This document shows, piece by piece, positions 1 through 64,000 of a stretch of 64,000 nt of DNA. The translations under genes and the position numbers were made by a program. Source of the stretch: Halorussus vallis (GTDB lineage Archaea; Halobacteriota; Halobacteria; Halobacteriales; Haladaptataceae). Each line of letters begins with the position of its first letter. Within the stretch, counting starts at the first letter, position 1. Where the stretch lies: NCBI RefSeq assembly GCF_024138165.1, contig NZ_CP100000.1, positions 1,612,001-1,676,000 on the forward strand. The letters are read 5' to 3'. A model generated the notes under the pieces. It saw nothing but the letters and a program-made list of their open reading frames with translations, made no database searches and was not told the DNA's origin.

Positions 1-1032
1 CTCTACCAGGCCGAAACCCGCGAGGAGCGCATCCACCCGAGCATCATCCACACCGTCCAGACCGTCTGGCGGATATTCCTGGCGTACACCGTGATCGCGA
101 TCGTCGTGCTGTTCGGCGCCATCATGTGGACCGAACCGCTGTCGGCCCCGACCGCGTTCTGGCAGGCGCTCAACCACGCGATGACCGGGCTCTCGACCGG
201 CGGGTTCAGCGTGACCGACAACTCCATCGCGTCGTACGACTCGCCGCTGGTCGAGACGGTGCTGTTGCCCATCATGACGCTCGGAGCCATCGCCTTCCCC
301 ATCCACTACCTCATGCTCACCCAGCGCGATCCGAGGGCGTTGTTCGCCGACCTCCAGACGCGGTGGTTGTTGATTCTTTTCGCGGTGGGTGTCGCGGCAC
401 TTACACTACAAAACGCGCTGACACCCCAACTCGCGACCGCGGCCTTCGACGGCCGCTCGGACGCCTTCCGAGACTCGGCGTTCCAGTTCGTCAGCGCGCT
501 CACGTGCACGGGGTTCCAGTCCGCGCCCATCAGGCTGTGGAGCGCGGGCGGAAAGCTCATCGTCAGCTTCGCGATGGTGCTCGGCGGGGCGGCGGGGAGC
601 ACGGTCGGGGGCATCAAGATCATCCGGGGCTACACCATCAGCAAGGGAATCCAGTGGGAGTTCTCCCGGGTGTTCCTCCCCGCATCGGCTATCGCGAACG
701 TGCGAATCGGCGAGCGGGTGCTCGGCCGCAACCAGATGGAGCGGGAGTTCTCCGAGGCGGCCATCGTGAGCATGCTGTGGCTCATCCTGCTGATTAGCAG
801 CAGCGTAATCCTCGTCGACGTCGTCGGACCCGACTTCACCTACGCCGACGCGCTGTTCGAGGTCGCTAGCGCCCAGGGTAACGTCGGCCTCTCGACGGGC
901 ATCACCGGCCCCGAGATGCCGGCGGTCGCGGAGGGGATGTTCCTCCTCAACATGTGGGTCGGACGCCTCGAAATCATCCCGGTACTCGTCTTTCTGCGGT
1001 CGGCGCTCTTCGGACTCCAGCCCCGCAGGTGA
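1..1032 (+). CDS. trkH: TrkH family potassium uptake protein, C-terminal part
   Basis: The reading frame is open from the first base, so the gene starts upstream of the window; about 343 residues are seen. TrkH/KtrB proteins form the membrane pore for K+ uptake, the main compatible cation of salt-in haloarchaea. Several hydrophobic segments are visible, together with pore-loop-like segments ALTCTGFQS and GNVGLSTGITGPEMP, and the typical last helix with MWVGRLEIIPVLVF. The stop is followed after 12 nt by a hairpin and T run. The regulatory TrkA subunit is not in the window. The family call is secure; the TrkH versus KtrB subtype is less so. Confidence 0.92.
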   Translation, partial: LYQAETREERIHPSIIHTVQTVWRIFLAYTVIAIVVLFGAIMWTEPLSAPTAFWQALNHAMTGLSTGGFSVTDNSIASYDSPLVETVLLPIMTLGAIAFPIHYLMLTQRDPRALFADLQTRWLLILFAVGVAALTLQNALTPQLATAAFDGRSDAFRDSAFQFVSALTCTGFQSAPIRLWSAGGKLIVSFAMVLGGAAGSTVGGIKIIRGYTISKGIQWEFSRVFLPASAIANVRIGERVLGRNQMEREFSEAAIVSMLWLILLISSSVILVDVVGPDFTYADALFEVASAQGNVGLSTGITGPEMPAVAEGMFLLNMWVGRLEIIPVLVFLRSALFGLQPRR

Positions 1033-1044
1033 TATATAAACATT

Positions 1045-1066
1045 CCGGCCGTTCCGGCCGGTTTTT
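1045..1066 (+). terminator. Hairpin plus T-run after trkH
   Basis: Stem CCGGCC (1045-1050) pairs with GGCCGG (1056-1061) across a 5-nt loop and is followed by five T residues. It sits 12 nt after the trkH stop, as expected for a transcription end. Confidence 0.55.
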
Positions 1067-1232
1067 GTTTCATTACCTAATCTAATGGTCCTATAAACTG
1101 TTTCACCGCATCTCGCCGATTTCCGAAGTAAAATCGATAGACGGGAACGTAATGAACGGTTCGAACGACACCCAACGGAGGGGGGTTTTTATGCTCATAT
1201 CAGCACAAGAAGATACTGAGTGGAAGGTCACA

Positions 1233-1433
1233 ATGGCTACACAAAATCAGAACTTCCAGGCCATCACCGAATCGTGCGACGAGTGCGGACGCGACACGCC
1301 TCACGAGGTGTCCGTCCAGATTCGCACCGAGAGCCAGAAGCGAGAGAACGCGGAGTTCTCGCGCGAGCCCTACCGCGTCACCGAGTGTCAGGTGTGCGGT
1401 GAGACGAGCAGCCAGCGGATGAACAACGCGTAA
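1233..1433 (+). CDS. Small haloarchaeal zinc-ribbon protein (DUF7835-like)
   Basis: A 66-residue protein beginning MATQNQNFQ. Two CxxC knuckles (CDEC near residue 15 and CQVC near residue 53) suggest a single structural zinc site. The ATG at 1233 follows a GGAAGGTC-like Shine-Dalgarno sequence. An in-frame ATG lies 42 nt upstream at 1191, and another at 1152, but the sequence between them is not protein-like. It stands alone between trkH and a repeat-rich gap. It resembles a family of short haloarchaeal zinc-ribbon proteins of unknown role; the family name is from memory. Confidence 0.75.
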   Translation: MATQNQNFQAITESCDECGRDTPHEVSVQIRTESQKRENAEFSREPYRVTECQVCGETSSQRMNNA

Positions 1434-1571
1434 GCGACTCGCGCACGTACCGCCGCGACGCAGACCGTCGCTCCCCGCGCGAACGAAAACCGTCGTCGAA
1501 GACCGCCGGACGTCGGGACGCCGCGTCGAGTGGGGTCGGAGGGGGAACGGACCGTCTTCGCTTTTCCAGAA

Positions 1572-1604
1572 GTCGACCGCCGAGCCGTCGGCTCGGCGGT
1601 CGAC
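1572..1604. repeat. Perfect inverted repeat, 15-bp arms
   Basis: Arms 1572-1586 and 1590-1604 are exact reverse complements around a 3-nt loop (GTC). It lies 139 nt after the zinc-ribbon gene and has no T run on either side. It may be a transcription end or a member of the palindromic repeats seen elsewhere in this window. Confidence 0.6.
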
Positions 1605-2132
1605 TCAGAGTGGGTGTCCGAACACTCCAGGGTCTAGACCCGGGGGTACGGCCGGGGAATCGTCCCGTCCGGAGTTCGGTCGTCGGCCGAGTTCGCGGAT
1701 TCGGTTTTCGGAGCGACGGCGGGACTCGCGGAGCCGTCGTTCGGTCCCGCTCACGAATCTCCATCTGGGTCCGAAACTCCGCTCGCGTTCGAAAATTGCC
1801 TTCGTTCGAGGAGTCAGGAACTCGCCTTCGTTCGTAGCGCACCTCGCACTCGCACGCCTCCGCGGAGGCGTGCGAGTGCGAGGTGCGGCCACCGGTGGAA
1901 CGTTCGCCACCGCCGGACCGGGACCACGTCCGGAAGAAGCGTTCCGCGATTCAGGAGCGGGCCAACCCGCGACCCGCTCCGGTTCGGGCGTGCTTATCTT
2001 CGATACTCACCGCCTGCACCCGCCGGCGTCGACCCTGGTCGGAGTCGACGCCGACGAGGAACTGCGTTTCGCGTCGCGGTCGACGGTCGTCGACCGCGAC
2101 GCGAAGGACTCCGACGCGCCGAACCCCGGGCG
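1605..2132. other. Gene-free gap with a 50-bp palindrome
   Basis: About 530 bases between the zinc-ribbon gene and the end of map. Open frames here are Arg/Pro-rich shadow translations on several frames and none looks like a protein. The only clear structure is the palindrome at 1838-1887. Confidence 0.5.
1838..1887. repeat. 50-bp perfect palindrome without loop
   Basis: Both 25-bp halves are exact reverse complements, with the axis between 1862 and 1863 in CTCCG|CGGAG. It contains the words CACCTCGCACTCGCACGC and their complement. Function unknown; it could extrude as a cruciform or fold as an RNA hairpin. Confidence 0.75.
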
Positions 2133-3029
2133 CTACTCCGTGATCACGTCGCAACCGTCCTCGGTCACGATGACGGTGTGTTCCTTCTGGCTGACGAGAC
2201 AGCCGTCGTCCTCCTTGAGTACCGGGTAGCCGTGGACGAGATTGGCCATCTTCAGCCGCCGCATCGCCATCTCCGCGCGCGGGACGTCGAGCCAGCGGGT
2301 GGCGAACGGGAGCGTCCTGAACTCCTCGGTAATCTGCTCCAGGGCCTTGCGGGCCTGCCGGTCGCGGACCGACCCCTCGTGTTCGAGCGCGAAGATCTGC
2401 TCCTTGTTGCCCTCGGTCACCTTCCCGGTGCCGTCGGTGGCGAACGGTTCGATAGCCACCACGTCGCCGACCTGGAGTTCGATGCCCTGGGAAACCGCCC
2501 GGTTGGGGATGTTGGGTTCGGTGTGCTGTTGGTACTGGTCGAGGCCGTGGCCCGAGAGGTTCACCACGGGGTTGAAGCCGTAGCCGTCGATGACCGACTC
2601 TATCTCGGCGCCGATCTCGCCGGTTTCGACGCCGGGTTCGACCACGTCGAGCGCGGCGTCGAGGGCCTCCGCGCTGGCCTCCGCGAGGTCGGGGTTGCCC
2701 GAGAGGTCGACCGTGATGGCGGTGTCGGCGATCCAACCGTCGACGTGGACGCCGATGTCGAGGTTGACCATCTCCTCGCCGAACTCGGCGTCGTCGTCGG
2801 CCGCGGGGGTAGCGTGGGCCGCCTCCTCGTCGATGCTGATGTTCACGGGGAAGGCCGGTTCGGCGCCGAGTTCGCGGATGCGGTCCTCGGCGTACTCGGC
2901 GACTTCGAGGTGGCCGGTGCCGACCGCGACGCGGTCGGCGGCCTCTTCGCGGACCTGGGCGAGTATCTCGCCGGCCTCGCGGTGCTTCTCGTACTTCTCG
3001 GCGTCGAGGTCGACCTCGGATTCGCTCAT
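2133..3029 (-). CDS. map: Type II methionine aminopeptidase
   Basis: 298 residues that remove the initiator methionine from nascent proteins. All five metal ligands of the pita-bread fold are seen: D91 and D102 in LDIGVHVDGWIADTA, H161 in LSGHGLDQY, E194 in IEPFATDG and E283 in SQKEHTVI. The insert between H161 and E283 and the overall length fit the archaeal type II enzyme. The start MSESEVDLD gives a short acidic N-terminus typical of haloarchaea. It is transcribed leftwards, divergent from the Thr-rich surface protein gene. Confidence 0.96.
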   Translation of the reverse strand: MSESEVDLDAEKYEKHREAGEILAQVREEAADRVAVGTGHLEVAEYAEDRIRELGAEPAFPVNISIDEEAAHATPAADDDAEFGEEMVNLDIGVHVDGWIADTAITVDLSGNPDLAEASAEALDAALDVVEPGVETGEIGAEIESVIDGYGFNPVVNLSGHGLDQYQQHTEPNIPNRAVSQGIELQVGDVVAIEPFATDGTGKVTEGNKEQIFALEHEGSVRDRQARKALEQITEEFRTLPFATRWLDVPRAEMAMRRLKMANLVHGYPVLKEDDGCLVSQKEHTVIVTEDGCDVITE

Positions 3030-3301
3030 GGTTCACCGTTCGCTCTAGCGCAGGAAAGAGTTTCTGACTCGACCGCACCGGCCCGCGATTTCTATCTCTG
3101 CCTGTTAACACCACGCACATCCATCGACGCGCCGTCTCGCGGCAGAACTGTCCGAGAGGCCACGTGTCACCCAGCCGGTTAGGGCCGACGTACTGAATTC
3201 GTAACACGGCGGTTAACGCGGGTAATAGGCCGTCAACGCGGCAAACAGTTCGAAACGGTTGGCCCCGTTTATTGCCGTCAGCGGAATATGATGGGGCGCA
3301 T
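3030..3301. promoter_or_regulatory. Divergent promoter region, map and surface protein
   Basis: Gap of 272 bases between divergent genes. For the rightward gene a TATA-like GTTTATTG lies at about 3267-3274, some 30 nt before the ATG at 3302, which fits a leaderless transcript and supports that start over an in-frame ATG at 3272. A lone GGTTAACGCGGGTAATAGG stretch near 3210-3230 has no clear role. Confidence 0.5.
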
Positions 3302-4771
3302 ATGCAACGTGAGACCGGTGCAGTAGTGATGGCGACACTCCTCCTGCTCGCTGGCGTCCCGCTAGCGACGCTCGGAGGCTCGTCGCAGTCAGCGAACGCG
3401 GAAAGCGGGGTAACGCTTCAGAACGTGGCCGTAGACCAACTCCAGTTGGGCAACGTCACGGTGAACGACGCGACCATCCAGGAGCTACACGTGGACACGG
3501 TCGAGATAGAGAGCCGCGACGAGACGCTCAACAACGCGACGCTCCGGAACGTCCGACTCCAGCAGCTCGCGTTCGAGAACGTCACGGTCCAGGACGTCCG
3601 GACCAACGACGGGACGCTCGCCCAGGCGCTGACGGGTAACGCGTCGGTCGAGTCGGCCAGCGTCCAGGACCTGACGATTCAGCAGATGAACGTCAGTCGG
3701 CTCACCGTCGAGAACCTGAACGTCCGGTCGCAGAGCGGCGGTCAGGCGACCACGACGGCCGCCGAGACGACGACCGAGGCCGCGCTCGCGCAGGAAACCA
3801 CCACCGAAGCCGAGGGTGGCGCACAGACCACCATGGCGCAGGAAACCACCACGGCCGAGGCCGAGGCCGAAACCACGACCGCCGCCGCTGAGGAGACGAC
3901 TCAGCAGGTCGGTTCGGTCAGCCTCGAAAGCGCGACCATCCAGACCGCGGACGTCCAGGAGATGACCATCGAGACGCTGACCATCGTGAACGTCCAGGGC
4001 ATCAGCGGTGGCGCCCAGACGACCACGACGGCCGCGGCCGAGGAAACGACCACGGCCGCCGAGACGACGATGGCCGAAGAGACGACGACCGCCGCGGGCG
4101 AAACCACCACCGAGGCCGCGCTCGCGCAGGAGACCACCACGACCGCCGCCGCGGGTGGCGCCGAAACCACCATGGGTCAGGAAACGACCATGGCTCAGGA
4201 GACCACCACGGCCGCGGCCGGCGAGACGACGACCGCCGCCGCCGGCGGTCAGGGGACGACCATCGACAGCATCTCGGTCGGTAGCATCACCGTCCAGAAC
4301 GCGACCATCCAGTCGGCGTCCGCCGACTCGGTGAACTTCGAGGAAGGCGACATCGCGGTCGTCTCCATCGAGAACCTGCAGGCGCCCTCGAACGTCCAGC
4401 AGGGCCAGGACTACACCGTCTCGGCGACCATCGTGAACAACGGTCAGAGCCGAGTCGTCCAGCAGGTGTCCTACCGCATCGCGGGGTCGGTCATCGAGTC
4501 CGAACTCGTGCAGGTCAGCGCCGGTAGTCAGAAGACCGTGACGTTCAACGTCTCGGGAAGCACCATCCAGAACTACCCGACGGGAACGTTCACGCACGGC
4601 GTCTACACTCGCGACGCGCGCCAGACCGGGAACGTGACCATCAGCGCTGGCGGCAACCAGACGACCACGGCGGGCGGTCAGGAGACCACCACCGCGGGTG
4701 GCCAGCAGACGACCACCGCCGCCGGTCAGGAAACCACGACAGCGGCCGAGATGGCCGCACCCGAGGTCTGA
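3302..4771 (+). CDS. Secreted Thr-rich surface protein with ETTTA repeats
   Basis: 489 residues from MQRETGAVV. A hydrophobic N-terminal segment (MATLLLLAGVPLATLGG) is a likely Sec signal. Residues about 30-140 show short repeats of the form VxDxTIQxL/NVTV, suggestive of a beta-solenoid. Two low-complexity blocks of ETTTA/ETTTE units with Gly/Ala spacers flank a second solenoid-like patch (VQEMTIETLTIVNVQG). Near residues 350-450 is a CARDB-like beta-sandwich (PSNVQQGQDYTVSATIVNNG). A third Thr-rich tail ends the protein, without a visible anchor. The Thr runs are probable O-glycosylation spacers, as in haloarchaeal S-layer proteins. Exact role unknown. Confidence 0.8.
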   Translation: MQRETGAVVMATLLLLAGVPLATLGGSSQSANAESGVTLQNVAVDQLQLGNVTVNDATIQELHVDTVEIESRDETLNNATLRNVRLQQLAFENVTVQDVRTNDGTLAQALTGNASVESASVQDLTIQQMNVSRLTVENLNVRSQSGGQATTTAAETTTEAALAQETTTEAEGGAQTTMAQETTTAEAEAETTTAAAEETTQQVGSVSLESATIQTADVQEMTIETLTIVNVQGISGGAQTTTTAAAEETTTAAETTMAEETTTAAGETTTEAALAQETTTTAAAGGAETTMGQETTMAQETTTAAAGETTTAAAGGQGTTIDSISVGSITVQNATIQSASADSVNFEEGDIAVVSIENLQAPSNVQQGQDYTVSATIVNNGQSRVVQQVSYRIAGSVIESELVQVSAGSQKTVTFNVSGSTIQNYPTGTFTHGVYTRDARQTGNVTISAGGNQTTTAGGQETTTAGGQQTTTAAGQETTTAAEMAAPEV

Positions 4772-4808
4772 CGACGCGGTAGCGAAGTCAAGACGGAGAC
4801 AGTTGGAC

Positions 4809-4836
4809 GCGACGCCGCACAGTCACGCGGCGTCGC
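4809..4836. terminator. Hairpin between convergent genes
   Basis: Ten-base arms GCGACGCCGC (4809-4818) and GCGGCGTCGC (4827-4836) with an 8-nt loop lie just after the surface protein stop. No T run follows, so terminator function is inferred from position. Confidence 0.4.
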
Positions 4837-4997
4837 GGTGGGGGTGCGACGAACTGGCGTCGCGGCGACGCCGGTTCGTCGCCCCGACCGACGGCGGTCC
4901 GTCGGTCGGTTCGAATTCTTTCTTTCGCGCGAGGCCGGACGGCCAGCAGTGCATCTCGGAACCGACCTGCCAACGGCGCGTCCGGGAGTCGTCGTCG

Positions 4998-5039
4998 GTG
5001 ACGTATCTGTGCGCGAAGCGTCAGTGACGTATCTGTGCG
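4998..5039. repeat. 16-bp direct repeat
   Basis: GTGACGTATCTGTGCG occurs at 4998-5013 and again at 5024-5039, a 26-nt period, in the gap before the asparaginase gene end. The gap 4772-5076 holds no convincing gene. Confidence 0.7.
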
Positions 5040-5076
5040 AATCGCCAGCGGTACGTCTCGAAACCGGGTCGGCGGT

Positions 5077-5988
5077 TCACTCGGGGCCGCCGACGCTCGT
5101 CTGCATCGCCTCGCTGTTGAATGCGCTGCCGGTGTCGCCGTTCCGGTCAAGGACGATGACGCCCGCCGAGGAGCCGGTGAGTTCGGCGAACTCCTCGATA
5201 GCCAGGTCGGCCGCCCGCCGGGCGTCGTGGCCCGATTCGAGGTGACCGACCGCCCGCCGGGTGAGCGTGGCCCTTGCGATATCCTCGCCCGCGCCCGTGG
5301 CGCTGGCGGCGCCGGCGGGCGCGGCGTAGAACCCGCTTCCCACTTGGGGCACGTCGCCGACCCGGCCCGCGAGCGCGAGCCACCGGCCGCCCGTGGATGT
5401 CGCGGCCGCGAACTCGTCCCCGTCGTACGCCACCGCACCGACGGTGTCGTGGTCCTTGGGGTTCGGACTCGGGCCGCCGTCGTCGCGGGCGCTGGTCGCC
5501 GCATAGCCCCCGAACTTCTCGCGGAGCCAGTCGAGGTGTTCGCTCGGAGAGCCGTCGGGCGTCGAGTCGAGGTCGTCCCACCGTTCGCGGGAGTCCTCGG
5601 TCCAGAGGTCGACGTCGGTTTCGACGCCGAAGTCGGCGGCCAGGTCGACCGCGCGCTCGCCGCTGACGAGGACGTGGGGCGTCTCCTCCATCACGACGCG
5701 GGCGGCGCTGACGGCGTGTTCGACGCCGGGCATCGAGCAGACCGCGCCCGCCTCGCGGTCGCTGGTCATCAGGCCCGCGTCGGTGCGAATCACGCCGTCG
5801 CTCTGGACCGCGCCGCCGACGCCCGCGTTGAACCGGGGCGACGATTCGAGGACGCGAACCGCGGCTTCCGCGGCGTCGACGACCGACGCTTCGGCCGCGC
5901 CGGCGTCGGCCGCCTCGCGGAGGACTTCCTGTCGGGGTGTCGGTTCGTCGGGGGCACTGCCCGCGCCGCCGTGGACGATGACCTTCAT
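5077..5988 (-). CDS. Isoaspartyl peptidase / L-asparaginase (Ntn hydrolase)
   Basis: 303 residues of the plant-type asparaginase family, which hydrolyses isoaspartyl dipeptides and asparagine. The enzyme is made as a precursor that cuts itself before a threonine; here T182 in KDHDTVGAVAYDG fits that nucleophile. Other family marks are the N-terminal MKVIVHGGAGS, the RFNAGVGGAV segment near residue 52, and GRVGDVPQVGSGFYA plus ATGAGEDIAR in the beta subunit. It ends convergent with the surface protein gene and starts divergent from the first beta-propeller gene. Confidence 0.93.
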   Translation of the reverse strand: MKVIVHGGAGSAPDEPTPRQEVLREAADAGAAEASVVDAAEAAVRVLESSPRFNAGVGGAVQSDGVIRTDAGLMTSDREAGAVCSMPGVEHAVSAARVVMEETPHVLVSGERAVDLAADFGVETDVDLWTEDSRERWDDLDSTPDGSPSEHLDWLREKFGGYAATSARDDGGPSPNPKDHDTVGAVAYDGDEFAAATSTGGRWLALAGRVGDVPQVGSGFYAAPAGAASATGAGEDIARATLTRRAVGHLESGHDARRAADLAIEEFAELTGSSAGVIVLDRNGDTGSAFNSEAMQTSVGGPE

Positions 5989-6143
5989 GACTGCTGGTTC
6001 CGAGGCGCGGCGCTTAGTTCACGCGGTCCTCGGTCGAATCCGCGCCGCCGCCACTGTTCTCTCAGCACGAAATTCCACTTAGATAGAGCTTCTGACCGCC
6101 AAAATCCGTATTTACGCATCACGCCCTCAGTTAGCCCCGTAAC

Positions 6144-7472
6144 ATGTCCGACGACGAAGACGTGCGACTCGACCGTCGTGCCGTCCTCGCGGGGACCGCC
6201 GCGCTCGGCCTGTCCGGGAGTTCCACCGCCGTCGCCAAACAGTTCCGTACGGAAGCGACGACGGACCTCGACGCCGATACCAGCGTCGACTGGGACCGGA
6301 ACGCGTGGCCGCAGGTCGGCTACGACGCGGGGAACACGAACTACAGCGCCGACGCGGACGGTCCGACGGGAGAGTTGACCGGCGAGTGGGTGTTCGAAGG
6401 TGAGGCAGACCTCGTCGAGAGGCCGATCGTAGCGAACGACACGGTCTACGTGGTTTCCGGGTGGCCCGCAAGCGGAGAGACGTTGCACGCCCTGGACGCA
6501 GAGAGTGGCGAGGAGCAGTGGTCCGCGGACCTTCCGCCGTATCAAGAGGGCTACTCGTTCAACGCCTCGGGACTCGCCGTCGCCGACGGCGTCCTCTACG
6601 CGAGCCGAGAGAAGCGGACTCTCGCCTTCGACGCAGCGAAGGGGACGAAGGTGTGGTCCGTCGAGCACGGCGGCGAGAACCTCACCGTCACGGACGAGTA
6701 CCTCGTGACAAGCGGCGACCGAACGAGAGTCGTGTCTCGCGCGGACGGGAGCGTCCAGTGGAAACGGGACGTGCGCGGACCCGCCGTCGTCGCGGACGGC
6801 AAGGTCATAGTCAGCAAGTCGACGGACGGAGACGGCGGTACGGTGTACGCGTACGCCCTCGAGGACGGCGAGTTGGTCTGGAATCGCGATTCGTTCTCCA
6901 AAGACATCGCGGGTATCACCGCGACCGAGAGTCGACTCTTCGTCGCCACGACGAGGACGCTCTACATCTACGAGTTCGACGGGTGGGAGTTGGCGGGGAA
7001 ACAGGAGTACCCCGAGTCCGACGTGACCGAACCGACGGTCGGCGGCGGGGCGGTCTACGTCACCATCGACGGGACATTACACGCGTACGACGCCAAGACC
7101 GGCGAGGAACGGTGGCACGTGCAGGTCGGAACGAACACGGGGAGGCCGACCGTCGCTGGCGACATACTGTACTACTCGGTCGATAAGAAGGACCACTCGG
7201 ACAGCATCGACAGCGATGCGCACGACGAGGTACACGTGCGCGACCCGGCGACGGGCGATCTCATCGCCGAGCGAGACTTCCCAGACGTGACTGGCGAACG
7301 GGACGACGGCGACTCCCAGATACAGGGGCCGCTCATGCCCGCCTACGGGCGGATTTACACGGCTTCCGAAACCTACGTGACTGTGTTTTCGGAGCAGTCG
7401 AAGTCCGACGATAGCGATAGCGGAAATCAGGACGACGGGTCGGACGACGGCGACTCGAAAGGCGACTGTTGA
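6144..7472 (+). CDS. Tat-exported PQQ-like beta-propeller protein (copy 1)
   Basis: 442 residues. The N-terminus RLDRRAVLAGTAALGLSG is a Tat leader. The body is built of repeats with the pattern DGxLYAxDAxTGExxW, for example LHALDAESGEEQWSADLP and LHAYDAKTGEERWHVQVG, which form an eight-bladed pyrroloquinoline-quinone-type propeller. Such proteins in haloarchaea are usually not PQQ enzymes, and no partner is nearby. The tail after about residue 415 is a run of Asp, Ser and Gly. It is followed by a paralogue in the same direction, so the pair arose by tandem duplication. Confidence 0.88.
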   Translation: MSDDEDVRLDRRAVLAGTAALGLSGSSTAVAKQFRTEATTDLDADTSVDWDRNAWPQVGYDAGNTNYSADADGPTGELTGEWVFEGEADLVERPIVANDTVYVVSGWPASGETLHALDAESGEEQWSADLPPYQEGYSFNASGLAVADGVLYASREKRTLAFDAAKGTKVWSVEHGGENLTVTDEYLVTSGDRTRVVSRADGSVQWKRDVRGPAVVADGKVIVSKSTDGDGGTVYAYALEDGELVWNRDSFSKDIAGITATESRLFVATTRTLYIYEFDGWELAGKQEYPESDVTEPTVGGGAVYVTIDGTLHAYDAKTGEERWHVQVGTNTGRPTVAGDILYYSVDKKDHSDSIDSDAHDEVHVRDPATGDLIAERDFPDVTGERDDGDSQIQGPLMPAYGRIYTASETYVTVFSEQSKSDDSDSGNQDDGSDDGDSKGDC

Positions 7473-7666
7473 GGAAACCGGGCGGTCCGCTTTTTCGACG
7501 GTAGACCCCGACTCCGCTTGAGCGACTCGGATTTCGGGCGACGAAGAGGCGGCGAACAGCCGATAGCAGTTACGTAGCGCGTCGGCAACTACCGACGTTC
7601 CACATTCTTAGAGTTTTTAACAGCCAGAATAGACTTGATACCAAATGCAGTAGTTCTCGCCATAAC

Positions 7667-8995
7667 ATGTCCGACGACCAAGGCGTGCGTCTCAGCCGTC
7701 GTTCGATCCTCGCCGGAACCGCCGCGCTCGGCCTGGCCGGGAGTTCGACCGCCCTCGGAAGGCAGTTCGGCGACACCGCCACCCGCGACGCCGACACCGA
7801 CACCGGGGGCGACGCGCCGGTCGATTCCGAGAACGGAGACTGGCCGCTCCCCGACCACGACAACGGGAACACGAGGTTCAACGCGGGAGCGTCGGTTCCG
7901 ACGGGGACGCTGACCGAAGCGTGGTCCGAGTCCGGCGTCGACGGTCCGCCGGTGGTCGCCGACGGCACGCTGTTCCTGTTGCGAGGCGACCCCACCGGTC
8001 CCGCCGACGGCGAGGCGGACCCGATGACGCTGTCGGCAGTCGACACGAAGACGTGGACTCGGCGGTGGACCCGGGACCTCCAGCCGACGACGAGCTACGT
8101 GCTCGGCGCGGCAGACGGAACCGTCTACGCCAACGCGAGGGACGGCGACGAACTGCGGGCGTTCGACGCCACGACCGGCACCGAACTGTGGTCCGTCGCG
8201 GAGAGCCGCGCGAATCTCACGGCGACCGCCGACGCGGTGCTGTACGAATCTCCCTCGGGGGTCGTCTGTCGCTCCGCCGAGGACGGGAGCGTCCAGTGGA
8301 CCTACGAATCCGAGTCGGTCGCGTCGTTCGTCGTCGCGAACGAGGCGGTGTACGTCGCGGTGGCCGACCATCCGATGCCCATCCTGTCGCTCGAAGACGG
8401 AAGTACGCTGACTCGGGACCGTCACTACCATCGGGACACCACGCTGGTCGCGACGGAGAACACCCTGTACTTCCACCGACCGGGCTCCCTCACCGCCGTC
8501 GAGCGCAGGAAGCGCGACACCGGCGATACCCTGTGGACCCACGAGTTCGACAGGGCGATAACGGACCGGTACGAGGCCAACGAACTCGTGGCGAAAGACG
8601 GCACGGTGTACCTCGTCAGGGGCACGGAGGGCGAGGACAACCGGAACACCATCTACGCGTTCGACGCCGACACGGGCGACGAGCGGTGGCGCACGGAATC
8701 GGAGAACGGGTACTATCCGCTCGTCGGCGCGGCCAACGGACTGTACAGCGTCACGATGGCCGACCGCACCATCGTCCGGCGGGACCTGGACACCGGCGAG
8801 GTCCTCAGCGAGCGCGAAGGGCCGGGCGGATTCGTCGACCACCTCGTCGTCACCGACGACACCGTCTACGTCACCGACGACGGCGGAACGGCGTCGAGCA
8901 GCCACGTCCACGCGTACCGGGCGGATTCCGAACCCGGGTCGGGCGGAGGCGACGAATCGAAGGGCGGGCAAGGCGACGGGTCCGAAGACTGCTGA
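7667..8995 (+). CDS. Tat-exported PQQ-like beta-propeller protein (copy 2)
   Basis: 442 residues, the same length as its upstream paralogue and with a near-identical leader (SRRSILAGTAALGLAGSS). Blades include LRAFDATTGTELWSVAESR and IYAFDADTGDERWRTESEN. The Gly/Asp-rich C-terminus matches the first copy in style. Between the copies, 194 bases contain an upstream sequence that partly repeats the one before copy 1 (AACATGTCCGACGA at both starts). Extracytoplasmic; ligand unknown. Confidence 0.87.
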   Translation: MSDDQGVRLSRRSILAGTAALGLAGSSTALGRQFGDTATRDADTDTGGDAPVDSENGDWPLPDHDNGNTRFNAGASVPTGTLTEAWSESGVDGPPVVADGTLFLLRGDPTGPADGEADPMTLSAVDTKTWTRRWTRDLQPTTSYVLGAADGTVYANARDGDELRAFDATTGTELWSVAESRANLTATADAVLYESPSGVVCRSAEDGSVQWTYESESVASFVVANEAVYVAVADHPMPILSLEDGSTLTRDRHYHRDTTLVATENTLYFHRPGSLTAVERRKRDTGDTLWTHEFDRAITDRYEANELVAKDGTVYLVRGTEGEDNRNTIYAFDADTGDERWRTESENGYYPLVGAANGLYSVTMADRTIVRRDLDTGEVLSEREGPGGFVDHLVVTDDTVYVTDDGGTASSSHVHAYRADSEPGSGGGDESKGGQGDGSEDC

Positions 8996-9118
8996 TCGGT
9001 CAGGAGGCTTCCCTCGGGTGCCGGCCCTACCGAGCGTCGAGACGACGCCGACGGATGAGGAACCGTGACACATTAGGTGTTTTAGGAAATTTATCGCACA
9101 CGCGCGGCCAAACGGTAG

Positions 9119-9129
9119 GCCTTTTATCC
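9119..9129 (+). promoter_or_regulatory. TATA box of icd
   Basis: GGCCTTTTATCCC is a good archaeal TATA element, about 30 nt before the icd ATG at 9155. Confidence 0.55.
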
Positions 9130-9154
9130 CTATCCCTCACACGTGTACACGTTC

Positions 9155-10417
<1,263 letters not shown>

Positions 10418-10536
10418 GCGGCTCTTCGCGGATTTTCGCCTTCCTTTTTGCGATAACCGGGACTTCCGCTGCGGTCGAGTACGAATTCCTGCACCGCGAA
10501 CGAGCGAAGCGAGTGAGCGGACGTGGCACGGACTGA

Positions 10537-10622
10537 CGCCGAGCCGAAGGCTCGGCGGAAGGAGTACCGCGGTTTTGGTCCAGATTTTGCCAGGGAGGGA
10601 ATCGCGCCGACAGCGCGATTCC
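10537..10622. terminator. Two hairpins between convergent icd and cupin genes
   Basis: A 9-bp stem with GAA loop at 10537-10557 (CGCCGAGCC/GGCTCGGCG) and a 10-bp stem at 10598-10622 (GGAATCGCGC/GCGCGATTCC, 5-nt loop). They lie in the 226-base gap between two gene ends, the place for bidirectional termination. Confidence 0.45.
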
Positions 10623-10643
10623 GACCGCAGCAAAAGGTGGGGT

Positions 10644-10982
10644 TTAGTCCTTCCAGTCGGGGTTCTCGCGCGGCGGGCTGAAGATGTCGACGCCCCGAAC
10701 CGGAATCTCGCCGCGGTTCTCCGCGGCGTGGGCCTCGTCGCCCGGAATCGCGTAGGAGTCGCCGGCGGTGACGTCTATCTCCTCGCCGTCGACGACGAAG
10801 GTCAGGGTGCCCTCGAAGATGTACCCCGTCTGCTCGTGGGGGTGGCTGTGTTCGGGGACTTGCGCGCCGGGTTCGATGTCGAAGTGCTGGACATTCATCT
10901 TCTCGCCGCCGGCCAGAATCGAGAGGTGGACGCCCTCGACTGCTTCGGTGGCTTCGCGGTCGGTGACCGAGACGCGTTCCAT
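10644..10982 (-). CDS. Single-domain cupin protein
   Basis: 112 residues from MERVSVTDREA. A beta-barrel cupin: motif 1 is PGAQVPEHSHPHEQTGYIFEG, with metal ligands H, H and E/Q, and motif 2 is PGDEAHAAENRG. Conserved cupins of this size bind a metal and may act as small-molecule dioxygenases, isomerases or sensors; the substrate cannot be told. The frame stays open upstream of the chosen ATG but that sequence is the shadow of the VOC gene. Divergent from the VOC gene with a 69-base gap. Confidence 0.85.
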   Translation of the reverse strand: MERVSVTDREATEAVEGVHLSILAGGEKMNVQHFDIEPGAQVPEHSHPHEQTGYIFEGTLTFVVDGEEIDVTAGDSYAIPGDEAHAAENRGEIPVRGVDIFSPPRENPDWKD

Positions 10983-11051
10983 GTGCGGGGAGAGGAGGGC
11001 GAGCGACCTAAATGTGAGTGCAGTTTTGACGGGCGCCCGCGAGGGCGAAGT

Positions 11052-11483
11052 ATGAACGCCGGAACTATGCCCGACGACGCCGCGGGACTGCTCGACCACG
11101 TCGAACTGTACGCCTCGGACTTCGAGGCCTCCGTCGACTTCTGGGGGTGGTTCCTCGACGAACTCGGCTACGAAACCTACCAGTCGTGGCTCGACGGTCG
11201 GTCGTGGAAGCGCGGGCCGACGTACCTCGTTGTCGTGCGCGCACCCGAGGAGTACGCCGACGAACCGTACCACCGGCGACGACCGGGACTGAACCATCTC
11301 GCGTTCCGGGCCGAATCGCGCGAGCAGGTCGACGAACTCACGGAGAAACTCCGCGAGCGCGGCCGGACCGTCCTCTACGAGGACGACCACCCCTACGCGG
11401 GCGGCGAGGACCACTACGCGGTCTACTTCGAGGACCCCGAGCGAATCAAGGCCGAACTGGTCGCGCCCGAGCGCGAGGAGTAG
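11052..11483 (+). CDS. VOC (glyoxalase/bleomycin resistance) superfamily protein
   Basis: 143 residues. The fold is shown by LLDHVELYASDFEASVDFW at the start of the first module, GLNHLAFRAESREQVDEL in the second and the final HYAVYFEDPERIKAELVAP. H and E residues are at usual metal positions. Members are lyases, dioxygenases or antibiotic-binding proteins, and the substrate is unknown. A second ATG (MPDDAAG) lies 15 nt downstream and could be the true start. The upstream 69 bases are shared with the divergent cupin gene. Confidence 0.85.
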   Translation: MNAGTMPDDAAGLLDHVELYASDFEASVDFWGWFLDELGYETYQSWLDGRSWKRGPTYLVVVRAPEEYADEPYHRRRPGLNHLAFRAESREQVDELTEKLRERGRTVLYEDDHPYAGGEDHYAVYFEDPERIKAELVAPEREE

Positions 11484-11890
11484 GCCGGGAGCAATATCGA
11501 GTTCCGGATTGGCGCAGAGCCGGCCGACTCTCCAACCGCCAGCGACGCTCGGTGAACCAACCGCCGGGAGGGACTGAAAGGGGCCGCTCGGTCACGCGAG
11601 CGAAGCGAGTGTGACGTTGTCGGAACTCGTTTCCGACAGAACTCGCGTCCGAAGGACGTGGTCGTCTGGCCGGGCCACTATTCGAAGAGCGCCGCAGGAG
11701 CGAGGCGTAAATATCCCGGCCAGCGACCGCGAGCGGGCGGGGGCTTTCGAGGCTGTCACTGTCAGAGCGGTTGTGGCTGTTCGTAGCGAACGAGTGCACG
11801 AACCGACGCACATCGAATCCCCGATCACCTCTAATCACGTTCCGAGAGAAGGTCCGAACATTCAGGTACGAGCGGGACCGACCACGAGTC
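11484..11890. other. Gene-free gap with haloarchaeal repeat words
   Basis: About 400 bases with no convincing gene. It contains GGGACTGAAAGGGGC (near 11571) and, at 11594-11618, GTCACGCGAGCGAAGCGAGTGTGAC. The reverse complement of the latter occurs at 15067-15091. These GAGCGAAGCGAG words recur in the other repeat-rich gaps of this window. Confidence 0.5.
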
Positions 11891-12418
11891 ATGTACGCCG
11901 TCGTGGGGTGTAGCGACTGCGGGGCGCTCAAGATTCTGAAGGGCCGCCCCGACACCACGCAGTGTCCCCGGTGCGGCAAGCGCCGCAAGTACGAGAAGTT
12001 GAAGAAGTTCGTGCAGACCGACGACGAGGACCACGCCCGGGAGGTCCGGGCGTCGATGCTCGCCAACCGGCAGGGCGAGGGCGAGACGTTCGCCGAGATG
12101 GACTCCTTTGAGGAGATGGAGTCGCAGGTCGACGACGCGGGCATCGGCGACGAGGAGTTCCTCGCCGCCTCGGGTATCGACACCGAGGAGGTTGCGGCCG
12201 CCGGCGAGCGCGCCGAGCAAGGTCGGGCCGGCGGGGGTCAGAGCCGCAAGGATACCGTGCTGGCGGCGCTCCGGGAACTCGACCAGCCCACCGAGGACGA
12301 GGTGGTCGAGTTCGCCGGCGAGCGGGGCGTCCCGGCCGACTACGCCCGGAAGGCCCTCGACAAACTGGTGCGTCGGGGCGAGGTCAGCGAGAGTCGCGGG
12401 CGGTATCGACTGCTCTAA
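11891..12418 (+). CDS. Zinc-ribbon plus winged-helix protein (DUF5817-like)
   Basis: 175 residues. The N-terminal 40 residues hold a zinc ribbon with two CxxC pairs (CSDC and CPRC, VGCSDCGALKILKGRP). A middle acidic linker with GETFAEMDSFEEME follows. From about residue 115 on, KDTVLAALRELDQPTEDEVVEFA and the end VRRGEVSESRGRYRLL look like a winged helix. A role in nucleic-acid binding is inferred. The ATG follows a gene-free gap; no operon partner. Confidence 0.75.
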   Translation: MYAVVGCSDCGALKILKGRPDTTQCPRCGKRRKYEKLKKFVQTDDEDHAREVRASMLANRQGEGETFAEMDSFEEMESQVDDAGIGDEEFLAASGIDTEEVAAAGERAEQGRAGGGQSRKDTVLAALRELDQPTEDEVVEFAGERGVPADYARKALDKLVRRGEVSESRGRYRLL

Positions 12419-12498
12419 CGGACTGGGAGGTGTAGGGCGACCCTATCGAGATAAGCCGACCGTACGCGACGGCTTCGCCGGGTCCGAAACTCGCGGAC

Positions 12499-12636
12499 TC
12501 ACGCCAGCCCCGTGAGGAGCTTCCAGAGCGAGCAGACGAGCGTGAGAACCGTCAGTACGAGTTTCAGTAGCCGCAGCCACTGGACGGGCCGCGAGTCGGC
12601 GGGAGAATCGGTCTGGTCAGTCGCGGTTCGAGTCAT
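12499..12636 (-). CDS. Putative 45-residue membrane protein
   Basis: MTRTATDQTD opens a polar N-terminus of about 20 residues, followed by a hydrophobic helix (LVLTVLTLVCSLWKLLTGL). It has one possible transmembrane segment and lies alone in a gap of over 700 bases. No family recognised. Short and supported only by its composition and the ATG, so uncertain. Confidence 0.4.
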   Translation of the reverse strand: MTRTATDQTDSPADSRPVQWLRLLKLVLTVLTLVCSLWKLLTGLA

Positions 12637-12674
12637 GGTAGGGGTGGGCGGTCTCGAGGGAGCCCCGAGGCGGG

Positions 12675-12712
12675 CGCCCGGCGGTGCCGAACGCGTTCGG
12701 CACCGCCGGGCG
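12675..12712. repeat. 38-bp perfect palindrome
   Basis: Two 19-bp halves are exact reverse complements with axis in AACG|CGTT. It sits 38 nt before the start of the leftward small membrane protein gene, in a gap that otherwise shows nothing. Confidence 0.7.
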
Positions 12713-13155
12713 TGGGGTACGAGCGAGGGTCGTCGCGGGATGACAGTGTCGTCCCAGGTGGCAGGCTGGCAGAGACGGGTCGGCGACGAACCGTCGAGTC
12801 GCGGGGAAGCAGGAACTAAGTGACCCCGCGAACTCGCCTCGAACGCGCGAACGGCCGTGGACACGGAGTCGACCCGCTCGCAGGCGGTCGAAACCGTTCG
12901 CGCGGAGCCGAGGTGGATCACACCTCGCGGCTCTCCGAGACCGAGTAGTGCTACGACTCGACCGGTGATAAACCTCTGCCAACCGCGCAGTGAAAGTAAA
13001 AGTGATTTATGTCAGAAGGTAGCGACTCGGCGAGAACTCCCGTCGAAACTGGGGCGTGATGTCCTCCGACCCAATCCGCCTCGCGCGACCGCGTGCGGTC
13101 GCGCGAACCGGCGCGAATGAGAACTGTTAGGGGCCGGCCCCGCCTTCGCCCGGAC
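12713..13155. other. Gap before hmgA, no gene seen
   Basis: About 440 bases. Several open frames are shadow-like. A local AT-rich patch (AAGTAAAAGTGATTTATGTC near 12990-13010) could be a promoter element, but it is about 150 nt from hmgA. Confidence 0.4.
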
Positions 13156-14397
13156 ATGACCGACGCTTCCGAGCCTTCGGACGATTCGGACCCGAGCGAC
13201 CTCGCCGAACGGGTGCGGTCGGGCGAACTTCGACTCCACGAACTCGAAGAGCACGTCGACGCGGAGACCGCCGCGGCGGCCCGCCGCCACCTGCTCGAAG
13301 CCGAAACCGACGCCAACCTCGACACGGTCGGCGACTACGCGCTCGACGCCGAGCAGGCCGCCGAGTCGGCTATCGAGAACATGGTCGGGGCGGCGCAGAT
13401 TCCGATGGGCGTCGCCGGACCCGTGAACGTCGCCGGCGGCGCGGCCGACGGCGAGTACTACCTCCCGTTGGCGACCACGGAGGGCGCGCTGCTGGCCAGC
13501 GTCAACCGCGGCTGTTCGGTCATCGCCTCGTCGGGCGGGGCCGACGCCCGCGTGACCAAGACCGGGATGACCCGCGCGCCCGTCTTCCGGGTCGCGGGCG
13601 TCGCCGAGGCCCACGAGGTCGTCTCGTGGGTGGAGGAGAACGACGACCGCCTCCGGGAGGCCGCCGAGTCGACGACCAACCACGGCGAACTGCTCGAAGT
13701 CTCGCCCTACGTCGTCGGCGACTCGGTGTTCCTGCGGTTCGTCTACGACACCAAGGACGCGATGGGGATGAACATGGTGACCATCGCGACCCGCGAAGCG
13801 GCCGAACTCGTCGAGGCCGAGACGCCCGCCTCGCTCGTCGCGGTTTCGGGCAACCTCTGTACCGACAAGAAACCGGCCGCCATCAACGCGGTGGAGGGTC
13901 GGGGTCGGAGCGTGACCGCGGACGTCGAGATTCCCCGAGAGACGGTCGAGGACCGCCTCCACACCACGCCCGAGGCCATCGAGGAGGCCAACACCCGCAA
14001 GAACCTGGTGGGGTCGGCGAAGGCCGGGAGCCTCGGCTTCAACGCCCACGCCGCGAACGTCGTCGCCGCGGCGTTCCTCGCCACCGGCCAGGACGCCGCG
14101 CAGGTCGTCGAGGGCGCCAACGCCATCACGACCGTCGAGGCCCGTGAAGACGCGCTCTACGCCAGCGTCAGCCTGGCGAGCCTCGAAGTGGGAACCGTCG
14201 GCGGCGGCACGAAGCTCCCCACCCAGTCCGAGGCCCTGGACGTGCTGGGACTGGCCGGTGGCGGCGACCCGGCCGGAAGCAACGCCGACGCGCTGGCGGA
14301 AATCATCGCGGTGGGCGCGCTCGCCGGGGAACTCTCGCTGCTGGCGGCGCTGGCCTCCCGGCACCTCTCGTCGGCCCACGAGGACCTGGGTCGATAG
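13156..14397 (+). CDS. hmgA: Hydroxymethylglutaryl-CoA reductase, class I
   Basis: 413 residues. It makes mevalonate, the committed step of archaeal isoprenoid lipid synthesis. Catalytic residues seen are E109 (ATTEGALLASVNRGC), the K238-K239 pair (CTDKKPAAINAVEGRG), D313 (GQDAAQ) and H408 near the C-terminus (HLSSAHEDLGR), the class I pattern. NADPH-binding DAMGMNMVT is at 201-209. The ATG at 13156 gives the usual acidic N-terminus; an in-frame ATG 63 nt upstream codes for a basic, unlikely extension. The next gene begins 46 nt downstream. Confidence 0.97.
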   Translation: MTDASEPSDDSDPSDLAERVRSGELRLHELEEHVDAETAAAARRHLLEAETDANLDTVGDYALDAEQAAESAIENMVGAAQIPMGVAGPVNVAGGAADGEYYLPLATTEGALLASVNRGCSVIASSGGADARVTKTGMTRAPVFRVAGVAEAHEVVSWVEENDDRLREAAESTTNHGELLEVSPYVVGDSVFLRFVYDTKDAMGMNMVTIATREAAELVEAETPASLVAVSGNLCTDKKPAAINAVEGRGRSVTADVEIPRETVEDRLHTTPEAIEEANTRKNLVGSAKAGSLGFNAHAANVVAAAFLATGQDAAQVVEGANAITTVEAREDALYASVSLASLEVGTVGGGTKLPTQSEALDVLGLAGGGDPAGSNADALAEIIAVGALAGELSLLAALASRHLSSAHEDLGR

Positions 14398-14443
14398 CCC
14401 GGAAATCGCAATTCCTTACCCCGACGGGCGACTTCGCTCGGAC

Positions 14444-14920
14444 ATGAGCACGATTCGGGTCGTCTGGGGCACCGCGAGCGGCCCCACCGAGATGTCGTCG
14501 TACGACGCGGCGCTGGCCGAGGCGAACGTCCACAACTACAACCTCGTCCCCGTCTCGTCGGTGATTCCCGCGAACGCGGACGTGGAAGCGGTCGGGACCG
14601 CTCCGGACCTCGGTCCGGCGGGCGAGCGCCTGACCGTCGTGGAGGCCCGCGCGACCCGCGCCGGACCGGGTCGCGTCTCGGCCGGCCTCGGCTGGACCGA
14701 GAGCGAAGAGGGACCGGGACTGTTCTACGAGGCGGCGGGCGAGGCCGACGAGGCCGACGTCGCGGAGCGAGTGACCGCGGGCCTCGAGGCGGGCCGGGCG
14801 CTCCGCGAGTGGACCTTCGTCGACGAAGCCACCAGGACCGTGACCGCGGAGGCCGACCCGGGGACCTACGTCACGGCGGTGGTGCTGGCGGTCTACGGCG
14901 AGAGCGACCCGATCTGTTGA
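14444..14920 (+). CDS. pdaD: Pyruvoyl-dependent arginine decarboxylase
   Basis: 158 residues. The proenzyme cleaves itself between two serines to make a pyruvoyl cofactor. The site is S38-S39 in NYNLVPVSSVIPAN, which matches the family. It converts arginine to agmatine, which archaea need for polyamines and for agmatidine in tRNA-Ile. The length fits the archaeal type. It follows hmgA by 46 nt in the same direction and may be cotranscribed, though there is no metabolic link. Confidence 0.94.
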   Translation: MSTIRVVWGTASGPTEMSSYDAALAEANVHNYNLVPVSSVIPANADVEAVGTAPDLGPAGERLTVVEARATRAGPGRVSAGLGWTESEEGPGLFYEAAGEADEADVAERVTAGLEAGRALREWTFVDEATRTVTAEADPGTYVTAVVLAVYGESDPIC

Positions 14921-15454
14921 ATCGCTGACTGCGGGCGTTCTCCGATGTAGTTCACTCCGTTTTCGAGATAACGACTAACGCATCCCTCAGTAACGACTAC
15001 CGCGACTGCTACTCGCACTCCACAACTTAGCACCCGCACCGCCGTCGGACCGGAGGTCCGACGAGGTCACACTCGCTTCGCTCGCGTGACCGCAACCGCG
15101 ACCGCACGCCACACGCCTCCCCAGCCGATCCGCTCACTCGCTTCGCTCGTTCGCTCATCCACCGTCGGAGCAAAGCTCCGACGAGCCTTCGTGAACGGAG
15201 TGAGCGAAGGCTCGTCGGACGAGTGAAGCGAGTCCGTCGGTGGACGACCGAACGAGTGCCGGCAGGCACGAGTGTGGGAGTTGGCTGGGGTGATGTGCGG
15301 TGCGGTCACTCGTTCGAATCGTGTGAGCAGCGGGTCGTCTCCCCGTCGTTCACACCGTCAGGTCTCCTCCGACTACCTCCGCGAGAACCGAATAGACTCG
15401 TCTTTAGGCGAGAGCTTTTATAACCTCGCGCACCTATGAACGAGCGTCAGACAG
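14921..15454. repeat. Repeat-rich gap with nested inverted repeats (copy A of dispersed repeat)
   Basis: No gene is seen in these 534 bases. Inverted repeats: 15043-15063 (9-bp arms, GGA loop), 15067-15091 (GTCAC ends), 15163-15183 (CGTCGGAGC/GCTCCGACG, AAA loop) and 15180-15216 (12-bp arms around GAGCCTTCG). The last two overlap, so they are alternative folds. The core CCTCCCCAGCCGA starts at 15116 and recurs at 25655 and 37767. A TATA-like TTTATAACC at about 15418 serves the next gene. Confidence 0.65.
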
Positions 15455-15847
15455 ATGAACGGAAACACTCCCTACGCGGGCGTCCCCGGCACCACCCGGG
15501 CGGGCCAGCGCGCGAACGCCGACGTTCCGGACCTCTCCCCCGAACAGAAGCGGGCGCTGCGAGACAGCGTCGCGAGCATCGCCGCGCTGACCCGAGACTT
15601 CCTGCCCGACGAGTACGTCGTCGGGTCGCAGGTCGCCGACGGCGCGAGCGGACCGAAGGCGCAGGTGTCGGTCCAACCGCCGGTCGGCCACCCCGTCAGC
15701 GCCGGATTCCAACCCGAAGCCGACGACTTCGACGGCGAAGACTTGCTCAGTCACGAGGAAGGCGAGGTCGCCCGCGGACTCGCGGCCAGCGCCGCCCTCC
15801 AGGTCAAACAGGTCATGGGCGACGACGTGACGCCGACCGCGCGATAG
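15455..15847 (+). CDS. Conserved haloarchaeal protein (DUF5811-like)
   Basis: 130 residues starting MNGNTPYAGVPGTTRAG. No domain of known function: an N-terminal Gly/Thr segment, a helix (LSPEQKRALRDSVASIAALT), and a C-terminal acidic helix (SHEEGEVARGLAASAALQVKQVM). The opening matches a haloarchaeal protein family of unknown function. The TATA-like TTTTATAACC about 35 nt upstream supports this start. It overlaps nothing and ends 14 nt before a convergent membrane protein. Confidence 0.75.
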   Translation: MNGNTPYAGVPGTTRAGQRANADVPDLSPEQKRALRDSVASIAALTRDFLPDEYVVGSQVADGASGPKAQVSVQPPVGHPVSAGFQPEADDFDGEDLLSHEEGEVARGLAASAALQVKQVMGDDVTPTAR

Positions 15848-15860
15848 TTCCGAGAGACAG

Positions 15861-16148
15861 TCACGCGGTCGGCCCGCGGTCCGACGGACCGCCCGAGCGC
15901 CGACCGCTCCGTTTCGAATCCTTCTTCGGCCGACCACCGGTCGGCGGGCGCCGGAACAGCGAGTGACCGAGCGCCAGCGCCGACAACAGCGCGCCGACGC
16001 TCACCGCGGTCTGGGACGGAATCCACAGCAGTTCGCCCGCGACCACGCCGACCAGGAGCGGCACCGGCAACAGCGCGAGCACGAGGTCGTAGTAGAAGTC
16101 GTTCGTCGCGCCGGCGTTACCACTTGGTGGTGTTTGGCTGTCGAGCAC
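15861..16148 (-). CDS. Small two-helix membrane protein
   Basis: 95 residues with two predicted transmembrane helices (YYDLVLALLPVPLLVGVVAGELL and SVGALLSALALGHSLF) and a basic C-terminal tail (RPKKDSKRSGRRSGG). The basic tail would sit in the cytoplasm. Transcribed leftwards; its start is 95 nt past the end of infB, so it lies downstream in the same direction. Family not recognised. Confidence 0.65.
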   Translation of the reverse strand: MLDSQTPPSGNAGATNDFYYDLVLALLPVPLLVGVVAGELLWIPSQTAVSVGALLSALALGHSLFRRPPTGGRPKKDSKRSGRRSGGPSDRGPTA

Positions 16149-16243
16149 GAACTATCCCTCCGTGTGGACGTTATGACGGGGCTCGACTAAAAATTATCGC
16201 TCGGTGGTAGACCAGAACGCGGCGTCGTTCTCGCGGTTCGCGG

Positions 16244-18046
16244 TCACTTCCCCCAGAAGGGGTCGCGCTTGCGCTGTTTGTCGAGGTACATCTGGAGCGA
16301 TTCGAGTTCGTCCGCCGGGATGTCATCGGCCAGTTCCTGTTCGAGAATCTTGGCGTGCTTCTCGGGGAGTTCGGTCCAGAGTTCGTCGCCCTCCTCGATC
16401 TGTCGGCCGACCGTCGGCCCGTCGATGGCGACGCTCACCCGGTCGCCCCGCCGGGCCTCGTCGACGTCCTCGCCCTGCTCCTGGATGCCCTTGACCTGGC
16501 CGACGCGGGTCGGTTCGTTGCCCTCGAACTTGGCGACGAAGCTGTTGTTCCGGAGCGTCCCCGAGAGCACCTCGACGCCGACGACCGCGGGGTCGTTCTG
16601 GCGGAAGGTGTGGTCGGGGAGTATCTGGAAGCGGGAGGGCCGGGTGATGTTGTCGAGCACCGTCTCCTGCTGGGCGCGCTCCATCTCCTCGACGTACTCC
16701 TCGTACTCCTCGATGAGTTGGTAGATGACGTCGCTCTCGAACAGTTTCACGCCGCTCTCTTCGGCCTGCTGCTCGGCGTCGGCCAGCACGTCGACGTTGA
16801 ACGCCAGAATCGTCTCGTGTTTGTCCTCCTCGGCGGTGGAGGCGACGCTCACGTCTCGGGGCGCCACGTCGCCGACCTCCGCGCGCATGATGGGAATCTC
16901 GGCTTCGGCGAGGGCGTTGGCGATGGCCTCCAGGCTCCCGAGGGTGTCGGCCTTGACGACGACCCCCTGCTCCTGGGCCTCGACTTCGATTTCGGAGAGT
17001 TCCTCGCGCACCTCCGCGATGACGTCGTCGATGTCGCGGTTCCGGACGACCCGGACCGGCGCGCCCGCCATCGCGTCGTCGAGGTCGGGCGCGGCGATCT
17101 TCACCCCGGAGGCGGCCGCAATCTCGGACACCTTCTCGAAGCGGTCTTCGGTCCGGATCTCGGCGAGCGGTCGGGGCTTGAGGAGCGCGCGGACGTCGGT
17201 GACGATGGGGTCGTTCTTGCCGCCGACCACGATGGTCTCGTCCTCGCGGACGGTGCCGTCGTACAGCACCACGTCGAGGGTGGTGCCGAAGCCCTTCTCC
17301 TCCTTGACTTCGAGGACGGTGCCGGCGCCCGGGCCGGTCACGTCGATGGCCATGTCCTCTTTCATGTAGCGCTGGGCCAGGCCCATCAGCACCGTCAGCA
17401 GGTCGGGGACGCCCTCGCCGGTTTCGGCGCTGACGGGGACGACGCCGATGTTACCCCGGAAGTCCTGAACCCGCCAGTACATGTCCGCGGAGAACCCTTC
17501 GTCGCTGAGTTCGCCGATGATCTCGTAGAGGTTCTCGTCGAGCATCGAGCGGGCGCGGTCGCTCTGTGCCTCGTAGGTCTGCTGGATGGGGGCGTCCTCG
17601 TGGGGGTTCCACCCGGGCGTCGTGTCTATCTTGTTCGCCGCCACCACGAACGGCGTCTGGGAGTTCTTGAGGATGCTGATGGCTTCGAGCGTCTGGGGCT
17701 GGAAGCCGTCGTTGACGTCGACGACCAGGATGGCGATGTCGGCCAGCGCGCCGCCCCGCGAGCGCAGGGTCGTGAAGGAGTGGTGGCCCGGCGTGTCGAT
17801 GAACAGCAGGCCGGGTAAGTCGAAGTCGTCTGGGTTGACCAGGCTCCCCGCGACCTTCGAGACGATGTCGAGGGGGATGGCGGTCGCGCCGATGTGCTGG
17901 GTGATGGCGCCCGCCTCCCCCTCGATGACCGTCGAACCGCGAATTTTGTCCAGTAGGCTAGTCTTGCCGTGGTCTACGTGTCCGAGCACCGCGACGATGG
18001 GCGTTCGGAGACCTTGTTCGTTCTCGCGTGCATCGGTGTCAGACAT
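16244..18046 (-). CDS. infB: Archaeal translation initiation factor aIF5B (IF-2)
   Basis: 600 residues, a GTPase that joins ribosomal subunits during initiation. G1 is GHVDHGKTS (22-30), G3 is DTPGHHSFTTLRSRGG and G4 is ANKID. Domain II (VLEVKEEKGFGTTLDVVLYDGTVREDE) and the later domains are complete, and the length is typical for archaea, which lack the long eukaryotic N-terminus. A TATA-like CATATAATT (plus strand 18093-18101) lies about 50 nt before the start. It is divergent from the PRC-barrel and NOB1 genes. Confidence 0.97.
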   Translation of the reverse strand: MSDTDARENEQGLRTPIVAVLGHVDHGKTSLLDKIRGSTVIEGEAGAITQHIGATAIPLDIVSKVAGSLVNPDDFDLPGLLFIDTPGHHSFTTLRSRGGALADIAILVVDVNDGFQPQTLEAISILKNSQTPFVVAANKIDTTPGWNPHEDAPIQQTYEAQSDRARSMLDENLYEIIGELSDEGFSADMYWRVQDFRGNIGVVPVSAETGEGVPDLLTVLMGLAQRYMKEDMAIDVTGPGAGTVLEVKEEKGFGTTLDVVLYDGTVREDETIVVGGKNDPIVTDVRALLKPRPLAEIRTEDRFEKVSEIAAASGVKIAAPDLDDAMAGAPVRVVRNRDIDDVIAEVREELSEIEVEAQEQGVVVKADTLGSLEAIANALAEAEIPIMRAEVGDVAPRDVSVASTAEEDKHETILAFNVDVLADAEQQAEESGVKLFESDVIYQLIEEYEEYVEEMERAQQETVLDNITRPSRFQILPDHTFRQNDPAVVGVEVLSGTLRNNSFVAKFEGNEPTRVGQVKGIQEQGEDVDEARRGDRVSVAIDGPTVGRQIEEGDELWTELPEKHAKILEQELADDIPADELESLQMYLDKQRKRDPFWGK

Positions 18047-18244
18047 ACTACCACCCGAAAGAAGGTTCTTAGTGTACTGGTACCGCGCGCGGCATATAAT
18101 TCCATCGTCACGAGGCGGGTTCGCGGACAGGTGGCGGCGGTCCCGACGACCGTCGGGGTTCGGAGCGACCGGCGGAGTCCCGCGACCGGCGACTCCCGAC
18201 CCGCCCCAAACAGTTTATGTAGGAGCGCTCAGTAACTGGCGCGT

Positions 18245-18490
18245 ATGCCGGAAATCCTCGCCGAAAACCTCTCGGGGAAGGCGGTCATGGGCTCGGACGG
18301 AACGGAGCTAGGGATGCTCTACAACATCACGATGGACCTCAAGACGGGCGAACTCGCCGACCTGGTAATCGAACCGGACGAACAGATAGACCCCGAATCC
18401 GTCGAGTTCGGCACGGACGACCAGAATCGATTTCAGGTCCCCGTCAAGCGTGTGCAGGCGGTCAAAGATTACATCGTCGTCCAGCGGTAA
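18245..18490 (+). CDS. PRC-barrel domain protein
   Basis: 81 residues that make up one PRC-barrel beta-domain (AENLSGKAVMGSDGTELGMLYN, then DLVIEPD and VPVKRVQAVKDYIVV). PRC-barrels occur in RimM and in archaeal proteins linked to RNA or cell-division processes. Its stop is followed at once by the NOB1 start (TAAATG), so the two are translationally coupled. A TATA-like GTTTATGT at 18213-18220 lies about 30 nt before the ATG. Confidence 0.9.
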   Translation: MPEILAENLSGKAVMGSDGTELGMLYNITMDLKTGELADLVIEPDEQIDPESVEFGTDDQNRFQVPVKRVQAVKDYIVVQR

Positions 18491-18949
18491 ATGTACGTTC
18501 TAGACTCCTCCGCGTTCATCAACGAGTATCACACCCAGCAGGACACCGCGACCATCCCGATGGTGCGCGAGGAACTCGAAGACGAGAGCGCCTATCGGTT
18601 CGACGCGATGGAAGGGTCGGGGATGCACATCCACATCCCCCGCGACGACGCCGTCGACCAGGTGCGCCGGGCCGCCGGCGAAACCGGCGACCTGGCCGAA
18701 CTCTCGGACACCGACGTTCGACTCGTCGCCGCCGCCTTCGAACTGGACGCCACGCTCGTCACCGACGACTACGCGATGCAGAACGTCGCCGAGCACATGG
18801 ACGTGACCGTCGAGGTCATCGCCCAGGACGGTATCGCCGAACAGCGCGACTGGAAGTTCCAGTGCCAGGGCTGCGGCCGGGAGTTCGACGAGAACAAGGA
18901 CCGGTGCCCCATCTGCGGCAGCGAACTCAGCAGAAAGAACCCGTCGTAG
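18491..18949 (+). CDS. nob1: NOB1-type rRNA maturation endonuclease (PIN domain)
   Basis: 152 residues. A PIN nuclease domain with acidic residues D5 (VLDSSAF), E28, D73/D75 (SDTDVRL) and D92 (VTDDYAM), then a zinc ribbon with C125, C128, C139 and C142. Archaeal NOB1 cuts the 3' end of 16S rRNA. It starts directly after the PRC-barrel stop and is divergent from infB, a grouping that fits ribosome biogenesis and initiation. Confidence 0.93.
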   Translation: MYVLDSSAFINEYHTQQDTATIPMVREELEDESAYRFDAMEGSGMHIHIPRDDAVDQVRRAAGETGDLAELSDTDVRLVAAAFELDATLVTDDYAMQNVAEHMDVTVEVIAQDGIAEQRDWKFQCQGCGREFDENKDRCPICGSELSRKNPS

Positions 18950-19052
18950 GTCTGCGAGTCTCGCGCCGCTCGACGCTCGCCGTTTTCTCACTCCCGGGGG
19001 ACTCGCTCGCCGCGTCCGACGCCGCGAGGCCCGCCGCTCGCGGCCGACTCGG

Positions 19053-19196
19053 TCACCAGTCGCCGTCCACTTCCTCGAGGCCGACCGAGATGAGCTGGTG
19101 CAGCACTTCCTGGGGAGTCAGGTCGTACTCGCGGGCCAGCGCGTCGATACGCGCGGCGATGTCCTGCTCGCAGGTGACGGAGTAACGACGCTCCAT
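19053..19196 (-). CDS. Ribbon-helix-helix-like small protein
   Basis: 47 residues: MERRYSVTCEQDIAARIDAL, then an amphipathic AREYDLTPQEVLHQLISVGLEE. The strand-helix-helix pattern is that of CopG/MetJ-like DNA-binding proteins. A TATA-like ATTTAA (plus strand near 19223) sits about 30 nt before the ATG, which suggests a leaderless transcript. The frame runs on upstream as an Arg-rich shadow of the CPBP gene, which is not real. No toxin partner is adjacent. Confidence 0.7.
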   Translation of the reverse strand: MERRYSVTCEQDIAARIDALAREYDLTPQEVLHQLISVGLEEVDGDW

Positions 19197-19342
19197 GCTC
19201 TTTCCAAAAGAAATTGGAGAGGTTAAATGTATGTCAGACGCGAAGCAGACGCGCGGCGGACCGCGACGGGGTCGCGGTCCGCCACGATTTCCAGCCGAGC
19301 GGTCGTTCGGCGTCCCATCGCGGCCTGACGACCGGGAACCGG

Positions 19343-20455
19343 TCACCACGGGAACAGGGCGGCCGCCGACGCGCCGGACAAGCGGAACCACAACGCCGCG
19401 AAGACCACGGCGTCGAACGTGCCGTGGATGAGCGCCGAGACGGTGGTGTTCTCGGTGAGGAGGTACGTCGCGCCGAGGACGAGCGAGAGGAAGAAGATGA
19501 CCACCAGCGTGTTGAACAGCGCGAAGAGACTCGACCCGCCCGCGTAGGCGAAGACGTGGGCCAGCGAGAAGACGACGCTGGCGACCAGCACCGCGCCCCA
19601 CTCGCCGAACGTGTCGTAGAGCGACTTCTGGATGATGTTGCGGTAGAGCAACTCCTCGCCGGGGCCGATGATGAGCCACGACGCCGGGATGAGCAACAGC
19701 AGGATGTCGGCGTTGCCGCCGCGGGCGGTCTGTTCGACGCTGTGACTGGCGGTCGAGAGGCCGAACTGCGAGAAGACGATCGAAACCACCATCTGCAGGC
19801 CGAACAGCGCGACGGAGCCGACCACCACGTACCCCAGGTCGCGCAGGGTCGGTTTCCGGAAGTCGAGGTACGCAAGCGTCTTGTCGGCGAGCCGGAAGTA
19901 GACGGACGCGACCGTGGCGGTGCCGAGTCCGAGCGCGACCGCGCTGACAGCGAGCCGGGAGGCCGTCCCCACCGACGGAACGACCGCGGCGAGCAGCGTC
20001 ACCAGCACGCTGGCCCAGACCGCGATGGCGAGCAGGCCCGAGAATCCGATGACGAGGCTCCGGGCCGTCGCGACCAACCCCTTCTGGACTCGCGCCGAGA
20101 TTCCCCGACCGTCGCCGTAGGCCGCGATGACGCCGCCGACGCCGCCGACCAGTGCGAGTCCGATTCCCCACGGCGAGACGCCGGCGCCCCCGCCGGCGAC
20201 GACGCCGGACAGCGCGAGGACGACGTATCCGACGACGGCGAAACTCGCGACGCCGGCGAGGGCCGCGCCGGGGTTCGATCCGAGCAGGCCGTGGCGACGG
20301 AGCGAGAAGGCGGCGAACGCCGACAGGCCCAGGAGCGCGAGGACGGCGTTCTCCGCGGGGCCGGCGCCGACGGCGTCGCCCCACGGGAGCGCGGCCGCCG
20401 CGAGCGCGATTCCTGCGAGCACGACGCCGACGCTCGCTGCCGAGCGGTCTTCCAT
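19343..20455 (-). CDS. CPBP family intramembrane metalloprotease
   Basis: 370 residues with many hydrophobic helices. The CAAX protease/bacteriocin-processing motifs are present: GEELLYRNII (motif 1, EExxxR), FSLAHVFAYAG (motif 2) and HGTFDAV (motif 3) in the C-terminal third. These enzymes cut prenylated proteins or, in bacteria, act in bacteriocin processing or self-immunity. No substrate is adjacent. The start at 20455 gives an N-terminus MEDRSAASVGVV and leads straight into the first helix. Confidence 0.9.
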   Translation of the reverse strand: MEDRSAASVGVVLAGIALAAAALPWGDAVGAGPAENAVLALLGLSAFAAFSLRRHGLLGSNPGAALAGVASFAVVGYVVLALSGVVAGGGAGVSPWGIGLALVGGVGGVIAAYGDGRGISARVQKGLVATARSLVIGFSGLLAIAVWASVLVTLLAAVVPSVGTASRLAVSAVALGLGTATVASVYFRLADKTLAYLDFRKPTLRDLGYVVVGSVALFGLQMVVSIVFSQFGLSTASHSVEQTARGGNADILLLLIPASWLIIGPGEELLYRNIIQKSLYDTFGEWGAVLVASVVFSLAHVFAYAGGSSLFALFNTLVVIFFLSLVLGATYLLTENTTVSALIHGTFDAVVFAALWFRLSGASAAALFPW

Positions 20456-20535
20456 GTCACGAAAGAAGGGGTCGCGGTCTATAGGCCTTTATATGGCGAG
20501 TCGCGCCGAGCGGAAGCGAGGCGCGACGCGAAGAT

Positions 20536-21693
20536 TCAGTCTCGACGGGAGGCGACCAGCGCGAGGGCCGCGAGCAGCGCCGCGAGCGCGGCCGGGGCGC
20601 CGAAACCGGGAATCGGCGCGTCGGCTTCGGTTTCTGCGGCGGTGGTCGTCTCGTTCTTTGCCGCTATCGTCACGTTCACCGAGTCGCTGACGACCAGCGA
20701 GCCACGCCGGACCGAGACGGTCGCATTCGCGCCCGGTGGCACGTCCGAGAGGTCGAACTCCGCGGCGAAGCTTCCGTTTTCTCTGACCGAAACGTTCCTC
20801 TTCCGTTCGAAGTCGTCGCCGTGGACCATCACGGTCAGGTTCGTTCCCGGTTCGGCGTCGGTGGTGCCGCGAACCGTGCGGTTCTCCGCCGTGCGGAACG
20901 TCGCGTCCTCACCCTCGATGGAGAGGTTCGCGGTGGCGTTGACGATGAACGCCATCGTCTCGAATGCCTCGCCCGACCCGTCGTGGTAGGCGCTCAACTC
21001 GACAGCCGTGTTCGGCGCGACGTCACCGAAGTCGAACGTGACGTTCGCACTACCGTCTTTCCCGACGACCGCCGGTTCGGTGTGGATGAAGTGATCGCTC
21101 TTCACTCGCACCGACAGTTCAGTTCCGGGGACGGCGTCGGTCCGAAGTCGGATGGTCTGGTCCGGGGCCGCGCGGACGACCGGCGGCGCGCCCGCCGAGG
21201 AGACGGCCGTCTGGAACGAAACCTGGATGTTGGACTGGTCCAAGACGGTGCCGCTCTCGCGAGCGAGGACGACGCCGTCCCGCTTGACGAGGATTTCGAA
21301 CTCGGTCCCGGGGTCGAGCGCGCCGAAGCGCATCGCCGTGTCGAAGGTACCGTTCTCGGCGACGGTGACGACCGCGGGGTCGGTGAAGTCGCTGGCGTTC
21401 GACTTCAGGAACACGGTCAGTTTGGTTCCGGGGGCGGCGGATGTCGTCCCGCGAACCGAGGCGCTGTCGCTCGCCGGGACGGATAGGCCGTCGGCGTCGT
21501 GCTCGATGGTCACGTTGAGCGTCTCCGTCGCGTTCTGTACTGCCGCATCGCTCGCTGCGGCGAGCGATACGTCGGTTTTCGTCGGTGCATCTGCGGTCGC
21601 GCCGGCGGAGACGCCCGCGACCGCGCCGGCGGTCGTCACGAGGACGACGAGCGCGGCGAGGGTTACCCGCCGGTGGAGGGAAGTGTCGAACAT
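20536..21693 (-). CDS. Secreted Asn-rich surface protein with PGF-CTERM-like anchor
   Basis: 385 residues. N-terminal hydrophobic leader (LAALVVLVTTAGAVAG), three repeated Ig-like units with the pattern RGTTDAEPGTNLTVMVHGDDF (BGTF-like surface domain), many N-X-S/T sequons, a Thr/Glu linker, and a C-terminal APIPGFGAPAALAALLAALA with SRRD at the end. That tail matches the tripartite PGF-CTERM signal that archaeosortase A recognises. Probably S-layer associated. It is downstream of pgi in the same direction with a 58-base gap, though not functionally linked. Confidence 0.85.
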   Translation of the reverse strand: MFDTSLHRRVTLAALVVLVTTAGAVAGVSAGATADAPTKTDVSLAAASDAAVQNATETLNVTIEHDADGLSVPASDSASVRGTTSAAPGTKLTVFLKSNASDFTDPAVVTVAENGTFDTAMRFGALDPGTEFEILVKRDGVVLARESGTVLDQSNIQVSFQTAVSSAGAPPVVRAAPDQTIRLRTDAVPGTELSVRVKSDHFIHTEPAVVGKDGSANVTFDFGDVAPNTAVELSAYHDGSGEAFETMAFIVNATANLSIEGEDATFRTAENRTVRGTTDAEPGTNLTVMVHGDDFERKRNVSVRENGSFAAEFDLSDVPPGANATVSVRRGSLVVSDSVNVTIAAKNETTTAAETEADAPIPGFGAPAALAALLAALALVASRRD

Positions 21694-21751
21694 GGTTCGG
21701 GGATCAGTTGCCGGCGGATATGGTTAGGAATAAAATAAAAATTTTCTGGTT

Positions 21752-23044
21752 TCACTCGACCGTCAATTCGGTCTTCTCGGCGACGGCGTCGGCCTCCTCG
21801 AAGTCGCCGCCGCCCAACAGTCCGCGCGCGGCCCGCTTGCCCCACTCGACCGCGGGCTGGGTGAACGTCTCGACGTCGGCGAGTTCGCCGTAGAGGACGC
21901 AGGCGGCCTCCATACCGTAGAGGAGTTCGCCGAGGCTTCGGGCGTCCACGCGGTCGATCTCGACGCGGACGTTCGGCAGGCCCGCGGCGGCGAGGCTGGC
22001 CTCGGTCGCCTCGAACTCGGCGTCGAGCAGTTCGCCGAGGGTGGAGCCGCCGAGGTAGGAGAGCCCCTCCAGGTCGGTTTCGGGGATTTCACGGTCGGCG
22101 CGTTCCTCGGGTCGGACGAGCGTCACGAGTTTGTCGCGGGGGCCGGCCCGGTAGAGCTGGAGCTGGGAGTGCTGGTCGGTCGCGCCGAGCGCGCGGGCGG
22201 GGGTCTGGCCCCGGCCGTCCTTGCCCAGGCTCTCGGCCCAGAGCTGGGCGAACCACTCCGCGAAGGTTTCGAGCGACTCGGCGTAGGGCATCATCGCGTT
22301 GACCGCCGCGCCGCGCTCTTCGAGGGCGTAGCTGACAGCACCGTACGCGTAGCCCGGCGAGTCGTACAGCGACCCCGAGAGCCGGTCGGCCTCGTCGGCC
22401 GCGCCCGCGAGAATCGCGTCGAGGTCGTGACCCTGGATGGCGGCGCAGGCCAGGCCGACCGTCGAGAGCGCCGAGAACCGGCCGGGCACGCCCTCGGGGA
22501 CGGAGAGCGCGGGCAGGTCGTGCTTCTCGGCGAGGTTCCGGAGGTTCCCCTCTTCGCCCGTAGTGACGAAGGTCCGGTCGGTCCAGTCGACCCCTGCGTC
22601 GTCCATCGCGTCTCGGACGACGAGGAAGTTCGCGAGCGTCTCGGCGGTGGTGCCCGAACGCGAGACGACGTTGACCGCGGCGGAGCCGAGGTCCAGCGAG
22701 TCGAGCAGTCGAGTGGTGTGCTCCGGGTCGACGTTGTCGAGGAAGTACGCCACGGTGTCGGCGGGGAGCGCGTCGGCGAGCGTGGCCGCGCCGAGGGCGC
22801 TCCCGCCGATGCCGACCGTCAGGACGGCGTCGGCGTCCCGGAAGGGTTCGACCGCGGTTCGAATCGCGTCGGGGTCGGCCGTCTCGGGGAGGTTCAGGGC
22901 GGCGTAGCCGTGTTCGTCGTTTTCGCGGCCCCGTTCGATTCGTTCGTGGGCGTCGGCGACTCGCTCGTCGAGTCGGTCGAGGTCGGCCTGTGAGACGCCG
23001 GGGTCGGCGACTTCACCGAGTGCGTTACCGAGGTCTACGCGCAT
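21752..23044 (-). CDS. pgi: Glucose-6-phosphate isomerase
   Basis: 430 residues from MRVDLGNAL. It interconverts glucose-6-P and fructose-6-P. SIS-domain motifs: VLTVGIGGSALGAATLA, VVSRSGTTAETLANF, GVPGRFSALSTVGL and ALGATDQHSQLQLY. An in-frame ATG 27 nt upstream adds MTRRVPEYG, which is less likely. Haloarchaea use the enzyme for gluconeogenesis and glycogen or sugar supply. Confidence 0.94.
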   Translation of the reverse strand: MRVDLGNALGEVADPGVSQADLDRLDERVADAHERIERGRENDEHGYAALNLPETADPDAIRTAVEPFRDADAVLTVGIGGSALGAATLADALPADTVAYFLDNVDPEHTTRLLDSLDLGSAAVNVVSRSGTTAETLANFLVVRDAMDDAGVDWTDRTFVTTGEEGNLRNLAEKHDLPALSVPEGVPGRFSALSTVGLACAAIQGHDLDAILAGAADEADRLSGSLYDSPGYAYGAVSYALEERGAAVNAMMPYAESLETFAEWFAQLWAESLGKDGRGQTPARALGATDQHSQLQLYRAGPRDKLVTLVRPEERADREIPETDLEGLSYLGGSTLGELLDAEFEATEASLAAAGLPNVRVEIDRVDARSLGELLYGMEAACVLYGELADVETFTQPAVEWGKRAARGLLGGGDFEEADAVAEKTELTVE

Positions 23045-23227
23045 ACCGTATTCGGGGACGCGCCGGGTCAAAAAGGAGACGGTGTCGGAGAGAACCGACG
23101 CGAGAACGGATTCGACGCGGGTTTTAGTTCGCGGCTACGGGACGGCACCGCCGCGAGACAATGTATACTAATCTGCCATAATTTCCCGATAACAAAGGGT
23201 TCCGGCCGCATCTCCGGGAGCGAAGCC

Positions 23228-24334
23228 ATGACGAGGGACTTCCGGAACGACTCCGACGACGGAGAGCGCACGCCGACCGCGACCCGCCGCGCGATACTCT
23301 CGGCGGTCGGCGCCGGACTCGCGGCCGGCGCGACGGCGACGAGCGCGGGAGCGGAACGGCCGACCGCGAACGAGTACGTCCTCGAACAGGGGGACCGGTG
23401 CGTGCCCGTCCGGGCGTTCGACGGTGACAAACCCGTCGAAACCTTCTACGGCTACCACCTTCCGAAGCGGTACGCAATCGCAGCCAACGGCGCGATCACC
23501 GACCTGCGTTCGGACGCGTACTACGCGTCAGTCGGCACCGAGGCATTCCAGCGCCCGAACACGAGTATCGCGATGCTCTACCGGGGACCCGAGGGACTGA
23601 GCCTCGTCTTCGTCCACGGCGCGGTCGGCGAAAAGCAGACCGGCGGCGCGGTCTCCTTCGAGTTCTCGGGGCTCTCGGCCGACGGGGAGTGGGCCGTGAA
23701 AGACGACCTCTACCTGAACCCCGACACCGGGCGGCCGGCGTCGACGAACTACGACCGGTGGTCGACCGACGGGACGAGCCAGCGAATCGACTGGACGTGG
23801 GGCGCGAACGGAACCGACGGCGGGGCGTTCCGGGGCCTCGGCGACGACGTTGACGTGACCGTCGACCCGGCGTTCAACGAAGACGCCGCCCTCTACGGCG
23901 AACACTACGAGGGCGACGTCGAGCGCTGGCAGTTCCTCACGGGGTCGGCCGACGACCCCGAGCGGATTTCGCTCGCCATGGACGAGCCGATACGGATACG
24001 GGCCGGGAGTTGCGGGTCGAGCGGCGGTGGAGGTTCCAGTGGTGGCGACGGCGACAGTCGAGACCGCGACGAGGGAGCGGACCGCGAGAGCCACGAGGAG
24101 TCGGAGTCGGCGGACTCGGGCGAAGACCGGCAGGAGAAGCGAGAGCGAGAGGAAGACGAACGCGAGGAGAAAGGGGAACGGAACGAAGAGGAGCGAAACG
24201 AGGAAGGCGAGGACCACGGGAAGCACGAGGGGAACGGTCACGAGAGGGGGAAAGGAAGGGGTCACGAGAAGGGGAAAGGCAAGGGCCACAGCAAGAAGAG
24301 AGGAGAGGGTCACGAGAAGGAGAACGACGAGTGA
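23228..24334 (+). CDS. Tat-exported protein with long charged polar tail
   Basis: 368 residues. A Tat leader (TATRRAILSAVGAGLAAG) precedes a globular region of about 240 residues containing RPTANEYVLEQGDRCVPVRA, YGYHLPKRYAIAANG and WSTDGTSQRIDWTWGANGTD, with two lone Cys. From about residue 265 the chain becomes a Glu/Lys/Arg/Gly/His-rich tail (DRDEGADRESHEES and then GHEKGKGKGHSKKRGEG). The family is not recognised; homologues with the N-domain and Tat leader occur in haloarchaea. The tail is unusual for a haloarchaeal protein, as it is rich in Lys and His. Divergent from pgi. Confidence 0.75.
   Translation: MTRDFRNDSDDGERTPTATRRAILSAVGAGLAAGATATSAGAERPTANEYVLEQGDRCVPVRAFDGDKPVETFYGYHLPKRYAIAANGAITDLRSDAYYASVGTEAFQRPNTSIAMLYRGPEGLSLVFVHGAVGEKQTGGAVSFEFSGLSADGEWAVKDDLYLNPDTGRPASTNYDRWSTDGTSQRIDWTWGANGTDGGAFRGLGDDVDVTVDPAFNEDAALYGEHYEGDVERWQFLTGSADDPERISLAMDEPIRIRAGSCGSSGGGGSSGGDGDSRDRDEGADRESHEESESADSGEDRQEKREREEDEREEKGERNEEERNEEGEDHGKHEGNGHERGKGRGHEKGKGKGHSKKRGEGHEKENDE
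24110..24334 (+). other. Purine-dominated strand coding for the charged tail
   Basis: The plus strand here is almost entirely A and G, with runs such as GAGGAGAAAGGGGAACGG. Three overlapping frames stay open because stop codons are rare in such sequence. The strand bias reflects GAR, AAR and GGR codons in the tail. Confidence 0.6.
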
Positions 24335-24421
24335 CGCCGTCGGGGCCGGGACGACCGGCGGTCGTCCCGGCCCCGTAGTATCGCACCCCTTATGGCGCTC
24401 ACGCGCCAACCTCCGACAGAG

Positions 24422-24940
24422 ATGCCCGCGAACGACGACGCAGGCGGTCGGAGCCTCCTCCTCGCCTCCTTCCGCGAGGCGTTTCGCGAGAGCGATTCGC
24501 GACTCCTCAAGTCCTACGCCGTCGTGAGCGCGCTCGTCGGAGGCCTGGTCGCGCTGTTACTCCTGCTGGCGCTTCCCATCTGGATCTTCAACACCGTCGG
24601 CGGGTCCGAACTGGCGACGTTCTCCCGGACGTTCCTGGTCGTCGGCGGCGTACTCCTGCTGGCCGCGCTGGCCGCGCCGGTGCTGTCGGCCGCCCGGCGA
24701 CACCGCCGGGGGACCGAGAGCGCCCGCGCCGACCTCCTGCTCGCGCTGTCGGGCTACCTGTTCATCCTGTCGCTGTACCTCTCGTTGCTGGTCTCCGCGC
24801 CGCCGGAGCGCCGCGAGGCCCCGCCGCAGGCAATCGCTCCCGTCGTGGAGTTCCTCTACAGTCTGCCGCCGCGGTACGCCATCGCGCCGCCGCTGGCGGC
24901 GCTGGCCGTGCTGGCGGTCGTCCACCGGTTCGCGCGGTAA
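24422..24940 (+). CDS. Four-helix membrane protein
   Basis: 172 residues from MPANDDAGG. Four hydrophobic segments: VVSALVGGLVALLLLLALPIW, TFLVVGGVLLLAALAAPVL, LLLALSGYLFILSLYLSLLV and the last (IAPPLAALAVLAVVHRFA). An in-frame ATG at 24392 is possible, but a TATA-like CCCTTATGG overlaps it about 30 nt before 24422, which favours the shorter form. No catalytic motif. The DUF5812-like gene follows 84 nt later. Confidence 0.7.
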   Translation: MPANDDAGGRSLLLASFREAFRESDSRLLKSYAVVSALVGGLVALLLLLALPIWIFNTVGGSELATFSRTFLVVGGVLLLAALAAPVLSAARRHRRGTESARADLLLALSGYLFILSLYLSLLVSAPPERREAPPQAIAPVVEFLYSLPPRYAIAPPLAALAVLAVVHRFAR

Positions 24941-25024
24941 ACAGAACCGTCGTTCTTCGCGTTCTTCGTGCCGACGCCGCGAGAAAGCGCAATCGGGAAA
25001 AGTCCGTCGCGCCTACCTTCGAGC

Positions 25025-25510
25025 ATGACCGACGAGAGCGACGCCGAGAGCGAGAAGACGAGCACGTTCCTCGTCACCCACGCCGAGGACGACTCGGCGG
25101 TGTTGAAAGACGTCCACGACGGGCAGGTTCACACCCTCTCGTCGAACCCGGGCGTCGAGGAGTACGACGCGGTCGAGGCGACGGTCGCGCCCGACCCGCC
25201 GATGAACGTCACGTGGTCCGTCGTCGAGGTCGAGGAGCGACGCGCGCTGTCGGCGGAGAAGAGCGACGAACCGCCGACCGCCGACGAGCGCGAGATGGCC
25301 GACGAGCAGTCGGTCGGCGAGGTCGCCCGCAAGGAACGGGCCGGCACGGGCGAGATTCACGTGCTGACGGTCCCTCCGGAGGACACCGAAACCGCAGTGG
25401 GCGACGTGCTCGACGACGAGGGAACCCTCTCGCGGGCCGCCCGCCTCGGCGTGAATCGCGTCGAGGTGCGGAGCGAGGACGGCGTCGTGAGCGTTCGTTA
25501 CATGCCCTAG
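25025..25510 (+). CDS. Conserved haloarchaeal protein (DUF5812-like)
   Basis: 161 residues from MTDESDAESEK. An N-terminal beta-rich part (STFLVTHAEDDSAVLKDVHDG) and a C-terminal ferredoxin-like part (GEIHVLTVPPEDTETAVGD, then SRAARLGVNRVEVRSEDG). It is a highly acidic, probably cytoplasmic protein. The family name is recalled from other haloarchaeal genomes; function unknown. An in-frame ATG at 24968 gives an unlikely basic extension. Confidence 0.75.
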   Translation: MTDESDAESEKTSTFLVTHAEDDSAVLKDVHDGQVHTLSSNPGVEEYDAVEATVAPDPPMNVTWSVVEVEERRALSAEKSDEPPTADEREMADEQSVGEVARKERAGTGEIHVLTVPPEDTETAVGDVLDDEGTLSRAARLGVNRVEVRSEDGVVSVRYMP

Positions 25511-25881
25511 GCGGCGGACGAGTTCATTCGGGGGAGGACGGGTCTTGGCAACTGTAAAATTTTCCTGCGAACTGCGACGGCAGAACGACAGCAACGCAGA
25601 CCGCCACTCGCACGAATCAACTGAAAACTGCACCGCCACCGCGACGGCCACACGCCTCCCCAGCCGATTCGCTCACTCGCGCCTGCGGTGCTCGTTCGCT
25701 CATCCACCGTCAGAGCAACGCTCTGACGAGCCTTCGGTCGCTGACGCTCCCGAAGACCTCGCGCGCTGGCGCGGCCCTAAACCGCCGGAAGACAACCTGC
25801 GTCTTCCGAGGTCACCCTCGCGTTGCTCGCGTGACCGCAGGGCCGCGCCAGCGCGCGCCAAGAGGTAAGTCGAGACTTCTG
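25511..25881. repeat. Repeat-rich gap (copy B of dispersed repeat)
   Basis: No gene. The core CCTCCCCAGCCGA at 25655 and the following CTCACTCGC...GTTCGCTCATCCACCGTC match copy A at 15116. The hairpin 25708-25728 (CGTCAGAGC/GCTCTGACG, AAC loop) is the counterpart of 15163-15183, with a compensatory G-C to A-T change. A further inverted repeat (GTCACCC...GCGTGAC) lies near 25812-25836. Confidence 0.65.
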
Positions 25882-26238
25882 TCAGACCTCGTTCGGCCCT
25901 TCCTTGCTCTGGACCTGCCAGCCGCCGCGGATGCCGCAGGCCTCGCGCACGTCGAACTCGACGTCCGTCTCCGGGCCGAACGTGTCGCCGCCCTCGATGC
26001 GCTCGATTCGGAGCGGCACGTCGAGCGTGCTACCGCAGCAGCCGACGCCGACGAACTCCTCCCACTCGTCGCCCTCGCGGACCTTGCCGGTCCGGGTCTT
26101 GCGGAGGTACGCCTTGAAGGGACTTCCTTCGACCTGGAATCGACCCCAGTCGCTCAGGTCCTCGGGGTACGAGACGACGACGCGGTCGGCGGGCCGCAGG
26201 TCGGCGTTCTCGGAGTCCGTGTCGGGTTCGGTAGCCAT
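25882..26238 (-). CDS. Conserved haloarchaeal hypothetical protein
   Basis: 118 residues starting MATEPDTDSENADLRPADRV. It contains DRVVVSYPEDLSDWGRFQVEG, FKAYLRKTRTGKV and a vicinal CC in FVGVGCCGSTLDVPLRIERI, with a late cysteine in REACGIRGGW. The beta-rich pattern suggests a small barrel. Three Cys, two of them adjacent, might bind a metal. The frame continues upstream, but that part is a shadow. Divergent from secF. Confidence 0.7.
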   Translation of the reverse strand: MATEPDTDSENADLRPADRVVVSYPEDLSDWGRFQVEGSPFKAYLRKTRTGKVREGDEWEEFVGVGCCGSTLDVPLRIERIEGGDTFGPETDVEFDVREACGIRGGWQVQSKEGPNEV

Positions 26239-26445
26239 GGACGAACGTAGACGCGCGGGACCTATAGGGCTTCTTGCGGGGTCGGCGGCGCTCCGCGCGC
26301 GCTCGCCGGACTCCGCTGGTCGGCGGGCGCTCGGAAGGCGCTCGGTGAGCGCGAATCGCGCTCGCAGAACGTCCGATACCGTGCCATACGCTCCCACACG
26401 ATGGATAAGAAGGCTTATTCGAAGCCGTCACGCAATCGGACAACA

Positions 26446-27330
26446 ATGGTAGCGTTCGAAGTGCCGGAAGTCGACTACACCCGGTACACGAATCGGCAGT
26501 TGGCGGCCGTCCCGCTCGCGGTGTTGGCCGTCGCGCTGCTGATAATCGCCGGGTGGTACGTGACCACCGGTGCGCCGGTACAGCTCGGAACCGAGTTCAC
26601 TGGCGGAACGGAGCTCCGCGTCCAGACCGCGACGCCCGCCTCCGAGATTCCGAACCAGTTCGACGCGGAGGTGGAGTCGGTCAGCCCCGTCCAGACCGAA
26701 CCGAACACCTACATCGTGTCGTTCGGGCCGGAAGCCGACAACCTGGCCCAGCAGGCCCAGAACAACTTACAACCGGTGCAGGGCCAGCAGAAGGGCGACA
26801 TCGTGAAGTCCGTCCAGGGTACCTCCGCGAGCTTCGGAGCGAATACCCAGCGCCTCGCGCTCTACGGTCTCGGACTCGCGTTCGCCGGCATGAGTGCGCT
26901 CGTCTTCCTCATGTTCCGGAGCTTCGTCCCCTCCATCGCCGTCGTGCTCTCGGCGTTCAGCGACATCGTGATTCCGGTCGCGCTGATGAACCTGCTGGGC
27001 ATCGAACTCTCGCTGGGGACCGTCGCGGCCCTGCTGATGCTCATCGGTTACTCCGTCGACTCCGACATCCTGCTCAACAACCACATCCTGCGGCGTTCCG
27101 GTAGCTTCTACGAGTCGACCTACCGGGCGATGCGGACCGGCGTGACGATGACGGTGACGTCGCTGGCCGCGATGGCCGTGATGGCCGTGGTCGCCTACAT
27201 CTTCCAGATCGACCTGCTGGCGTCCATCGGCGTCGTGCTCGTGCTCGGTCTGGCCACCGACCTGATGAACACCTACATGCTCAATCTCAGCCTGCTCCGC
27301 TGGTACAAGTACGAGGGGGTCGCACGATGA
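26446..27330 (+). CDS. secF: Protein translocase subunit SecF
   Basis: 294 residues from MVAFEVPEVDYTRY. First membrane helix (LAAVPLAVLAVALLIIAGWY), a small exported domain with GTEFTGGTELRVQ, then five helices with YSVDSDILLNNHI, the usual SecF D-D-ILL motif. A TATA-like GGCTTATTCG at about 26411-26420 precedes this ATG by 30 nt. Unlike most bacteria, where secD comes first, the order here is secF then secD, joined by the 4-nt overlap ATGA. It aids protein export. Confidence 0.95.
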   Translation: MVAFEVPEVDYTRYTNRQLAAVPLAVLAVALLIIAGWYVTTGAPVQLGTEFTGGTELRVQTATPASEIPNQFDAEVESVSPVQTEPNTYIVSFGPEADNLAQQAQNNLQPVQGQQKGDIVKSVQGTSASFGANTQRLALYGLGLAFAGMSALVFLMFRSFVPSIAVVLSAFSDIVIPVALMNLLGIELSLGTVAALLMLIGYSVDSDILLNNHILRRSGSFYESTYRAMRTGVTMTVTSLAAMAVMAVVAYIFQIDLLASIGVVLVLGLATDLMNTYMLNLSLLRWYKYEGVAR

Positions 27331-28904
27331 ACTTCCGCGAGAACTGGCGCGTCCTCCTGCTCGTGTTCTTCCTGCTCGCCAGCAGTTTCGCGCTGCTCGC
27401 GCCCGGCGTCGGCGGGAACAGCAACCAGGACGGTGCTGTCGTCGAGCAGGGCAGCGACGGCCCGACCAACCTCCAGTACGGCCTCGAACTGTCCGGCGGC
27501 ACCCGCATCCGCGCACCGGTCAACGGCCTGACCGCCGAGGGCGTCGACATCCCGCAGGGGACCCAGCCCGGAACCGTCGAACGGCGGGTCGCCGGGAACC
27601 TCTCGGGCGTGACCGTCTCCGACGTGACCGCCCGCTTCCCGGACCAGCGGGGCGAGTCGCCGACCGTCGAGGTGTTCGGCAGTAACGTCACGAAGTCGGA
27701 GTTCCGGTCGGCGCTCGACCGGGCGGGCTACAGTTACGAGACGGTCCGGCAGGGCGTCACCTCCCAGACCCGGGACACCATCGTCCGAATCCTGAGCGAC
27801 AAGATCTCGAACGCCGGACTCTCCGGCGGCCGGGTCCAGCAGGTGACGACCGCCAACGGCGAGAACTTCGTCGTCATCGAGATGCCCAACGCCAACCGGA
27901 GTCAGGTCGAGGACCTCGTGACCCGGCGCGGGAAGGTCCAGGTCGTGGCTCACTACCCCGCGAATCGAAGCGGGAACACGACCGAGTATCGGAACACGCC
28001 GCTGCTCACCGCGGAGGACTTCGCGAGCATCGGTACGGCGGAGACGAGCCGCAGCGGACGGCCCTACGTCCCCGTGGTGCTCAACAACCAGGCCGCCCAG
28101 AACTTCTCGAACGCGATGAACCAGTTCGGGTTCACGGGCCAGGGCGTTTCGTCGTGTTACTACCCTGAGCGCAAGAACGACTCCGGATACTGCCTCTACA
28201 CGGTCGTCGACGGTGAGGTCGTCTACGGCGCCGGGATGGGACCGAACCTCGCCCAGACGATTCGGTCCGGGGAGTTCACCCAGACGGGGAACTTCCGGAT
28301 GCTGACGACGAACATGTCCGAGGCGCGCGAACTCCAGATTCACCTGAACGCCGGCGCGCTCCCCGCCTCGCTCGACATGCAGGCGGGCACGTCGTACTAC
28401 CTCGCGCCCAGCCTCGCCGAGGAGTTCAAGCTGTTCTCGTTCATCACCGGCCTCGCGGCGGTGCTGGCGGTCAGCGGCGTGGTGTTCCTCCGGTACGGTG
28501 ACCCGAAGGTCGCGGCGCCGATGCTCGTCACCGCGCTCTCGGAGGTCGTCATCCTCCTCGGGTTCGCGGCCGCGATCGGCTTACCGCTGGACCTGAGCCA
28601 CATCGCCGGCTTCATCGCGGTCATCGGGACCGGGGTGGACGACCTCATCATCATCGCCGACGAGGTGATGAGCGAGGGCGACGTGAACTCCAGTCGCGTC
28701 TTCCAGAGCCGCTTCCGCAAGGCGTTCTGGGTCATCGGCGCGGCCGCCGCGACGACCATCATCGCGATGAGTCCGCTCGCGGTTCTCAGCCTCGGCGACC
28801 TCCAGGGCTTCGCCATCGTCACCATCCTCGGCGTGCTCATCGGCGTGCTGGTGACCCGGCCGGCCTACGGCGACATCCTGCGGAGCCTGCTGACCGACCG
28901 GTAG
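27327..28904 (+). CDS. secD: Protein translocase subunit SecD
   Basis: 525 residues. A membrane helix (VLLLVFFLLASSFALLAPG) leads to a large extracytoplasmic part with LQYGLELSGGTRIRAPV and the conserved NAGALPASLDMQ before the second helix, and a C-terminal helix bundle with GTGVDDLIIIADEVMSEG. It starts within the last four bases of secF, so translation is coupled. Together with SecF it promotes export of unfolded proteins. Confidence 0.95.
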   Translation: MNFRENWRVLLLVFFLLASSFALLAPGVGGNSNQDGAVVEQGSDGPTNLQYGLELSGGTRIRAPVNGLTAEGVDIPQGTQPGTVERRVAGNLSGVTVSDVTARFPDQRGESPTVEVFGSNVTKSEFRSALDRAGYSYETVRQGVTSQTRDTIVRILSDKISNAGLSGGRVQQVTTANGENFVVIEMPNANRSQVEDLVTRRGKVQVVAHYPANRSGNTTEYRNTPLLTAEDFASIGTAETSRSGRPYVPVVLNNQAAQNFSNAMNQFGFTGQGVSSCYYPERKNDSGYCLYTVVDGEVVYGAGMGPNLAQTIRSGEFTQTGNFRMLTTNMSEARELQIHLNAGALPASLDMQAGTSYYLAPSLAEEFKLFSFITGLAAVLAVSGVVFLRYGDPKVAAPMLVTALSEVVILLGFAAAIGLPLDLSHIAGFIAVIGTGVDDLIIIADEVMSEGDVNSSRVFQSRFRKAFWVIGAAAATTIIAMSPLAVLSLGDLQGFAIVTILGVLIGVLVTRPAYGDILRSLLTDR

Positions 28905-29031
28905 AAGTCGAGCGAGTAGGTTTTCTGCTCGCGTGCAGGCCGATTTCTCTCGACGACTGCAGGGCCGCGGAGACGACTAACCCCGCGCACTTCCCGAGGT
29001 TATGTAAGAACCCGACAAAAAGTGGGTGAGT

Positions 29032-29652
29032 TTATGCGCAGTATCCCCAGCAAGCGGGGTCGACACCGCAGGAGCAGTTCACGCAGCAATCGTTGCAGGC
29101 ACAGATCGTGTTCGGCTCACAGCTGTCAACCGGACAGCAGCTCGCGTCGCAACACGGGTCGCTACACGACCACATCGTCGTAACGTCGTCGAGGACTTCG
29201 GCTTTGGTTTCCTCGGGCGAGTTGACGAGCGCGTAACGCTCGCCAGTCTCTGGCCGGATACCGATCGTCAACATGCCTTCCGGCGTCTTTCGCCCGATGA
29301 CTATCTCCGGGGTTACGGTATCGTCGATCTTCTTCGCCACGACCTGTTCAGACTCCGTCTTCCCCTCCGGGTCGAGCGGGGATAAGGTGTCAACGCCGAG
29401 GTTGTCAACGTCTGCACTCTCCAGCAACCCTCGCTGTTGGAGTTCCTGCAGCATGTCGTCGTGCTCCGCGAGGACTCGGCGGACAGCGTCCGGATTGTCG
29501 TAGTCGGCGATGACGCGGTCGGCGTGAGCGCCTTCTAGCTCGGTCACCTCCGGTTGTCCTTTCGCAGCGGCGTTCACACCGACGCCGCCGAGAGTGGCGG
29601 CACCGGCCCCGAGACCCTTCAGGACGTTGCGTCGATTTATGTCGTTTCTCAT
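29032..29652 (-). CDS. Tat precursor with 14-cysteine C-terminal tail (A)
   Basis: 206 residues. Leader NRRNVLKGLGAGAATLGG is a Tat signal. Residues 35-160 form a cysteine-free domain (IADYDNPDAVRRVLAEHDDM, RGLLESADVDNLGV, LTIGIRPETGERYALVNS). The final 44 residues hold 14 Cys (163, 167, 168, 172, 173, 178, 184, 186, 189, 190, 193, 195, 201, 205), three of them CC doublets besides others. The domain layout recalls halocin C8 precursors, where a Tat leader and immunity domain precede a Cys-rich peptide. The paralogue at 30299 has the same plan and the same number of Cys. It is flanked by AT-rich DNA. The bacteriocin role is an inference. Confidence 0.8.
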   Translation of the reverse strand: MRNDINRRNVLKGLGAGAATLGGVGVNAAAKGQPEVTELEGAHADRVIADYDNPDAVRRVLAEHDDMLQELQQRGLLESADVDNLGVDTLSPLDPEGKTESEQVVAKKIDDTVTPEIVIGRKTPEGMLTIGIRPETGERYALVNSPEETKAEVLDDVTTMWSCSDPCCDASCCPVDSCEPNTICACNDCCVNCSCGVDPACWGYCA

Positions 29653-29822
29653 GGGACTGCGAGAACACCTAAGTTCGGTAAACACTTATTATTTTCTGTA
29701 TTTTTAGAGTTATAATATCCTGCGCTGGAGTTCCCGAATGAGTCACGGGAAGAGAATGTTCCTTGCGGAGGCATCCCGCGTTAACCCTCGCATTCTTATA
29801 GGATTGAGAACTATTCGCGGGT
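29653..29822. promoter_or_regulatory. AT-rich divergent promoter region of the Cys-rich island
   Basis: 170 bases between the leftward Cys-tail gene A and the rightward small membrane protein gene. The stretch TTATTATTTTCTGTATTTTTAG near 29687-29708 is far more AT-rich than the genome around it and can hold TATA boxes for either direction. TTCTTATAGG near 29793-29802 is about 25 nt before the ATG at 29823. Confidence 0.4.
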
Positions 29823-30101
29823 ATGTCCTCCGACGCGTCCGACGAGGAACTCGAACGAACCGTCCGACGGGCAATCCGCGCCGAACTGACCGTCCTCGGC
29901 GAGCGACTGTTCTGGACGTTCGTCGCGATTCTCGGCATCTTCGCCGGCCTAGGGCTGGCCGCCGGCGGTATCAACGCCGCCGACTGGAACTACGTCACGG
30001 CGGGGTTCGTCGTCTTCGGCGTGGCGCTGGTCGGCCTCGGAATCCGGACGCTGTTGCTGAAGTGGGGACCGCGGTCGCTCGGGCCGACCGCCGAGTGGTG
30101 A
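29823..30101 (+). CDS. Small two-helix membrane protein inside the Cys-rich island
   Basis: 92 residues. A charged N-terminus (DEELERTVRRAIRAE) is followed by two membrane helices (RLFWTFVAILGIFAGLGLAAGG and YVTAGFVVFGVALVGLGIRTLLL). GC-rich and acidic at the start, so typical of the host. Located between the two Cys-tail precursors. It could be unrelated, or an immunity or transport partner; nothing in the sequence decides. Confidence 0.65.
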   Translation: MSSDASDEELERTVRRAIRAELTVLGERLFWTFVAILGIFAGLGLAAGGINAADWNYVTAGFVVFGVALVGLGIRTLLLKWGPRSLGPTAEW

Positions 30102-30298
30102 TTAACGCGGCCATCATCGCGACGAGTCGGTCGAGATTCTCCTGCTCGACGACCTTCGGGGCTCACCGTCGTCACCATCTACGAGTGCTCGTTCGTTCTG
30201 ACTCGACCCTATCCCGCTCCATCAGTATCCGGCACGCTGCGTTTATTTCTAATTTCTAGACAAAATATTTAACTCCTATATGTTGTATATATGTCTTG
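30102..30298. promoter_or_regulatory. AT-rich promoter region of Cys-tail gene B
   Basis: The last 60 bases are AT-rich with AAAATATTTAACTCC at about 30263-30277 as a likely TATA box, about 30 nt before the ATG at 30299. An upstream TTG at 30296 is in frame and one codon earlier. Confidence 0.45.
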
Positions 30299-31066
30299 AT
30301 GTCTGGTGATAACGACCCAAGCCGATCCGAAGTGCTCAACAGTATCGTGAGTCGAAATCCCGACAGGCGGAGATTTCTGAAGACGTCGGGAGGGTTCGCC
30401 TCTGCGGCGGCAGTGGTTCCGGGACTATCGCGAGCGGCCGAAATGGCCGGACTGGAAGTAAAGCCCACCGTCGAACAACTGCGAGGGTTAGTAGCAGAAT
30501 ACAGTTCAGCGGATAGCGCTGAGGAAGCTTTCCGAGAGCACGGAACGGACATCCTCACCGTGCTGGCTAATCGTGGCCTAATCGAAAGTCAGGAGGTGTC
30601 AAGTTTAGGAATCGGCGAGGTGCTGACGGGAGCCGACGCTACCGAGATCGAAGAAGGAGTTATGGCTTTCTCGTATGTCCGCGGTAGTGAAGCAGTCGTC
30701 CAACTCCAGGTGGTGAAGCAACTCCCGAATTCGAAGCTCCGCATCGCTGTCGAACCCGAAAGCGACCGAAGCTTTGCGGTAGTAGAGTCGCAGACCGCCG
30801 ATGGTGAGGCGAAGTTCATATCGGCGGACGGTTCGGACGTGGGAACCGAAGATTTCTGCCAAACGAGCTGGAAGGGTGACTGTTACCACAAACCGAGCCA
30901 AGACTGTGCATGTACGGAAAATAGCCCGTGTGGGTGTTTCCAAGTGAAAGTCGAGTGCTGTCAGAGTGGTCGATGCACGATTCTCGACTGGCGATACGGG
31001 AACTGCGTGACTACTCCGAGCGGTTGTTGCAGTTCCACTCCGCAGTGTCCGGACATCTGTCAGTAG
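30299..31066 (+). CDS. Tat precursor with 14-cysteine C-terminal tail (B)
   Basis: 255 residues. Leader NPDRRRFLKTSGGFASAAAV is a Tat signal. The cysteine-free domain aligns with precursor A: AEYSSADSAEEAFREHGTDI and RGLIESQEVSSLGI against IADYDNPDAVRRVLAEHDDM and RGLLESADVDNLGV, then LRIAVEPESDRSFAVVES against LTIGIRPETGERYALVNS. The last 70 residues carry 14 Cys (187, 195, 203, 205, 211, 213, 220, 221, 226, 236, 243, 244, 250, 254), spaced differently from A. The plan fits a pre-pro-peptide of the halocin C8 type, but mature halocin C8 has 10 Cys. Codons are less GC-rich than in the neighbours, suggesting recent gain. Confidence 0.8.
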   Translation: MSGDNDPSRSEVLNSIVSRNPDRRRFLKTSGGFASAAAVVPGLSRAAEMAGLEVKPTVEQLRGLVAEYSSADSAEEAFREHGTDILTVLANRGLIESQEVSSLGIGEVLTGADATEIEEGVMAFSYVRGSEAVVQLQVVKQLPNSKLRIAVEPESDRSFAVVESQTADGEAKFISADGSDVGTEDFCQTSWKGDCYHKPSQDCACTENSPCGCFQVKVECCQSGRCTILDWRYGNCVTTPSGCCSSTPQCPDICQ

Positions 31067-31078
31067 ACGAACGGACAT

Positions 31079-31099
31079 CCCCCTCGTAACGGGGGGTTT
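31079..31099 (+). terminator. Hairpin plus T-run after Cys-tail gene B
   Basis: CCCCC (31079-31083) pairs with GGGGG (31092-31096) and is followed by TTT. It sits 12 nt after the stop, in the 45-base gap before the convergent rnhB end. Confidence 0.45.
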
Positions 31100-31111
31100 C
31101 GACCGGTCCGG

Positions 31112-31798
31112 TTAGAATTGGTCAAGCCCCGACTGTTCGTGGGCCGCCAGCACGTCATCACAGGTCGACCAGCTACGGCGCGCGCAGTCGGGCAGGTCAC
31201 CGTTGGCCTCGACGTAGTCGGCCAGGAACGCCCGCGTCTTGGGGTCACTGGGGTAGCCCGACCCGAGGTCGCCGTACTCGGCGTGCGCGTCGGCGAGCGC
31301 CGCGACGTGGGCGTCGCGTTCGACCTTCGCCACGATGCTGGCGGCCCCGACCACGGCGTGAGTCTCGTCGGCACCGTGTTCCGCGGTCACCTCGACGTCG
31401 GCCGCGACGCGGTCGGCGACCCGGCGGGCGAACCGTTCCTCGCTGGTGTCGCCGGCGTCGACGACGCCCGCGAGTGCGGCGGAGTCGGGCGACGCGTCGC
31501 CCGACTCCGCCCCGCCGTCGGTCAGGACCTTCGAGAGCGCGTCGGCGTGGGCCTCGACCGTGAGCGTGTTCATGTCGGTTTCCGGGCTATCGATTCGCGC
31601 GACCGGAATCTCTGCGACGCCGACCGCGACGCGGTCGGCGTCGCGGAGCGCGGCCGCCAGTTCCTCGCGGCGCGCGGGCGCGAGGTTCTTCGAGTCGTCG
31701 ATGTCCGACGGAAGCGTCTCCGGGTCCTCGACCGCGACGCACGCCGCGAACATCGACCCCAGGACCGGTCCCTTGCCGGCTTCGTCTACCCCGAACAC
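31112..31798 (-). CDS. rnhB: Ribonuclease HII
   Basis: 228 residues from a GTG start, giving MFGVDEAGKGPVLGSMFAA. It removes RNA from RNA-DNA hybrids. Catalytic D5-E6 are in the DEAGKGP motif, DDSKNLAP follows and further conserved acids lie in ETDMNTLTVEAHADAL and GADETHAVVGAASIVAKVERD. The frame stays open far upstream, but that part is out of family; GTG at 31798 is the only start that leaves the normal short N-terminus. Convergent with Cys-tail gene B. Confidence 0.92.
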   Translation of the reverse strand: MFGVDEAGKGPVLGSMFAACVAVEDPETLPSDIDDSKNLAPARREELAAALRDADRVAVGVAEIPVARIDSPETDMNTLTVEAHADALSKVLTDGGAESGDASPDSAALAGVVDAGDTSEERFARRVADRVAADVEVTAEHGADETHAVVGAASIVAKVERDAHVAALADAHAEYGDLGSGYPSDPKTRAFLADYVEANGDLPDCARRSWSTCDDVLAAHEQSGLDQF

Positions 31799-31930
31799 GG
31801 ACGCACGGACGGACTCGCGGTAGTTGTAGATTACTGAACGGGGTCGGCGATTCGTTCGGGAAATCGACGGAGAGCGGCGGGGACGAATCGGCCCGAAGCG
31901 CTTTCCGAACGACGCCACTAACTTGGTGCG

Positions 31931-32260
31931 ATGGAGAACGAACCAGACGACACCGGCCGACTCCGTTCGCTGGAGATGGACAAACTCCACGAACTGTTCG
32001 ACCCCGACGACTTCCCGGTGACGACCGACGAGGTCATCGAGGAGTTCGGCGACGTGGAGGTCGAGTACCCGGGCGGGGGCTCCGAGCGACTCCGCGGGAT
32101 ACTCGACACGTCGGGCCACGAGGAGTACGGGACGACCGACGACCTCCAGCTCGCGGTGCTCAACGGCGTCGAGCGCGACGCAGTGGGCCGGCCCCGCTAC
32201 AGCGACCGCGACCCGCCGGTGGTCGGCGAGGACCGCAACCCCGAGCAGGAGTCGTTCTGA
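31931..32260 (+). CDS. Small acidic haloarchaeal protein (DUF5789-like)
   Basis: 109 residues, acidic, starting MENEPDDTGRLRSLEM. A helix-rich N-terminal half (MDKLHELFDPDDFPVTTDE) and a loop with EYPGGGSERLRGILDTSGHE precede a C-terminal tail PVVGEDRNPEQESF. The GG-SERL-GIL pattern recurs in this haloarchaeal family. Function unknown. Followed by the ferritin-like gene after 13 nt, likely an operon. Confidence 0.7.
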   Translation: MENEPDDTGRLRSLEMDKLHELFDPDDFPVTTDEVIEEFGDVEVEYPGGGSERLRGILDTSGHEEYGTTDDLQLAVLNGVERDAVGRPRYSDRDPPVVGEDRNPEQESF

Positions 32261-32273
32261 GCGGGGACCGGGA

Positions 32274-32846
32274 ATGGTCAACGTAGAAACGCTGTACGAT
32301 CTGTTCGTGTACGAACTCGAGGGGATTCGGAGCGCCGAGTCGCACCTCGCGGAGCTGTTGGCGACGCTGGCGACCGACGCCGAGGTCGACTCGCTCGACG
32401 ACACCCCGGACTCGGAGTTCCGGGACGCCGCCCGAGAACTGTTCGCGGACCACCGCGAGCGAACCGACGAGCGCGTCGACCGACTCGGCCGGGCGTTCGA
32501 CGCGATAGACCACGTCGCCACGACGACCGACCGCGAGCGCGACGACCTCGTGGTCGACGCGCTCGCGCAGGAGAAAGAGCGGTTCAACAACGTCGTGCTC
32601 GACGACGCCCTGCGCAATCCGTACTACCTCGACGCGGCCATCAAGGCCGAGCAACTGGTGAGCCAGTGCTACGACAGCGCGTTCGCCGTCGCCGAACCGC
32701 TCGACGTGAACGACGAGGTCGTCGACGAACTCGAAGCGAACCGCGACGACATCGAGTCTACGCTCCGAGAATCGCGGGACCTCGACGAGAGCGACGACGC
32801 CCGGTCGCTGCTCGCGCACCTGGCCGACGAGACGCCGATGGACTGA
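32274..32846 (+). CDS. DUF892-like (YciE/YciF-type) ferritin-like protein
   Basis: 190 residues with a helix-bundle pattern: LYDLFVYELEGIRSAESHLAEL, then HRERTDERVDRLGRAFDAI, and a third helix YLDAAIKAEQLVSQCYDSAF. Such ferritin-like proteins are linked to stress in bacteria. Glu and His residues in the helices could bind metal but I cannot confirm a full di-iron set. It follows the DUF5789-like gene by 13 nt. Confidence 0.65.
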   Translation: MVNVETLYDLFVYELEGIRSAESHLAELLATLATDAEVDSLDDTPDSEFRDAARELFADHRERTDERVDRLGRAFDAIDHVATTTDRERDDLVVDALAQEKERFNNVVLDDALRNPYYLDAAIKAEQLVSQCYDSAFAVAEPLDVNDEVVDELEANRDDIESTLRESRDLDESDDARSLLAHLADETPMD

Positions 32847-32955
32847 CCGGCGGCGCTGACTCGCTCTCCGACGAACCGCCGCACGGTCGGAGACGAACGT
32901 TTCGGCCGCACGAACGGGCGGGAGCCTGATACCGCTCGGCCGCGTACCGTCGGCC

Positions 32956-33612
32956 GTGCAACGAGTCGACTGCGTCGTCGACGACCGCGAACCCTCGGAC
33001 GTTGTCCGGGCCTTCCGCGAGCATCCCGACGTGGCCAGCGTCGAAGTCAGGCGGCTTCCGGCGGCCGACATCGCGGTCGACGGAATCGGCATCGAGCGCA
33101 AGACCGTCGCCGACTACGTGAGTTCCGCGCTCGGGCCGACCGGGACCGTCCTCCGCGACCAGGTCGAGAAGATGACGGAGGCCTACGACCACACCTACGT
33201 ACTGCTGGAGGGCGACCTCCGGGACGTCGGCGAGCACTGGCCCGACCTGAACCCGGCGGCGGTCCACGGGTCGATGGCCTCCTTCGCCGCTCGGTACGAC
33301 ACTCCGGTGATTCCCTGCTCGGACCGCGAACGACTGGTCGACGTGGCGGTCCGGTTGATCCGTAAGCACGCCGAGGAACCCTCCGCACGACCGCTCCCTG
33401 TCGGCGCGGTGACCGGCCGGACCGAACCCACCGCAAAGCGGATGTACGGCTGTATCGAGGGCGTCGGAACCCGAACCGCGGACGCGCTCTACGAGGCGTT
33501 TCCCACCGTCGAGTCGCTCGTCGCGGCCGACCGCGACGACCTGCTCGCGGTCGAAGGAGTGGGCGAGAAGCGCGCCGACGCGATTCTGGCGGCGCTTCGC
33601 GAGTGCGAGTGA
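32956..33612 (+). CDS. XPF/ERCC4-type nuclease with helix-hairpin-helix domain
   Basis: 218 residues from a GTG start. The ERCC4 nuclease core has DDRE (9-12) and ERKTVADY (47-54), the ERKxxxD signature, and LLEGDL. The C-terminal third is a helix-hairpin-helix pair (YGCIEGVGTRTADALYEAF, then LLAVEGVGEKRADAILAAL). It corresponds to the short archaeal XPF that lacks the helicase; it cuts branched DNA in repair. PCNA-binding motif not seen at the end. Confidence 0.92.
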   Translation: MQRVDCVVDDREPSDVVRAFREHPDVASVEVRRLPAADIAVDGIGIERKTVADYVSSALGPTGTVLRDQVEKMTEAYDHTYVLLEGDLRDVGEHWPDLNPAAVHGSMASFAARYDTPVIPCSDRERLVDVAVRLIRKHAEEPSARPLPVGAVTGRTEPTAKRMYGCIEGVGTRTADALYEAFPTVESLVAADRDDLLAVEGVGEKRADAILAALRECE

Positions 33613-33634
33613 CTCGAATCCGACTCGACGACCG

Positions 33635-34393
33635 TCACTCGTTCCACGGGTCGTACTCCTCGCGCTCGTGGAACTCGTCGGCCGACCCCCAGATCACCTC
33701 GTAGCCGACGAGCGCGGTCGCCGCGAGGTAAAACGCCGCGACCGCGGCGACGACGGCGGAGCCGGGAATCCCGAGTATCCTGGCGGTCTGCCACCACGCC
33801 TGCTTCGGTTCGAACACCGTGATTCGCGTGAGCCACGCGGCCAACAGCACGAGCAACAGCGGGTAGTAGATGCGCCTGAGCCGCCTGGCGAGCGCGGTCA
33901 GCATCGAGGTCTTGAGCGCGGGATTCCGGAGGTCGGCCGAGAGGCGGGTGCGCCAGTCGGCGTGAACCCGCTCCTGGTCCGGGTCGAACATCTCCGCGAA
34001 CAGGTCCTCCTCCAGCATGCGGACGCGCTCGCGCCACACGTCGTACGCCCGGTAGCGCCGCGCCTCGATGACGAGGAACACCATCATCGCGCCCATGGCG
34101 ACCAGCAGGAGGTAGTGGGGGTTACCCGGACTGGAGAACACCCACGTCAGAATCGCGGCGATGATGGTCACCGCCCAGTAGGAGGTCTGGTCGAGTCGCC
34201 CCCGCCACGCGGTCACGCGGTCCATCTGCCCCCGGTAGAAGTGACCTAGCAGGCCGAGCATGTCCGAGGGGTCGCTCGCGACCGTCTCGCCGATGGCCTC
34301 GCTCAGTCGGTCGCCGGGGTCGTCGTCCGGTAGCTCGTCGCGCTCGCCCTCCTCGCCGCGGTCGTCGCTCTCCGCGTCCCCTGAGTCCCCCAT
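33635..34393 (-). CDS. DUF2270-like membrane protein
   Basis: 252 residues. An acidic N-terminal 45 residues precede HFYRGQMDRVTAWRGRLDQT, two helices (WAVTIIAAILTWVFSS and YLLLVAMGAMMVFLVIEARRYRAY), a soluble middle, and two more helices (LLLVLLAAWLTRITVF and AVVAAVAAFYLAATALVGY). The family is found in haloarchaea and bacteria with unknown role. Convergent with the XPF gene; the gap is 22 nt. Confidence 0.8.
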   Translation of the reverse strand: MGDSGDAESDDRGEEGERDELPDDDPGDRLSEAIGETVASDPSDMLGLLGHFYRGQMDRVTAWRGRLDQTSYWAVTIIAAILTWVFSSPGNPHYLLLVAMGAMMVFLVIEARRYRAYDVWRERVRMLEEDLFAEMFDPDQERVHADWRTRLSADLRNPALKTSMLTALARRLRRIYYPLLLVLLAAWLTRITVFEPKQAWWQTARILGIPGSAVVAAVAAFYLAATALVGYEVIWGSADEFHEREEYDPWNE

Positions 34394-34542
34394 GTCCGGG
34401 GTTACGGGCGACTCTCACCTACGGTTTGTGGCGCGAGGGTTCGGGGACCGCCGCGTTCCGATAGTTCGTCGTTCGGTTTCGTCATCCGCTCCGTGTTCCG
34501 GAACTCGGTCGGCGGTACCGCTCGACACGTCGTGCGCGTTCG

Positions 34543-34734
34543 TCAGTCACGGCTATCGAGATACAGTTCGTGCTGGCGATACACGAACCAGACGAACGCT
34601 GGGATGGGGAGTACCCATCCCCCATCGATGACCGTGAAGTGCGGGGAGACGTACGCCGCAAGCGGCCAGAAGACGAAGAACAGCGCCCACCAGATCAGCG
34701 CCCACCCCCACGCTCGACTTTTCAGTTGCCACAA
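34543..34734 (-). CDS. Small aromatic-rich membrane protein
   Basis: 63 residues with two hydrophobic segments ([20 protein letters not shown] and [19 protein letters not shown]), unusually rich in Trp and Phe. Family not recognised. It lies just left of the transposon scar, in the opposite orientation. The 150 bases on its far side show nothing. Confidence 0.5.
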
Positions 34735-34794
34735 TCCAACGAGGAACGCGACGCTAACGCTGGCGAAGAGAAGCGGAAGTATAACCAGCGGTAC

Positions 34795-34898
34795 GACGAC
34801 CGCGTGAAGTGGACTCGTTCCTACTACGTTGGAACAGCGAGTAGTGCCTCGAAGGGCGCTGTCGAACGCTACATCGCTGAACAGGAAGGTGGCGGCGA

Positions 34899-34902
<4 letters not shown>
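34795..34902 (+). pseudogene. tnpA: Remnant of IS200-like TnpA transposase
   Basis: The frame ends in [19 protein letters not shown] and [14 protein letters not shown], which matches the C-terminus of IS200/IS605 TnpA (W/S-R-S-Y-Y-V and the last helix RYIEEQ). Nothing upstream in the frame resembles the HUH catalytic part or its Tyr, so mobility would need a helper. It shares ATGA with the tnpB start. Confidence 0.7.
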
Positions 34903-37564
<2,662 letters not shown>

Positions 37565-38119
37565 GTCCGAGACGTGGTGACGGGGCGGTTTACGGGTTTC
37601 TCATTCGACCGCCCCTCTCGGCTGGCTTTCGGACTTTTCTACTACTTCGGGAGGGAGGACGAGAATTACGCGGACCGCTACTCGTCAGCACTGCAGACCG
37701 CTGTTGGACAATCCCGCAGACTGCTACTTACACGATGCAAATGAGGGACCGCAACCGCAACCACGACCTCCCCAGCCGACTCGCTCACTTCGTTCGCTCG
37801 TCCCTCGCGCGTGCAGTCGGACCACGAGGGTCCGACTGCACGCGCGACAGTGGCGTGGAGTGTTCGCGCGAAACCCCACTTTTTGCGTGGCGCGCGCTGG
37901 CGGTGCGGGTACTCATTTGTGGAGTGTAAGTGCGGTCGCGGTTGCGGTGGCGGTCGCAATCGCAGTTGCAGTCGTAGTTGTTCGGTTTCAGTTGTAGTCG
38001 AAGTAATCTAGTTTCGGTCGCGGTCGCAACTACGGACGCCGTCGCACTCCGCTCTCGACCGCTAACTACCTCGCGTAGCGCCCACACCGATTTTGTACGC
38101 AGAGGTCGACTACCCGACC
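37565..38119. repeat. Repeat-rich gap (copy C of dispersed repeat)
   Basis: About 550 bases without a gene. CCTCCCCAGCCGACTCGCTCAC begins at 37767 and matches copies A and B. It is followed by a 19-bp perfect inverted repeat (37805-37823 with 37829-37847, 5-nt loop). Between 37925 and 38040 are short tandem GTCGCAATCG/GTTGCAG-like units. The hairpin of copies A and B is replaced here by another sequence. Confidence 0.55.
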
Positions 38120-38512
38120 ATGTCCCATCGCGCGAACTACGCGCTCGTGAACGTCGGCGCCCACCTCGGACCGAACAAGGACGCCCTCGACGTGCCGTGG
38201 GCCGACTACGCCGGCGACGCCACCGCCGAGTTCGACTTCGAGGTGCCGACCGGCGAGGCGGTCGACGCCTACGTCGGGTTGCAGGCGTTCCGGGTCGGCC
38301 GCTACGGCCACGAACTGCTGGTGAACGGCGAGGCGCTGAGCGGCTTCGACGTGCCGCCGTCCGATGGCTGGCAGTACTGGGAGGACGCCATCACCGACGT
38401 CGAACTGCGGGAGGGGACGAACACCCTGCGGGTCTTGCGAGACACCGAAACCGACGATAGCTTCGCGGTGAACAACGTGACCATCCACTGGCGCGAACCA
38501 GTAGAGGAGTGA
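38120..38512 (+). CDS. Conserved haloarchaeal protein, galactose-binding-like (DUF7383-like)
   Basis: 130 residues from MSHRANYALVNVGAHL. Beta-rich pattern with VDAYVGLQAFRVGRYGHELL, NGEALSGFDVPPSDGWQYWE and LREGTNTLRVLRDTE, resembling a jelly-roll with an exposed loop. No signal peptide, so cytoplasmic. The family name is a recollection; the role is unknown. In-frame ATG 27 nt upstream seems too early. Confidence 0.7.
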   Translation: MSHRANYALVNVGAHLGPNKDALDVPWADYAGDATAEFDFEVPTGEAVDAYVGLQAFRVGRYGHELLVNGEALSGFDVPPSDGWQYWEDAITDVELREGTNTLRVLRDTETDDSFAVNNVTIHWREPVEE

Positions 38513-38596
38513 CCGACCAGAGGTAAATCGGTCGAAAAACCGACTCGCTTCCGATCGGCCGTCAGTTACTCCGCGGCGGAGCGCCCCCGAGGAGGT

Positions 38597-39163
38597 ATGC
38601 GCGACATCGACGCGAACACCAGCCTGCCGGACCTCGCCGACTACGTCACCCTCGAAGACGTGCTCGAACTGCTTGGTCGACTCGGTCACCTCAACCTCCA
38701 CGCCGCCGACCCGAGCGCCCCCGAGGACTCGCTGCAGTACAACACCGCGGTCCACCACTGGGCCGACGGCGACGTCGTCGCGACCACGGCCGCGGATGCG
38801 AAGCACGACCACTGGGGCGTCTACACCCGCCGCCATCCCACCGGACACGCCAACCCGAGTCGCCTCAAGCGCCTGAACGTCCAGGGCGGGAGCGAAGACA
38901 CCGTCCTCCGGACCTACTCGCCGCGCGGCGACAACCAGTTCCGGATGAGCGCCGACGGGCACTCGCGCCTGCTGATGGAGGCCGGCGGTTCGACCGCGAA
39001 GGTCAACTGGTTGCTGGACCCCGACTGCGGTGAGGACGGCGCCTACCGGCTCCACGACCTCGAACACGGCCACGGGATTCTGGACGTCCACCTCCGCGAG
39101 GAGGGGCCGGTCATCGACCTGCTGGGCAATCCCGTCAGGAACGTCGGTCCCGTCCTGGAGTAG
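38597..39163 (+). CDS. Conserved hypothetical protein
   Basis: 188 residues. Starts MRDIDANTSLPDLADYVTLE with a short helix, then a beta-rich part with TAADAKHDHWGVYTRRHP and ESVRT-like RTYSPRGDNQFRM and ends GPVIDLLGNPVRNVGPVLE. Several His residues (HH near 53, HDH near 70) might bind metal. No recognised domain, no signal peptide. It follows the DUF7383-like gene by 84 nt in the same direction. Confidence 0.65.
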   Translation: MRDIDANTSLPDLADYVTLEDVLELLGRLGHLNLHAADPSAPEDSLQYNTAVHHWADGDVVATTAADAKHDHWGVYTRRHPTGHANPSRLKRLNVQGGSEDTVLRTYSPRGDNQFRMSADGHSRLLMEAGGSTAKVNWLLDPDCGEDGAYRLHDLEHGHGILDVHLREEGPVIDLLGNPVRNVGPVLE

Positions 39164-39386
39164 GAGTTTCCGCCGGGCTTCTCGATGCGCCCATTTCAGC
39201 GGTTCCGGCCCTGTTGAGGCTCTCACACGCCGATGAAATCGAGTCGACCGCGAGGGAGGCGGAACGCGCGGTTATCGTTCGGGTGGTGGTCACGTCAGTG
39301 CTACCCCCGGCCTCCGGGCGAACGTACAAGCAGGAGTTCCGCGCCGCTCGTTCGTACGGGCATCAGGTCTTTCCCGACGGAACACC

Positions 39387-40055
39387 ATGAACCGAACCAT
39401 GGCGACCGAGGCGACGTTCACGGTCCCGTCGGAGCAGTTTCCCCTGGGAACCGTGTTCGAACAGCTGCCGGGGGTGACGGTCGAACTGGAGCGAATCATC
39501 CCGTCGCAGGACGTCGTGATTCCCTACTTCTGGGTTCGAGGGACCGAAGTCGACGACATCGAGGGTGCGTTTCTCGACCATCCGGGCGTGGAGAACATCC
39601 GGTTCGTCGATTCGGTTACCGACCAGTACCTGTTGCGCGTCGAGTGGTCACTGGAGTACGACGGCGTTATGAACACACTGATGGAGACGGAGGTCCCCCT
39701 CATCGAAGCCGTCGGCACGGACGAGCAGTGGACGTTCGAAATCCGAGGAGACGATCGCCGAGACATCGGGTCGTTTCAGGACCGCTGTCGGGAGTTGGAC
39801 ATCCCGATCACGCTCACCAAGCTTCACGCGCTCACCCCGATCGAGTCCGAGACCGAGGCCGCGCTCACCGACACGCAGCAGGAGGCACTGGTGCTCGCGT
39901 ACGAACGCGGGTACTTCAACACGCCGCGCGACGTGACGATGGAGGACATCGGCGACGAACTCGGCATCTCCCAGCAAGCGGTCGCGTCTCGACTCCGCCG
40001 CGGAATCAGTTCGATTCTCGGCAGCGCGCTGTCCGAATTACGCCCGTTGGATTGA
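39387..40055 (+). CDS. BAT-type regulator (bacterioopsin-activator HTH)
   Basis: 222 residues. The N-terminal 150 residues are the BAT/GAF-like sensor part (FTVPSEQFPLGTVFEQLPGVTVELE), and the C-terminal 60 are the helix-turn-helix (LTDTQQEALVLAYERGYFNTP, then TMEDIGDELGISQQAVASRLRRG). Such proteins control single operons in haloarchaea. The start could be the next ATG (MATEATF) 12 nt in. Target unknown. The DUF7344-like gene lies 66 nt downstream. Confidence 0.88.
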   Translation: MNRTMATEATFTVPSEQFPLGTVFEQLPGVTVELERIIPSQDVVIPYFWVRGTEVDDIEGAFLDHPGVENIRFVDSVTDQYLLRVEWSLEYDGVMNTLMETEVPLIEAVGTDEQWTFEIRGDDRRDIGSFQDRCRELDIPITLTKLHALTPIESETEAALTDTQQEALVLAYERGYFNTPRDVTMEDIGDELGISQQAVASRLRRGISSILGSALSELRPLD

Positions 40056-40121
40056 AGGCTACTTAAAAAGAGGTTGTGTACTAAAAAGTAGCCGTGAACC
40101 GCGCAGGGCGTCTACAGAACT

Positions 40122-40484
40122 ATGATGAGTGGAAATCCCCTCAAGTTCGACACGGTTCTCGACCTGTGTCAACACAATCATCGCCGAATCGTCCTCGCGG
40201 CGCTCGCGGATCGACGGCAGTCGGTGGCGACGAACGATCTTACGAAGGAGATCGTCAAACGCGACCACCCCGTGCCACCGACAGAAACCTCCGGCGAGAC
40301 GGTGACGCGAATCGAAACCGCCCTGCATCACGTCCACCTCCCGCGGTTAGAGGACGCCGCGCTCGTGGAACACGACCCCGAACGCCAGTTGGTGAAACCG
40401 ACAGCACAGTTCGCCCGGGGAGAGCCCCACCTCTCGGCCATCCTCGACGCCGATCCCGCGCTCGCAACGCCGCCCGAAGTATGA
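40122..40484 (+). CDS. Winged-helix protein (DUF7344-like)
   Basis: 120 residues starting MMSGNPLKFDTVLDL. A pattern of CQHNHRRIVLAALADRRQSV, then TETALHHVHLPRLEDAALVEHD, is a winged-helix form common in haloarchaea. It has a paralogue in this window at 61014. The last part is Pro/Ala-rich. A small gene follows after 40 nt; an operon is likely. Confidence 0.8.
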   Translation: MMSGNPLKFDTVLDLCQHNHRRIVLAALADRRQSVATNDLTKEIVKRDHPVPPTETSGETVTRIETALHHVHLPRLEDAALVEHDPERQLVKPTAQFARGEPHLSAILDADPALATPPEV

Positions 40485-40524
40485 ACTCGTTCAACGCACG
40501 CCGTTCACACCAGGTCATCGCAGT

Positions 40525-40680
40525 ATGACGACTAGAAACCCCACAAACGACGAGACGCACGTGATCGAACGGGAAAGGGCGGTCGAAGCCCTCACCGAGG
40601 CGCTGGAAACCGAGGAGTTGGACGAAAAAGACTACCAGATTCGGGAGGCCCTCCAACTGCTCACGCTGAAGGACGAATAG
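40525..40680 (+). CDS. 51-residue acidic protein
   Basis: MTTRNPTNDETHVIERERAV opens a helix-forming, highly acidic peptide (ALTEALETEELDEKDYQIRE, ending LQLLTLKDE). The stop TAG is at 40678-40680. It lies 40 nt after the winged-helix gene, in line with operon structure. The composition and a codon bias like the neighbours' speak for a real gene; no family recognised. Confidence 0.6.
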   Translation: MTTRNPTNDETHVIERERAVEALTEALETEELDEKDYQIREALQLLTLKDE

Positions 40681-40742
40681 GAAAATCGGTGTTGGTTCGT
40701 ACCGCGCGCTGACCGCCGTACTGTTTTAGATACGGATGGGTT

Positions 40743-40782
40743 CGAGATTTACTGGATGCGCCTGCGCATCCGGTAAATCTCG
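40743..40782. repeat. Inverted repeat with 19-bp arms
   Basis: The arms 40743-40761 and 40764-40782 are complementary with one G-T pair (C-GAGATTTAC... and GTAAATCTC-G). The 2-nt loop CT separates them. AT-rich ends and GC-rich core set it apart from the other palindromes. It follows the 51-residue gene by 62 nt. Confidence 0.65.
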
Positions 40783-40832
40783 CTACTCGCGACTTCGTTG
40801 TTCCTCGTTTCGTGATTCGCCGCTCGCTAATC

Positions 40833-40873
40833 CGTGATTCGGCCGAGGCGCGTCGCGCCTCGGCCGAATCACG
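40833..40873. repeat. Perfect hairpin with 20-bp arms, 1-nt loop
   Basis: Arms 40833-40852 and 40854-40873 match fully (ATTCGGCCGAGGCGCG and complement). It ends one base before the stop codon of the M29 aminopeptidase, so it can act as that gene's terminator. Confidence 0.65.
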
Positions 40874-41965
40874 CTATCCCTCGAAGCCGTCCTCGAACTG
40901 GAACGTCCCGTCGCGCTGGACGATTTCGCCGTCGACTTCGATGAACGACTCCTCGCTCATGTCGACGATCATGTCGGCGTGGCGCGCGCTCTCGTTGAAC
41001 TCGGCGTCGTCGGGCACGGCCTCCTCGATGGCGTTGCCGAGCGCGAAGTGGACGGTGTCGCCCATCTTCTCGTCGAACAGCATGTTGTACGTGAATCGGT
41101 CGATGTCGCGGTTCATCCCGATGCCGAGTTCGCCGAGCCGGCGCGCGCCATCGTCGGTGTCGAGGATTCCGTCTAGCACGTCTTCGTTCCGGCCTGCACT
41201 GTACGCGACGACTTCGCCGCCCTCGAACTCGAAGCGGGCGTCGCGGACCTCCCGGCCGTTCGAGACGAACGGCATGTCCACGAACAGCGTTCCTTCGACG
41301 CTGTCGACGACCGGCGAGGTGAACACTTCGCCGCCGGGCAGGTTCTTCTCGCCGTAGTCGTTGACCGTCTTCATGCCGGCGACGCTCATCCGGAGGTCGG
41401 TGTCGTCGCCCGAGACAATACGGACCTCCTCAGCGGGGTCCAGGACGTCGACCATCTGGGCCTGGAACTCCTTCTGGGCTTGCCAGTCCTTGTTCACCGC
41501 GTTGTAGACGAACTCCTCGTAGGCTTCGGTGCTCATCTCGGCCTTCTGGGCGTCGGCGGGCGTCGGGTGCTGGGAGATGACCCACCGCGTTCCGAGGCGC
41601 TCTTCGAGCACGGGTCGGTGGGCGCGACCCCTCGCGGCCGTCTTCGCCGGGTCGACGTCGCTCTGCTCGGAACGGTTGGTCGCGCCGCCGATGAGGAAGA
41701 CCACATCTGTTTCGGCCATCGCCGCGAGTTCGTGGTCCTTCGTCCGGAAGTCTTCTTCGTCCATCGCGCGTGCGTACGCCCGGCCGGCCCGCGCGTTCGT
41801 CCACGCGAGCGACGGGCGCGCGCCGCGCTCGCCGAGTTTCTCGTAGAGCGCGACGACCAGGTCGTCGGCGGTCGCGGGCGCCCGGACGAGGACGTTGTCC
41901 TCGGGACCGACATCGGTGCAGTGGTCGACCAGAATCTCGGCGTGTCGCTCGACGCGTTCGTCCAT
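40874..41965 (-). CDS. M29 family metallo-aminopeptidase
   Basis: 363 residues from MDERVERHAEILVD. Bi-zinc aminopeptidase of the AmpS/AmpT type: GARPSLAWTNARAG in the first part, NLPGGEVFTSPVVDSVEG with the metal-binding Glu, GDTVHFALGNAIEE and SARHADMIVDM with His and Asp ligands at the end. The frame runs on upstream, but that part is repetitive and not family-like. It ends at a strong hairpin. Confidence 0.93.
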   Translation of the reverse strand: MDERVERHAEILVDHCTDVGPEDNVLVRAPATADDLVVALYEKLGERGARPSLAWTNARAGRAYARAMDEEDFRTKDHELAAMAETDVVFLIGGATNRSEQSDVDPAKTAARGRAHRPVLEERLGTRWVISQHPTPADAQKAEMSTEAYEEFVYNAVNKDWQAQKEFQAQMVDVLDPAEEVRIVSGDDTDLRMSVAGMKTVNDYGEKNLPGGEVFTSPVVDSVEGTLFVDMPFVSNGREVRDARFEFEGGEVVAYSAGRNEDVLDGILDTDDGARRLGELGIGMNRDIDRFTYNMLFDEKMGDTVHFALGNAIEEAVPDDAEFNESARHADMIVDMSEESFIEVDGEIVQRDGTFQFEDGFEG

Positions 41966-42272
41966 GGGGTCCGGACAGACGCGGGGGCAAAAAGGGTTCG
42001 CAGAACGAGATTTCTGTTCGGCGAGGAATCCAATTCGGGCCGTGACGGACAGACCACGAGCCACAGCGACCCGCGCGTCGCTCGTCGCACGCGGGGGATG
42101 TGACGGTGGGGCGCTGCCGAAGGTCACCGGTGCGCCCGACACCGTCGAGATATAGAACCGACGGATGGTTCGAGAGGGTGTAAATGCCATGCGAGGGCTG
42201 AAGTCGACTCATACCGGTCCACTTCGGTCCGACTTCGCACCCGCGGTTTCACTCCGGCAGTGTAGGAACTTG
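41966..42272. other. Upstream region of the aminopeptidase, no gene seen
   Basis: Three hundred bases between the aminopeptidase start and the IS right end. Apart from a GTTCGAGAGGGTGTAAATG patch near 42170 nothing stands out. Confidence 0.4.
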
Positions 42273-42420
42273 TGACATCCTCCCCGCCGTGAACGGCGGG
42301 GCTTCCCGTACCGCAGGTGGGATATTTGCCGGTCTACGATACGACTTGTTCTCTCGTGCGAAACGTCCCGCTCTCGCGGTCGAACAGGTGCACCGATGGC
42401 TGTGCCACACAGCCGTTACT
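42273..42420 (-). ncRNA. Candidate guide RNA of the second tnpB
   Basis: Runs from the end of tnpB to the right end. It ends in an 8-bp stem (42282-42289 with 42294-42301) and GGATGTCA. The flanking 3' sequence CAAGTTCC would serve as guide. The 5' limit is a guess. Confidence 0.4.
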
Positions 42421-43584
42421 CCTATCCTCGCCGTGAGGACTCGGAGTTATCTTCTGGCGCATATTCTCCGCCCCGTTACAATCCGCGTTTCCAACTAACC
42501 CGCACGACGAGCAAACGTACAAGCCACGATGCTTGCGGTTTGACTTCGTGTCGTCACCACACGCTGAACACGTTTTTGAGGTATTCCACTCGTTCTCTTT
42601 CAGCACTTCGACACCACGTATCTCACCTTTGTACGCGAGGTACTGATAGATACGGTCGAACGCCCACGTGTGGAATTTCTTGTTTCCAGTCTTCCCCCAG
42701 TCTGACTCGCGCACGTCTTCGGGCCAACTCACCGTGAGCGTGCCAACGTCGCGTTCGACACACTCTGTGATGATGGTGTCCGTGAGAACGTGGTAGAAGT
42801 GGATTTCGCGTTCTGCGAGTTTCCGACGCGCCCACATCGACTTCTCGGACGGACCGTTTTCACCCTCAGTGTCGTACTCTGCTCGCGTGAAGTAGTGCTT
42901 GTCTTCTTTGAGCGAGTTCCCCGGATACAGGACGTATTCGTCGGGGAAGGCGACGGTGGCGATGTTCTTGATGCCGAGGTCGATACCTGCCACTTCGTCG
43001 CCTGCGGAGTCGTCCGTTTCGAGGCTGACTTTGCAGACGAAGTGCAGTTCCCACTCAGCTTCGTTCCAGACGGCCCGAACGTTCTGCACCCTGTTGACTT
43101 CTGAGAGGTCAACGTCGGGGCGCGTCTTGTATTCACAGAGGATGAAGTCCGACCAACTCTCTTTGAGGTTCGAGCCTTTTGAGAGTCGGACGCGGTTGTT
43201 CGCTGGGTCGTGTTTGAACCCGTCTGCTTTGAACGTGACCGTACTCTTGGGTCGAGTATCGCCGTGTTTGCGGTAGCCGGGCGGATTCGCCTCGTCAAAC
43301 TTGTGTCGCAGGTCGAACCATGACTGGAAAGCGTCGGAAAGTTCTTCGATGACTTTCTGACTGGATTGTGCATTCAAGTCTTTCCAGCACGACTGGTTCT
43401 TCATATACGATTTCAGCACGCCTTCGTCTGGGATTTCGCCGGTTTCATCCCAGATGCGGTCGGCTGTCCAGCGTGCGACGTTCCAGATTTTCGAGGCGGA
43501 TTCTCCGAGCGAATCGAGGCCATCACACACCTGTTGGTGGTTTTGGATGGAACCAATGTAGGTGCGCGTGACCTCAATCGCCAT
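42334..43584 (-). CDS. tnpB: TnpB, RNA-guided nuclease family (IS1341-type)
   Basis: 416 residues. RuvC residues: D202 in VAGIDLGIKNIAT, E289 in SWPEDVRESDWGKTG and D368 in GNADCNGAENMRQ. The zinc finger has C339, C342, C358 and C361. All catalytic acids are present in contrast to the other TnpB. The N-terminal domain starts MAIEVTRTYIGSI and the C-terminal tail is long (LFDRESGTFRTREQVVS). Belongs to a group distinct from the tnpB at 34899. It may both cut DNA at the donor site and keep the element in place. Confidence 0.9.
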   Translation of the reverse strand: MAIEVTRTYIGSIQNHQQVCDGLDSLGESASKIWNVARWTADRIWDETGEIPDEGVLKSYMKNQSCWKDLNAQSSQKVIEELSDAFQSWFDLRHKFDEANPPGYRKHGDTRPKSTVTFKADGFKHDPANNRVRLSKGSNLKESWSDFILCEYKTRPDVDLSEVNRVQNVRAVWNEAEWELHFVCKVSLETDDSAGDEVAGIDLGIKNIATVAFPDEYVLYPGNSLKEDKHYFTRAEYDTEGENGPSEKSMWARRKLAEREIHFYHVLTDTIITECVERDVGTLTVSWPEDVRESDWGKTGNKKFHTWAFDRIYQYLAYKGEIRGVEVLKENEWNTSKTCSACGDDTKSNRKHRGLYVCSSCGLVGNADCNGAENMRQKITPSPHGEDRSNGCVAQPSVHLFDRESGTFRTREQVVS

Positions 43585-43820
43585 GCATAGCCTATGTAGA
43601 CAAACCTACTTAATGACTCGGATTAGCGTAGAATATCCGGCCCGAGTGCCGTCGGTGGGTTGTGGAGGAGTTGTCGGATTCACTCCCGCCGTAAACCGCA
43701 GGATTCTCTCCTCGCAGAAAGATAGACGCCGGGGCGATGGACGACGAGCGCGACGCGGAGGACTGAGCCGGGGGAGTCAAGGACAGAGTCGAAGTCAGAA
43801 CGAGCCGAGGGAGAGGGGTT

Positions 43821-46800
43821 TCAACTGAGCAGGTAGCCCCACAGCGCCGCCCCGAGCATCGCCGCGAGGAACAGCCCGATGTAGAGGCCGTTCGAGCCGA
43901 AGCCGAGGCCGCCGCCGATTCCCGATCCGCTCGAGCCGCGAGTCCCGGGGGTGTTCGACGCCCCGTCGTCCTGTAGCGCCGCGCTGTCGGTCACCGTCAG
44001 CGTCCCGGCGGCGACGTCGCCGACCGAGAGCGCCAGGCGTCCGGCGTCGGGGAACCTCGGCGCGAACGACACCTGCCGGGTCGCGTTGGCCGCGAGCGTC
44101 ACCCGCTTTTCGACGACGGTCGTCCCGTTGGCCACCAGCGCGACCGTGAGTTTCCCGCCGGAGCCGCGGTTCCGCACGGTCGCGGTGACACGGGCCGACT
44201 CGCCGGCGGCGATCTTCTTCGCGTCGAGTTTCGCGGCGGTCACGTCGAGTTCGGGCGGCGCGACGCCGACCGCGAACACCGAGAAGCCCGGACTCCGGGC
44301 CTCGAATCGGTAGGCGCCGTCGCTCCGACCGACGAGCGTCGTCGGCAGCACCTGCCAGCGCCCGCCGGAGTAGCGGTAGAGGCGCACCGCCGAGGGCGCG
44401 ACCCCGCGAGCGTCCAACTCGGCGGCCGCGACCCGGAAGCCGAACCGCGCCGTCTCGACGTCGTCGTTCGTGAGTCGCTGCTTGTCCACTCGCATCCACG
44501 AGAGCACATCGCGGGCGCCGGGGTCGGGGACCGACTTCGGGCGGGTCGACAGCGACCGCACCGACAGCGAGAACGCCGTCGCGGTCGACTCCGCGGCGGG
44601 CGTCACGCGGAGCGAGTCGAGCGCCGAGCGGTTCGACCCGAAGCCGTCGGGGAACTCGATCTCCGCGGGGCGGTCGGCGCTCGCGGCCGAGACGGCCGCG
44701 AGCACGCGGTCGGCCGCCGGAACGGTCGTCCGGACGGCCGCGGCGTCGGGGTCGTCCCCGGACGCGGGCGACCCGTCGACCGACTTCGGTTCCGCCGAAC
44801 CGCCCGAGTTCGAACCGCCCGCGGCGGTGGCCCCGCCACCGCCGCTACCGGCGCCAGCGGAACTACCGCCACCGCCGCCGGACGAACTTCCAGCGGACGA
44901 ACTGCCACCGCCGCTACCGCCGCCACCGCTACCGGCGGCAGGCGCACCGCCACCACCAGCGCTGCCACCGCCACCGGAGTTCCCGCCTCCGCCGCCGGCT
45001 CCCGCCCCACCGTCGACGGCACCGCCGCCTCCGGCGGAACCACCGGTCGTCGGCGGGGCGTCGTTGCCGTCAGTCACGTTTCCACCGTCAGTCACGTTCC
45101 CGCCGTCGGTCACGTTCCCCAGGTCGGTGGTGTTCCCGCCGTCCGTCGCGTTTCCGGGGTCGGTGACGTTCCCTGGGTCAGAACCGTTCGTCTCGTTCCC
45201 GAGGTCGGTCGGGACGACGAACACCGAGACGGCGTCGGTACTCCGCTTGCCGTGTTCGTCGGCGACCGTCAACTCGAAGTCGAGGGTTCGGTTCTCCGTC
45301 ACGTTCGGGGCGACGAACCGCGGCGACATCGCCGAAGCGTTCGAGAGTTCGACCGTGGGACCGTCGGTCTGGTTCCAGGCGAAGAGTCGCGTATCGTCGG
45401 GGTCCACGGAGTAGCCGCCGTAGAGGGTGACCTGCTCGCCCGGTGCGACGGTCTGATTGTGGCTGGCGTTGGCGACCGGCGCCCTGTTGGGCACCGTGAC
45501 GGTCCGGGTGACCTCACTCGTCCGGCCGTACTCGTCTCTGACTTCGAGGGTGACCTCGTAGGTGCCGCTGTCCGAGAACTCCGAGTACGTCTTCACCCCG
45601 CCCTCGAACGTCGTCTGCTCGCCGATGGTCCACGTGTAGTTGGTGACGTTCGCGGCCGCGACGGTCACCCCGGCGTCGAAGGTGACGTTCTCGCCGATTC
45701 CAGGCGACGTAGGCGAGACGGTGAACTCCGCGATGGGCGGAGGTACCTCCACGCGGAGTCGCCGTGTCGCGGTGGCCGCGTTGCCGCTCGGGTCCTCGAC
45801 GGTGAGGTTCACGGTGACGTTCCCGCGCTCGGCGAAGGCCCAGGTGACCGTCGGGTCCCGGGTGACGTTCTCAGGGTCGCCGTCGCCGTCGAAGTCCCAG
45901 CGGTACTCGGCGATGCGGTGGCCGTCGGCGCTCCCGGAGGCGTCGAAGCGGACGGTTTCGTTCATCGTGACGACGGGGAGCGTCCCGGCGTCGGTTTCGT
46001 TCCCCGAAGCGTCGGTTCCGCTCGGAGCAGTCGCGTTCGTCGCGAACGTCGCGTTCGGCGCCGTGCGGTCAACGGCGCGGACGGAGACGGTCGCGCGTCT
46101 GCGGTTGCCCGACCGGTCGGCGACCGTCAGTCCGACCGAGTAGTTCTTCGGGCGGGCGAAGCGGTGGGCGACCGACCGCTCGCGGACCGTCTCGTTCTCG
46201 AACGTCCAGGCGACGACGGTCGTCCCCGAGTCGTCGGTCGAATCGCTCGCGTCGAACGTCACCGGTTCGGAGACGTTCACGGTCCACGGGGCGTCGGCCG
46301 ACCGGTTCGAGGCGTTCTGCCCGTCGACGGCGTACCGGAGCGTGGGCTTGGTGGTGTCGTTTCGCGGGAGGACGACGGTGACCTCGCGGGCGGCCGTCGC
46401 GTTTCCGTCGCCGGTTTCGGTTCCGCCGGGGTCGCTCGGGGCCGAAACCGTCGTGACGTTGCCGAGCAGGTCGGCGGTCGGCGACCGGACCGCGACGGTC
46501 ACCTCGCCAGCGACGTCGACGCCGGCCGGTCCGTCGCCGGCTGTCAAGCGACCGCGCTCGTCAGTGGTCCCCGAGAGCGTCGCGTTCGCGCCCTCGACGG
46601 CGTGGACGACGCGCACGTGCGCGTCGTCCACGGGCGTCCCGTTCGCCGCCTCGACGGTGACGTTCAACCGCGTGGCGTTCGGGAGCGTGAGATCGAGCGG
46701 CCCGTCGTCCGAGGCGTTCACGGGGCCGAACGAGTAGAGGTCCGGCGCGCCGTCGCGGGCGACGGCGTGCCGGGTTCCGTTCCGGACCGCGACGAGGCCG

Positions 46801-47165
46801 TAGCTCCCGTTCTCGGGCGCTCGGAACTCGAACCGGCCCGCGTCGTCGGTCAGGTTCGTATCGACGGTCCCGTTCGAGTCGGCCCCTTCTGCGTCCGCGC
46901 CGGCGCCGTTGTCGCTCAGGTTCACGAGGCGGAGCGGGACGTTCGCGGCCGGGCCGCCCGCCGCGCGTTCGAGGGTGCCGGCAAGCGCGACCGTTCCGTC
47001 CGACGCGGTCGCGGCGTCGTTGGCCGCGGTCGCGGAAACTGCGCCGTCGAGCGCGACGGCTGTCGATGCGGGCGTGAAGGCGGCCAGCACTGCCAGCAGG
47101 GCCGCCGCGAGGGCGACCGAACGAGGAGTGCCGCCGCTACCGAGGGGAGAGTTTTCGCGTGCCAT
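43821..47165 (-). CDS. Large PKD-domain surface protein with PGF-pre-PGF domain
   Basis: 1114 residues from MARENSPLGSGG. A Sec-like leader is followed by carboxypeptidase-regulatory-like units (GTVALAGTLERAAGGPAANV), PKD domains (for example RIAEYRWDFDGDGDPENVTR), and many N-X-S/T sequons. Then come repeated GGNVTDGGNVTDG units, a long Gly/Ser/Ala linker, a PGF-pre-PGF domain (RLYRYSGGRWQVLPTTLVG, YRFEARSPGFSVFAVGV), a CARDB-like module and a C-terminal helix (GLYIGLFLAAMLGAALWGYLL). Probably a cell-surface anchored stalked protein. An in-frame ATG 78 nt upstream is less likely. Confidence 0.88.
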   Translation of the reverse strand: MARENSPLGSGGTPRSVALAAALLAVLAAFTPASTAVALDGAVSATAANDAATASDGTVALAGTLERAAGGPAANVPLRLVNLSDNGAGADAEGADSNGTVDTNLTDDAGRFEFRAPENGSYGLVAVRNGTRHAVARDGAPDLYSFGPVNASDDGPLDLTLPNATRLNVTVEAANGTPVDDAHVRVVHAVEGANATLSGTTDERGRLTAGDGPAGVDVAGEVTVAVRSPTADLLGNVTTVSAPSDPGGTETGDGNATAAREVTVVLPRNDTTKPTLRYAVDGQNASNRSADAPWTVNVSEPVTFDASDSTDDSGTTVVAWTFENETVRERSVAHRFARPKNYSVGLTVADRSGNRRRATVSVRAVDRTAPNATFATNATAPSGTDASGNETDAGTLPVVTMNETVRFDASGSADGHRIAEYRWDFDGDGDPENVTRDPTVTWAFAERGNVTVNLTVEDPSGNAATATRRLRVEVPPPIAEFTVSPTSPGIGENVTFDAGVTVAAANVTNYTWTIGEQTTFEGGVKTYSEFSDSGTYEVTLEVRDEYGRTSEVTRTVTVPNRAPVANASHNQTVAPGEQVTLYGGYSVDPDDTRLFAWNQTDGPTVELSNASAMSPRFVAPNVTENRTLDFELTVADEHGKRSTDAVSVFVVPTDLGNETNGSDPGNVTDPGNATDGGNTTDLGNVTDGGNVTDGGNVTDGNDAPPTTGGSAGGGGAVDGGAGAGGGGGNSGGGGSAGGGGAPAAGSGGGGSGGGSSSAGSSSGGGGGSSAGAGSGGGGATAAGGSNSGGSAEPKSVDGSPASGDDPDAAAVRTTVPAADRVLAAVSAASADRPAEIEFPDGFGSNRSALDSLRVTPAAESTATAFSLSVRSLSTRPKSVPDPGARDVLSWMRVDKQRLTNDDVETARFGFRVAAAELDARGVAPSAVRLYRYSGGRWQVLPTTLVGRSDGAYRFEARSPGFSVFAVGVAPPELDVTAAKLDAKKIAAGESARVTATVRNRGSGGKLTVALVANGTTVVEKRVTLAANATRQVSFAPRFPDAGRLALSVGDVAAGTLTVTDSAALQDDGASNTPGTRGSSGSGIGGGLGFGSNGLYIGLFLAAMLGAALWGYLLS

Positions 47166-47461
47166 GTCTATCGCGTGCCAAACCGGGCGAGCGGTCGTCG
47201 TTCGTCGGTTCCCGCCACCCCTTATTAAAATATTGGATTTCAAATTGAATTCTTATATTTATTTATAGATTCGTTGACGCGAGGACCGCCGCGTCTACGA
47301 TCCGTCGCCGCGGCGGTCCGACGGGGGTTCGGGTACTCGCCGTCGTCCGCGGCAGCGCGCCTGCTTGCGTTTTCCGCCACGGATCACCGCGCGCTTCCCG
47401 CCGAACGCCGCCTTCGTCCGGAACCGAACCACCTTTAACCGACCGCTGACGCCGACTCACC
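47166..47461. promoter_or_regulatory. Promoter region of surface protein and uppP
   Basis: For the leftward gene an AT-rich stretch (TTATTAAAATATTGG near 47222-47236) can hold the TATA box. For the rightward gene CACCTTTAACC at about 47428-47438 lies 30 nt before the ATG. Confidence 0.5.
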
Positions 47462-48283
47462 ATGGACCGGTCTACCCTCATCGCCCTCGTCGCCGGACTC
47501 CTCCAGGGCGTCTTCGAGTGGTTGCCCATCTCCAGCGAGGGCAACCTCACCATCTTCCTGACCGCCATCGGGACCGACCCCGAGGCGGCGGTCGGCCTTT
47601 CGCTGTTCCTCCACGCCGGCACCGCCGTCTCGGCGGCGGCGTACTACCGCGGCGAACTCCGGGACGTGCTGGCGGAACTCCCGCGATGGCGGCCGAAGTC
47701 GGCGTTTGGACCCGACCGCGCGACTTTCACGTTCCTCGCGGTCGCGACGCTCGTCTCGGGCGTGGTGGGCATCGCGGCCTACCTCACCGTCGAAGCCGTG
47801 ATGTCGGCGCTCACCGGCGGCGCGTTCGTCGCGGTCGTCGGCCTGCTGCTGGTCGCCACCGGCGTCCTCCAGCGGGTGGCCGACGACTTCGAACTCGGCG
47901 GCCGAGAGTACCCGGACTTCGCCGACGCCCTGCTGGTGGGCGTGCTCCAGGGCCTCGCCATTCTTCCGGGCGTCTCGCGCTCGGGCACGACGATTTCGGG
48001 GCTACTGTTCCGGGGCCACGACGCCGAGTCGTCGTTCCGACTCTCCTTCCTGCTGTCGATTCCCGCGGCGCTCGGCGCGGGCGTCCTGGTGCTCGCAGAC
48101 GACGGCGTGCCGGCGATTCCGGTTGAGGCCGCGCTGCTCGCGCTGGCGGTGAGCGCGGTGGTGGGCTTCCTGACCATCGGCGCGCTGATGCGGGTCGTCG
48201 AGCGGGTCGCCTTCTGGGCGGTGTGCGTCGGCTTGGGCGCACTGGCGATGGTCGGCGGTGCAATAATCGCGATCGGGATTTGA
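47462..48283 (+). CDS. uppP: UppP/BacA-like polyprenyl-diphosphate phosphatase
   Basis: 273 residues, about eight membrane helices. Conserved motifs LLQGVFEWLPISSEGNL (31 residues in) and PGVSRSGTTISGLLFRG with the phosphatase Ser and Arg. In bacteria UppP dephosphorylates undecaprenyl-diphosphate; archaea use dolichyl phosphates for glycosylation, so the carrier differs. A TATA-like CTTTAAC about 28 nt before the ATG supports a leaderless transcript. Confidence 0.88.
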   Translation: MDRSTLIALVAGLLQGVFEWLPISSEGNLTIFLTAIGTDPEAAVGLSLFLHAGTAVSAAAYYRGELRDVLAELPRWRPKSAFGPDRATFTFLAVATLVSGVVGIAAYLTVEAVMSALTGGAFVAVVGLLLVATGVLQRVADDFELGGREYPDFADALLVGVLQGLAILPGVSRSGTTISGLLFRGHDAESSFRLSFLLSIPAALGAGVLVLADDGVPAIPVEAALLALAVSAVVGFLTIGALMRVVERVAFWAVCVGLGALAMVGGAIIAIGI

Positions 48284-48997
48284 CTGCGCCGGTCGCGGCG
48301 GAGGCGACTGCACTTCTACAGGCGGAGAAGGTCGAGTGCCTCGGGGGACCCCGAGGCGGTTCACGACTACGGACGGCCATCGTACCGCGAAACCGAATCT
48401 TCGAAACTTGAGTTCGAGTGTGACGACATAGCCGTTTGCACCCCTGGACGGATAGGCGAGTCCTCCGACGTGCGGATCCGCACCGCCCGAAACTGCACCA
48501 AGGCCTTGAACATAACTTCTTGTAACACTCTCCGTTTTCGATAGTCGTGTATCGCGTGAGCGAGGAATTCTTCCGAGGTCACGATGTTCACGACAGCGTC
48601 GGAACGAACAATTAGGACGGAGCATCGAGAGTTTTCTCATTGAGTCGCTGCCATCCATCGCAGTAGAACAGGATAGATCCCCCATCCCGAGTTCTTTAAC
48701 CGAAATAGGGGAAGTTATTTGCTGAATAAATATATTATTTCCGCCTTTCCTCTACTCAGGCCCATACACGTTCGATAGATAGCGCAAAATATAGGATATT
48801 AACCATTCCATCTTTTTACAATTACTTATGTCAATATCGCGTCCGAGGCCGAACGGGTGGGCCTCTCCGAGAACAGAATAGGTATATACGGGTAACAGAC
48901 TTAGGATTGTTATTCTACGTGCCGCTCGTCAGACGCGATTCTACCGCCGACCTCCGTCCGAGAAGAAGTCAACGAAGATGAGAGGCGCGGCCGCAGG

Positions 48998-49014
48998 GTT
49001 TCTCATGAAGAAAC
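48998..49014. promoter_or_regulatory. GTTTC-N7-GAAAC palindrome 1
   Basis: GTTTCTCATGAAGAAAC. Six-base arms pair fully around five central bases. One of four related 17-nt sites around iclR, here beyond its 3' end. Confidence 0.5.
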
Positions 49015-49034
49015 GTGGAGGATTCCCCGGTAGC

Positions 49035-49051
49035 GTTTCTCAGAGGGAAAC
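49035..49051. promoter_or_regulatory. GTTTC-N7-GAAAC palindrome 2
   Basis: GTTTCTCAGAGGGAAAC, within a longer inverted repeat (49030-49056, GTAGCGTTT/AAACGCTAC). It touches the iclR stop codon, so it may also act as a transcription end. Confidence 0.5.
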
Positions 49052-49052
49052 G

Positions 49053-49784
49053 CTACTGGGCGTGGTCGACTTCGATGCTCTTCGCCGTGCTGACGACGAG
49101 GCCGGTTATGTCTTCTTCGAGGCGTTTGCCCGACAGGCTCGCGGCCGAACCGCTAACCACGAGCGCGCCGACGGAGTAGTCGTCGGCATTTCGAATGGGC
49201 ACTGCGACGCTGTTCCGGCCATCTTCGGAGCCGCTTCGTTCGATCGCCAGGTGTCGATCCCTGATGTGACGGAGTTCGGAGCGGAGAGTCCGAACCTGGT
49301 CCCCGTCGTAATCGTCTGGAACGCACTCTCGAACGTCGGACTCCGGTCGGTACGCGAGAAGCGCCCGGCCGGCGATCGATTCGACAAGCGGTTCCCGTCG
49401 TCCACCGGACGCAGTCGCACGGGCCTCGTTCCCCGGCCGCGCCTCGTAGATGCAAACCGCGTCCCCGTTTTCCTCCACCACGAGGAAGACCGTCTCGCCG
49501 GTCGTCGCGGCGAGATTGTCGACCGGTGGCCGAGCGATTCGGTACAGTTCGTTTCGCTCGCGGACTCCGTTTCCTAATTCGAAAAAGCGTAGTCCGAGTT
49601 CGTAGTGTCCATCGTCTTTCTGCACGTAGCCGAGGCGGCGCAGCGTATCGAGGTGTTTGTACGTCGCGCTCTTGGACGTACCCGCGACCTCCGCGATTTC
49701 GGTGACGCCCGCTTCGCCGAGTTCCTTGAGTGCTTCTACGATGCCGAACGTGGTGGTCGTCGATTGTATGGGTACGTTAGCCAT
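49053..49784 (-). CDS. IclR family transcriptional regulator
   Basis: 243 residues from MANVPIQSTTTTFGI. N-terminal winged helix (IVEALKELGEAGVTEIAEVAG, then SKSATYKHLDTLRRLGYVQK) and a C-terminal ligand domain (ETVFLVVEENGDAVCIYEAR, GGRREPLVESIAGRALLAY). It sits next to a sugar-uptake and galactonate pathway, so a sugar or sugar-acid ligand is likely. A perfect GTTTCCC/GGGAAAC palindrome is 33 nt upstream of the start, over the probable TATA region, so it may repress itself. An in-frame ATG 60 nt earlier overlaps that site and is less likely. Confidence 0.9.
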   Translation of the reverse strand: MANVPIQSTTTTFGIVEALKELGEAGVTEIAEVAGTSKSATYKHLDTLRRLGYVQKDDGHYELGLRFFELGNGVRERNELYRIARPPVDNLAATTGETVFLVVEENGDAVCIYEARPGNEARATASGGRREPLVESIAGRALLAYRPESDVRECVPDDYDGDQVRTLRSELRHIRDRHLAIERSGSEDGRNSVAVPIRNADDYSVGALVVSGSAASLSGKRLEEDITGLVVSTAKSIEVDHAQ

Positions 49785-49816
49785 TTTACTTCGAGTTCGA
49801 TATCGACCCCCATAAC

Positions 49817-49833
49817 GTTTCCCATAGGGAAAC
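49817..49833. promoter_or_regulatory. Operator candidate in the iclR promoter (palindrome 3)
   Basis: GTTTCCCATAGGGAAAC, perfect 7-bp arms and a 3-nt centre. It begins 33 nt before the iclR start codon and overlaps GTTATGGG (minus strand), a possible TATA box, as expected for autoregulation. Confidence 0.65.
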
Positions 49834-49961
49834 AGCCGACTCACGAAGCCAAGATACCCGTGCTTCTCCGGAATCGAATAGCGCTTCAGAAAACCGGCGA
49901 GCGACGATCAACCGGCCGAGAACCGCCACAGTCGCTCGCAGCGGAAGAAGAAAGGAGAGGT

Positions 49962-49978
49962 GTTTCCAAATGGGAAAC
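49962..49978. promoter_or_regulatory. GTTTC-N7-GAAAC palindrome 4
   Basis: GTTTCCAAATGGGAAAC, six-base arms. It lies just after the stop of the leftward ABC ATPase gene and 178 nt before the iclR start, so it could control read-through into iclR. Confidence 0.5.
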
Positions 49979-49992
49979 GGCGGGTTCGCCGG

Positions 49993-51108
49993 TTACACCG
50001 CTGCCAGGTCCCGGTCGCGCTCTATGAGCAGGTTCTCCTCCGTCTCGCGGTCGAAGACGTGGATGTCGGACTCGTCGAACGTAATCCCGACGTCCTCGCC
50101 CGGGTCCGGATGCCACCGGTCGGTGATGCGGACGGTACCCTCCAGGTCACCCATGGTGAGGTAGACGTAGTAGTCGCTCCCGATGGGTTCGACGACGTCG
50201 ACGTTCGCAGTCAAGTCTCCTTCCGCGGGGTTCTCGGAGATTTCCACGTGTTCGGGGCGGATGCCGAGGCGGAGATGGTCGTTTGTGCGGTTCGTCTCGA
50301 TTTGAGACGCGGTTTCCTCCGTGAGTTCGTACCGAATCACCTCGTTGACCAGCGCCCGGTCCTCCAACCTGACGTCGTAGATGTTCATCGACGGACTCCC
50401 GATGAAACCGGCGACGAACTCGTTCGCGGGTTCGTGATAGACCTCTTCGGGCGTTCCGACCTGCTGGCACTGCCCGTTCGCCAGGATGACGATCCGGTCG
50501 CTCATCGTCATCGCCTCTTCCTGGTCGTGGGTGACGTACAGCGTCGTGGTTTCGAGATCGTCGTGGATCCGCTGCAGTTCCGTCCGCATGTGAATCTTGA
50601 GTTTGGCGTCGAGGTTCGACAGCGGTTCGTCCATCAGGAACGCATCGGGGTCGCGGACGATGGCCCGCCCGGTGGCCACCCGCTGTTGTTGTCCTCCCGA
50701 GAGATTTCCGGGCTTCTTGTCGAGCAGATTCTCGATGCCCATCATCTCGGCGGCCTCCTCGACGCGGCGGTCGATCTGGTCGTCGGACATGTCGGTGGTC
50801 AGCTTCAGCCCGTAGGACATGTTCTTGCGAACGTTCATGTGGGGGTACAGCGCGTAGTTCTGGAACACCATCGCGACGCCCCGGTTCTGCGGGTCGACGC
50901 CGTTGACCACGCGGTCGCTGATCTCTATCGTCCCGTCGGTTATCTCTTCGAGGCCGGCGACCATCCGGAGTAATGTCGACTTCCCCGACCCGGACGGGCC
51001 GACGATCGATACGAACTCGCCGTCCTCGATTTCGAGGTCGAAGTCGTCGACGGCGACGATAGACCCGCCGTACTCCTTTCTGACGTCGGTAAAGCTAACA
51101 CCACTCAT
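49993..51108 (-). CDS. Sugar ABC transporter ATPase (UgpC/MsmK type)
   Basis: 371 residues from MSGVSFTDVRKEYGG. Walker A GPSGSGKST (37-45), Q-loop Q83, signature LSGGQQQR (136-143), Walker B AFLMDEP (156-162), and the switch His in VTHDQEEAM. A C-terminal OB-like regulatory part with LRLGIRPEHVEI and the end DIHVFDRETEENLL is typical of MalK/UgpC. It powers the importer encoded divergently at 51346-54493. An earlier in-frame ATG adds MRQAL. Confidence 0.95.
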   Translation of the reverse strand: MSGVSFTDVRKEYGGSIVAVDDFDLEIEDGEFVSIVGPSGSGKSTLLRMVAGLEEITDGTIEISDRVVNGVDPQNRGVAMVFQNYALYPHMNVRKNMSYGLKLTTDMSDDQIDRRVEEAAEMMGIENLLDKKPGNLSGGQQQRVATGRAIVRDPDAFLMDEPLSNLDAKLKIHMRTELQRIHDDLETTTLYVTHDQEEAMTMSDRIVILANGQCQQVGTPEEVYHEPANEFVAGFIGSPSMNIYDVRLEDRALVNEVIRYELTEETASQIETNRTNDHLRLGIRPEHVEISENPAEGDLTANVDVVEPIGSDYYVYLTMGDLEGTVRITDRWHPDPGEDVGITFDESDIHVFDRETEENLLIERDRDLAAV

Positions 51109-51345
51109 GAGAGCTTGTCTCATAAGGCTGTACGGACGAGCAAATAGTTTTGGGTGTGAGTGATCGCTTACAGCTTCGAGTGACGTTACGCCCGACGAAT
51201 CGCGACGAACGGCGCCGAACGGGTCGCTGGCCTTCTTCGAAGCCGTTATCGCGCCCGTCGCGATGGCCTTCGACGCCCATATTCATGAAAGATGAGTACC
51301 AATTTGGAGAACTTTTATCTGCCAGTATCCAGTTGGTGACATCGT
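51109..51345. promoter_or_regulatory. Divergent promoter of the sugar uptake locus
   Basis: 237 bases. A TATA-like CTTTTATCT at 51311-51319 lies about 30 nt before the binding-protein ATG. No GTTTC-N7-GAAAC site is seen, so the main operon is not obviously under the same operator as iclR. Confidence 0.55.
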
Positions 51346-52692
51346 ATGCCAAACAAAGACAAGCAGCCTTTCGTCGATAGACGAAGGTTCGTCAAAACGG
51401 TGAGTGCGGCCGGTGCGGCCGGCCTCGCCGGATGCATGGGCGGCAACGACGGGAACGGCAAAGAGTCGACCAAGAGCGGCGAGAACGTCGGCAACGTCAA
51501 CGGCGGGAAGACGACCACCATCAAGTTCTGGACGCTGTTCGGCGGCGGCGACGGGAAGGCGATGAAAGCGCTGGTCGACGAGTTCAACAAACAGCACGAC
51601 GGCATCCAGATCAAGCGCCAGCGGCTTCCGTGGGACAAGTACTACGACAAACTGTACACGTCGCTGACGGGCGGGAATCCCCCGGACCTCGGCGTGATCC
51701 ACGCGACCCGACTCGCGAAGTACAAGGACGTCGTGATGCCGCTGGGCGATCACCTCGGATCAGGCGAGGGCGACAAGTACGTCCAGTCGATTTGGAAGAA
51801 GACGCAAGTCGACGGTAAGCGTCTCGCGCTTCCCCTCGACACCCATCCGGTCGGCCTCTATTACAACAAGGACATCTTCGAGAAGGCCGGTCTTGACTCG
51901 GCGAGTCCGCCGACGAACTTCAAGGAGCTCAAGGACGCGTCGAACGCGATCGTCTCGAAGACGGACAAGTACGCGTTCAACCCCGGTCCGTACGCCGGAT
52001 CGTCGCTGTTGCGCACGTACCTCGCGTTCCTCAACCAGCACGGGGGGAAGCTCCTGACCGACGACAAGTCGAAGGCCGCGTTCAACGACAAACACGGTCT
52101 GGCGGTCGCGAACTTCTACTCCGACCTGACCGGCAAGTGGAACTGGGACAAGGCCAACTCGAGCGAAGACCGCGGTACCAAGGCGTTCCGCGCCGGCGAC
52201 CTCGCGATGACCGTCAACGGAACGTGGTACTACGGCGTCGCCAAGGAGCAGAAGTTCAAGTGGGGCATGGCCAAACCGTTCGTCGGTCCCGGCGGGAGCG
52301 GAAGCGGACCCGCGTGGGCGAACAGCCACACCCTCGCGGTCCCGTACAAGAAGAACCGGAGCAAAGCGAAGACCAAGGCGGCCGTCACGGCCGCGAAGTG
52401 GCTCACCCAGCAGAACCAGAAGTGGGGCACCATCGCCGGCCACCTGCCGGCGAGCAAGTCGGTCCTCGAGTCGAAGAAGCTTCGGAACGCGGCCGTCTGG
52501 GACAAGACTCTGAGCACGTTCTACGAGATGGCGTCGAACGACCAACTGGTGTACATGCCCCAGACCAAGTCCATCACCGAGTACAAAGAACCCATCTGGA
52601 AGGCCTTAGAGAAGATTTACTCGCACAAGTCGAAGCCCAAGCCGGCCCTCAGCAAGGCCGAGAAAGAAGTCAACGGCATCCTGGGTAAGTAG
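51346..52692 (+). CDS. Extracellular sugar-binding lipoprotein (Tat, ABC importer)
   Basis: 448 residues. Tat motif DRRRFVKTVSAAGAAGLAGC with lipidation Cys30, then a Gly/Ser/Asn linker. The fold is the solute-binding type 1 family (IKFWTLFGGGDGKAMKALVD, NPPDLGVIHATR, LPLDTHPVGLYYNKDIFEKAG, WANSHTLAVPYKKNRS). It feeds the two permeases. The C-terminal half is rich in Lys, unusual for a surface protein of a haloarchaeon. Starts the operon. Confidence 0.93.
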   Translation: MPNKDKQPFVDRRRFVKTVSAAGAAGLAGCMGGNDGNGKESTKSGENVGNVNGGKTTTIKFWTLFGGGDGKAMKALVDEFNKQHDGIQIKRQRLPWDKYYDKLYTSLTGGNPPDLGVIHATRLAKYKDVVMPLGDHLGSGEGDKYVQSIWKKTQVDGKRLALPLDTHPVGLYYNKDIFEKAGLDSASPPTNFKELKDASNAIVSKTDKYAFNPGPYAGSSLLRTYLAFLNQHGGKLLTDDKSKAAFNDKHGLAVANFYSDLTGKWNWDKANSSEDRGTKAFRAGDLAMTVNGTWYYGVAKEQKFKWGMAKPFVGPGGSGSGPAWANSHTLAVPYKKNRSKAKTKAAVTAAKWLTQQNQKWGTIAGHLPASKSVLESKKLRNAAVWDKTLSTFYEMASNDQLVYMPQTKSITEYKEPIWKALEKIYSHKSKPKPALSKAEKEVNGILGK

Positions 52693-52703
52693 AGCGAGAT
52701 ATC

Positions 52704-53630
52704 ATGGCGTCGGAGTCACCAAACGAAACTCGCGCCCGTACGGTCAGCGACGCGCTTCCGGTGAACGTCGACCGAGAGACGGTCGAAGGGGTGCTGTTCG
52801 CGCTCCCGTATCTGCTCGTCTTCAGCGTCTTCCTGCTGTACCCGCTGCTGAAGGGGCTCCGGATGAGCCTGTACGACTGGAACCCGATCTTCCCGTCACA
52901 GTCCGAGTTCATCTGGTTCCAGAACTACGTGCGGATGTTCAACGACCCGGTGTTCTGGACCTCGGTGAAGAACACGTTCTACTTCGTCGTGCTGACCGTC
53001 CCGCCGCTGGTCGTCCTCGGCCTGCTGTTGGCGCTCGGCGTCAACCGGGAGGTGAAGGGCCAGCGGTTCCTCCGGGCGGTCTTCTTCAGCCCGTACATCC
53101 TGACCGTGTCGGTCGTCGCGCTGGTCTGGATGGAGATATTCGCGCCGCAGTACGGCCTCCTCAACTACTACCTGGAGCTGTTCGTGGCCAGCGCGCCGGC
53201 GTGGTTGAGTTCGTACCTGTTCGCGATGCCAGCGGTCGCCATCGCGACCATCTGGTGGACGCTGGGGTTCAACTTCGTGATCCTGTTCTCGGCTCGTCAG
53301 AACGTGCCGGAGCGACTGTACGAGGCCGCGAAGCTCGACGGTGCCAGCAACTGGCGGATGCTCCGGGACATCACCATCCCGCAGATGAAACCCGCGCTCG
53401 TGTTCGTGACGATCGTGCAGTTCATCGCGTCGTTCCAGATCTTCGGCCAGGTCTACATCATGACGGGCGGCGGTCCCGGTAACTCGACCCAGACCCTCGT
53501 GATGTACCTGTACGAAATCGCGTTCCAGCAACACGAGTTCGGATACGCCGCCGCGGTCGGCTACTTTCTGTTCGCGGTGCTGATCACGGTTTCGCTCGCC
53601 AACTACTTCCTCCTCGGAGGTGACCAATGA
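52704..53630 (+). CDS. Sugar ABC permease, MalF/UgpA type
   Basis: 308 residues with six membrane helices (VEGVLFALPYLLVFSVFLLYP first). The EAA loop is EAAKLDGASNWRMLRDITIP, which contacts the ATPase. Starts 11 nt after the binding-protein gene and overlaps the next permease by ATGA. Confidence 0.94.
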   Translation: MASESPNETRARTVSDALPVNVDRETVEGVLFALPYLLVFSVFLLYPLLKGLRMSLYDWNPIFPSQSEFIWFQNYVRMFNDPVFWTSVKNTFYFVVLTVPPLVVLGLLLALGVNREVKGQRFLRAVFFSPYILTVSVVALVWMEIFAPQYGLLNYYLELFVASAPAWLSSYLFAMPAVAIATIWWTLGFNFVILFSARQNVPERLYEAAKLDGASNWRMLRDITIPQMKPALVFVTIVQFIASFQIFGQVYIMTGGGPGNSTQTLVMYLYEIAFQQHEFGYAAAVGYFLFAVLITVSLANYFLLGGDQ

Positions 53631-54493
53631 CCGAGCAACCCACTCACCGGACCGAAGCGTCGAACGAGGACCTCGAGAGCCGGCTCCGCACGGCAGGCCT
53701 CTACGTCGCGCTGTACGGCGCCGCGTTCCTGTTCCTGCTGCCGTACCTCTGGATGATCTCGACGTCACTGAAGCCGAAGGGTCAGCTGTTCTCGCAGGTC
53801 CCCCACTGGATTCCGAGCGAGATCACGTTCGCGTGGTACAGGCAGGTCCTCACGCAGTCACTGATCGTCGAGTGGACCATCAACACGTTCATCATCGCCG
53901 TGAGCACCACGGTGCTGGTGCTGGTCGTCGACTCGCTGATCGCGTTCTCGCTGACCCGACTCGACTGGCCGGGCAAGAACGTCGTGCTCGCGGTCATCGT
54001 CGCGAGCTTCATGGTGCCGACCTACGTCAACATCGTGCCGCTGTACACGCTGGTGTCGGAGCTCGGACTGCTGAACAACTACCTCGCGGTCATTCTCCCG
54101 CTCACGGCCGGCCCGCTCGGGGTGTTCCTGCTCGTGCAGTTCTTCCGGGACTTCCCCGACGAGGTCGAGGAGGCCGCCCGGCTCGACGGCTTCTCCTCGT
54201 TCCAGATCTACACGAGACTCGTGTTGCCGCTGATGAAGTCGCCGCTGACGGCGCTCGCACTGTTCACGTTCGTCACGAGCTGGAACAACTTCCTGTGGCC
54301 GCTGCTGGTACTGCAGTCGAACAAGCTCTACACGCTCCCGATCGGACTGGTGACGCTCTCGAACAGTCAGGTGTTCCAACCCGGCCTCGCGATGGCGGCC
54401 ACGCTCATCGCGTCCCTGCCGCTGTTCATCGTGTTCCTGATGCTCCAGGACTACCTGATCAACGCGATCCAGATCCAGGGGACTACGGGATGA
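53627..54493 (+). CDS. Sugar ABC permease, MalG/UgpE type
   Basis: 288 residues with six helices. The EAA loop is EEAARLDGFSSFQIYTRLVL. It forms the pore with the preceding permease. It overlaps by four bases at each side (ATGA), so translation of the three membrane genes is coupled. Confidence 0.94.
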   Translation: MTEQPTHRTEASNEDLESRLRTAGLYVALYGAAFLFLLPYLWMISTSLKPKGQLFSQVPHWIPSEITFAWYRQVLTQSLIVEWTINTFIIAVSTTVLVLVVDSLIAFSLTRLDWPGKNVVLAVIVASFMVPTYVNIVPLYTLVSELGLLNNYLAVILPLTAGPLGVFLLVQFFRDFPDEVEEAARLDGFSSFQIYTRLVLPLMKSPLTALALFTFVTSWNNFLWPLLVLQSNKLYTLPIGLVTLSNSQVFQPGLAMAATLIASLPLFIVFLMLQDYLINAIQIQGTTG

Positions 54494-55173
54494 CGAGGAT
54501 GAGAACGGCCACCGCCCGCTCGACCGACCGCCGCGACGCCGACGCCGACACCCTGCGCGAGGCGATCGTCGAAACCGCGCAGTTCGCGTACGCCCACGGC
54601 CTCTCGCTGTTGGCCGTGAGCCTCGCGTGGACCGTGATGGCGCTGCCCGTCGTCACCGTCGGCCCCGCGACGCTCGCGGCGTACGCGGCCGTGGGCTCGC
54701 TGAGAGCCCGAGGTTCGGTCGACTGGCGCCGAGTCGCGGCGACCGTCCGGAAGACCGGCGGCCACGCGCTGTTGCTCGGTTGGGTACTCCTCGCGCTGGC
54801 CGGAATCAGCGGCCTCTACGCCGCGGAGTTCCTCCGGACGGGCGACCTGCTCGCGGGGGTACTCACCGTCATCAGCGTCTACGGAACGCTCTACACCGGC
54901 CTCGTCCTGTCCGCGGCGTTCGTCGCACTGAGCGACGGGGCGGACGTCCGAACGGCCGTGGGCGCGGGCACCTCCTGGGTGAGAGCGCATCCCACCCTCG
55001 CGGTGAGCGCAGCGCTCGTCACCGCGGCGCTGTTCGTCGTCTCGCTCGCGCTGACCGTGGCGGTGGTGCTCGTGTTCCCCGCGGTGGCGTTCTCGCTCCA
55101 CCACCACCTGCTGGCGCGAGCGCCCGAAGACGACGAGGGTTCCGCGGTGGAGTCGCGGGCGGTCGCCGGATGA
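54490..55173 (+). CDS. YesL-like (DUF624) membrane protein
   Basis: 227 residues from MTRMRTATARSTD, four or more helices. PVVTVGPATLAAYAAVGSLRA is near the YesL pattern TxGPATxA, and proteins of that family accompany sugar importers. Starts in the last four bases of the permease gene. Role unknown; probably membrane-bound and linked to uptake. A 200-base gap and a short hairpin (55187-55208) separate it from the GH2 gene. Confidence 0.75.
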   Translation: MTRMRTATARSTDRRDADADTLREAIVETAQFAYAHGLSLLAVSLAWTVMALPVVTVGPATLAAYAAVGSLRARGSVDWRRVAATVRKTGGHALLLGWVLLALAGISGLYAAEFLRTGDLLAGVLTVISVYGTLYTGLVLSAAFVALSDGADVRTAVGAGTSWVRAHPTLAVSAALVTAALFVVSLALTVAVVLVFPAVAFSLHHHLLARAPEDDEGSAVESRAVAG

Positions 55174-55375
55174 CACGTCACGACGTCCGGCGCCACCGCA
55201 GGCGCCGGCACTCTCCGTATTCGAGGGGACGTCGACCGACTCCCCGGAAGGTTTCGCCGCCCCAGCAGATGCCGAACGGGCGCCCACCGGGGGACAGTTC
55301 GACCGCCGACGAACCGCGACCGTCGCACGAATCGCCAGCCGACCACCGAACGAACGCACGCTGTAACGAAACACA
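55174..55375. other. Gap before the GH2 gene, short hairpin
   Basis: The hairpin 55187-55208 has 8-bp arms CCGGCGCC/GGCGCCGG and a 6-nt loop. No clear TATA box is seen, so the downstream genes may have their own promoter or read-through. Confidence 0.4.
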
Positions 55376-58093
55376 ATGACGATGGAAGTCGATCACGACG
55401 AAACGTATCGCACGCAAACCGACCTCTCCGGCGAGTGGGAGTTCGCCCCCGACCCCGACGACGTCGGATGGGCGGAGGGGTGGTACGAACCCGACGCCGC
55501 CTGGACCGACCGCGAGACGCGCTCGGTCGAGGTGCCCCACTCTTGGCAGGAACTGGACGACTACCGCGATTACGCCGGCGCCGTCTGGTACCGACGCGCG
55601 TTCGACGCCGAGGCGCCGCGGGAAGGCGAGCGGGCGTTCCTCCGGTTCGCCGCGGTCGACTACGAGGCGACCGTCTACGTGAACGGGACGGAACTGGGCA
55701 CCCACCGGGGCGGCTACCTCCCGTTCGAGTTCGACGCCACCGAGGCCCTCGAACCCGGCGAGAACGTCGTCTCGGTCAGGGTCCACGACCCCGAGGACAT
55801 CTCCGAGATTCCTCACGGGAAGCAGGGCGAACCGTGGTATACGCGCGTCAGCGGCATCTGGGGCGACGTCGAGTTCGCAGTTCGCCCGGCGACCCGGGTC
55901 GAACGCGCGGCGGCCACGCCCGACCTCGACGACGACACCGTCAGCGTCGCTCTCGACGTCGTTTCCGGGCAGTACGAGTCGTCCGACCTCGAGGCCCGCG
56001 TGACGGTTTCAGAGGACGGCGACCGCGTCGCGACGGAGACGGTCGACCTCGGGGAGACGGCGGAGGTCACCCTCTCCATCGACGAGCCGACGTACTGGAC
56101 GCTGGAGACGCCACACCTCTACGACCTCCAAGTTCGGCTGTCGGCCGACGGCGGAACCGTCGACCGGTTCGCCGACTACTTCGGCATGCGGAGCTTCGAA
56201 ACCGACGGCGACCGGTTCCTGCTCAACGGCGAACCGATTCGGATTCGGGGCGCCCTCGACCAGGCGTACTACCCCGAGACGCTGTACCGGCCGTTCTCCG
56301 ACGACCTGTTCGAGCGCGAGATCGAGACGGCCAAGGAGCTCGGATTCAACCTGCTTCGCAAGCACATCAAGCCCGCCCACCCCGACTTCGTCGAGGCGGC
56401 CGACCGCCTCGGCATCCTCGTCTGGGAGGAGCCGGCCAACCCGTCCGTGGACACCGAGCGGTCCCGGACGGAGCTACGCGAGCAGTTCGTCGGACTCGTC
56501 GAGCGGGACTACAACGCCCCGAGCGTCGTCGTCTGGAGCCTCTACAACGAGGAGTGGGGGCTCGGCGGTCACGAGGACGAGGAGTCGCTCTGGACCGACG
56601 CCGAGAAACAGTCGTACCTCGCGGACTTCTACGAAGAGGCGAGCGAACTCGACCCGACCCGACTCGTCTGTGACAACTCGGGGTGGGCTCACGTCGCCAC
56701 CGACGTCAACGACTACCACCGCTACTTCGTGAGCCCCGACCGCGCGGCCGCCTGGAGCGAGGACTTAGACCACATGCTCGCCCACCCCGCCGACAACTAC
56801 GGCGCCACCAAAACGGATCCCGACGAGACGCCGATCGTCCTCTCCGAGTTCGGGACGTGGGGGTTCCCCGACCTGCCGGCGCTCCGCGAGCAGTACGATG
56901 GCGACCCGCCGTGGTTCGACCACGAGTTCTTCGACGACCCCATCAAGCGTCCGGCGGGCGTCGACGACCGACACGGAGAGACGACGCTCCCCGACGTGTA
57001 CGACGGGTACGACGCGCTCGCCGACGCCTGGCAGGAACGCGAGTACGCGTCCGTCAAGGACGTCATCGAGCAGACCCGGATTCGCGACGGTGTCGCGGGG
57101 TACGTCATCACGGAGTTCTCGGACATCGAGTGGGAGTTCAACGGAATCCTGGAGTACGACCGCACCGAGAAGTCGTTCGCCGACGCGTTCGCGGCGGTCA
57201 ACGACGCGGTGATGGTTCGGTTGTCCCCCGCACGCCGGTCGGCGTGGGACGACGAGACGATTCCCGTCTCCGTCACGGTCGTCAACGATACGACGGAGGC
57301 CCTCGACGCGACGCTGTCGTGGGAGGCCGGCGACCGGTCGGGGTCGCTTCCCGTCGAGGTGGACGGCTTCGACGCCACGACCGTCGAGGATGCGTTCGCG
57401 GTCGAGGCGGCCGACGTCGACGCGGTCGCCCGGACCGAGGTACGCGCGGAACTGTCGACTGACGTCGCTCCCGCGCATTCGACCGAACCTGTCTGGTTCG
57501 TCGAGCGTTCGACCGACGACGGGGCGGACGTTGACGGGGAGGGTGACGACCCTCTCATCTTCGTCCGCGGTGCGCTCGCGCCCGAACTCGCGGCGGACGG
57601 ATTCGACGTTCAGCACGACCTCACCGACGAGGTCGACGTTGCGGTCGTCTCGGCGGTCGACGAAACCGTCCGCTCGTTCGCCGAGTCGGGCGGCGCGGTC
57701 GTCCAGGTGCCCGAGCAGGACGGCGGCATGGACGGCGGCGGTCCCTTCGAGTTCCGGGACCTCCCCGCGACCGAAAGCTGGAACCTCGTCGCCTCGTTCC
57801 ACTACGCCGACTCGCCGCTGTTCGAATCGTTGACCGACGACGGGCGCCTCGGCTGGGCGTTCGACGATCTCTACCCCTACGCCGTCGCCTCGGACGTCGA
57901 CGCGGACGTCGACGCGGTTCACGCCGGGTACGTCGAGGGCTGGCTCGCCAACTTCGCCGGGTCGCTCGTCACCCGGACCGTCGGCGACGGGACGGTCACC
58001 GCCTGCACGTTCCGGGTCCCCGACCGCTACGGGTCGAACCCGGTCGGGACAATCCTTATCAATCGCTTGCTGAAATCACTAGCTCACCGATGA
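55376..58093 (+). CDS. Glycoside hydrolase family 2, likely beta-galactosidase
   Basis: 905 residues. A jelly-roll sugar-binding domain (residues 10-170, RAFLRFAAVDYEATVYVNGTE), an immunoglobulin-like domain (180-280), then the TIM barrel with acid/base E392 (VVVWSLYNEEWG) and nucleophile E491 (PIVLSEFGTWG). A further C-terminal part (after about 620) has beta-sandwich features. No signal peptide, so it acts on imported sugar. The following dgoD gene suggests a beta-galactoside or galactose-based substrate; beta-glucuronidase or mannosidase cannot be excluded. Overlaps dgoD by ATGA. Confidence 0.88.
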   Translation: MTMEVDHDETYRTQTDLSGEWEFAPDPDDVGWAEGWYEPDAAWTDRETRSVEVPHSWQELDDYRDYAGAVWYRRAFDAEAPREGERAFLRFAAVDYEATVYVNGTELGTHRGGYLPFEFDATEALEPGENVVSVRVHDPEDISEIPHGKQGEPWYTRVSGIWGDVEFAVRPATRVERAAATPDLDDDTVSVALDVVSGQYESSDLEARVTVSEDGDRVATETVDLGETAEVTLSIDEPTYWTLETPHLYDLQVRLSADGGTVDRFADYFGMRSFETDGDRFLLNGEPIRIRGALDQAYYPETLYRPFSDDLFEREIETAKELGFNLLRKHIKPAHPDFVEAADRLGILVWEEPANPSVDTERSRTELREQFVGLVERDYNAPSVVVWSLYNEEWGLGGHEDEESLWTDAEKQSYLADFYEEASELDPTRLVCDNSGWAHVATDVNDYHRYFVSPDRAAAWSEDLDHMLAHPADNYGATKTDPDETPIVLSEFGTWGFPDLPALREQYDGDPPWFDHEFFDDPIKRPAGVDDRHGETTLPDVYDGYDALADAWQEREYASVKDVIEQTRIRDGVAGYVITEFSDIEWEFNGILEYDRTEKSFADAFAAVNDAVMVRLSPARRSAWDDETIPVSVTVVNDTTEALDATLSWEAGDRSGSLPVEVDGFDATTVEDAFAVEAADVDAVARTEVRAELSTDVAPAHSTEPVWFVERSTDDGADVDGEGDDPLIFVRGALAPELAADGFDVQHDLTDEVDVAVVSAVDETVRSFAESGGAVVQVPEQDGGMDGGGPFEFRDLPATESWNLVASFHYADSPLFESLTDDGRLGWAFDDLYPYAVASDVDADVDAVHAGYVEGWLANFAGSLVTRTVGDGTVTACTFRVPDRYGSNPVGTILINRLLKSLAHR

Positions 58094-59241
58094 AGATCAC
58101 CGACTACGAACTGATGGAAGTACCGCCCCGGTGGCTGTTCCTGAAGGTCACCACCAGCGACGGCACCGTCGGCTGGGGCGAACCGGTCGTCGAGGGGCGC
58201 GCGAAGACGGTGCGCGCGGCCGTCGAGGAACTGATGGACAACTACCTCATCGGGGAGGACCCGCTCCCGATCGAGAAGCACTGGCAGACGATGTACCGCG
58301 GAGGCTTCTATCGCGGCGGACCCGTGCTGATGTCGGCCATCGCGGGCATCGACCAAGCGCTCTGGGACATCAAGGGCAAGCACTTCGGCGCGCCCGTCTA
58401 CGAACTGCTCGGCGGGCGCGCCCGCGAACGCATCAGGGTCTATCAGTGGATCGGCGGCGACCGACCCGCCGACGTGGGCGACGCGGCCAAGGAGAAAGTC
58501 GACGCCGGCTTCACCGCGCTGAAGATGAACGCCACGTCCGAACTCCGGTTCGTCGACACTCCGGCGGCGGTCGAGTCGGCCGTCGACCGCCTCGCGCAGG
58601 TCCGCGAGGCGGTCGGCGACGAGGTCGACATCGGCGTCGACTTCCACGGTCGCGTGCCGAAGCCGATGGCCAAGCGGTTGGTGAAGGCGCTCGAACCCTA
58701 CGAGCCGTTCTTCGTCGAGGAACCGGTGCTGCCCGAGCACAACGACGCCCTTCCCGACATCGCCGCCCACACGACGACGCCCATCGCGACTGGCGAGCGG
58801 ATGTACTCGCGGTGGGACTTCAAGGAGGTGTTCGAATCGGGCGCGGTCGACGTCATCCAACCGGACCTGAGTCACGCCGGCGGCATCACCGAGGTCAAGA
58901 AGATCGCCAGCATGGCCGAGGCCTACGACGTCGCCGTCGCCCCTCACTGCCCGCTCGGGCCCATCGCGCTGGCCTCCTGCGTGCAGGTCGACGCCTGCTC
59001 GCCGAACACGCTCATTCAGGAGCAGAGCCTCGACATCCACTACAACGAAACCAGCGACGTGCTGGACTACCTCGCCGACCCCGACGTGTTCGACTACCAC
59101 GAGGGCTACATCGAGATGCCGACCGACCCTGGCCTCGGCATCGAGATCGACGAGGAAACCGTCCGGGAGCGCGCCGAACACGAGGTCGACTGGCACAACC
59201 CCGTCTGGCACCGCGACGACGGGTCCGTCGCGGAGTGGTGA
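58090..59241 (+). CDS. dgoD: D-galactonate dehydratase
   Basis: 383 residues of the mandelate racemase superfamily. It converts D-galactonate to 2-keto-3-deoxygalactonate. Metal ligands D184, E210 and E236 and bases H186 and H286 (VDFHGRVP, EEPVLPEHND, APHCPLGPIA) are present. Long stretches read like E. coli DgoD: PPRWLFLKV, YRGGFYRGGP, MSAIAGIDQALWDIKGK, QPDLSHAGGITE and the end SVAEW. So this call is more specific than most. It overlaps both neighbours by four bases. Confidence 0.93.
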   Translation: MKITDYELMEVPPRWLFLKVTTSDGTVGWGEPVVEGRAKTVRAAVEELMDNYLIGEDPLPIEKHWQTMYRGGFYRGGPVLMSAIAGIDQALWDIKGKHFGAPVYELLGGRARERIRVYQWIGGDRPADVGDAAKEKVDAGFTALKMNATSELRFVDTPAAVESAVDRLAQVREAVGDEVDIGVDFHGRVPKPMAKRLVKALEPYEPFFVEEPVLPEHNDALPDIAAHTTTPIATGERMYSRWDFKEVFESGAVDVIQPDLSHAGGITEVKKIASMAEAYDVAVAPHCPLGPIALASCVQVDACSPNTLIQEQSLDIHYNETSDVLDYLADPDVFDYHEGYIEMPTDPGLGIEIDEETVRERAEHEVDWHNPVWHRDDGSVAEW

Positions 59242-60038
59242 CAGTGACGGGTGAATCCGCGTCCGGCAGGTTCGAAGGCGAGACGGTCGTCGTCACGGGG
59301 TCGACCCGCGGCATCGGAGAGGGGACCGTCCGTCGGTTCGCCGAGGAGGGCGCCGACGTCGTCGTCACCGGGCGCACTCGCGAAGACGGCGAGCGCGTGG
59401 TCGCCGAGATTCGCGAGGAAGGCGGCGACGCGACGTTCGTCCCGGCCGACATGCGCGACCCCAACGACATCGCGGCCCTGTTCGAGGCGACCGACGACGC
59501 GTTCGGCGGCGTCGACGTCCTCGTGAACAACGCGGGCGTCCAGACCGAAACCGCGGCCGACGAGGCCGACGTGGACGACTGGGAGTTCGTCCTCGAAACG
59601 GACTTCCGGTCGTACTGGCTCTGCGCCAAGCACGCGAGGGAGTACATGGACGAGGGCGCCATCGTCAACGTCTCCTCGAACCACGCTCACCTGACGATGC
59701 CGAGTCACTTCCCGTACAACGCGGTGAAAGCCGGCATCGACGGGATGACCCGCGCGATGGCGCTCGACTTCGGACCCGACGTCCGTGTGAACACGGTCAA
59801 TCCGGGCTGGGTCGCCATCGAACGAACGACCGACGGGATGGACCCGGAGTACCGGCGTGAACTGGCGTCCATCCACCCGGTCGGTCGAATCGGAACGCCC
59901 GAGGACGTGGCCGGGGCGGTCACCTTCCTTGCCAGCGACGACGCGGCGTTCGTCACGGGAGCGAACCTGCTCGTCGACGGTGGACGCACGGCGGTGATGC
60001 AGGACGACACGCTCCCCGACTACCGCGCGCGCCGATAA
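59238..60038 (+). CDS. SDR family oxidoreductase, candidate galactose dehydrogenase
   Basis: 266 residues from a GTG start that gives a GTGA overlap with dgoD, matching the operon style; GTG at 59244 is an alternative. Rossmann TGSTRGIG, NNAG, the catalytic Ser in VNVSSNHAH and YNAVK are seen. The end has FLASDDAAFVTGANLLVDGG. Next to dgoD it probably oxidises galactose (or a related sugar) to galactonolactone, but this is inferred from the context. Confidence 0.85.
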   Translation: MTVTGESASGRFEGETVVVTGSTRGIGEGTVRRFAEEGADVVVTGRTREDGERVVAEIREEGGDATFVPADMRDPNDIAALFEATDDAFGGVDVLVNNAGVQTETAADEADVDDWEFVLETDFRSYWLCAKHAREYMDEGAIVNVSSNHAHLTMPSHFPYNAVKAGIDGMTRAMALDFGPDVRVNTVNPGWVAIERTTDGMDPEYRRELASIHPVGRIGTPEDVAGAVTFLASDDAAFVTGANLLVDGGRTAVMQDDTLPDYRARR

Positions 60039-60535
60039 TCCGGCGCCGAACGACTTCGGCGGCCTCGTCGGCCGTCCCGTCAGTTCGGTCGTCCGTCGCC
60101 TCCGACGGTCCGTTCGTGCAGAATCGGACTTTCACACAGAATTGATTGTAATATGTGGGGGCCGTAGCCCGACGAGAAGAGGTAGTGGAACTATTCAATT
60201 TGAACGACGATGTGTGAACCAATTGACCCCAATAACCTCCATTTAGCGCCAATATGACTGGAATAACCCCTATATAGTTGATATTGTCGAATATAGACGC
60301 GCACCCACGAGGGCTGGCTGCTATGAACCTGACTTCAACGCGGCGTCGTCTCGGACATCTACTGTCTCTAGCCCCGACGACTGACCGTTCGTCGTGAACG
60401 ACGACCGCTCGTCCGACGTCGACTTGACTCCCAAAGATGAACTCCGACACACCGAAAGTATACCGCCGAGCGTACAAATTATTTTGTCCACACCGCCTCG
60501 CTGGCACTTGAATCTCAGCGGTCGCTCCTAGACGG
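60039..60535. other. Gap after the sugar operon, AT-rich core
   Basis: About 500 bases; no gene. An AT-rich patch (CCAATAACCTCCATTTAGCGCC, near 60230-60260, and AATAACCCCTATATAG after it) stands out from the GC-rich neighbours, and the word AATAACC recurs. Nothing else is recognised. Confidence 0.4.
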
Positions 60536-60988
60536 TCACGTTTCGTCCCGACGGAGCGACCGCCCGGCCACAGCGACGAGGTACTCGTAGCAGAGCCCCT
60601 GGACGACGACGAGCAGTTCCGCCTCGGGGACGTCGGCCGCGCCCCTGAGGTCGGGGAACGCCGCGACCGCGGCGACGAGATGGTGGGCGTGAACGTCGAC
60701 CTCGACGTACTCCGCGTCCTCGTCGCCGGATTCCGAGTCGTTCTCCTCGGACACAGATTCACTCCCGTCGTCCTCGCCGGCCGTGTCCACGGGGTCGGCT
60801 TCGCCCAGTCGAATCGCGAAGTCCCGCAGGATTTCGAACTCGTCGAACGACCCGACCGCCGCCAGCGTCTCGACGTCGAACGCCTCGCTCGGCGGTCCCG
60901 CGACGTCGTAGCTCGCGAGGAGCGCGGCGATGGCGTTCACCAGGGTGTCGTACCGGCGTTTCCGGATTCGTATCGTGACGGCGTTCAT
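60536..60988 (-). CDS. Acidic hypothetical protein
   Basis: 150 residues from MNAVTIRIRKRRYDTLVNAI. A basic start is followed by a helix (ALLASYDVAG), and the middle is a highly acidic linker (GESVSEENDSESGDEDAE). C-terminal helix AHHLVAAVAAFPDLRGAAD and a last LVVVQGLCYEYLVAVAGR. No recognised domain. It lies in a three-gene leftward cluster: next is the winged-helix gene 25 nt upstream. Confidence 0.65.
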   Translation of the reverse strand: MNAVTIRIRKRRYDTLVNAIAALLASYDVAGPPSEAFDVETLAAVGSFDEFEILRDFAIRLGEADPVDTAGEDDGSESVSEENDSESGDEDAEYVEVDVHAHHLVAAVAAFPDLRGAADVPEAELLVVVQGLCYEYLVAVAGRSLRRDET

Positions 60989-61013
60989 GGCGTGAGTTCG
61001 AATCGGGCGGCCG

Positions 61014-61403
61014 TCACCCCGACCGCCCGTCGGCCTCGTCCCCGACGTCGAACAGCGACCGGAGGCGCGGAAGTTCGTTCGACTCGTCGTCGACCCAGCG
61101 TTCGAGCGACGGGTCGTTCCAGTTGCGAACCGTTCGAGTCTCCGAGTCGTAGTCAATGAGTCCGGCGTCGGCCAGACGGGGCAGGTGTTCGTGGTGGAGT
61201 TCGGTGCGAATCGCGTCCTCGCGGTTCCGGCCCGCCGCGTCCGGGGCGTCGTCCCAGTCCCGCTCGCGTTCCAGGACTGCCTCTGCGACCCGGTCGGTCG
61301 AGAGGTCGGTTTCCCCGGCGTCCGAGAGGCAGTAGAGGACGTACCGTCGGCGGCGGTTCGCCAGTAGACCGAAGAGCGCGTCGAGCGACTGCGGTGCGGT
61401 CAT
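61014..61403 (-). CDS. Winged-helix protein (DUF7344-like)
   Basis: 129 residues. FGLLANRRRRYVLYCLSDAG, then AIRTELHHEHLPRLADAGLI and DSETRTVRNWNDP form the winged helix, as in the paralogue at 40122. Likely a DNA-binding regulator. The gap to the ATP-grasp gene is 13 nt, so they can be cotranscribed. Confidence 0.85.
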   Translation of the reverse strand: MTAPQSLDALFGLLANRRRRYVLYCLSDAGETDLSTDRVAEAVLERERDWDDAPDAAGRNREDAIRTELHHEHLPRLADAGLIDYDSETRTVRNWNDPSLERWVDDESNELPRLRSLFDVGDEADGRSG

Positions 61404-61416
61404 TCGAGGTCACCTC

Positions 61417-62817
61417 TCAGAACCGCGTGAACAGCGTCTGGACCGCGGTTCGGAGCGCCGACCCTTCGGGGTCGGGCGAGTCGGTCGCCGACGATTCGTG
61501 CGGGGGCGATTCGCGCCGGGGCGAGTCGGTCTTCGGACCTTCACGCTCGGCCGACGCATCGGTCCCGCGCTCGCGCTCCGACCGGTCGTCGGCGCTCGGT
61601 CGGCCCTCCGACGCGCTCCGCCCCCGGAGCTGGCCGAGCGCCTCGCCGACGTCTCGGACGAACGGCCCGGGGTCCGAGAGGTCAAGGTAGTCGAAGCGGG
61701 GGTGGCGGACGAGCGACGCCGCGACGGCGAGGGCCGTCCGCGCGAACGGCGGCCGGTCGACCAGCGGGTAGTCGTCGGCGAGGATGCTGCGGAGGTGGAG
61801 GAGTTCGCCCCGGAGCAGGTGGCCCGCCGTCCCTACGTCGTACTCGATCGGTCCCTCGACCGGGAGGCCCGTCGCCTGCGACCAGTAGAGGTAGGGGAAG
61901 TCGACGCCGGCCTGGACGGTGAAGGGAAGCGACGACCAGAACCGGGGGTTGACCTCCATGAGTTGGAACTCGCCGGTGTCGGGGTCGCGCAGGAACTCGA
62001 CCATCGCGACGCCGTGCCAGTCCAGCGCGTCCAGCAGCGCGAGCCCCGCGGTTTCGAGGGCGAGGATGTCGACCGACTGGCGGTAGGCGCTCGGCCCGCC
62101 GCTGTACCGCCACCCGCGTCGCTGGCGGTGCTGGAACGTCGCGACCGCCTCGCCGCGGTCGTACAGCGCGAAGAAGCCGTACTCGTCCGACGACGGGACG
62201 AACTCCTGGACCATCGGAACGTGGCCCATCTCGGCGACCAACGCCTCGCAATCCGGCGATTCGTCCGGCGCGACGTACCGCGTCGAACTCCGCTGGGTGT
62301 GGCTCTCGGCGAACCGGTCGGCGTACTCGGTCGCGTGGACCGTGTAGCGGGGTTTGACGATGACGTCCCGGTCCCAGTCGTCCCACTCGTCGGCCGTCCG
62401 GGTTTCGGGCGTCGGGACGCCGGCGGCCTCCGCGGCGTCGAAGAGTTCGACCCGGTCCTGAACCTTCGAGAGGGTGTCGAGCGACGGCCACGGCGTGCCC
62501 ACGTGTCGGGCGAACGCCGACCGATTCCGGGCCAGCGCGTAGACGTCGGCCTCGCGAAACGGGAGGACGGTCCGGACGTCGGGACGTCTGGCGAGTTCGA
62601 GCAACGCGTCTTCGTACGCTCGGAGGTCCGTCGCGGGGTCGGGGACGGCGATGGCTTCGTCGCAGTATCTGGAATCGAACGCCGGCGGAGCCGCTTTTTC
62701 GGAGACGGCGATCGTCCGAACGTCGCGGCGTCCCAGCGATCGGAGGGCTGCGGTGCTACTCGCCGTGTTGATCGCCGGCACGATCACCCCGGCGTCGGAG
62801 GGTTGGCGTGCACCCAT
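61417..62817 (-). CDS. ATP-grasp family carboxylate-amine ligase
   Basis: 466 residues from MGARQPSDAG. N-terminal Rossmann-like part, then ATP-grasp core: VIVKPRYTVHATEYADRF, VAEMGHVPMVQEFVPSSDEY, and the metal-binding FQLMEVNPRFWSSLPFTVQAG. The last 80 residues are polar and charged with a final LRTAVQTLFTRF. Such enzymes often act on cell-surface polysaccharides or amino acids. The ATG is preceded by AGGAG. Substrate unknown; the next rightward gene (sugar nucleotidyltransferase) hints at surface sugar. Confidence 0.88.
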   Translation of the reverse strand: MGARQPSDAGVIVPAINTASSTAALRSLGRRDVRTIAVSEKAAPPAFDSRYCDEAIAVPDPATDLRAYEDALLELARRPDVRTVLPFREADVYALARNRSAFARHVGTPWPSLDTLSKVQDRVELFDAAEAAGVPTPETRTADEWDDWDRDVIVKPRYTVHATEYADRFAESHTQRSSTRYVAPDESPDCEALVAEMGHVPMVQEFVPSSDEYGFFALYDRGEAVATFQHRQRRGWRYSGGPSAYRQSVDILALETAGLALLDALDWHGVAMVEFLRDPDTGEFQLMEVNPRFWSSLPFTVQAGVDFPYLYWSQATGLPVEGPIEYDVGTAGHLLRGELLHLRSILADDYPLVDRPPFARTALAVAASLVRHPRFDYLDLSDPGPFVRDVGEALGQLRGRSASEGRPSADDRSERERGTDASAEREGPKTDSPRRESPPHESSATDSPDPEGSALRTAVQTLFTRF

Positions 62818-63300
62818 GCTCCTGACATCGAGATTATGTGCGTTTGTTATACAGTCCTTGGCGGTGATACGCGACGAGCGGTGGTGTGAGAAATTGTAAC
62901 AAGGCCCGGAGGCGCTTTAGAAATCTACCCCTGAACGGCCGCGAAGAGCCGATAAGTCGACCCTGCTGTCACGTATCGTCGCTGACGCTGCTCGAATCGT
63001 CGTCACTCGGGCGCGCCGACGGAAATCGGTCGGACTCCGACGCGCGAAGTCGACCGGGCGGAGTCGGACCGGCGATTCGGTTAACAGGACCGAGAAGTGT
63101 GGTCCGAGGCTGTCGCCCCCGGGATGGAGGGGTATCGGAGGAGGCAGGTGCGTATCGGAGGAGTCGGGCGAGCGACGGACACCGTCGCTCGCCCGACTCG
63201 AAGTCCCGCGACAGGTTGCTTCGCCGACTCCTTTTCTCCTCGGAGGCTGGCGGCCGAGTCAAGCCGAAAGTTGATACGGCTCGTTATCGATGCGCCACAC
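62818..63300. other. Divergent gap with a long hairpin
   Basis: 480 bases between the ATP-grasp and nucleotidyltransferase genes. The hairpin at 63161-63199 is the only structure. A TATA-like GTATAAC (minus strand near 62848) may serve the leftward gene. Confidence 0.45.
63161..63199. repeat. Perfect inverted repeat with 18-bp arms
   Basis: Arms 63161-63178 and 63182-63199 are exact complements around the loop ACA. It resembles the other palindromes of this window in being GC-rich and outside genes. Confidence 0.7.
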
Positions 63301-64000
63301 ATGACAGTTCGCGCCGCCGTCGTGCTGGCCGCGGGTGAGGGGATGCGACTCCGCCCGCTCACTCGGAATCGGCCCAAGCCGATGTTGCCCGCCGCCGACC
63401 GCCCCATCCTCGAACACGTCTTCGACGCCCTCATCGACGCCGGAATCGAGCGCCTCCACGTCGTCGTCGGGTACAAGCGTGACCGCGTCCAGGACCACTT
63501 CGGCCCGACGTACCGCAACGTCCCCGTCAACTACGTCGTCCAGGACAAGCAACTCGGCAGCGGCCACGCCCTGCTGCAGGCCCGCGAGGGCGTCGCCGGC
63601 GAGTCGGGTTTCCTGGTCGTCAACGGCGACCAGGTTGTCGAGCGCCAGATGGTCGCCGACGTGCTCGACGCCTTCGAGTCCGGCGACGCGAGCGCGACGC
63701 TGGCGGCCGCCGAGGGCGCCGACGTCTCCCACTACGGCGCGCTCGTCGTCGAGGGCGACCGCGTGGTCGAACTGGTCGAGAAACCCGAGGAGGACGACTA
63801 CCGCCTGCTCAACGCGGGCGTCTACGCCTTCGACGAGACCATCTTCGACGCCGTCGAGGACACCCCGCGCGTGCGGGGCGAGCTCGCGCTGACCGACACC
63901 ATCGAGCGACTCATCGAGGCCGACCTGCCGGTTCGCGGCGTCGCCACCGAGGGGCTGTGGGTCGACGCGACCTACCCCTGGGACCTGCTGTCGGTCGCCG
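63301..64000 (+). CDS. Sugar-phosphate nucleotidyltransferase, N-terminal part
   Basis: 233 residues seen; the gene runs off the window. The N-terminal VVLAAGEGMRLRPLTRNRPKPML is the nucleotidyltransferase signature, QLGSGHALLQAREG and FLVVNGDQVV hold sugar-binding and metal-binding residues, and VELVEKPEEDDYRLLNAGVYA follows. Likely a glucose- or N-acetylglucosamine-1-phosphate uridylyl/thymidylyltransferase; a C-terminal acetyltransferase domain would be outside the window. Confidence 0.9.
   Translation, partial: MTVRAAVVLAAGEGMRLRPLTRNRPKPMLPAADRPILEHVFDALIDAGIERLHVVVGYKRDRVQDHFGPTYRNVPVNYVVQDKQLGSGHALLQAREGVAGESGFLVVNGDQVVERQMVADVLDAFESGDASATLAAAEGADVSHYGALVVEGDRVVELVEKPEEDDYRLLNAGVYAFDETIFDAVEDTPRVRGELALTDTIERLIEADLPVRGVATEGLWVDATYPWDLLSVA

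Follow-up and report, generated by a model that had tools for sequence, protein, structure and literature searches.

Introduction

To our knowledge, few antimicrobial or signalling peptides are known from archaea, and halocin C8 is the best studied of them. Its precursor, ProC8, is built from a Tat leader, a Cys-free domain and a Cys-rich tail (PMC11509114). Another precursor from haloarchaea, HmHapP (HFX_0892) of Haloferax mediterranei, is activated by a protease (PMC12893001). In peptide prenylation, Trp is the target of every trans-IDS-like prenyltransferase characterised so far, and PalQ requires this residue to be terminal (PMC13290415). Two adjacent, divergently oriented genes, A and B, were analysed here in a 64,000-nucleotide stretch of DNA (the window) and were found to belong to a large unannotated family of haloarchaeal precursors with a layout like that of halocin C8.

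Results

Two precursors with 14 cysteines in the tail

The first-pass annotation had described two open reading frames, each with a Tat leader, a homologous Cys-free middle and a 14-Cys tail, and this was confirmed by ORF reading, BLASTP and a family profile (Table 1). The preferred start of A was the ATG at 29652, which gave 206 residues with the motif RRNVLKG; the alternative listed start, a GTG at 29685, added one more Cys, located in the leader. The ATG at 30299 was taken as the start of B, giving 255 residues with RRRFLKTSGG, and the position of the putative TATA-like box before it would fit a leaderless haloarchaeal mRNA. The leader of A scored 18.7 bits against TIGR01409, above the cut-off of 16.7 for a Tat-type signal, and matched Pfam TAT_signal with an E value of 1.2e-4, just under the cut-off of that model. 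The leader of B carried the RRRFLK motif but stayed under the curated cut-offs of both Pfam TAT_signal (E 0.006) and TIGR01409.

Table 1. Features of precursors A and B, in positions of the window
Feature	Positions	Strand	Basis
Precursor A, 206 aa	29032..29652	-	ORF, family profile
A, Tat signal peptide, about residues 1-32 (RRNVLKG...)	29557..29652	-	TIGR01409, Pfam TAT_signal; signal end inferred
A, Cys-free middle (pro)domain, residues 33-162	29167..29556	-	Family profile, AlphaFold2
A, tail, 44 aa, 14 Cys, residues 163-206	29035..29166	-	Sequence
Precursor B, 255 aa	30299..31066	+	ORF, family profile
B, N-terminal extension and Tat signal, about residues 1-50 (DRRRFLKTSGG)	30299..30448	+	Sequence, Pfam TAT_signal
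B, Cys-free middle (pro)domain, residues 51-186	30449..30856	+	Family profile, low-confidence model
B, tail, 69 aa, 14 Cys, residues 187-255	30857..31063	+	Sequence, two orthologs of another genus
Putative TATA-like box AATATTTAAC, about 26 nt 5' of the B start	30264..30273	+	Inferred from sequence

The middles of A and B were homologous (BLASTP, 28% identity over 148 aa, E 2e-14), and each protein matched the family profile with E < 1e-34, both rows being included in that profile. All 14 cysteines of each protein lay in the tail, from C163 in A and from C187 in B. No convincing alignment was obtained between the two tails, which ended in WGYCA in A and DICQ in B. The GC content of A (0.615) and B (0.561) was lower than that of the neighbouring genes (0.68-0.72), and the GC3 values of 0.74 and 0.59, respectively, were also under those of the neighbours, as in horizontally moving accessory genes.

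The model of A, calculated with AlphaFold2 from a two-sequence alignment, had a mean pLDDT of 55.7, with values of 75-84 across most of residues 41-85 and 101-140. The middle was predicted to consist of helices leading into a β-meander of four strands; the tail was unresolved in the model. The four-strand element was predicted again for B, in a model of low confidence. A fold search of the PDB with the A model gave no significant match, and a sequence search of the PDB with the middle-domain profile gave none.

The secD-rnhB site

The interval between secD and rnhB was compared in 28 genomes of the Haladaptataceae, to which the genome with A and B belongs; rnhB was not found in the stretch of G003 and was only partial in G007. 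Besides the genome with both genes, A was located at this site in G014 and G012, where B was missing, and B was located there in G006 and G008, where A was missing. No family member was detected between secD and rnhB in the remaining genomes having both of these genes, and the intervals free of family members measured only about 100-300 bp in some cases and contained a 92-aa membrane ORF in others. The single occurrence of A or B in four genomes means that the two do not form an obligate pair; they are separate accessory genes sharing one site.

Between A and B, the window itself contained a 92-aa two-helix membrane ORF (29823-30101, + strand). This ORF was considered as an immunity gene and rejected, since many of the 28 genomes carried it there, mostly without A or B, as expected of a general neighbour. 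Elsewhere in the window, an ORF at 23228-24334 (+) encoded a Tat-like leader, a Gly/Ser linker and a long charged tail rich in Gly, His, Lys and Glu, and an ORF at 34899-36173 (+) looked, by eye, like a transposon protein of the TnpB/OrfB type and had a CPEC/CPCG pair resembling a zinc finger.

A family with variable cysteine-rich tails

The middle-domain profile was searched against 392 genomes that sample the order, and 62 of these, from 27 of 95 genera, had matches, with at most 11 per genome. In a phylum-wide sample of 295 genomes, just four had matches, every one of the same order. The genome of A and B had three members, the third of which, with 8 Cys, was located at C1:2694931-2695422. 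When 30 members were compared with Pfam and NCBIfam, nothing but Tat-signal models and isolated weak matches was returned, and the family is thus without a Pfam or NCBIfam model. Of 112 members, 109 had a Tat-type RRx-hydrophobic motif before the middle. The plasmid, phage and viral collections gave no match, a scan of the genome contig collection for the B group found nothing, and A and B were without match in PADLOC and PHROGs. The conserved leader and middle with a Cys-rich tail and many diversified paralogs, proposed from A and B alone, were supported by this search.

The middles were Cys-free in 108 of 117 family ORFs, and the tail cysteine numbers of these ORFs clustered at 8, 10, 12 and 14. 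Among the 112 members with at least four tail cysteines, whose counts ran from 4 to 22, 110 had an even number (binomial p = 1e-30), and 72 of 74 sequence clusters were without an odd-numbered member. The Cys-free middles and the even tail counts across the family are far beyond chance. A total of 94 distinct exact cysteine spacings were counted, and tails of 23-85 aa were attached to one middle fold. The count of 14 in both A and B was exact, as first reported, but their equality is not special, because two random family members have the same number with a probability of 0.18; orthologs of A at the same chromosomal site had 10 and 12 tail cysteines.

The tail of B was 58-60% identical to those of two orthologs in another genus, with all 14 cysteines kept, whereas the middle was 35-38% identical, which would be expected if the tail were the product. 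In many ortholog pairs, the tail was at least as conserved as the middle and had a lower pN/pS, although the opposite trend was observed in some pairs (L114/L116 and L071/L072). Several neighbouring or tandem paralogs had strongly diverged tails (L122, L205). By these comparisons, the tail looks like a product that is fixed inside a lineage and diversified among paralogs.

Neighbouring genes and a C-terminal Trp branch

No protease, transporter or modifying gene was found beside A or B, and none of the trans-IDS-like, HVO_1808-related, ABC-2 and CxxC membrane genes that recurred near other members was nearby. The HVO_1808-related gene, encoding a lipoprotein-like protein distantly related to HVO_1808, adjoined members at nine places in eight loci (L107, L109, L111, L115, L117, L131, L165 and L184); its HExxH motif was present in most copies and degenerate in some, and it is a possible dedicated maturation protease. 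An ABC-2 permease was close to members at seven loci (L134, L145, L147, L162, L172, L188 and L189; a raw count with no background rate), one being weakly similar to the lantibiotic-immunity permease MutG. Together with the trans-IDS-like gene, these neighbours are of the kinds that mature, export or guard peptide products. Four loci carried an unannotated membrane protein (L161:7677-8510, L188:4951-5823, L195:2835-4079 and L205:6132-7112) with RCLPC, RCIPC or RCSRC near the N-terminus and a Cys-rich end, which is possibly a thiol oxidase or an immunity protein.

The trans-IDS-like gene was located at seven family loci (L150, L152, L154, L161, L171, L201 and L203) in the genomes G260, G078, G107, G208, G263 and G352, at 4-220 bp from the precursor gene, in three cases with its start 4 bp downstream of that frame. 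The seven loci encoded nine precursors, and every one had Trp in the last two residues; seven had the ending GW or NW, one GWW and one GWL, whereas Trp was among the last three residues in only 7 of 103 other members (Fisher p = 2e-9). The enzyme profile matched polyprenyl diphosphate synthases in the PDB (best E 5e-7), and no match to Pfam was obtained. The first Asp-rich motif was kept, while the second was degenerate, with a Gln upstream. The enzyme occurred 11 times in the 392 genomes, of which seven adjoined family members; the other four copies were divergent and had no recognisable Cys-tail neighbour. A scan of the contig collection for the prenyltransferase gave two loci, one of them labelled Haloarchaeobius iranensis. 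In the genome of A and B, the enzyme had no homolog, and the C-terminal Trp of prenylated RiPPs was absent from both precursors. The adjoining gene and the terminal Trp in nine of nine precursors suggest prenylated archaeal peptides in this branch.

Discussion

Interpretation of A and B

The reading that we favour, with reasonable though far from full confidence, is that A and B are two independent Tat-exported precursors, the disulfide-bonded tail of each being released by proteolysis and acting outside the cell on other haloarchaea. Each protein would be exported separately via the Tat pathway. The Cys-free middle would serve as a prodomain, which may aid folding, hold the peptide inactive or shield the producing cell. 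The tail would fold with seven disulfides, and proteolysis near the first tail Cys would then free it to act on other haloarchaea as an antagonist or, with less likelihood, as a signal. For A and B, we infer the tail disulfides, the cleavage and the extracellular action from the pattern of the sequences. Release from the prodomain is assumed, and the cell might instead display the uncut protein on its surface.

In such a case, A and B would be full-length surface or secreted proteins whose tail is a stable, never-released disulfide knot for adhesion or binding. This agrees with the export of many Tat substrates as whole folded proteins and with a middle that appears conserved enough for a folded module, yet a single middle fold carries tails of 23-85 aa with 4-22 cysteines, and many ortholog pairs differ less in the tail than in the middle; we consider such a function unlikely, if worth keeping in mind. 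Tails of this kind could also belong to Cys-rich metal-binding or redox proteins resembling metallothioneins, given their very high Cys density and the near CxC/CC repeat of some of them (L075, with 22 cysteines). Even cysteine numbers in 110 of 112 members are expected of disulfide pairing and not of metal clusters, and the export into an oxidising space and the strong diversity of spacing also oppose a metal site, so the secreted metal or redox pair offered by the first-pass annotation is disfavoured and appears improbable.

The same annotation had considered a two-peptide system, that is, A and B as the components of one bacteriocin. The two genes are adjacent and divergent, and neighbouring members occur elsewhere (L117, L122, L128, L161 and L205), but A stands alone at the site in two genomes and B in two others, and the tails lack a convincing alignment, which leaves this proposal with very little probability. 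Signalling peptides, or pheromones, instead of antagonists are a lesser possibility that we would still weigh seriously, since the trans-IDS-like genes beside members with a C-terminal Trp recall the ComQ/ComX pheromone system of Bacillus; however, the recurring neighbours included no recognisable receptor kinase or response regulator, and A and B have no Trp end and their genome no such enzyme. The released extracellular peptide is retained as the reading of A and B, and antagonism is more likely than signalling as the role of its tail.

A broader proposal, which we put forward tentatively and hold at slightly less than even strength, is that the family represents an undescribed superfamily of Tat-exported archaeal precursors, one branch of which is prenylated at Trp by a dedicated trans-IDS-like enzyme; its products would be the first secreted, disulfide-rich peptides with a lipid group from archaea, for antagonism or cell-cell signalling. 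The Trp-prenyltransferase branch, if real, would extend prenyl-Trp peptide chemistry to archaea. With about one in six sampled haloarchaeal species carrying the family, more than 90 cysteine spacings and one prodomain type, the family offers a ready supply of candidate antimicrobial or signalling peptides, and it makes competition and communication among haloarchaea testable gene by gene. A 2019 survey of archaeal antimicrobial systems by Makarova, cited in PMC12352652, may include part of the family among its candidates, so priority is uncertain.

Comparison with known systems

The relation to halocin C8 was one of design. The first-pass annotation had suggested an archaeocin-like system and a profile comparison of the middle with ProC8/HalI; the overall layout of ProC8 was indeed shared, but neither a HalI middle nor a TIGR04449 tail was found. 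Homology of the middle to HalI was rejected in two runs, the second of which included controls: hhalign between the family middle and the HalI-type region (the N-terminal part of TIGR04449 ORFs) gave a probability of 1.3% (P 0.04), below the 4.9% of reversed HalI-type sequences, whereas within-family positives reached 99.8-99.9%. TIGR04449, the model of the HalC8 tail, did not match A or B at E values up to 10 and had no match in the genome carrying them. The similarity of A to one halocin C8 ORF, in G025 (E 0.002), was also rejected as a relation; this ORF has a HalI-type middle, and the weak match was attributed to the shared Tat leader. A full ProC8-type gene was present in G034:C4 (L040, L233), with a tail that agrees with what we take to be the mature halocin C8 sequence.

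The motif V[ST]xQ was located just N-terminal of the first tail Cys in 19 of 112 members, compared with 11 of 448 control windows, and in 8 of 27 halocin C8-type precursors (one of the eight doubtful), compared with 2 of 104 control windows. It is a minority motif in the family, and A and B have no exact copy, so its occurrence in both groups of precursors hints at a shared protease and nothing more.

Common to ProC8/HalI and the A/B family are the single gene, the Tat leader, the Cys-free N-terminal domain and the Cys-rich C-terminal peptide, and the TIGR04449 family shares with the A/B family the even Cys number, the haloarchaeal hosts and the multiple copies in some genomes. HalC8-type tails measure about 70-90 aa from the first Cys, mostly contain 10-12 cysteines and look hydrophobic, whereas the tails of the A/B family are polar and vary as described above, and those of A and B have 14 cysteines with other spacing than the 10-Cys halocin C8 peptide. 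HmHapP, compared by description only, is likewise a secreted haloarchaeal precursor activated by proteolysis, as proposed for A and B, but its active part is an N-terminal helical fragment instead of a Cys-rich C-terminal tail. The likeness to ComX/ComQ and PalQ-type Trp-prenylated peptides (PMC13290415) is limited to the one subgroup in which a trans-IDS-like gene adjoins precursors with Trp at or next to the C-terminus, and the archaeal precursors differ from both types in being Tat-exported and Cys-rich. The peptides of A and B are probably halocin-like in design without belonging to the halocin C8 family, as putative antagonists or signals.
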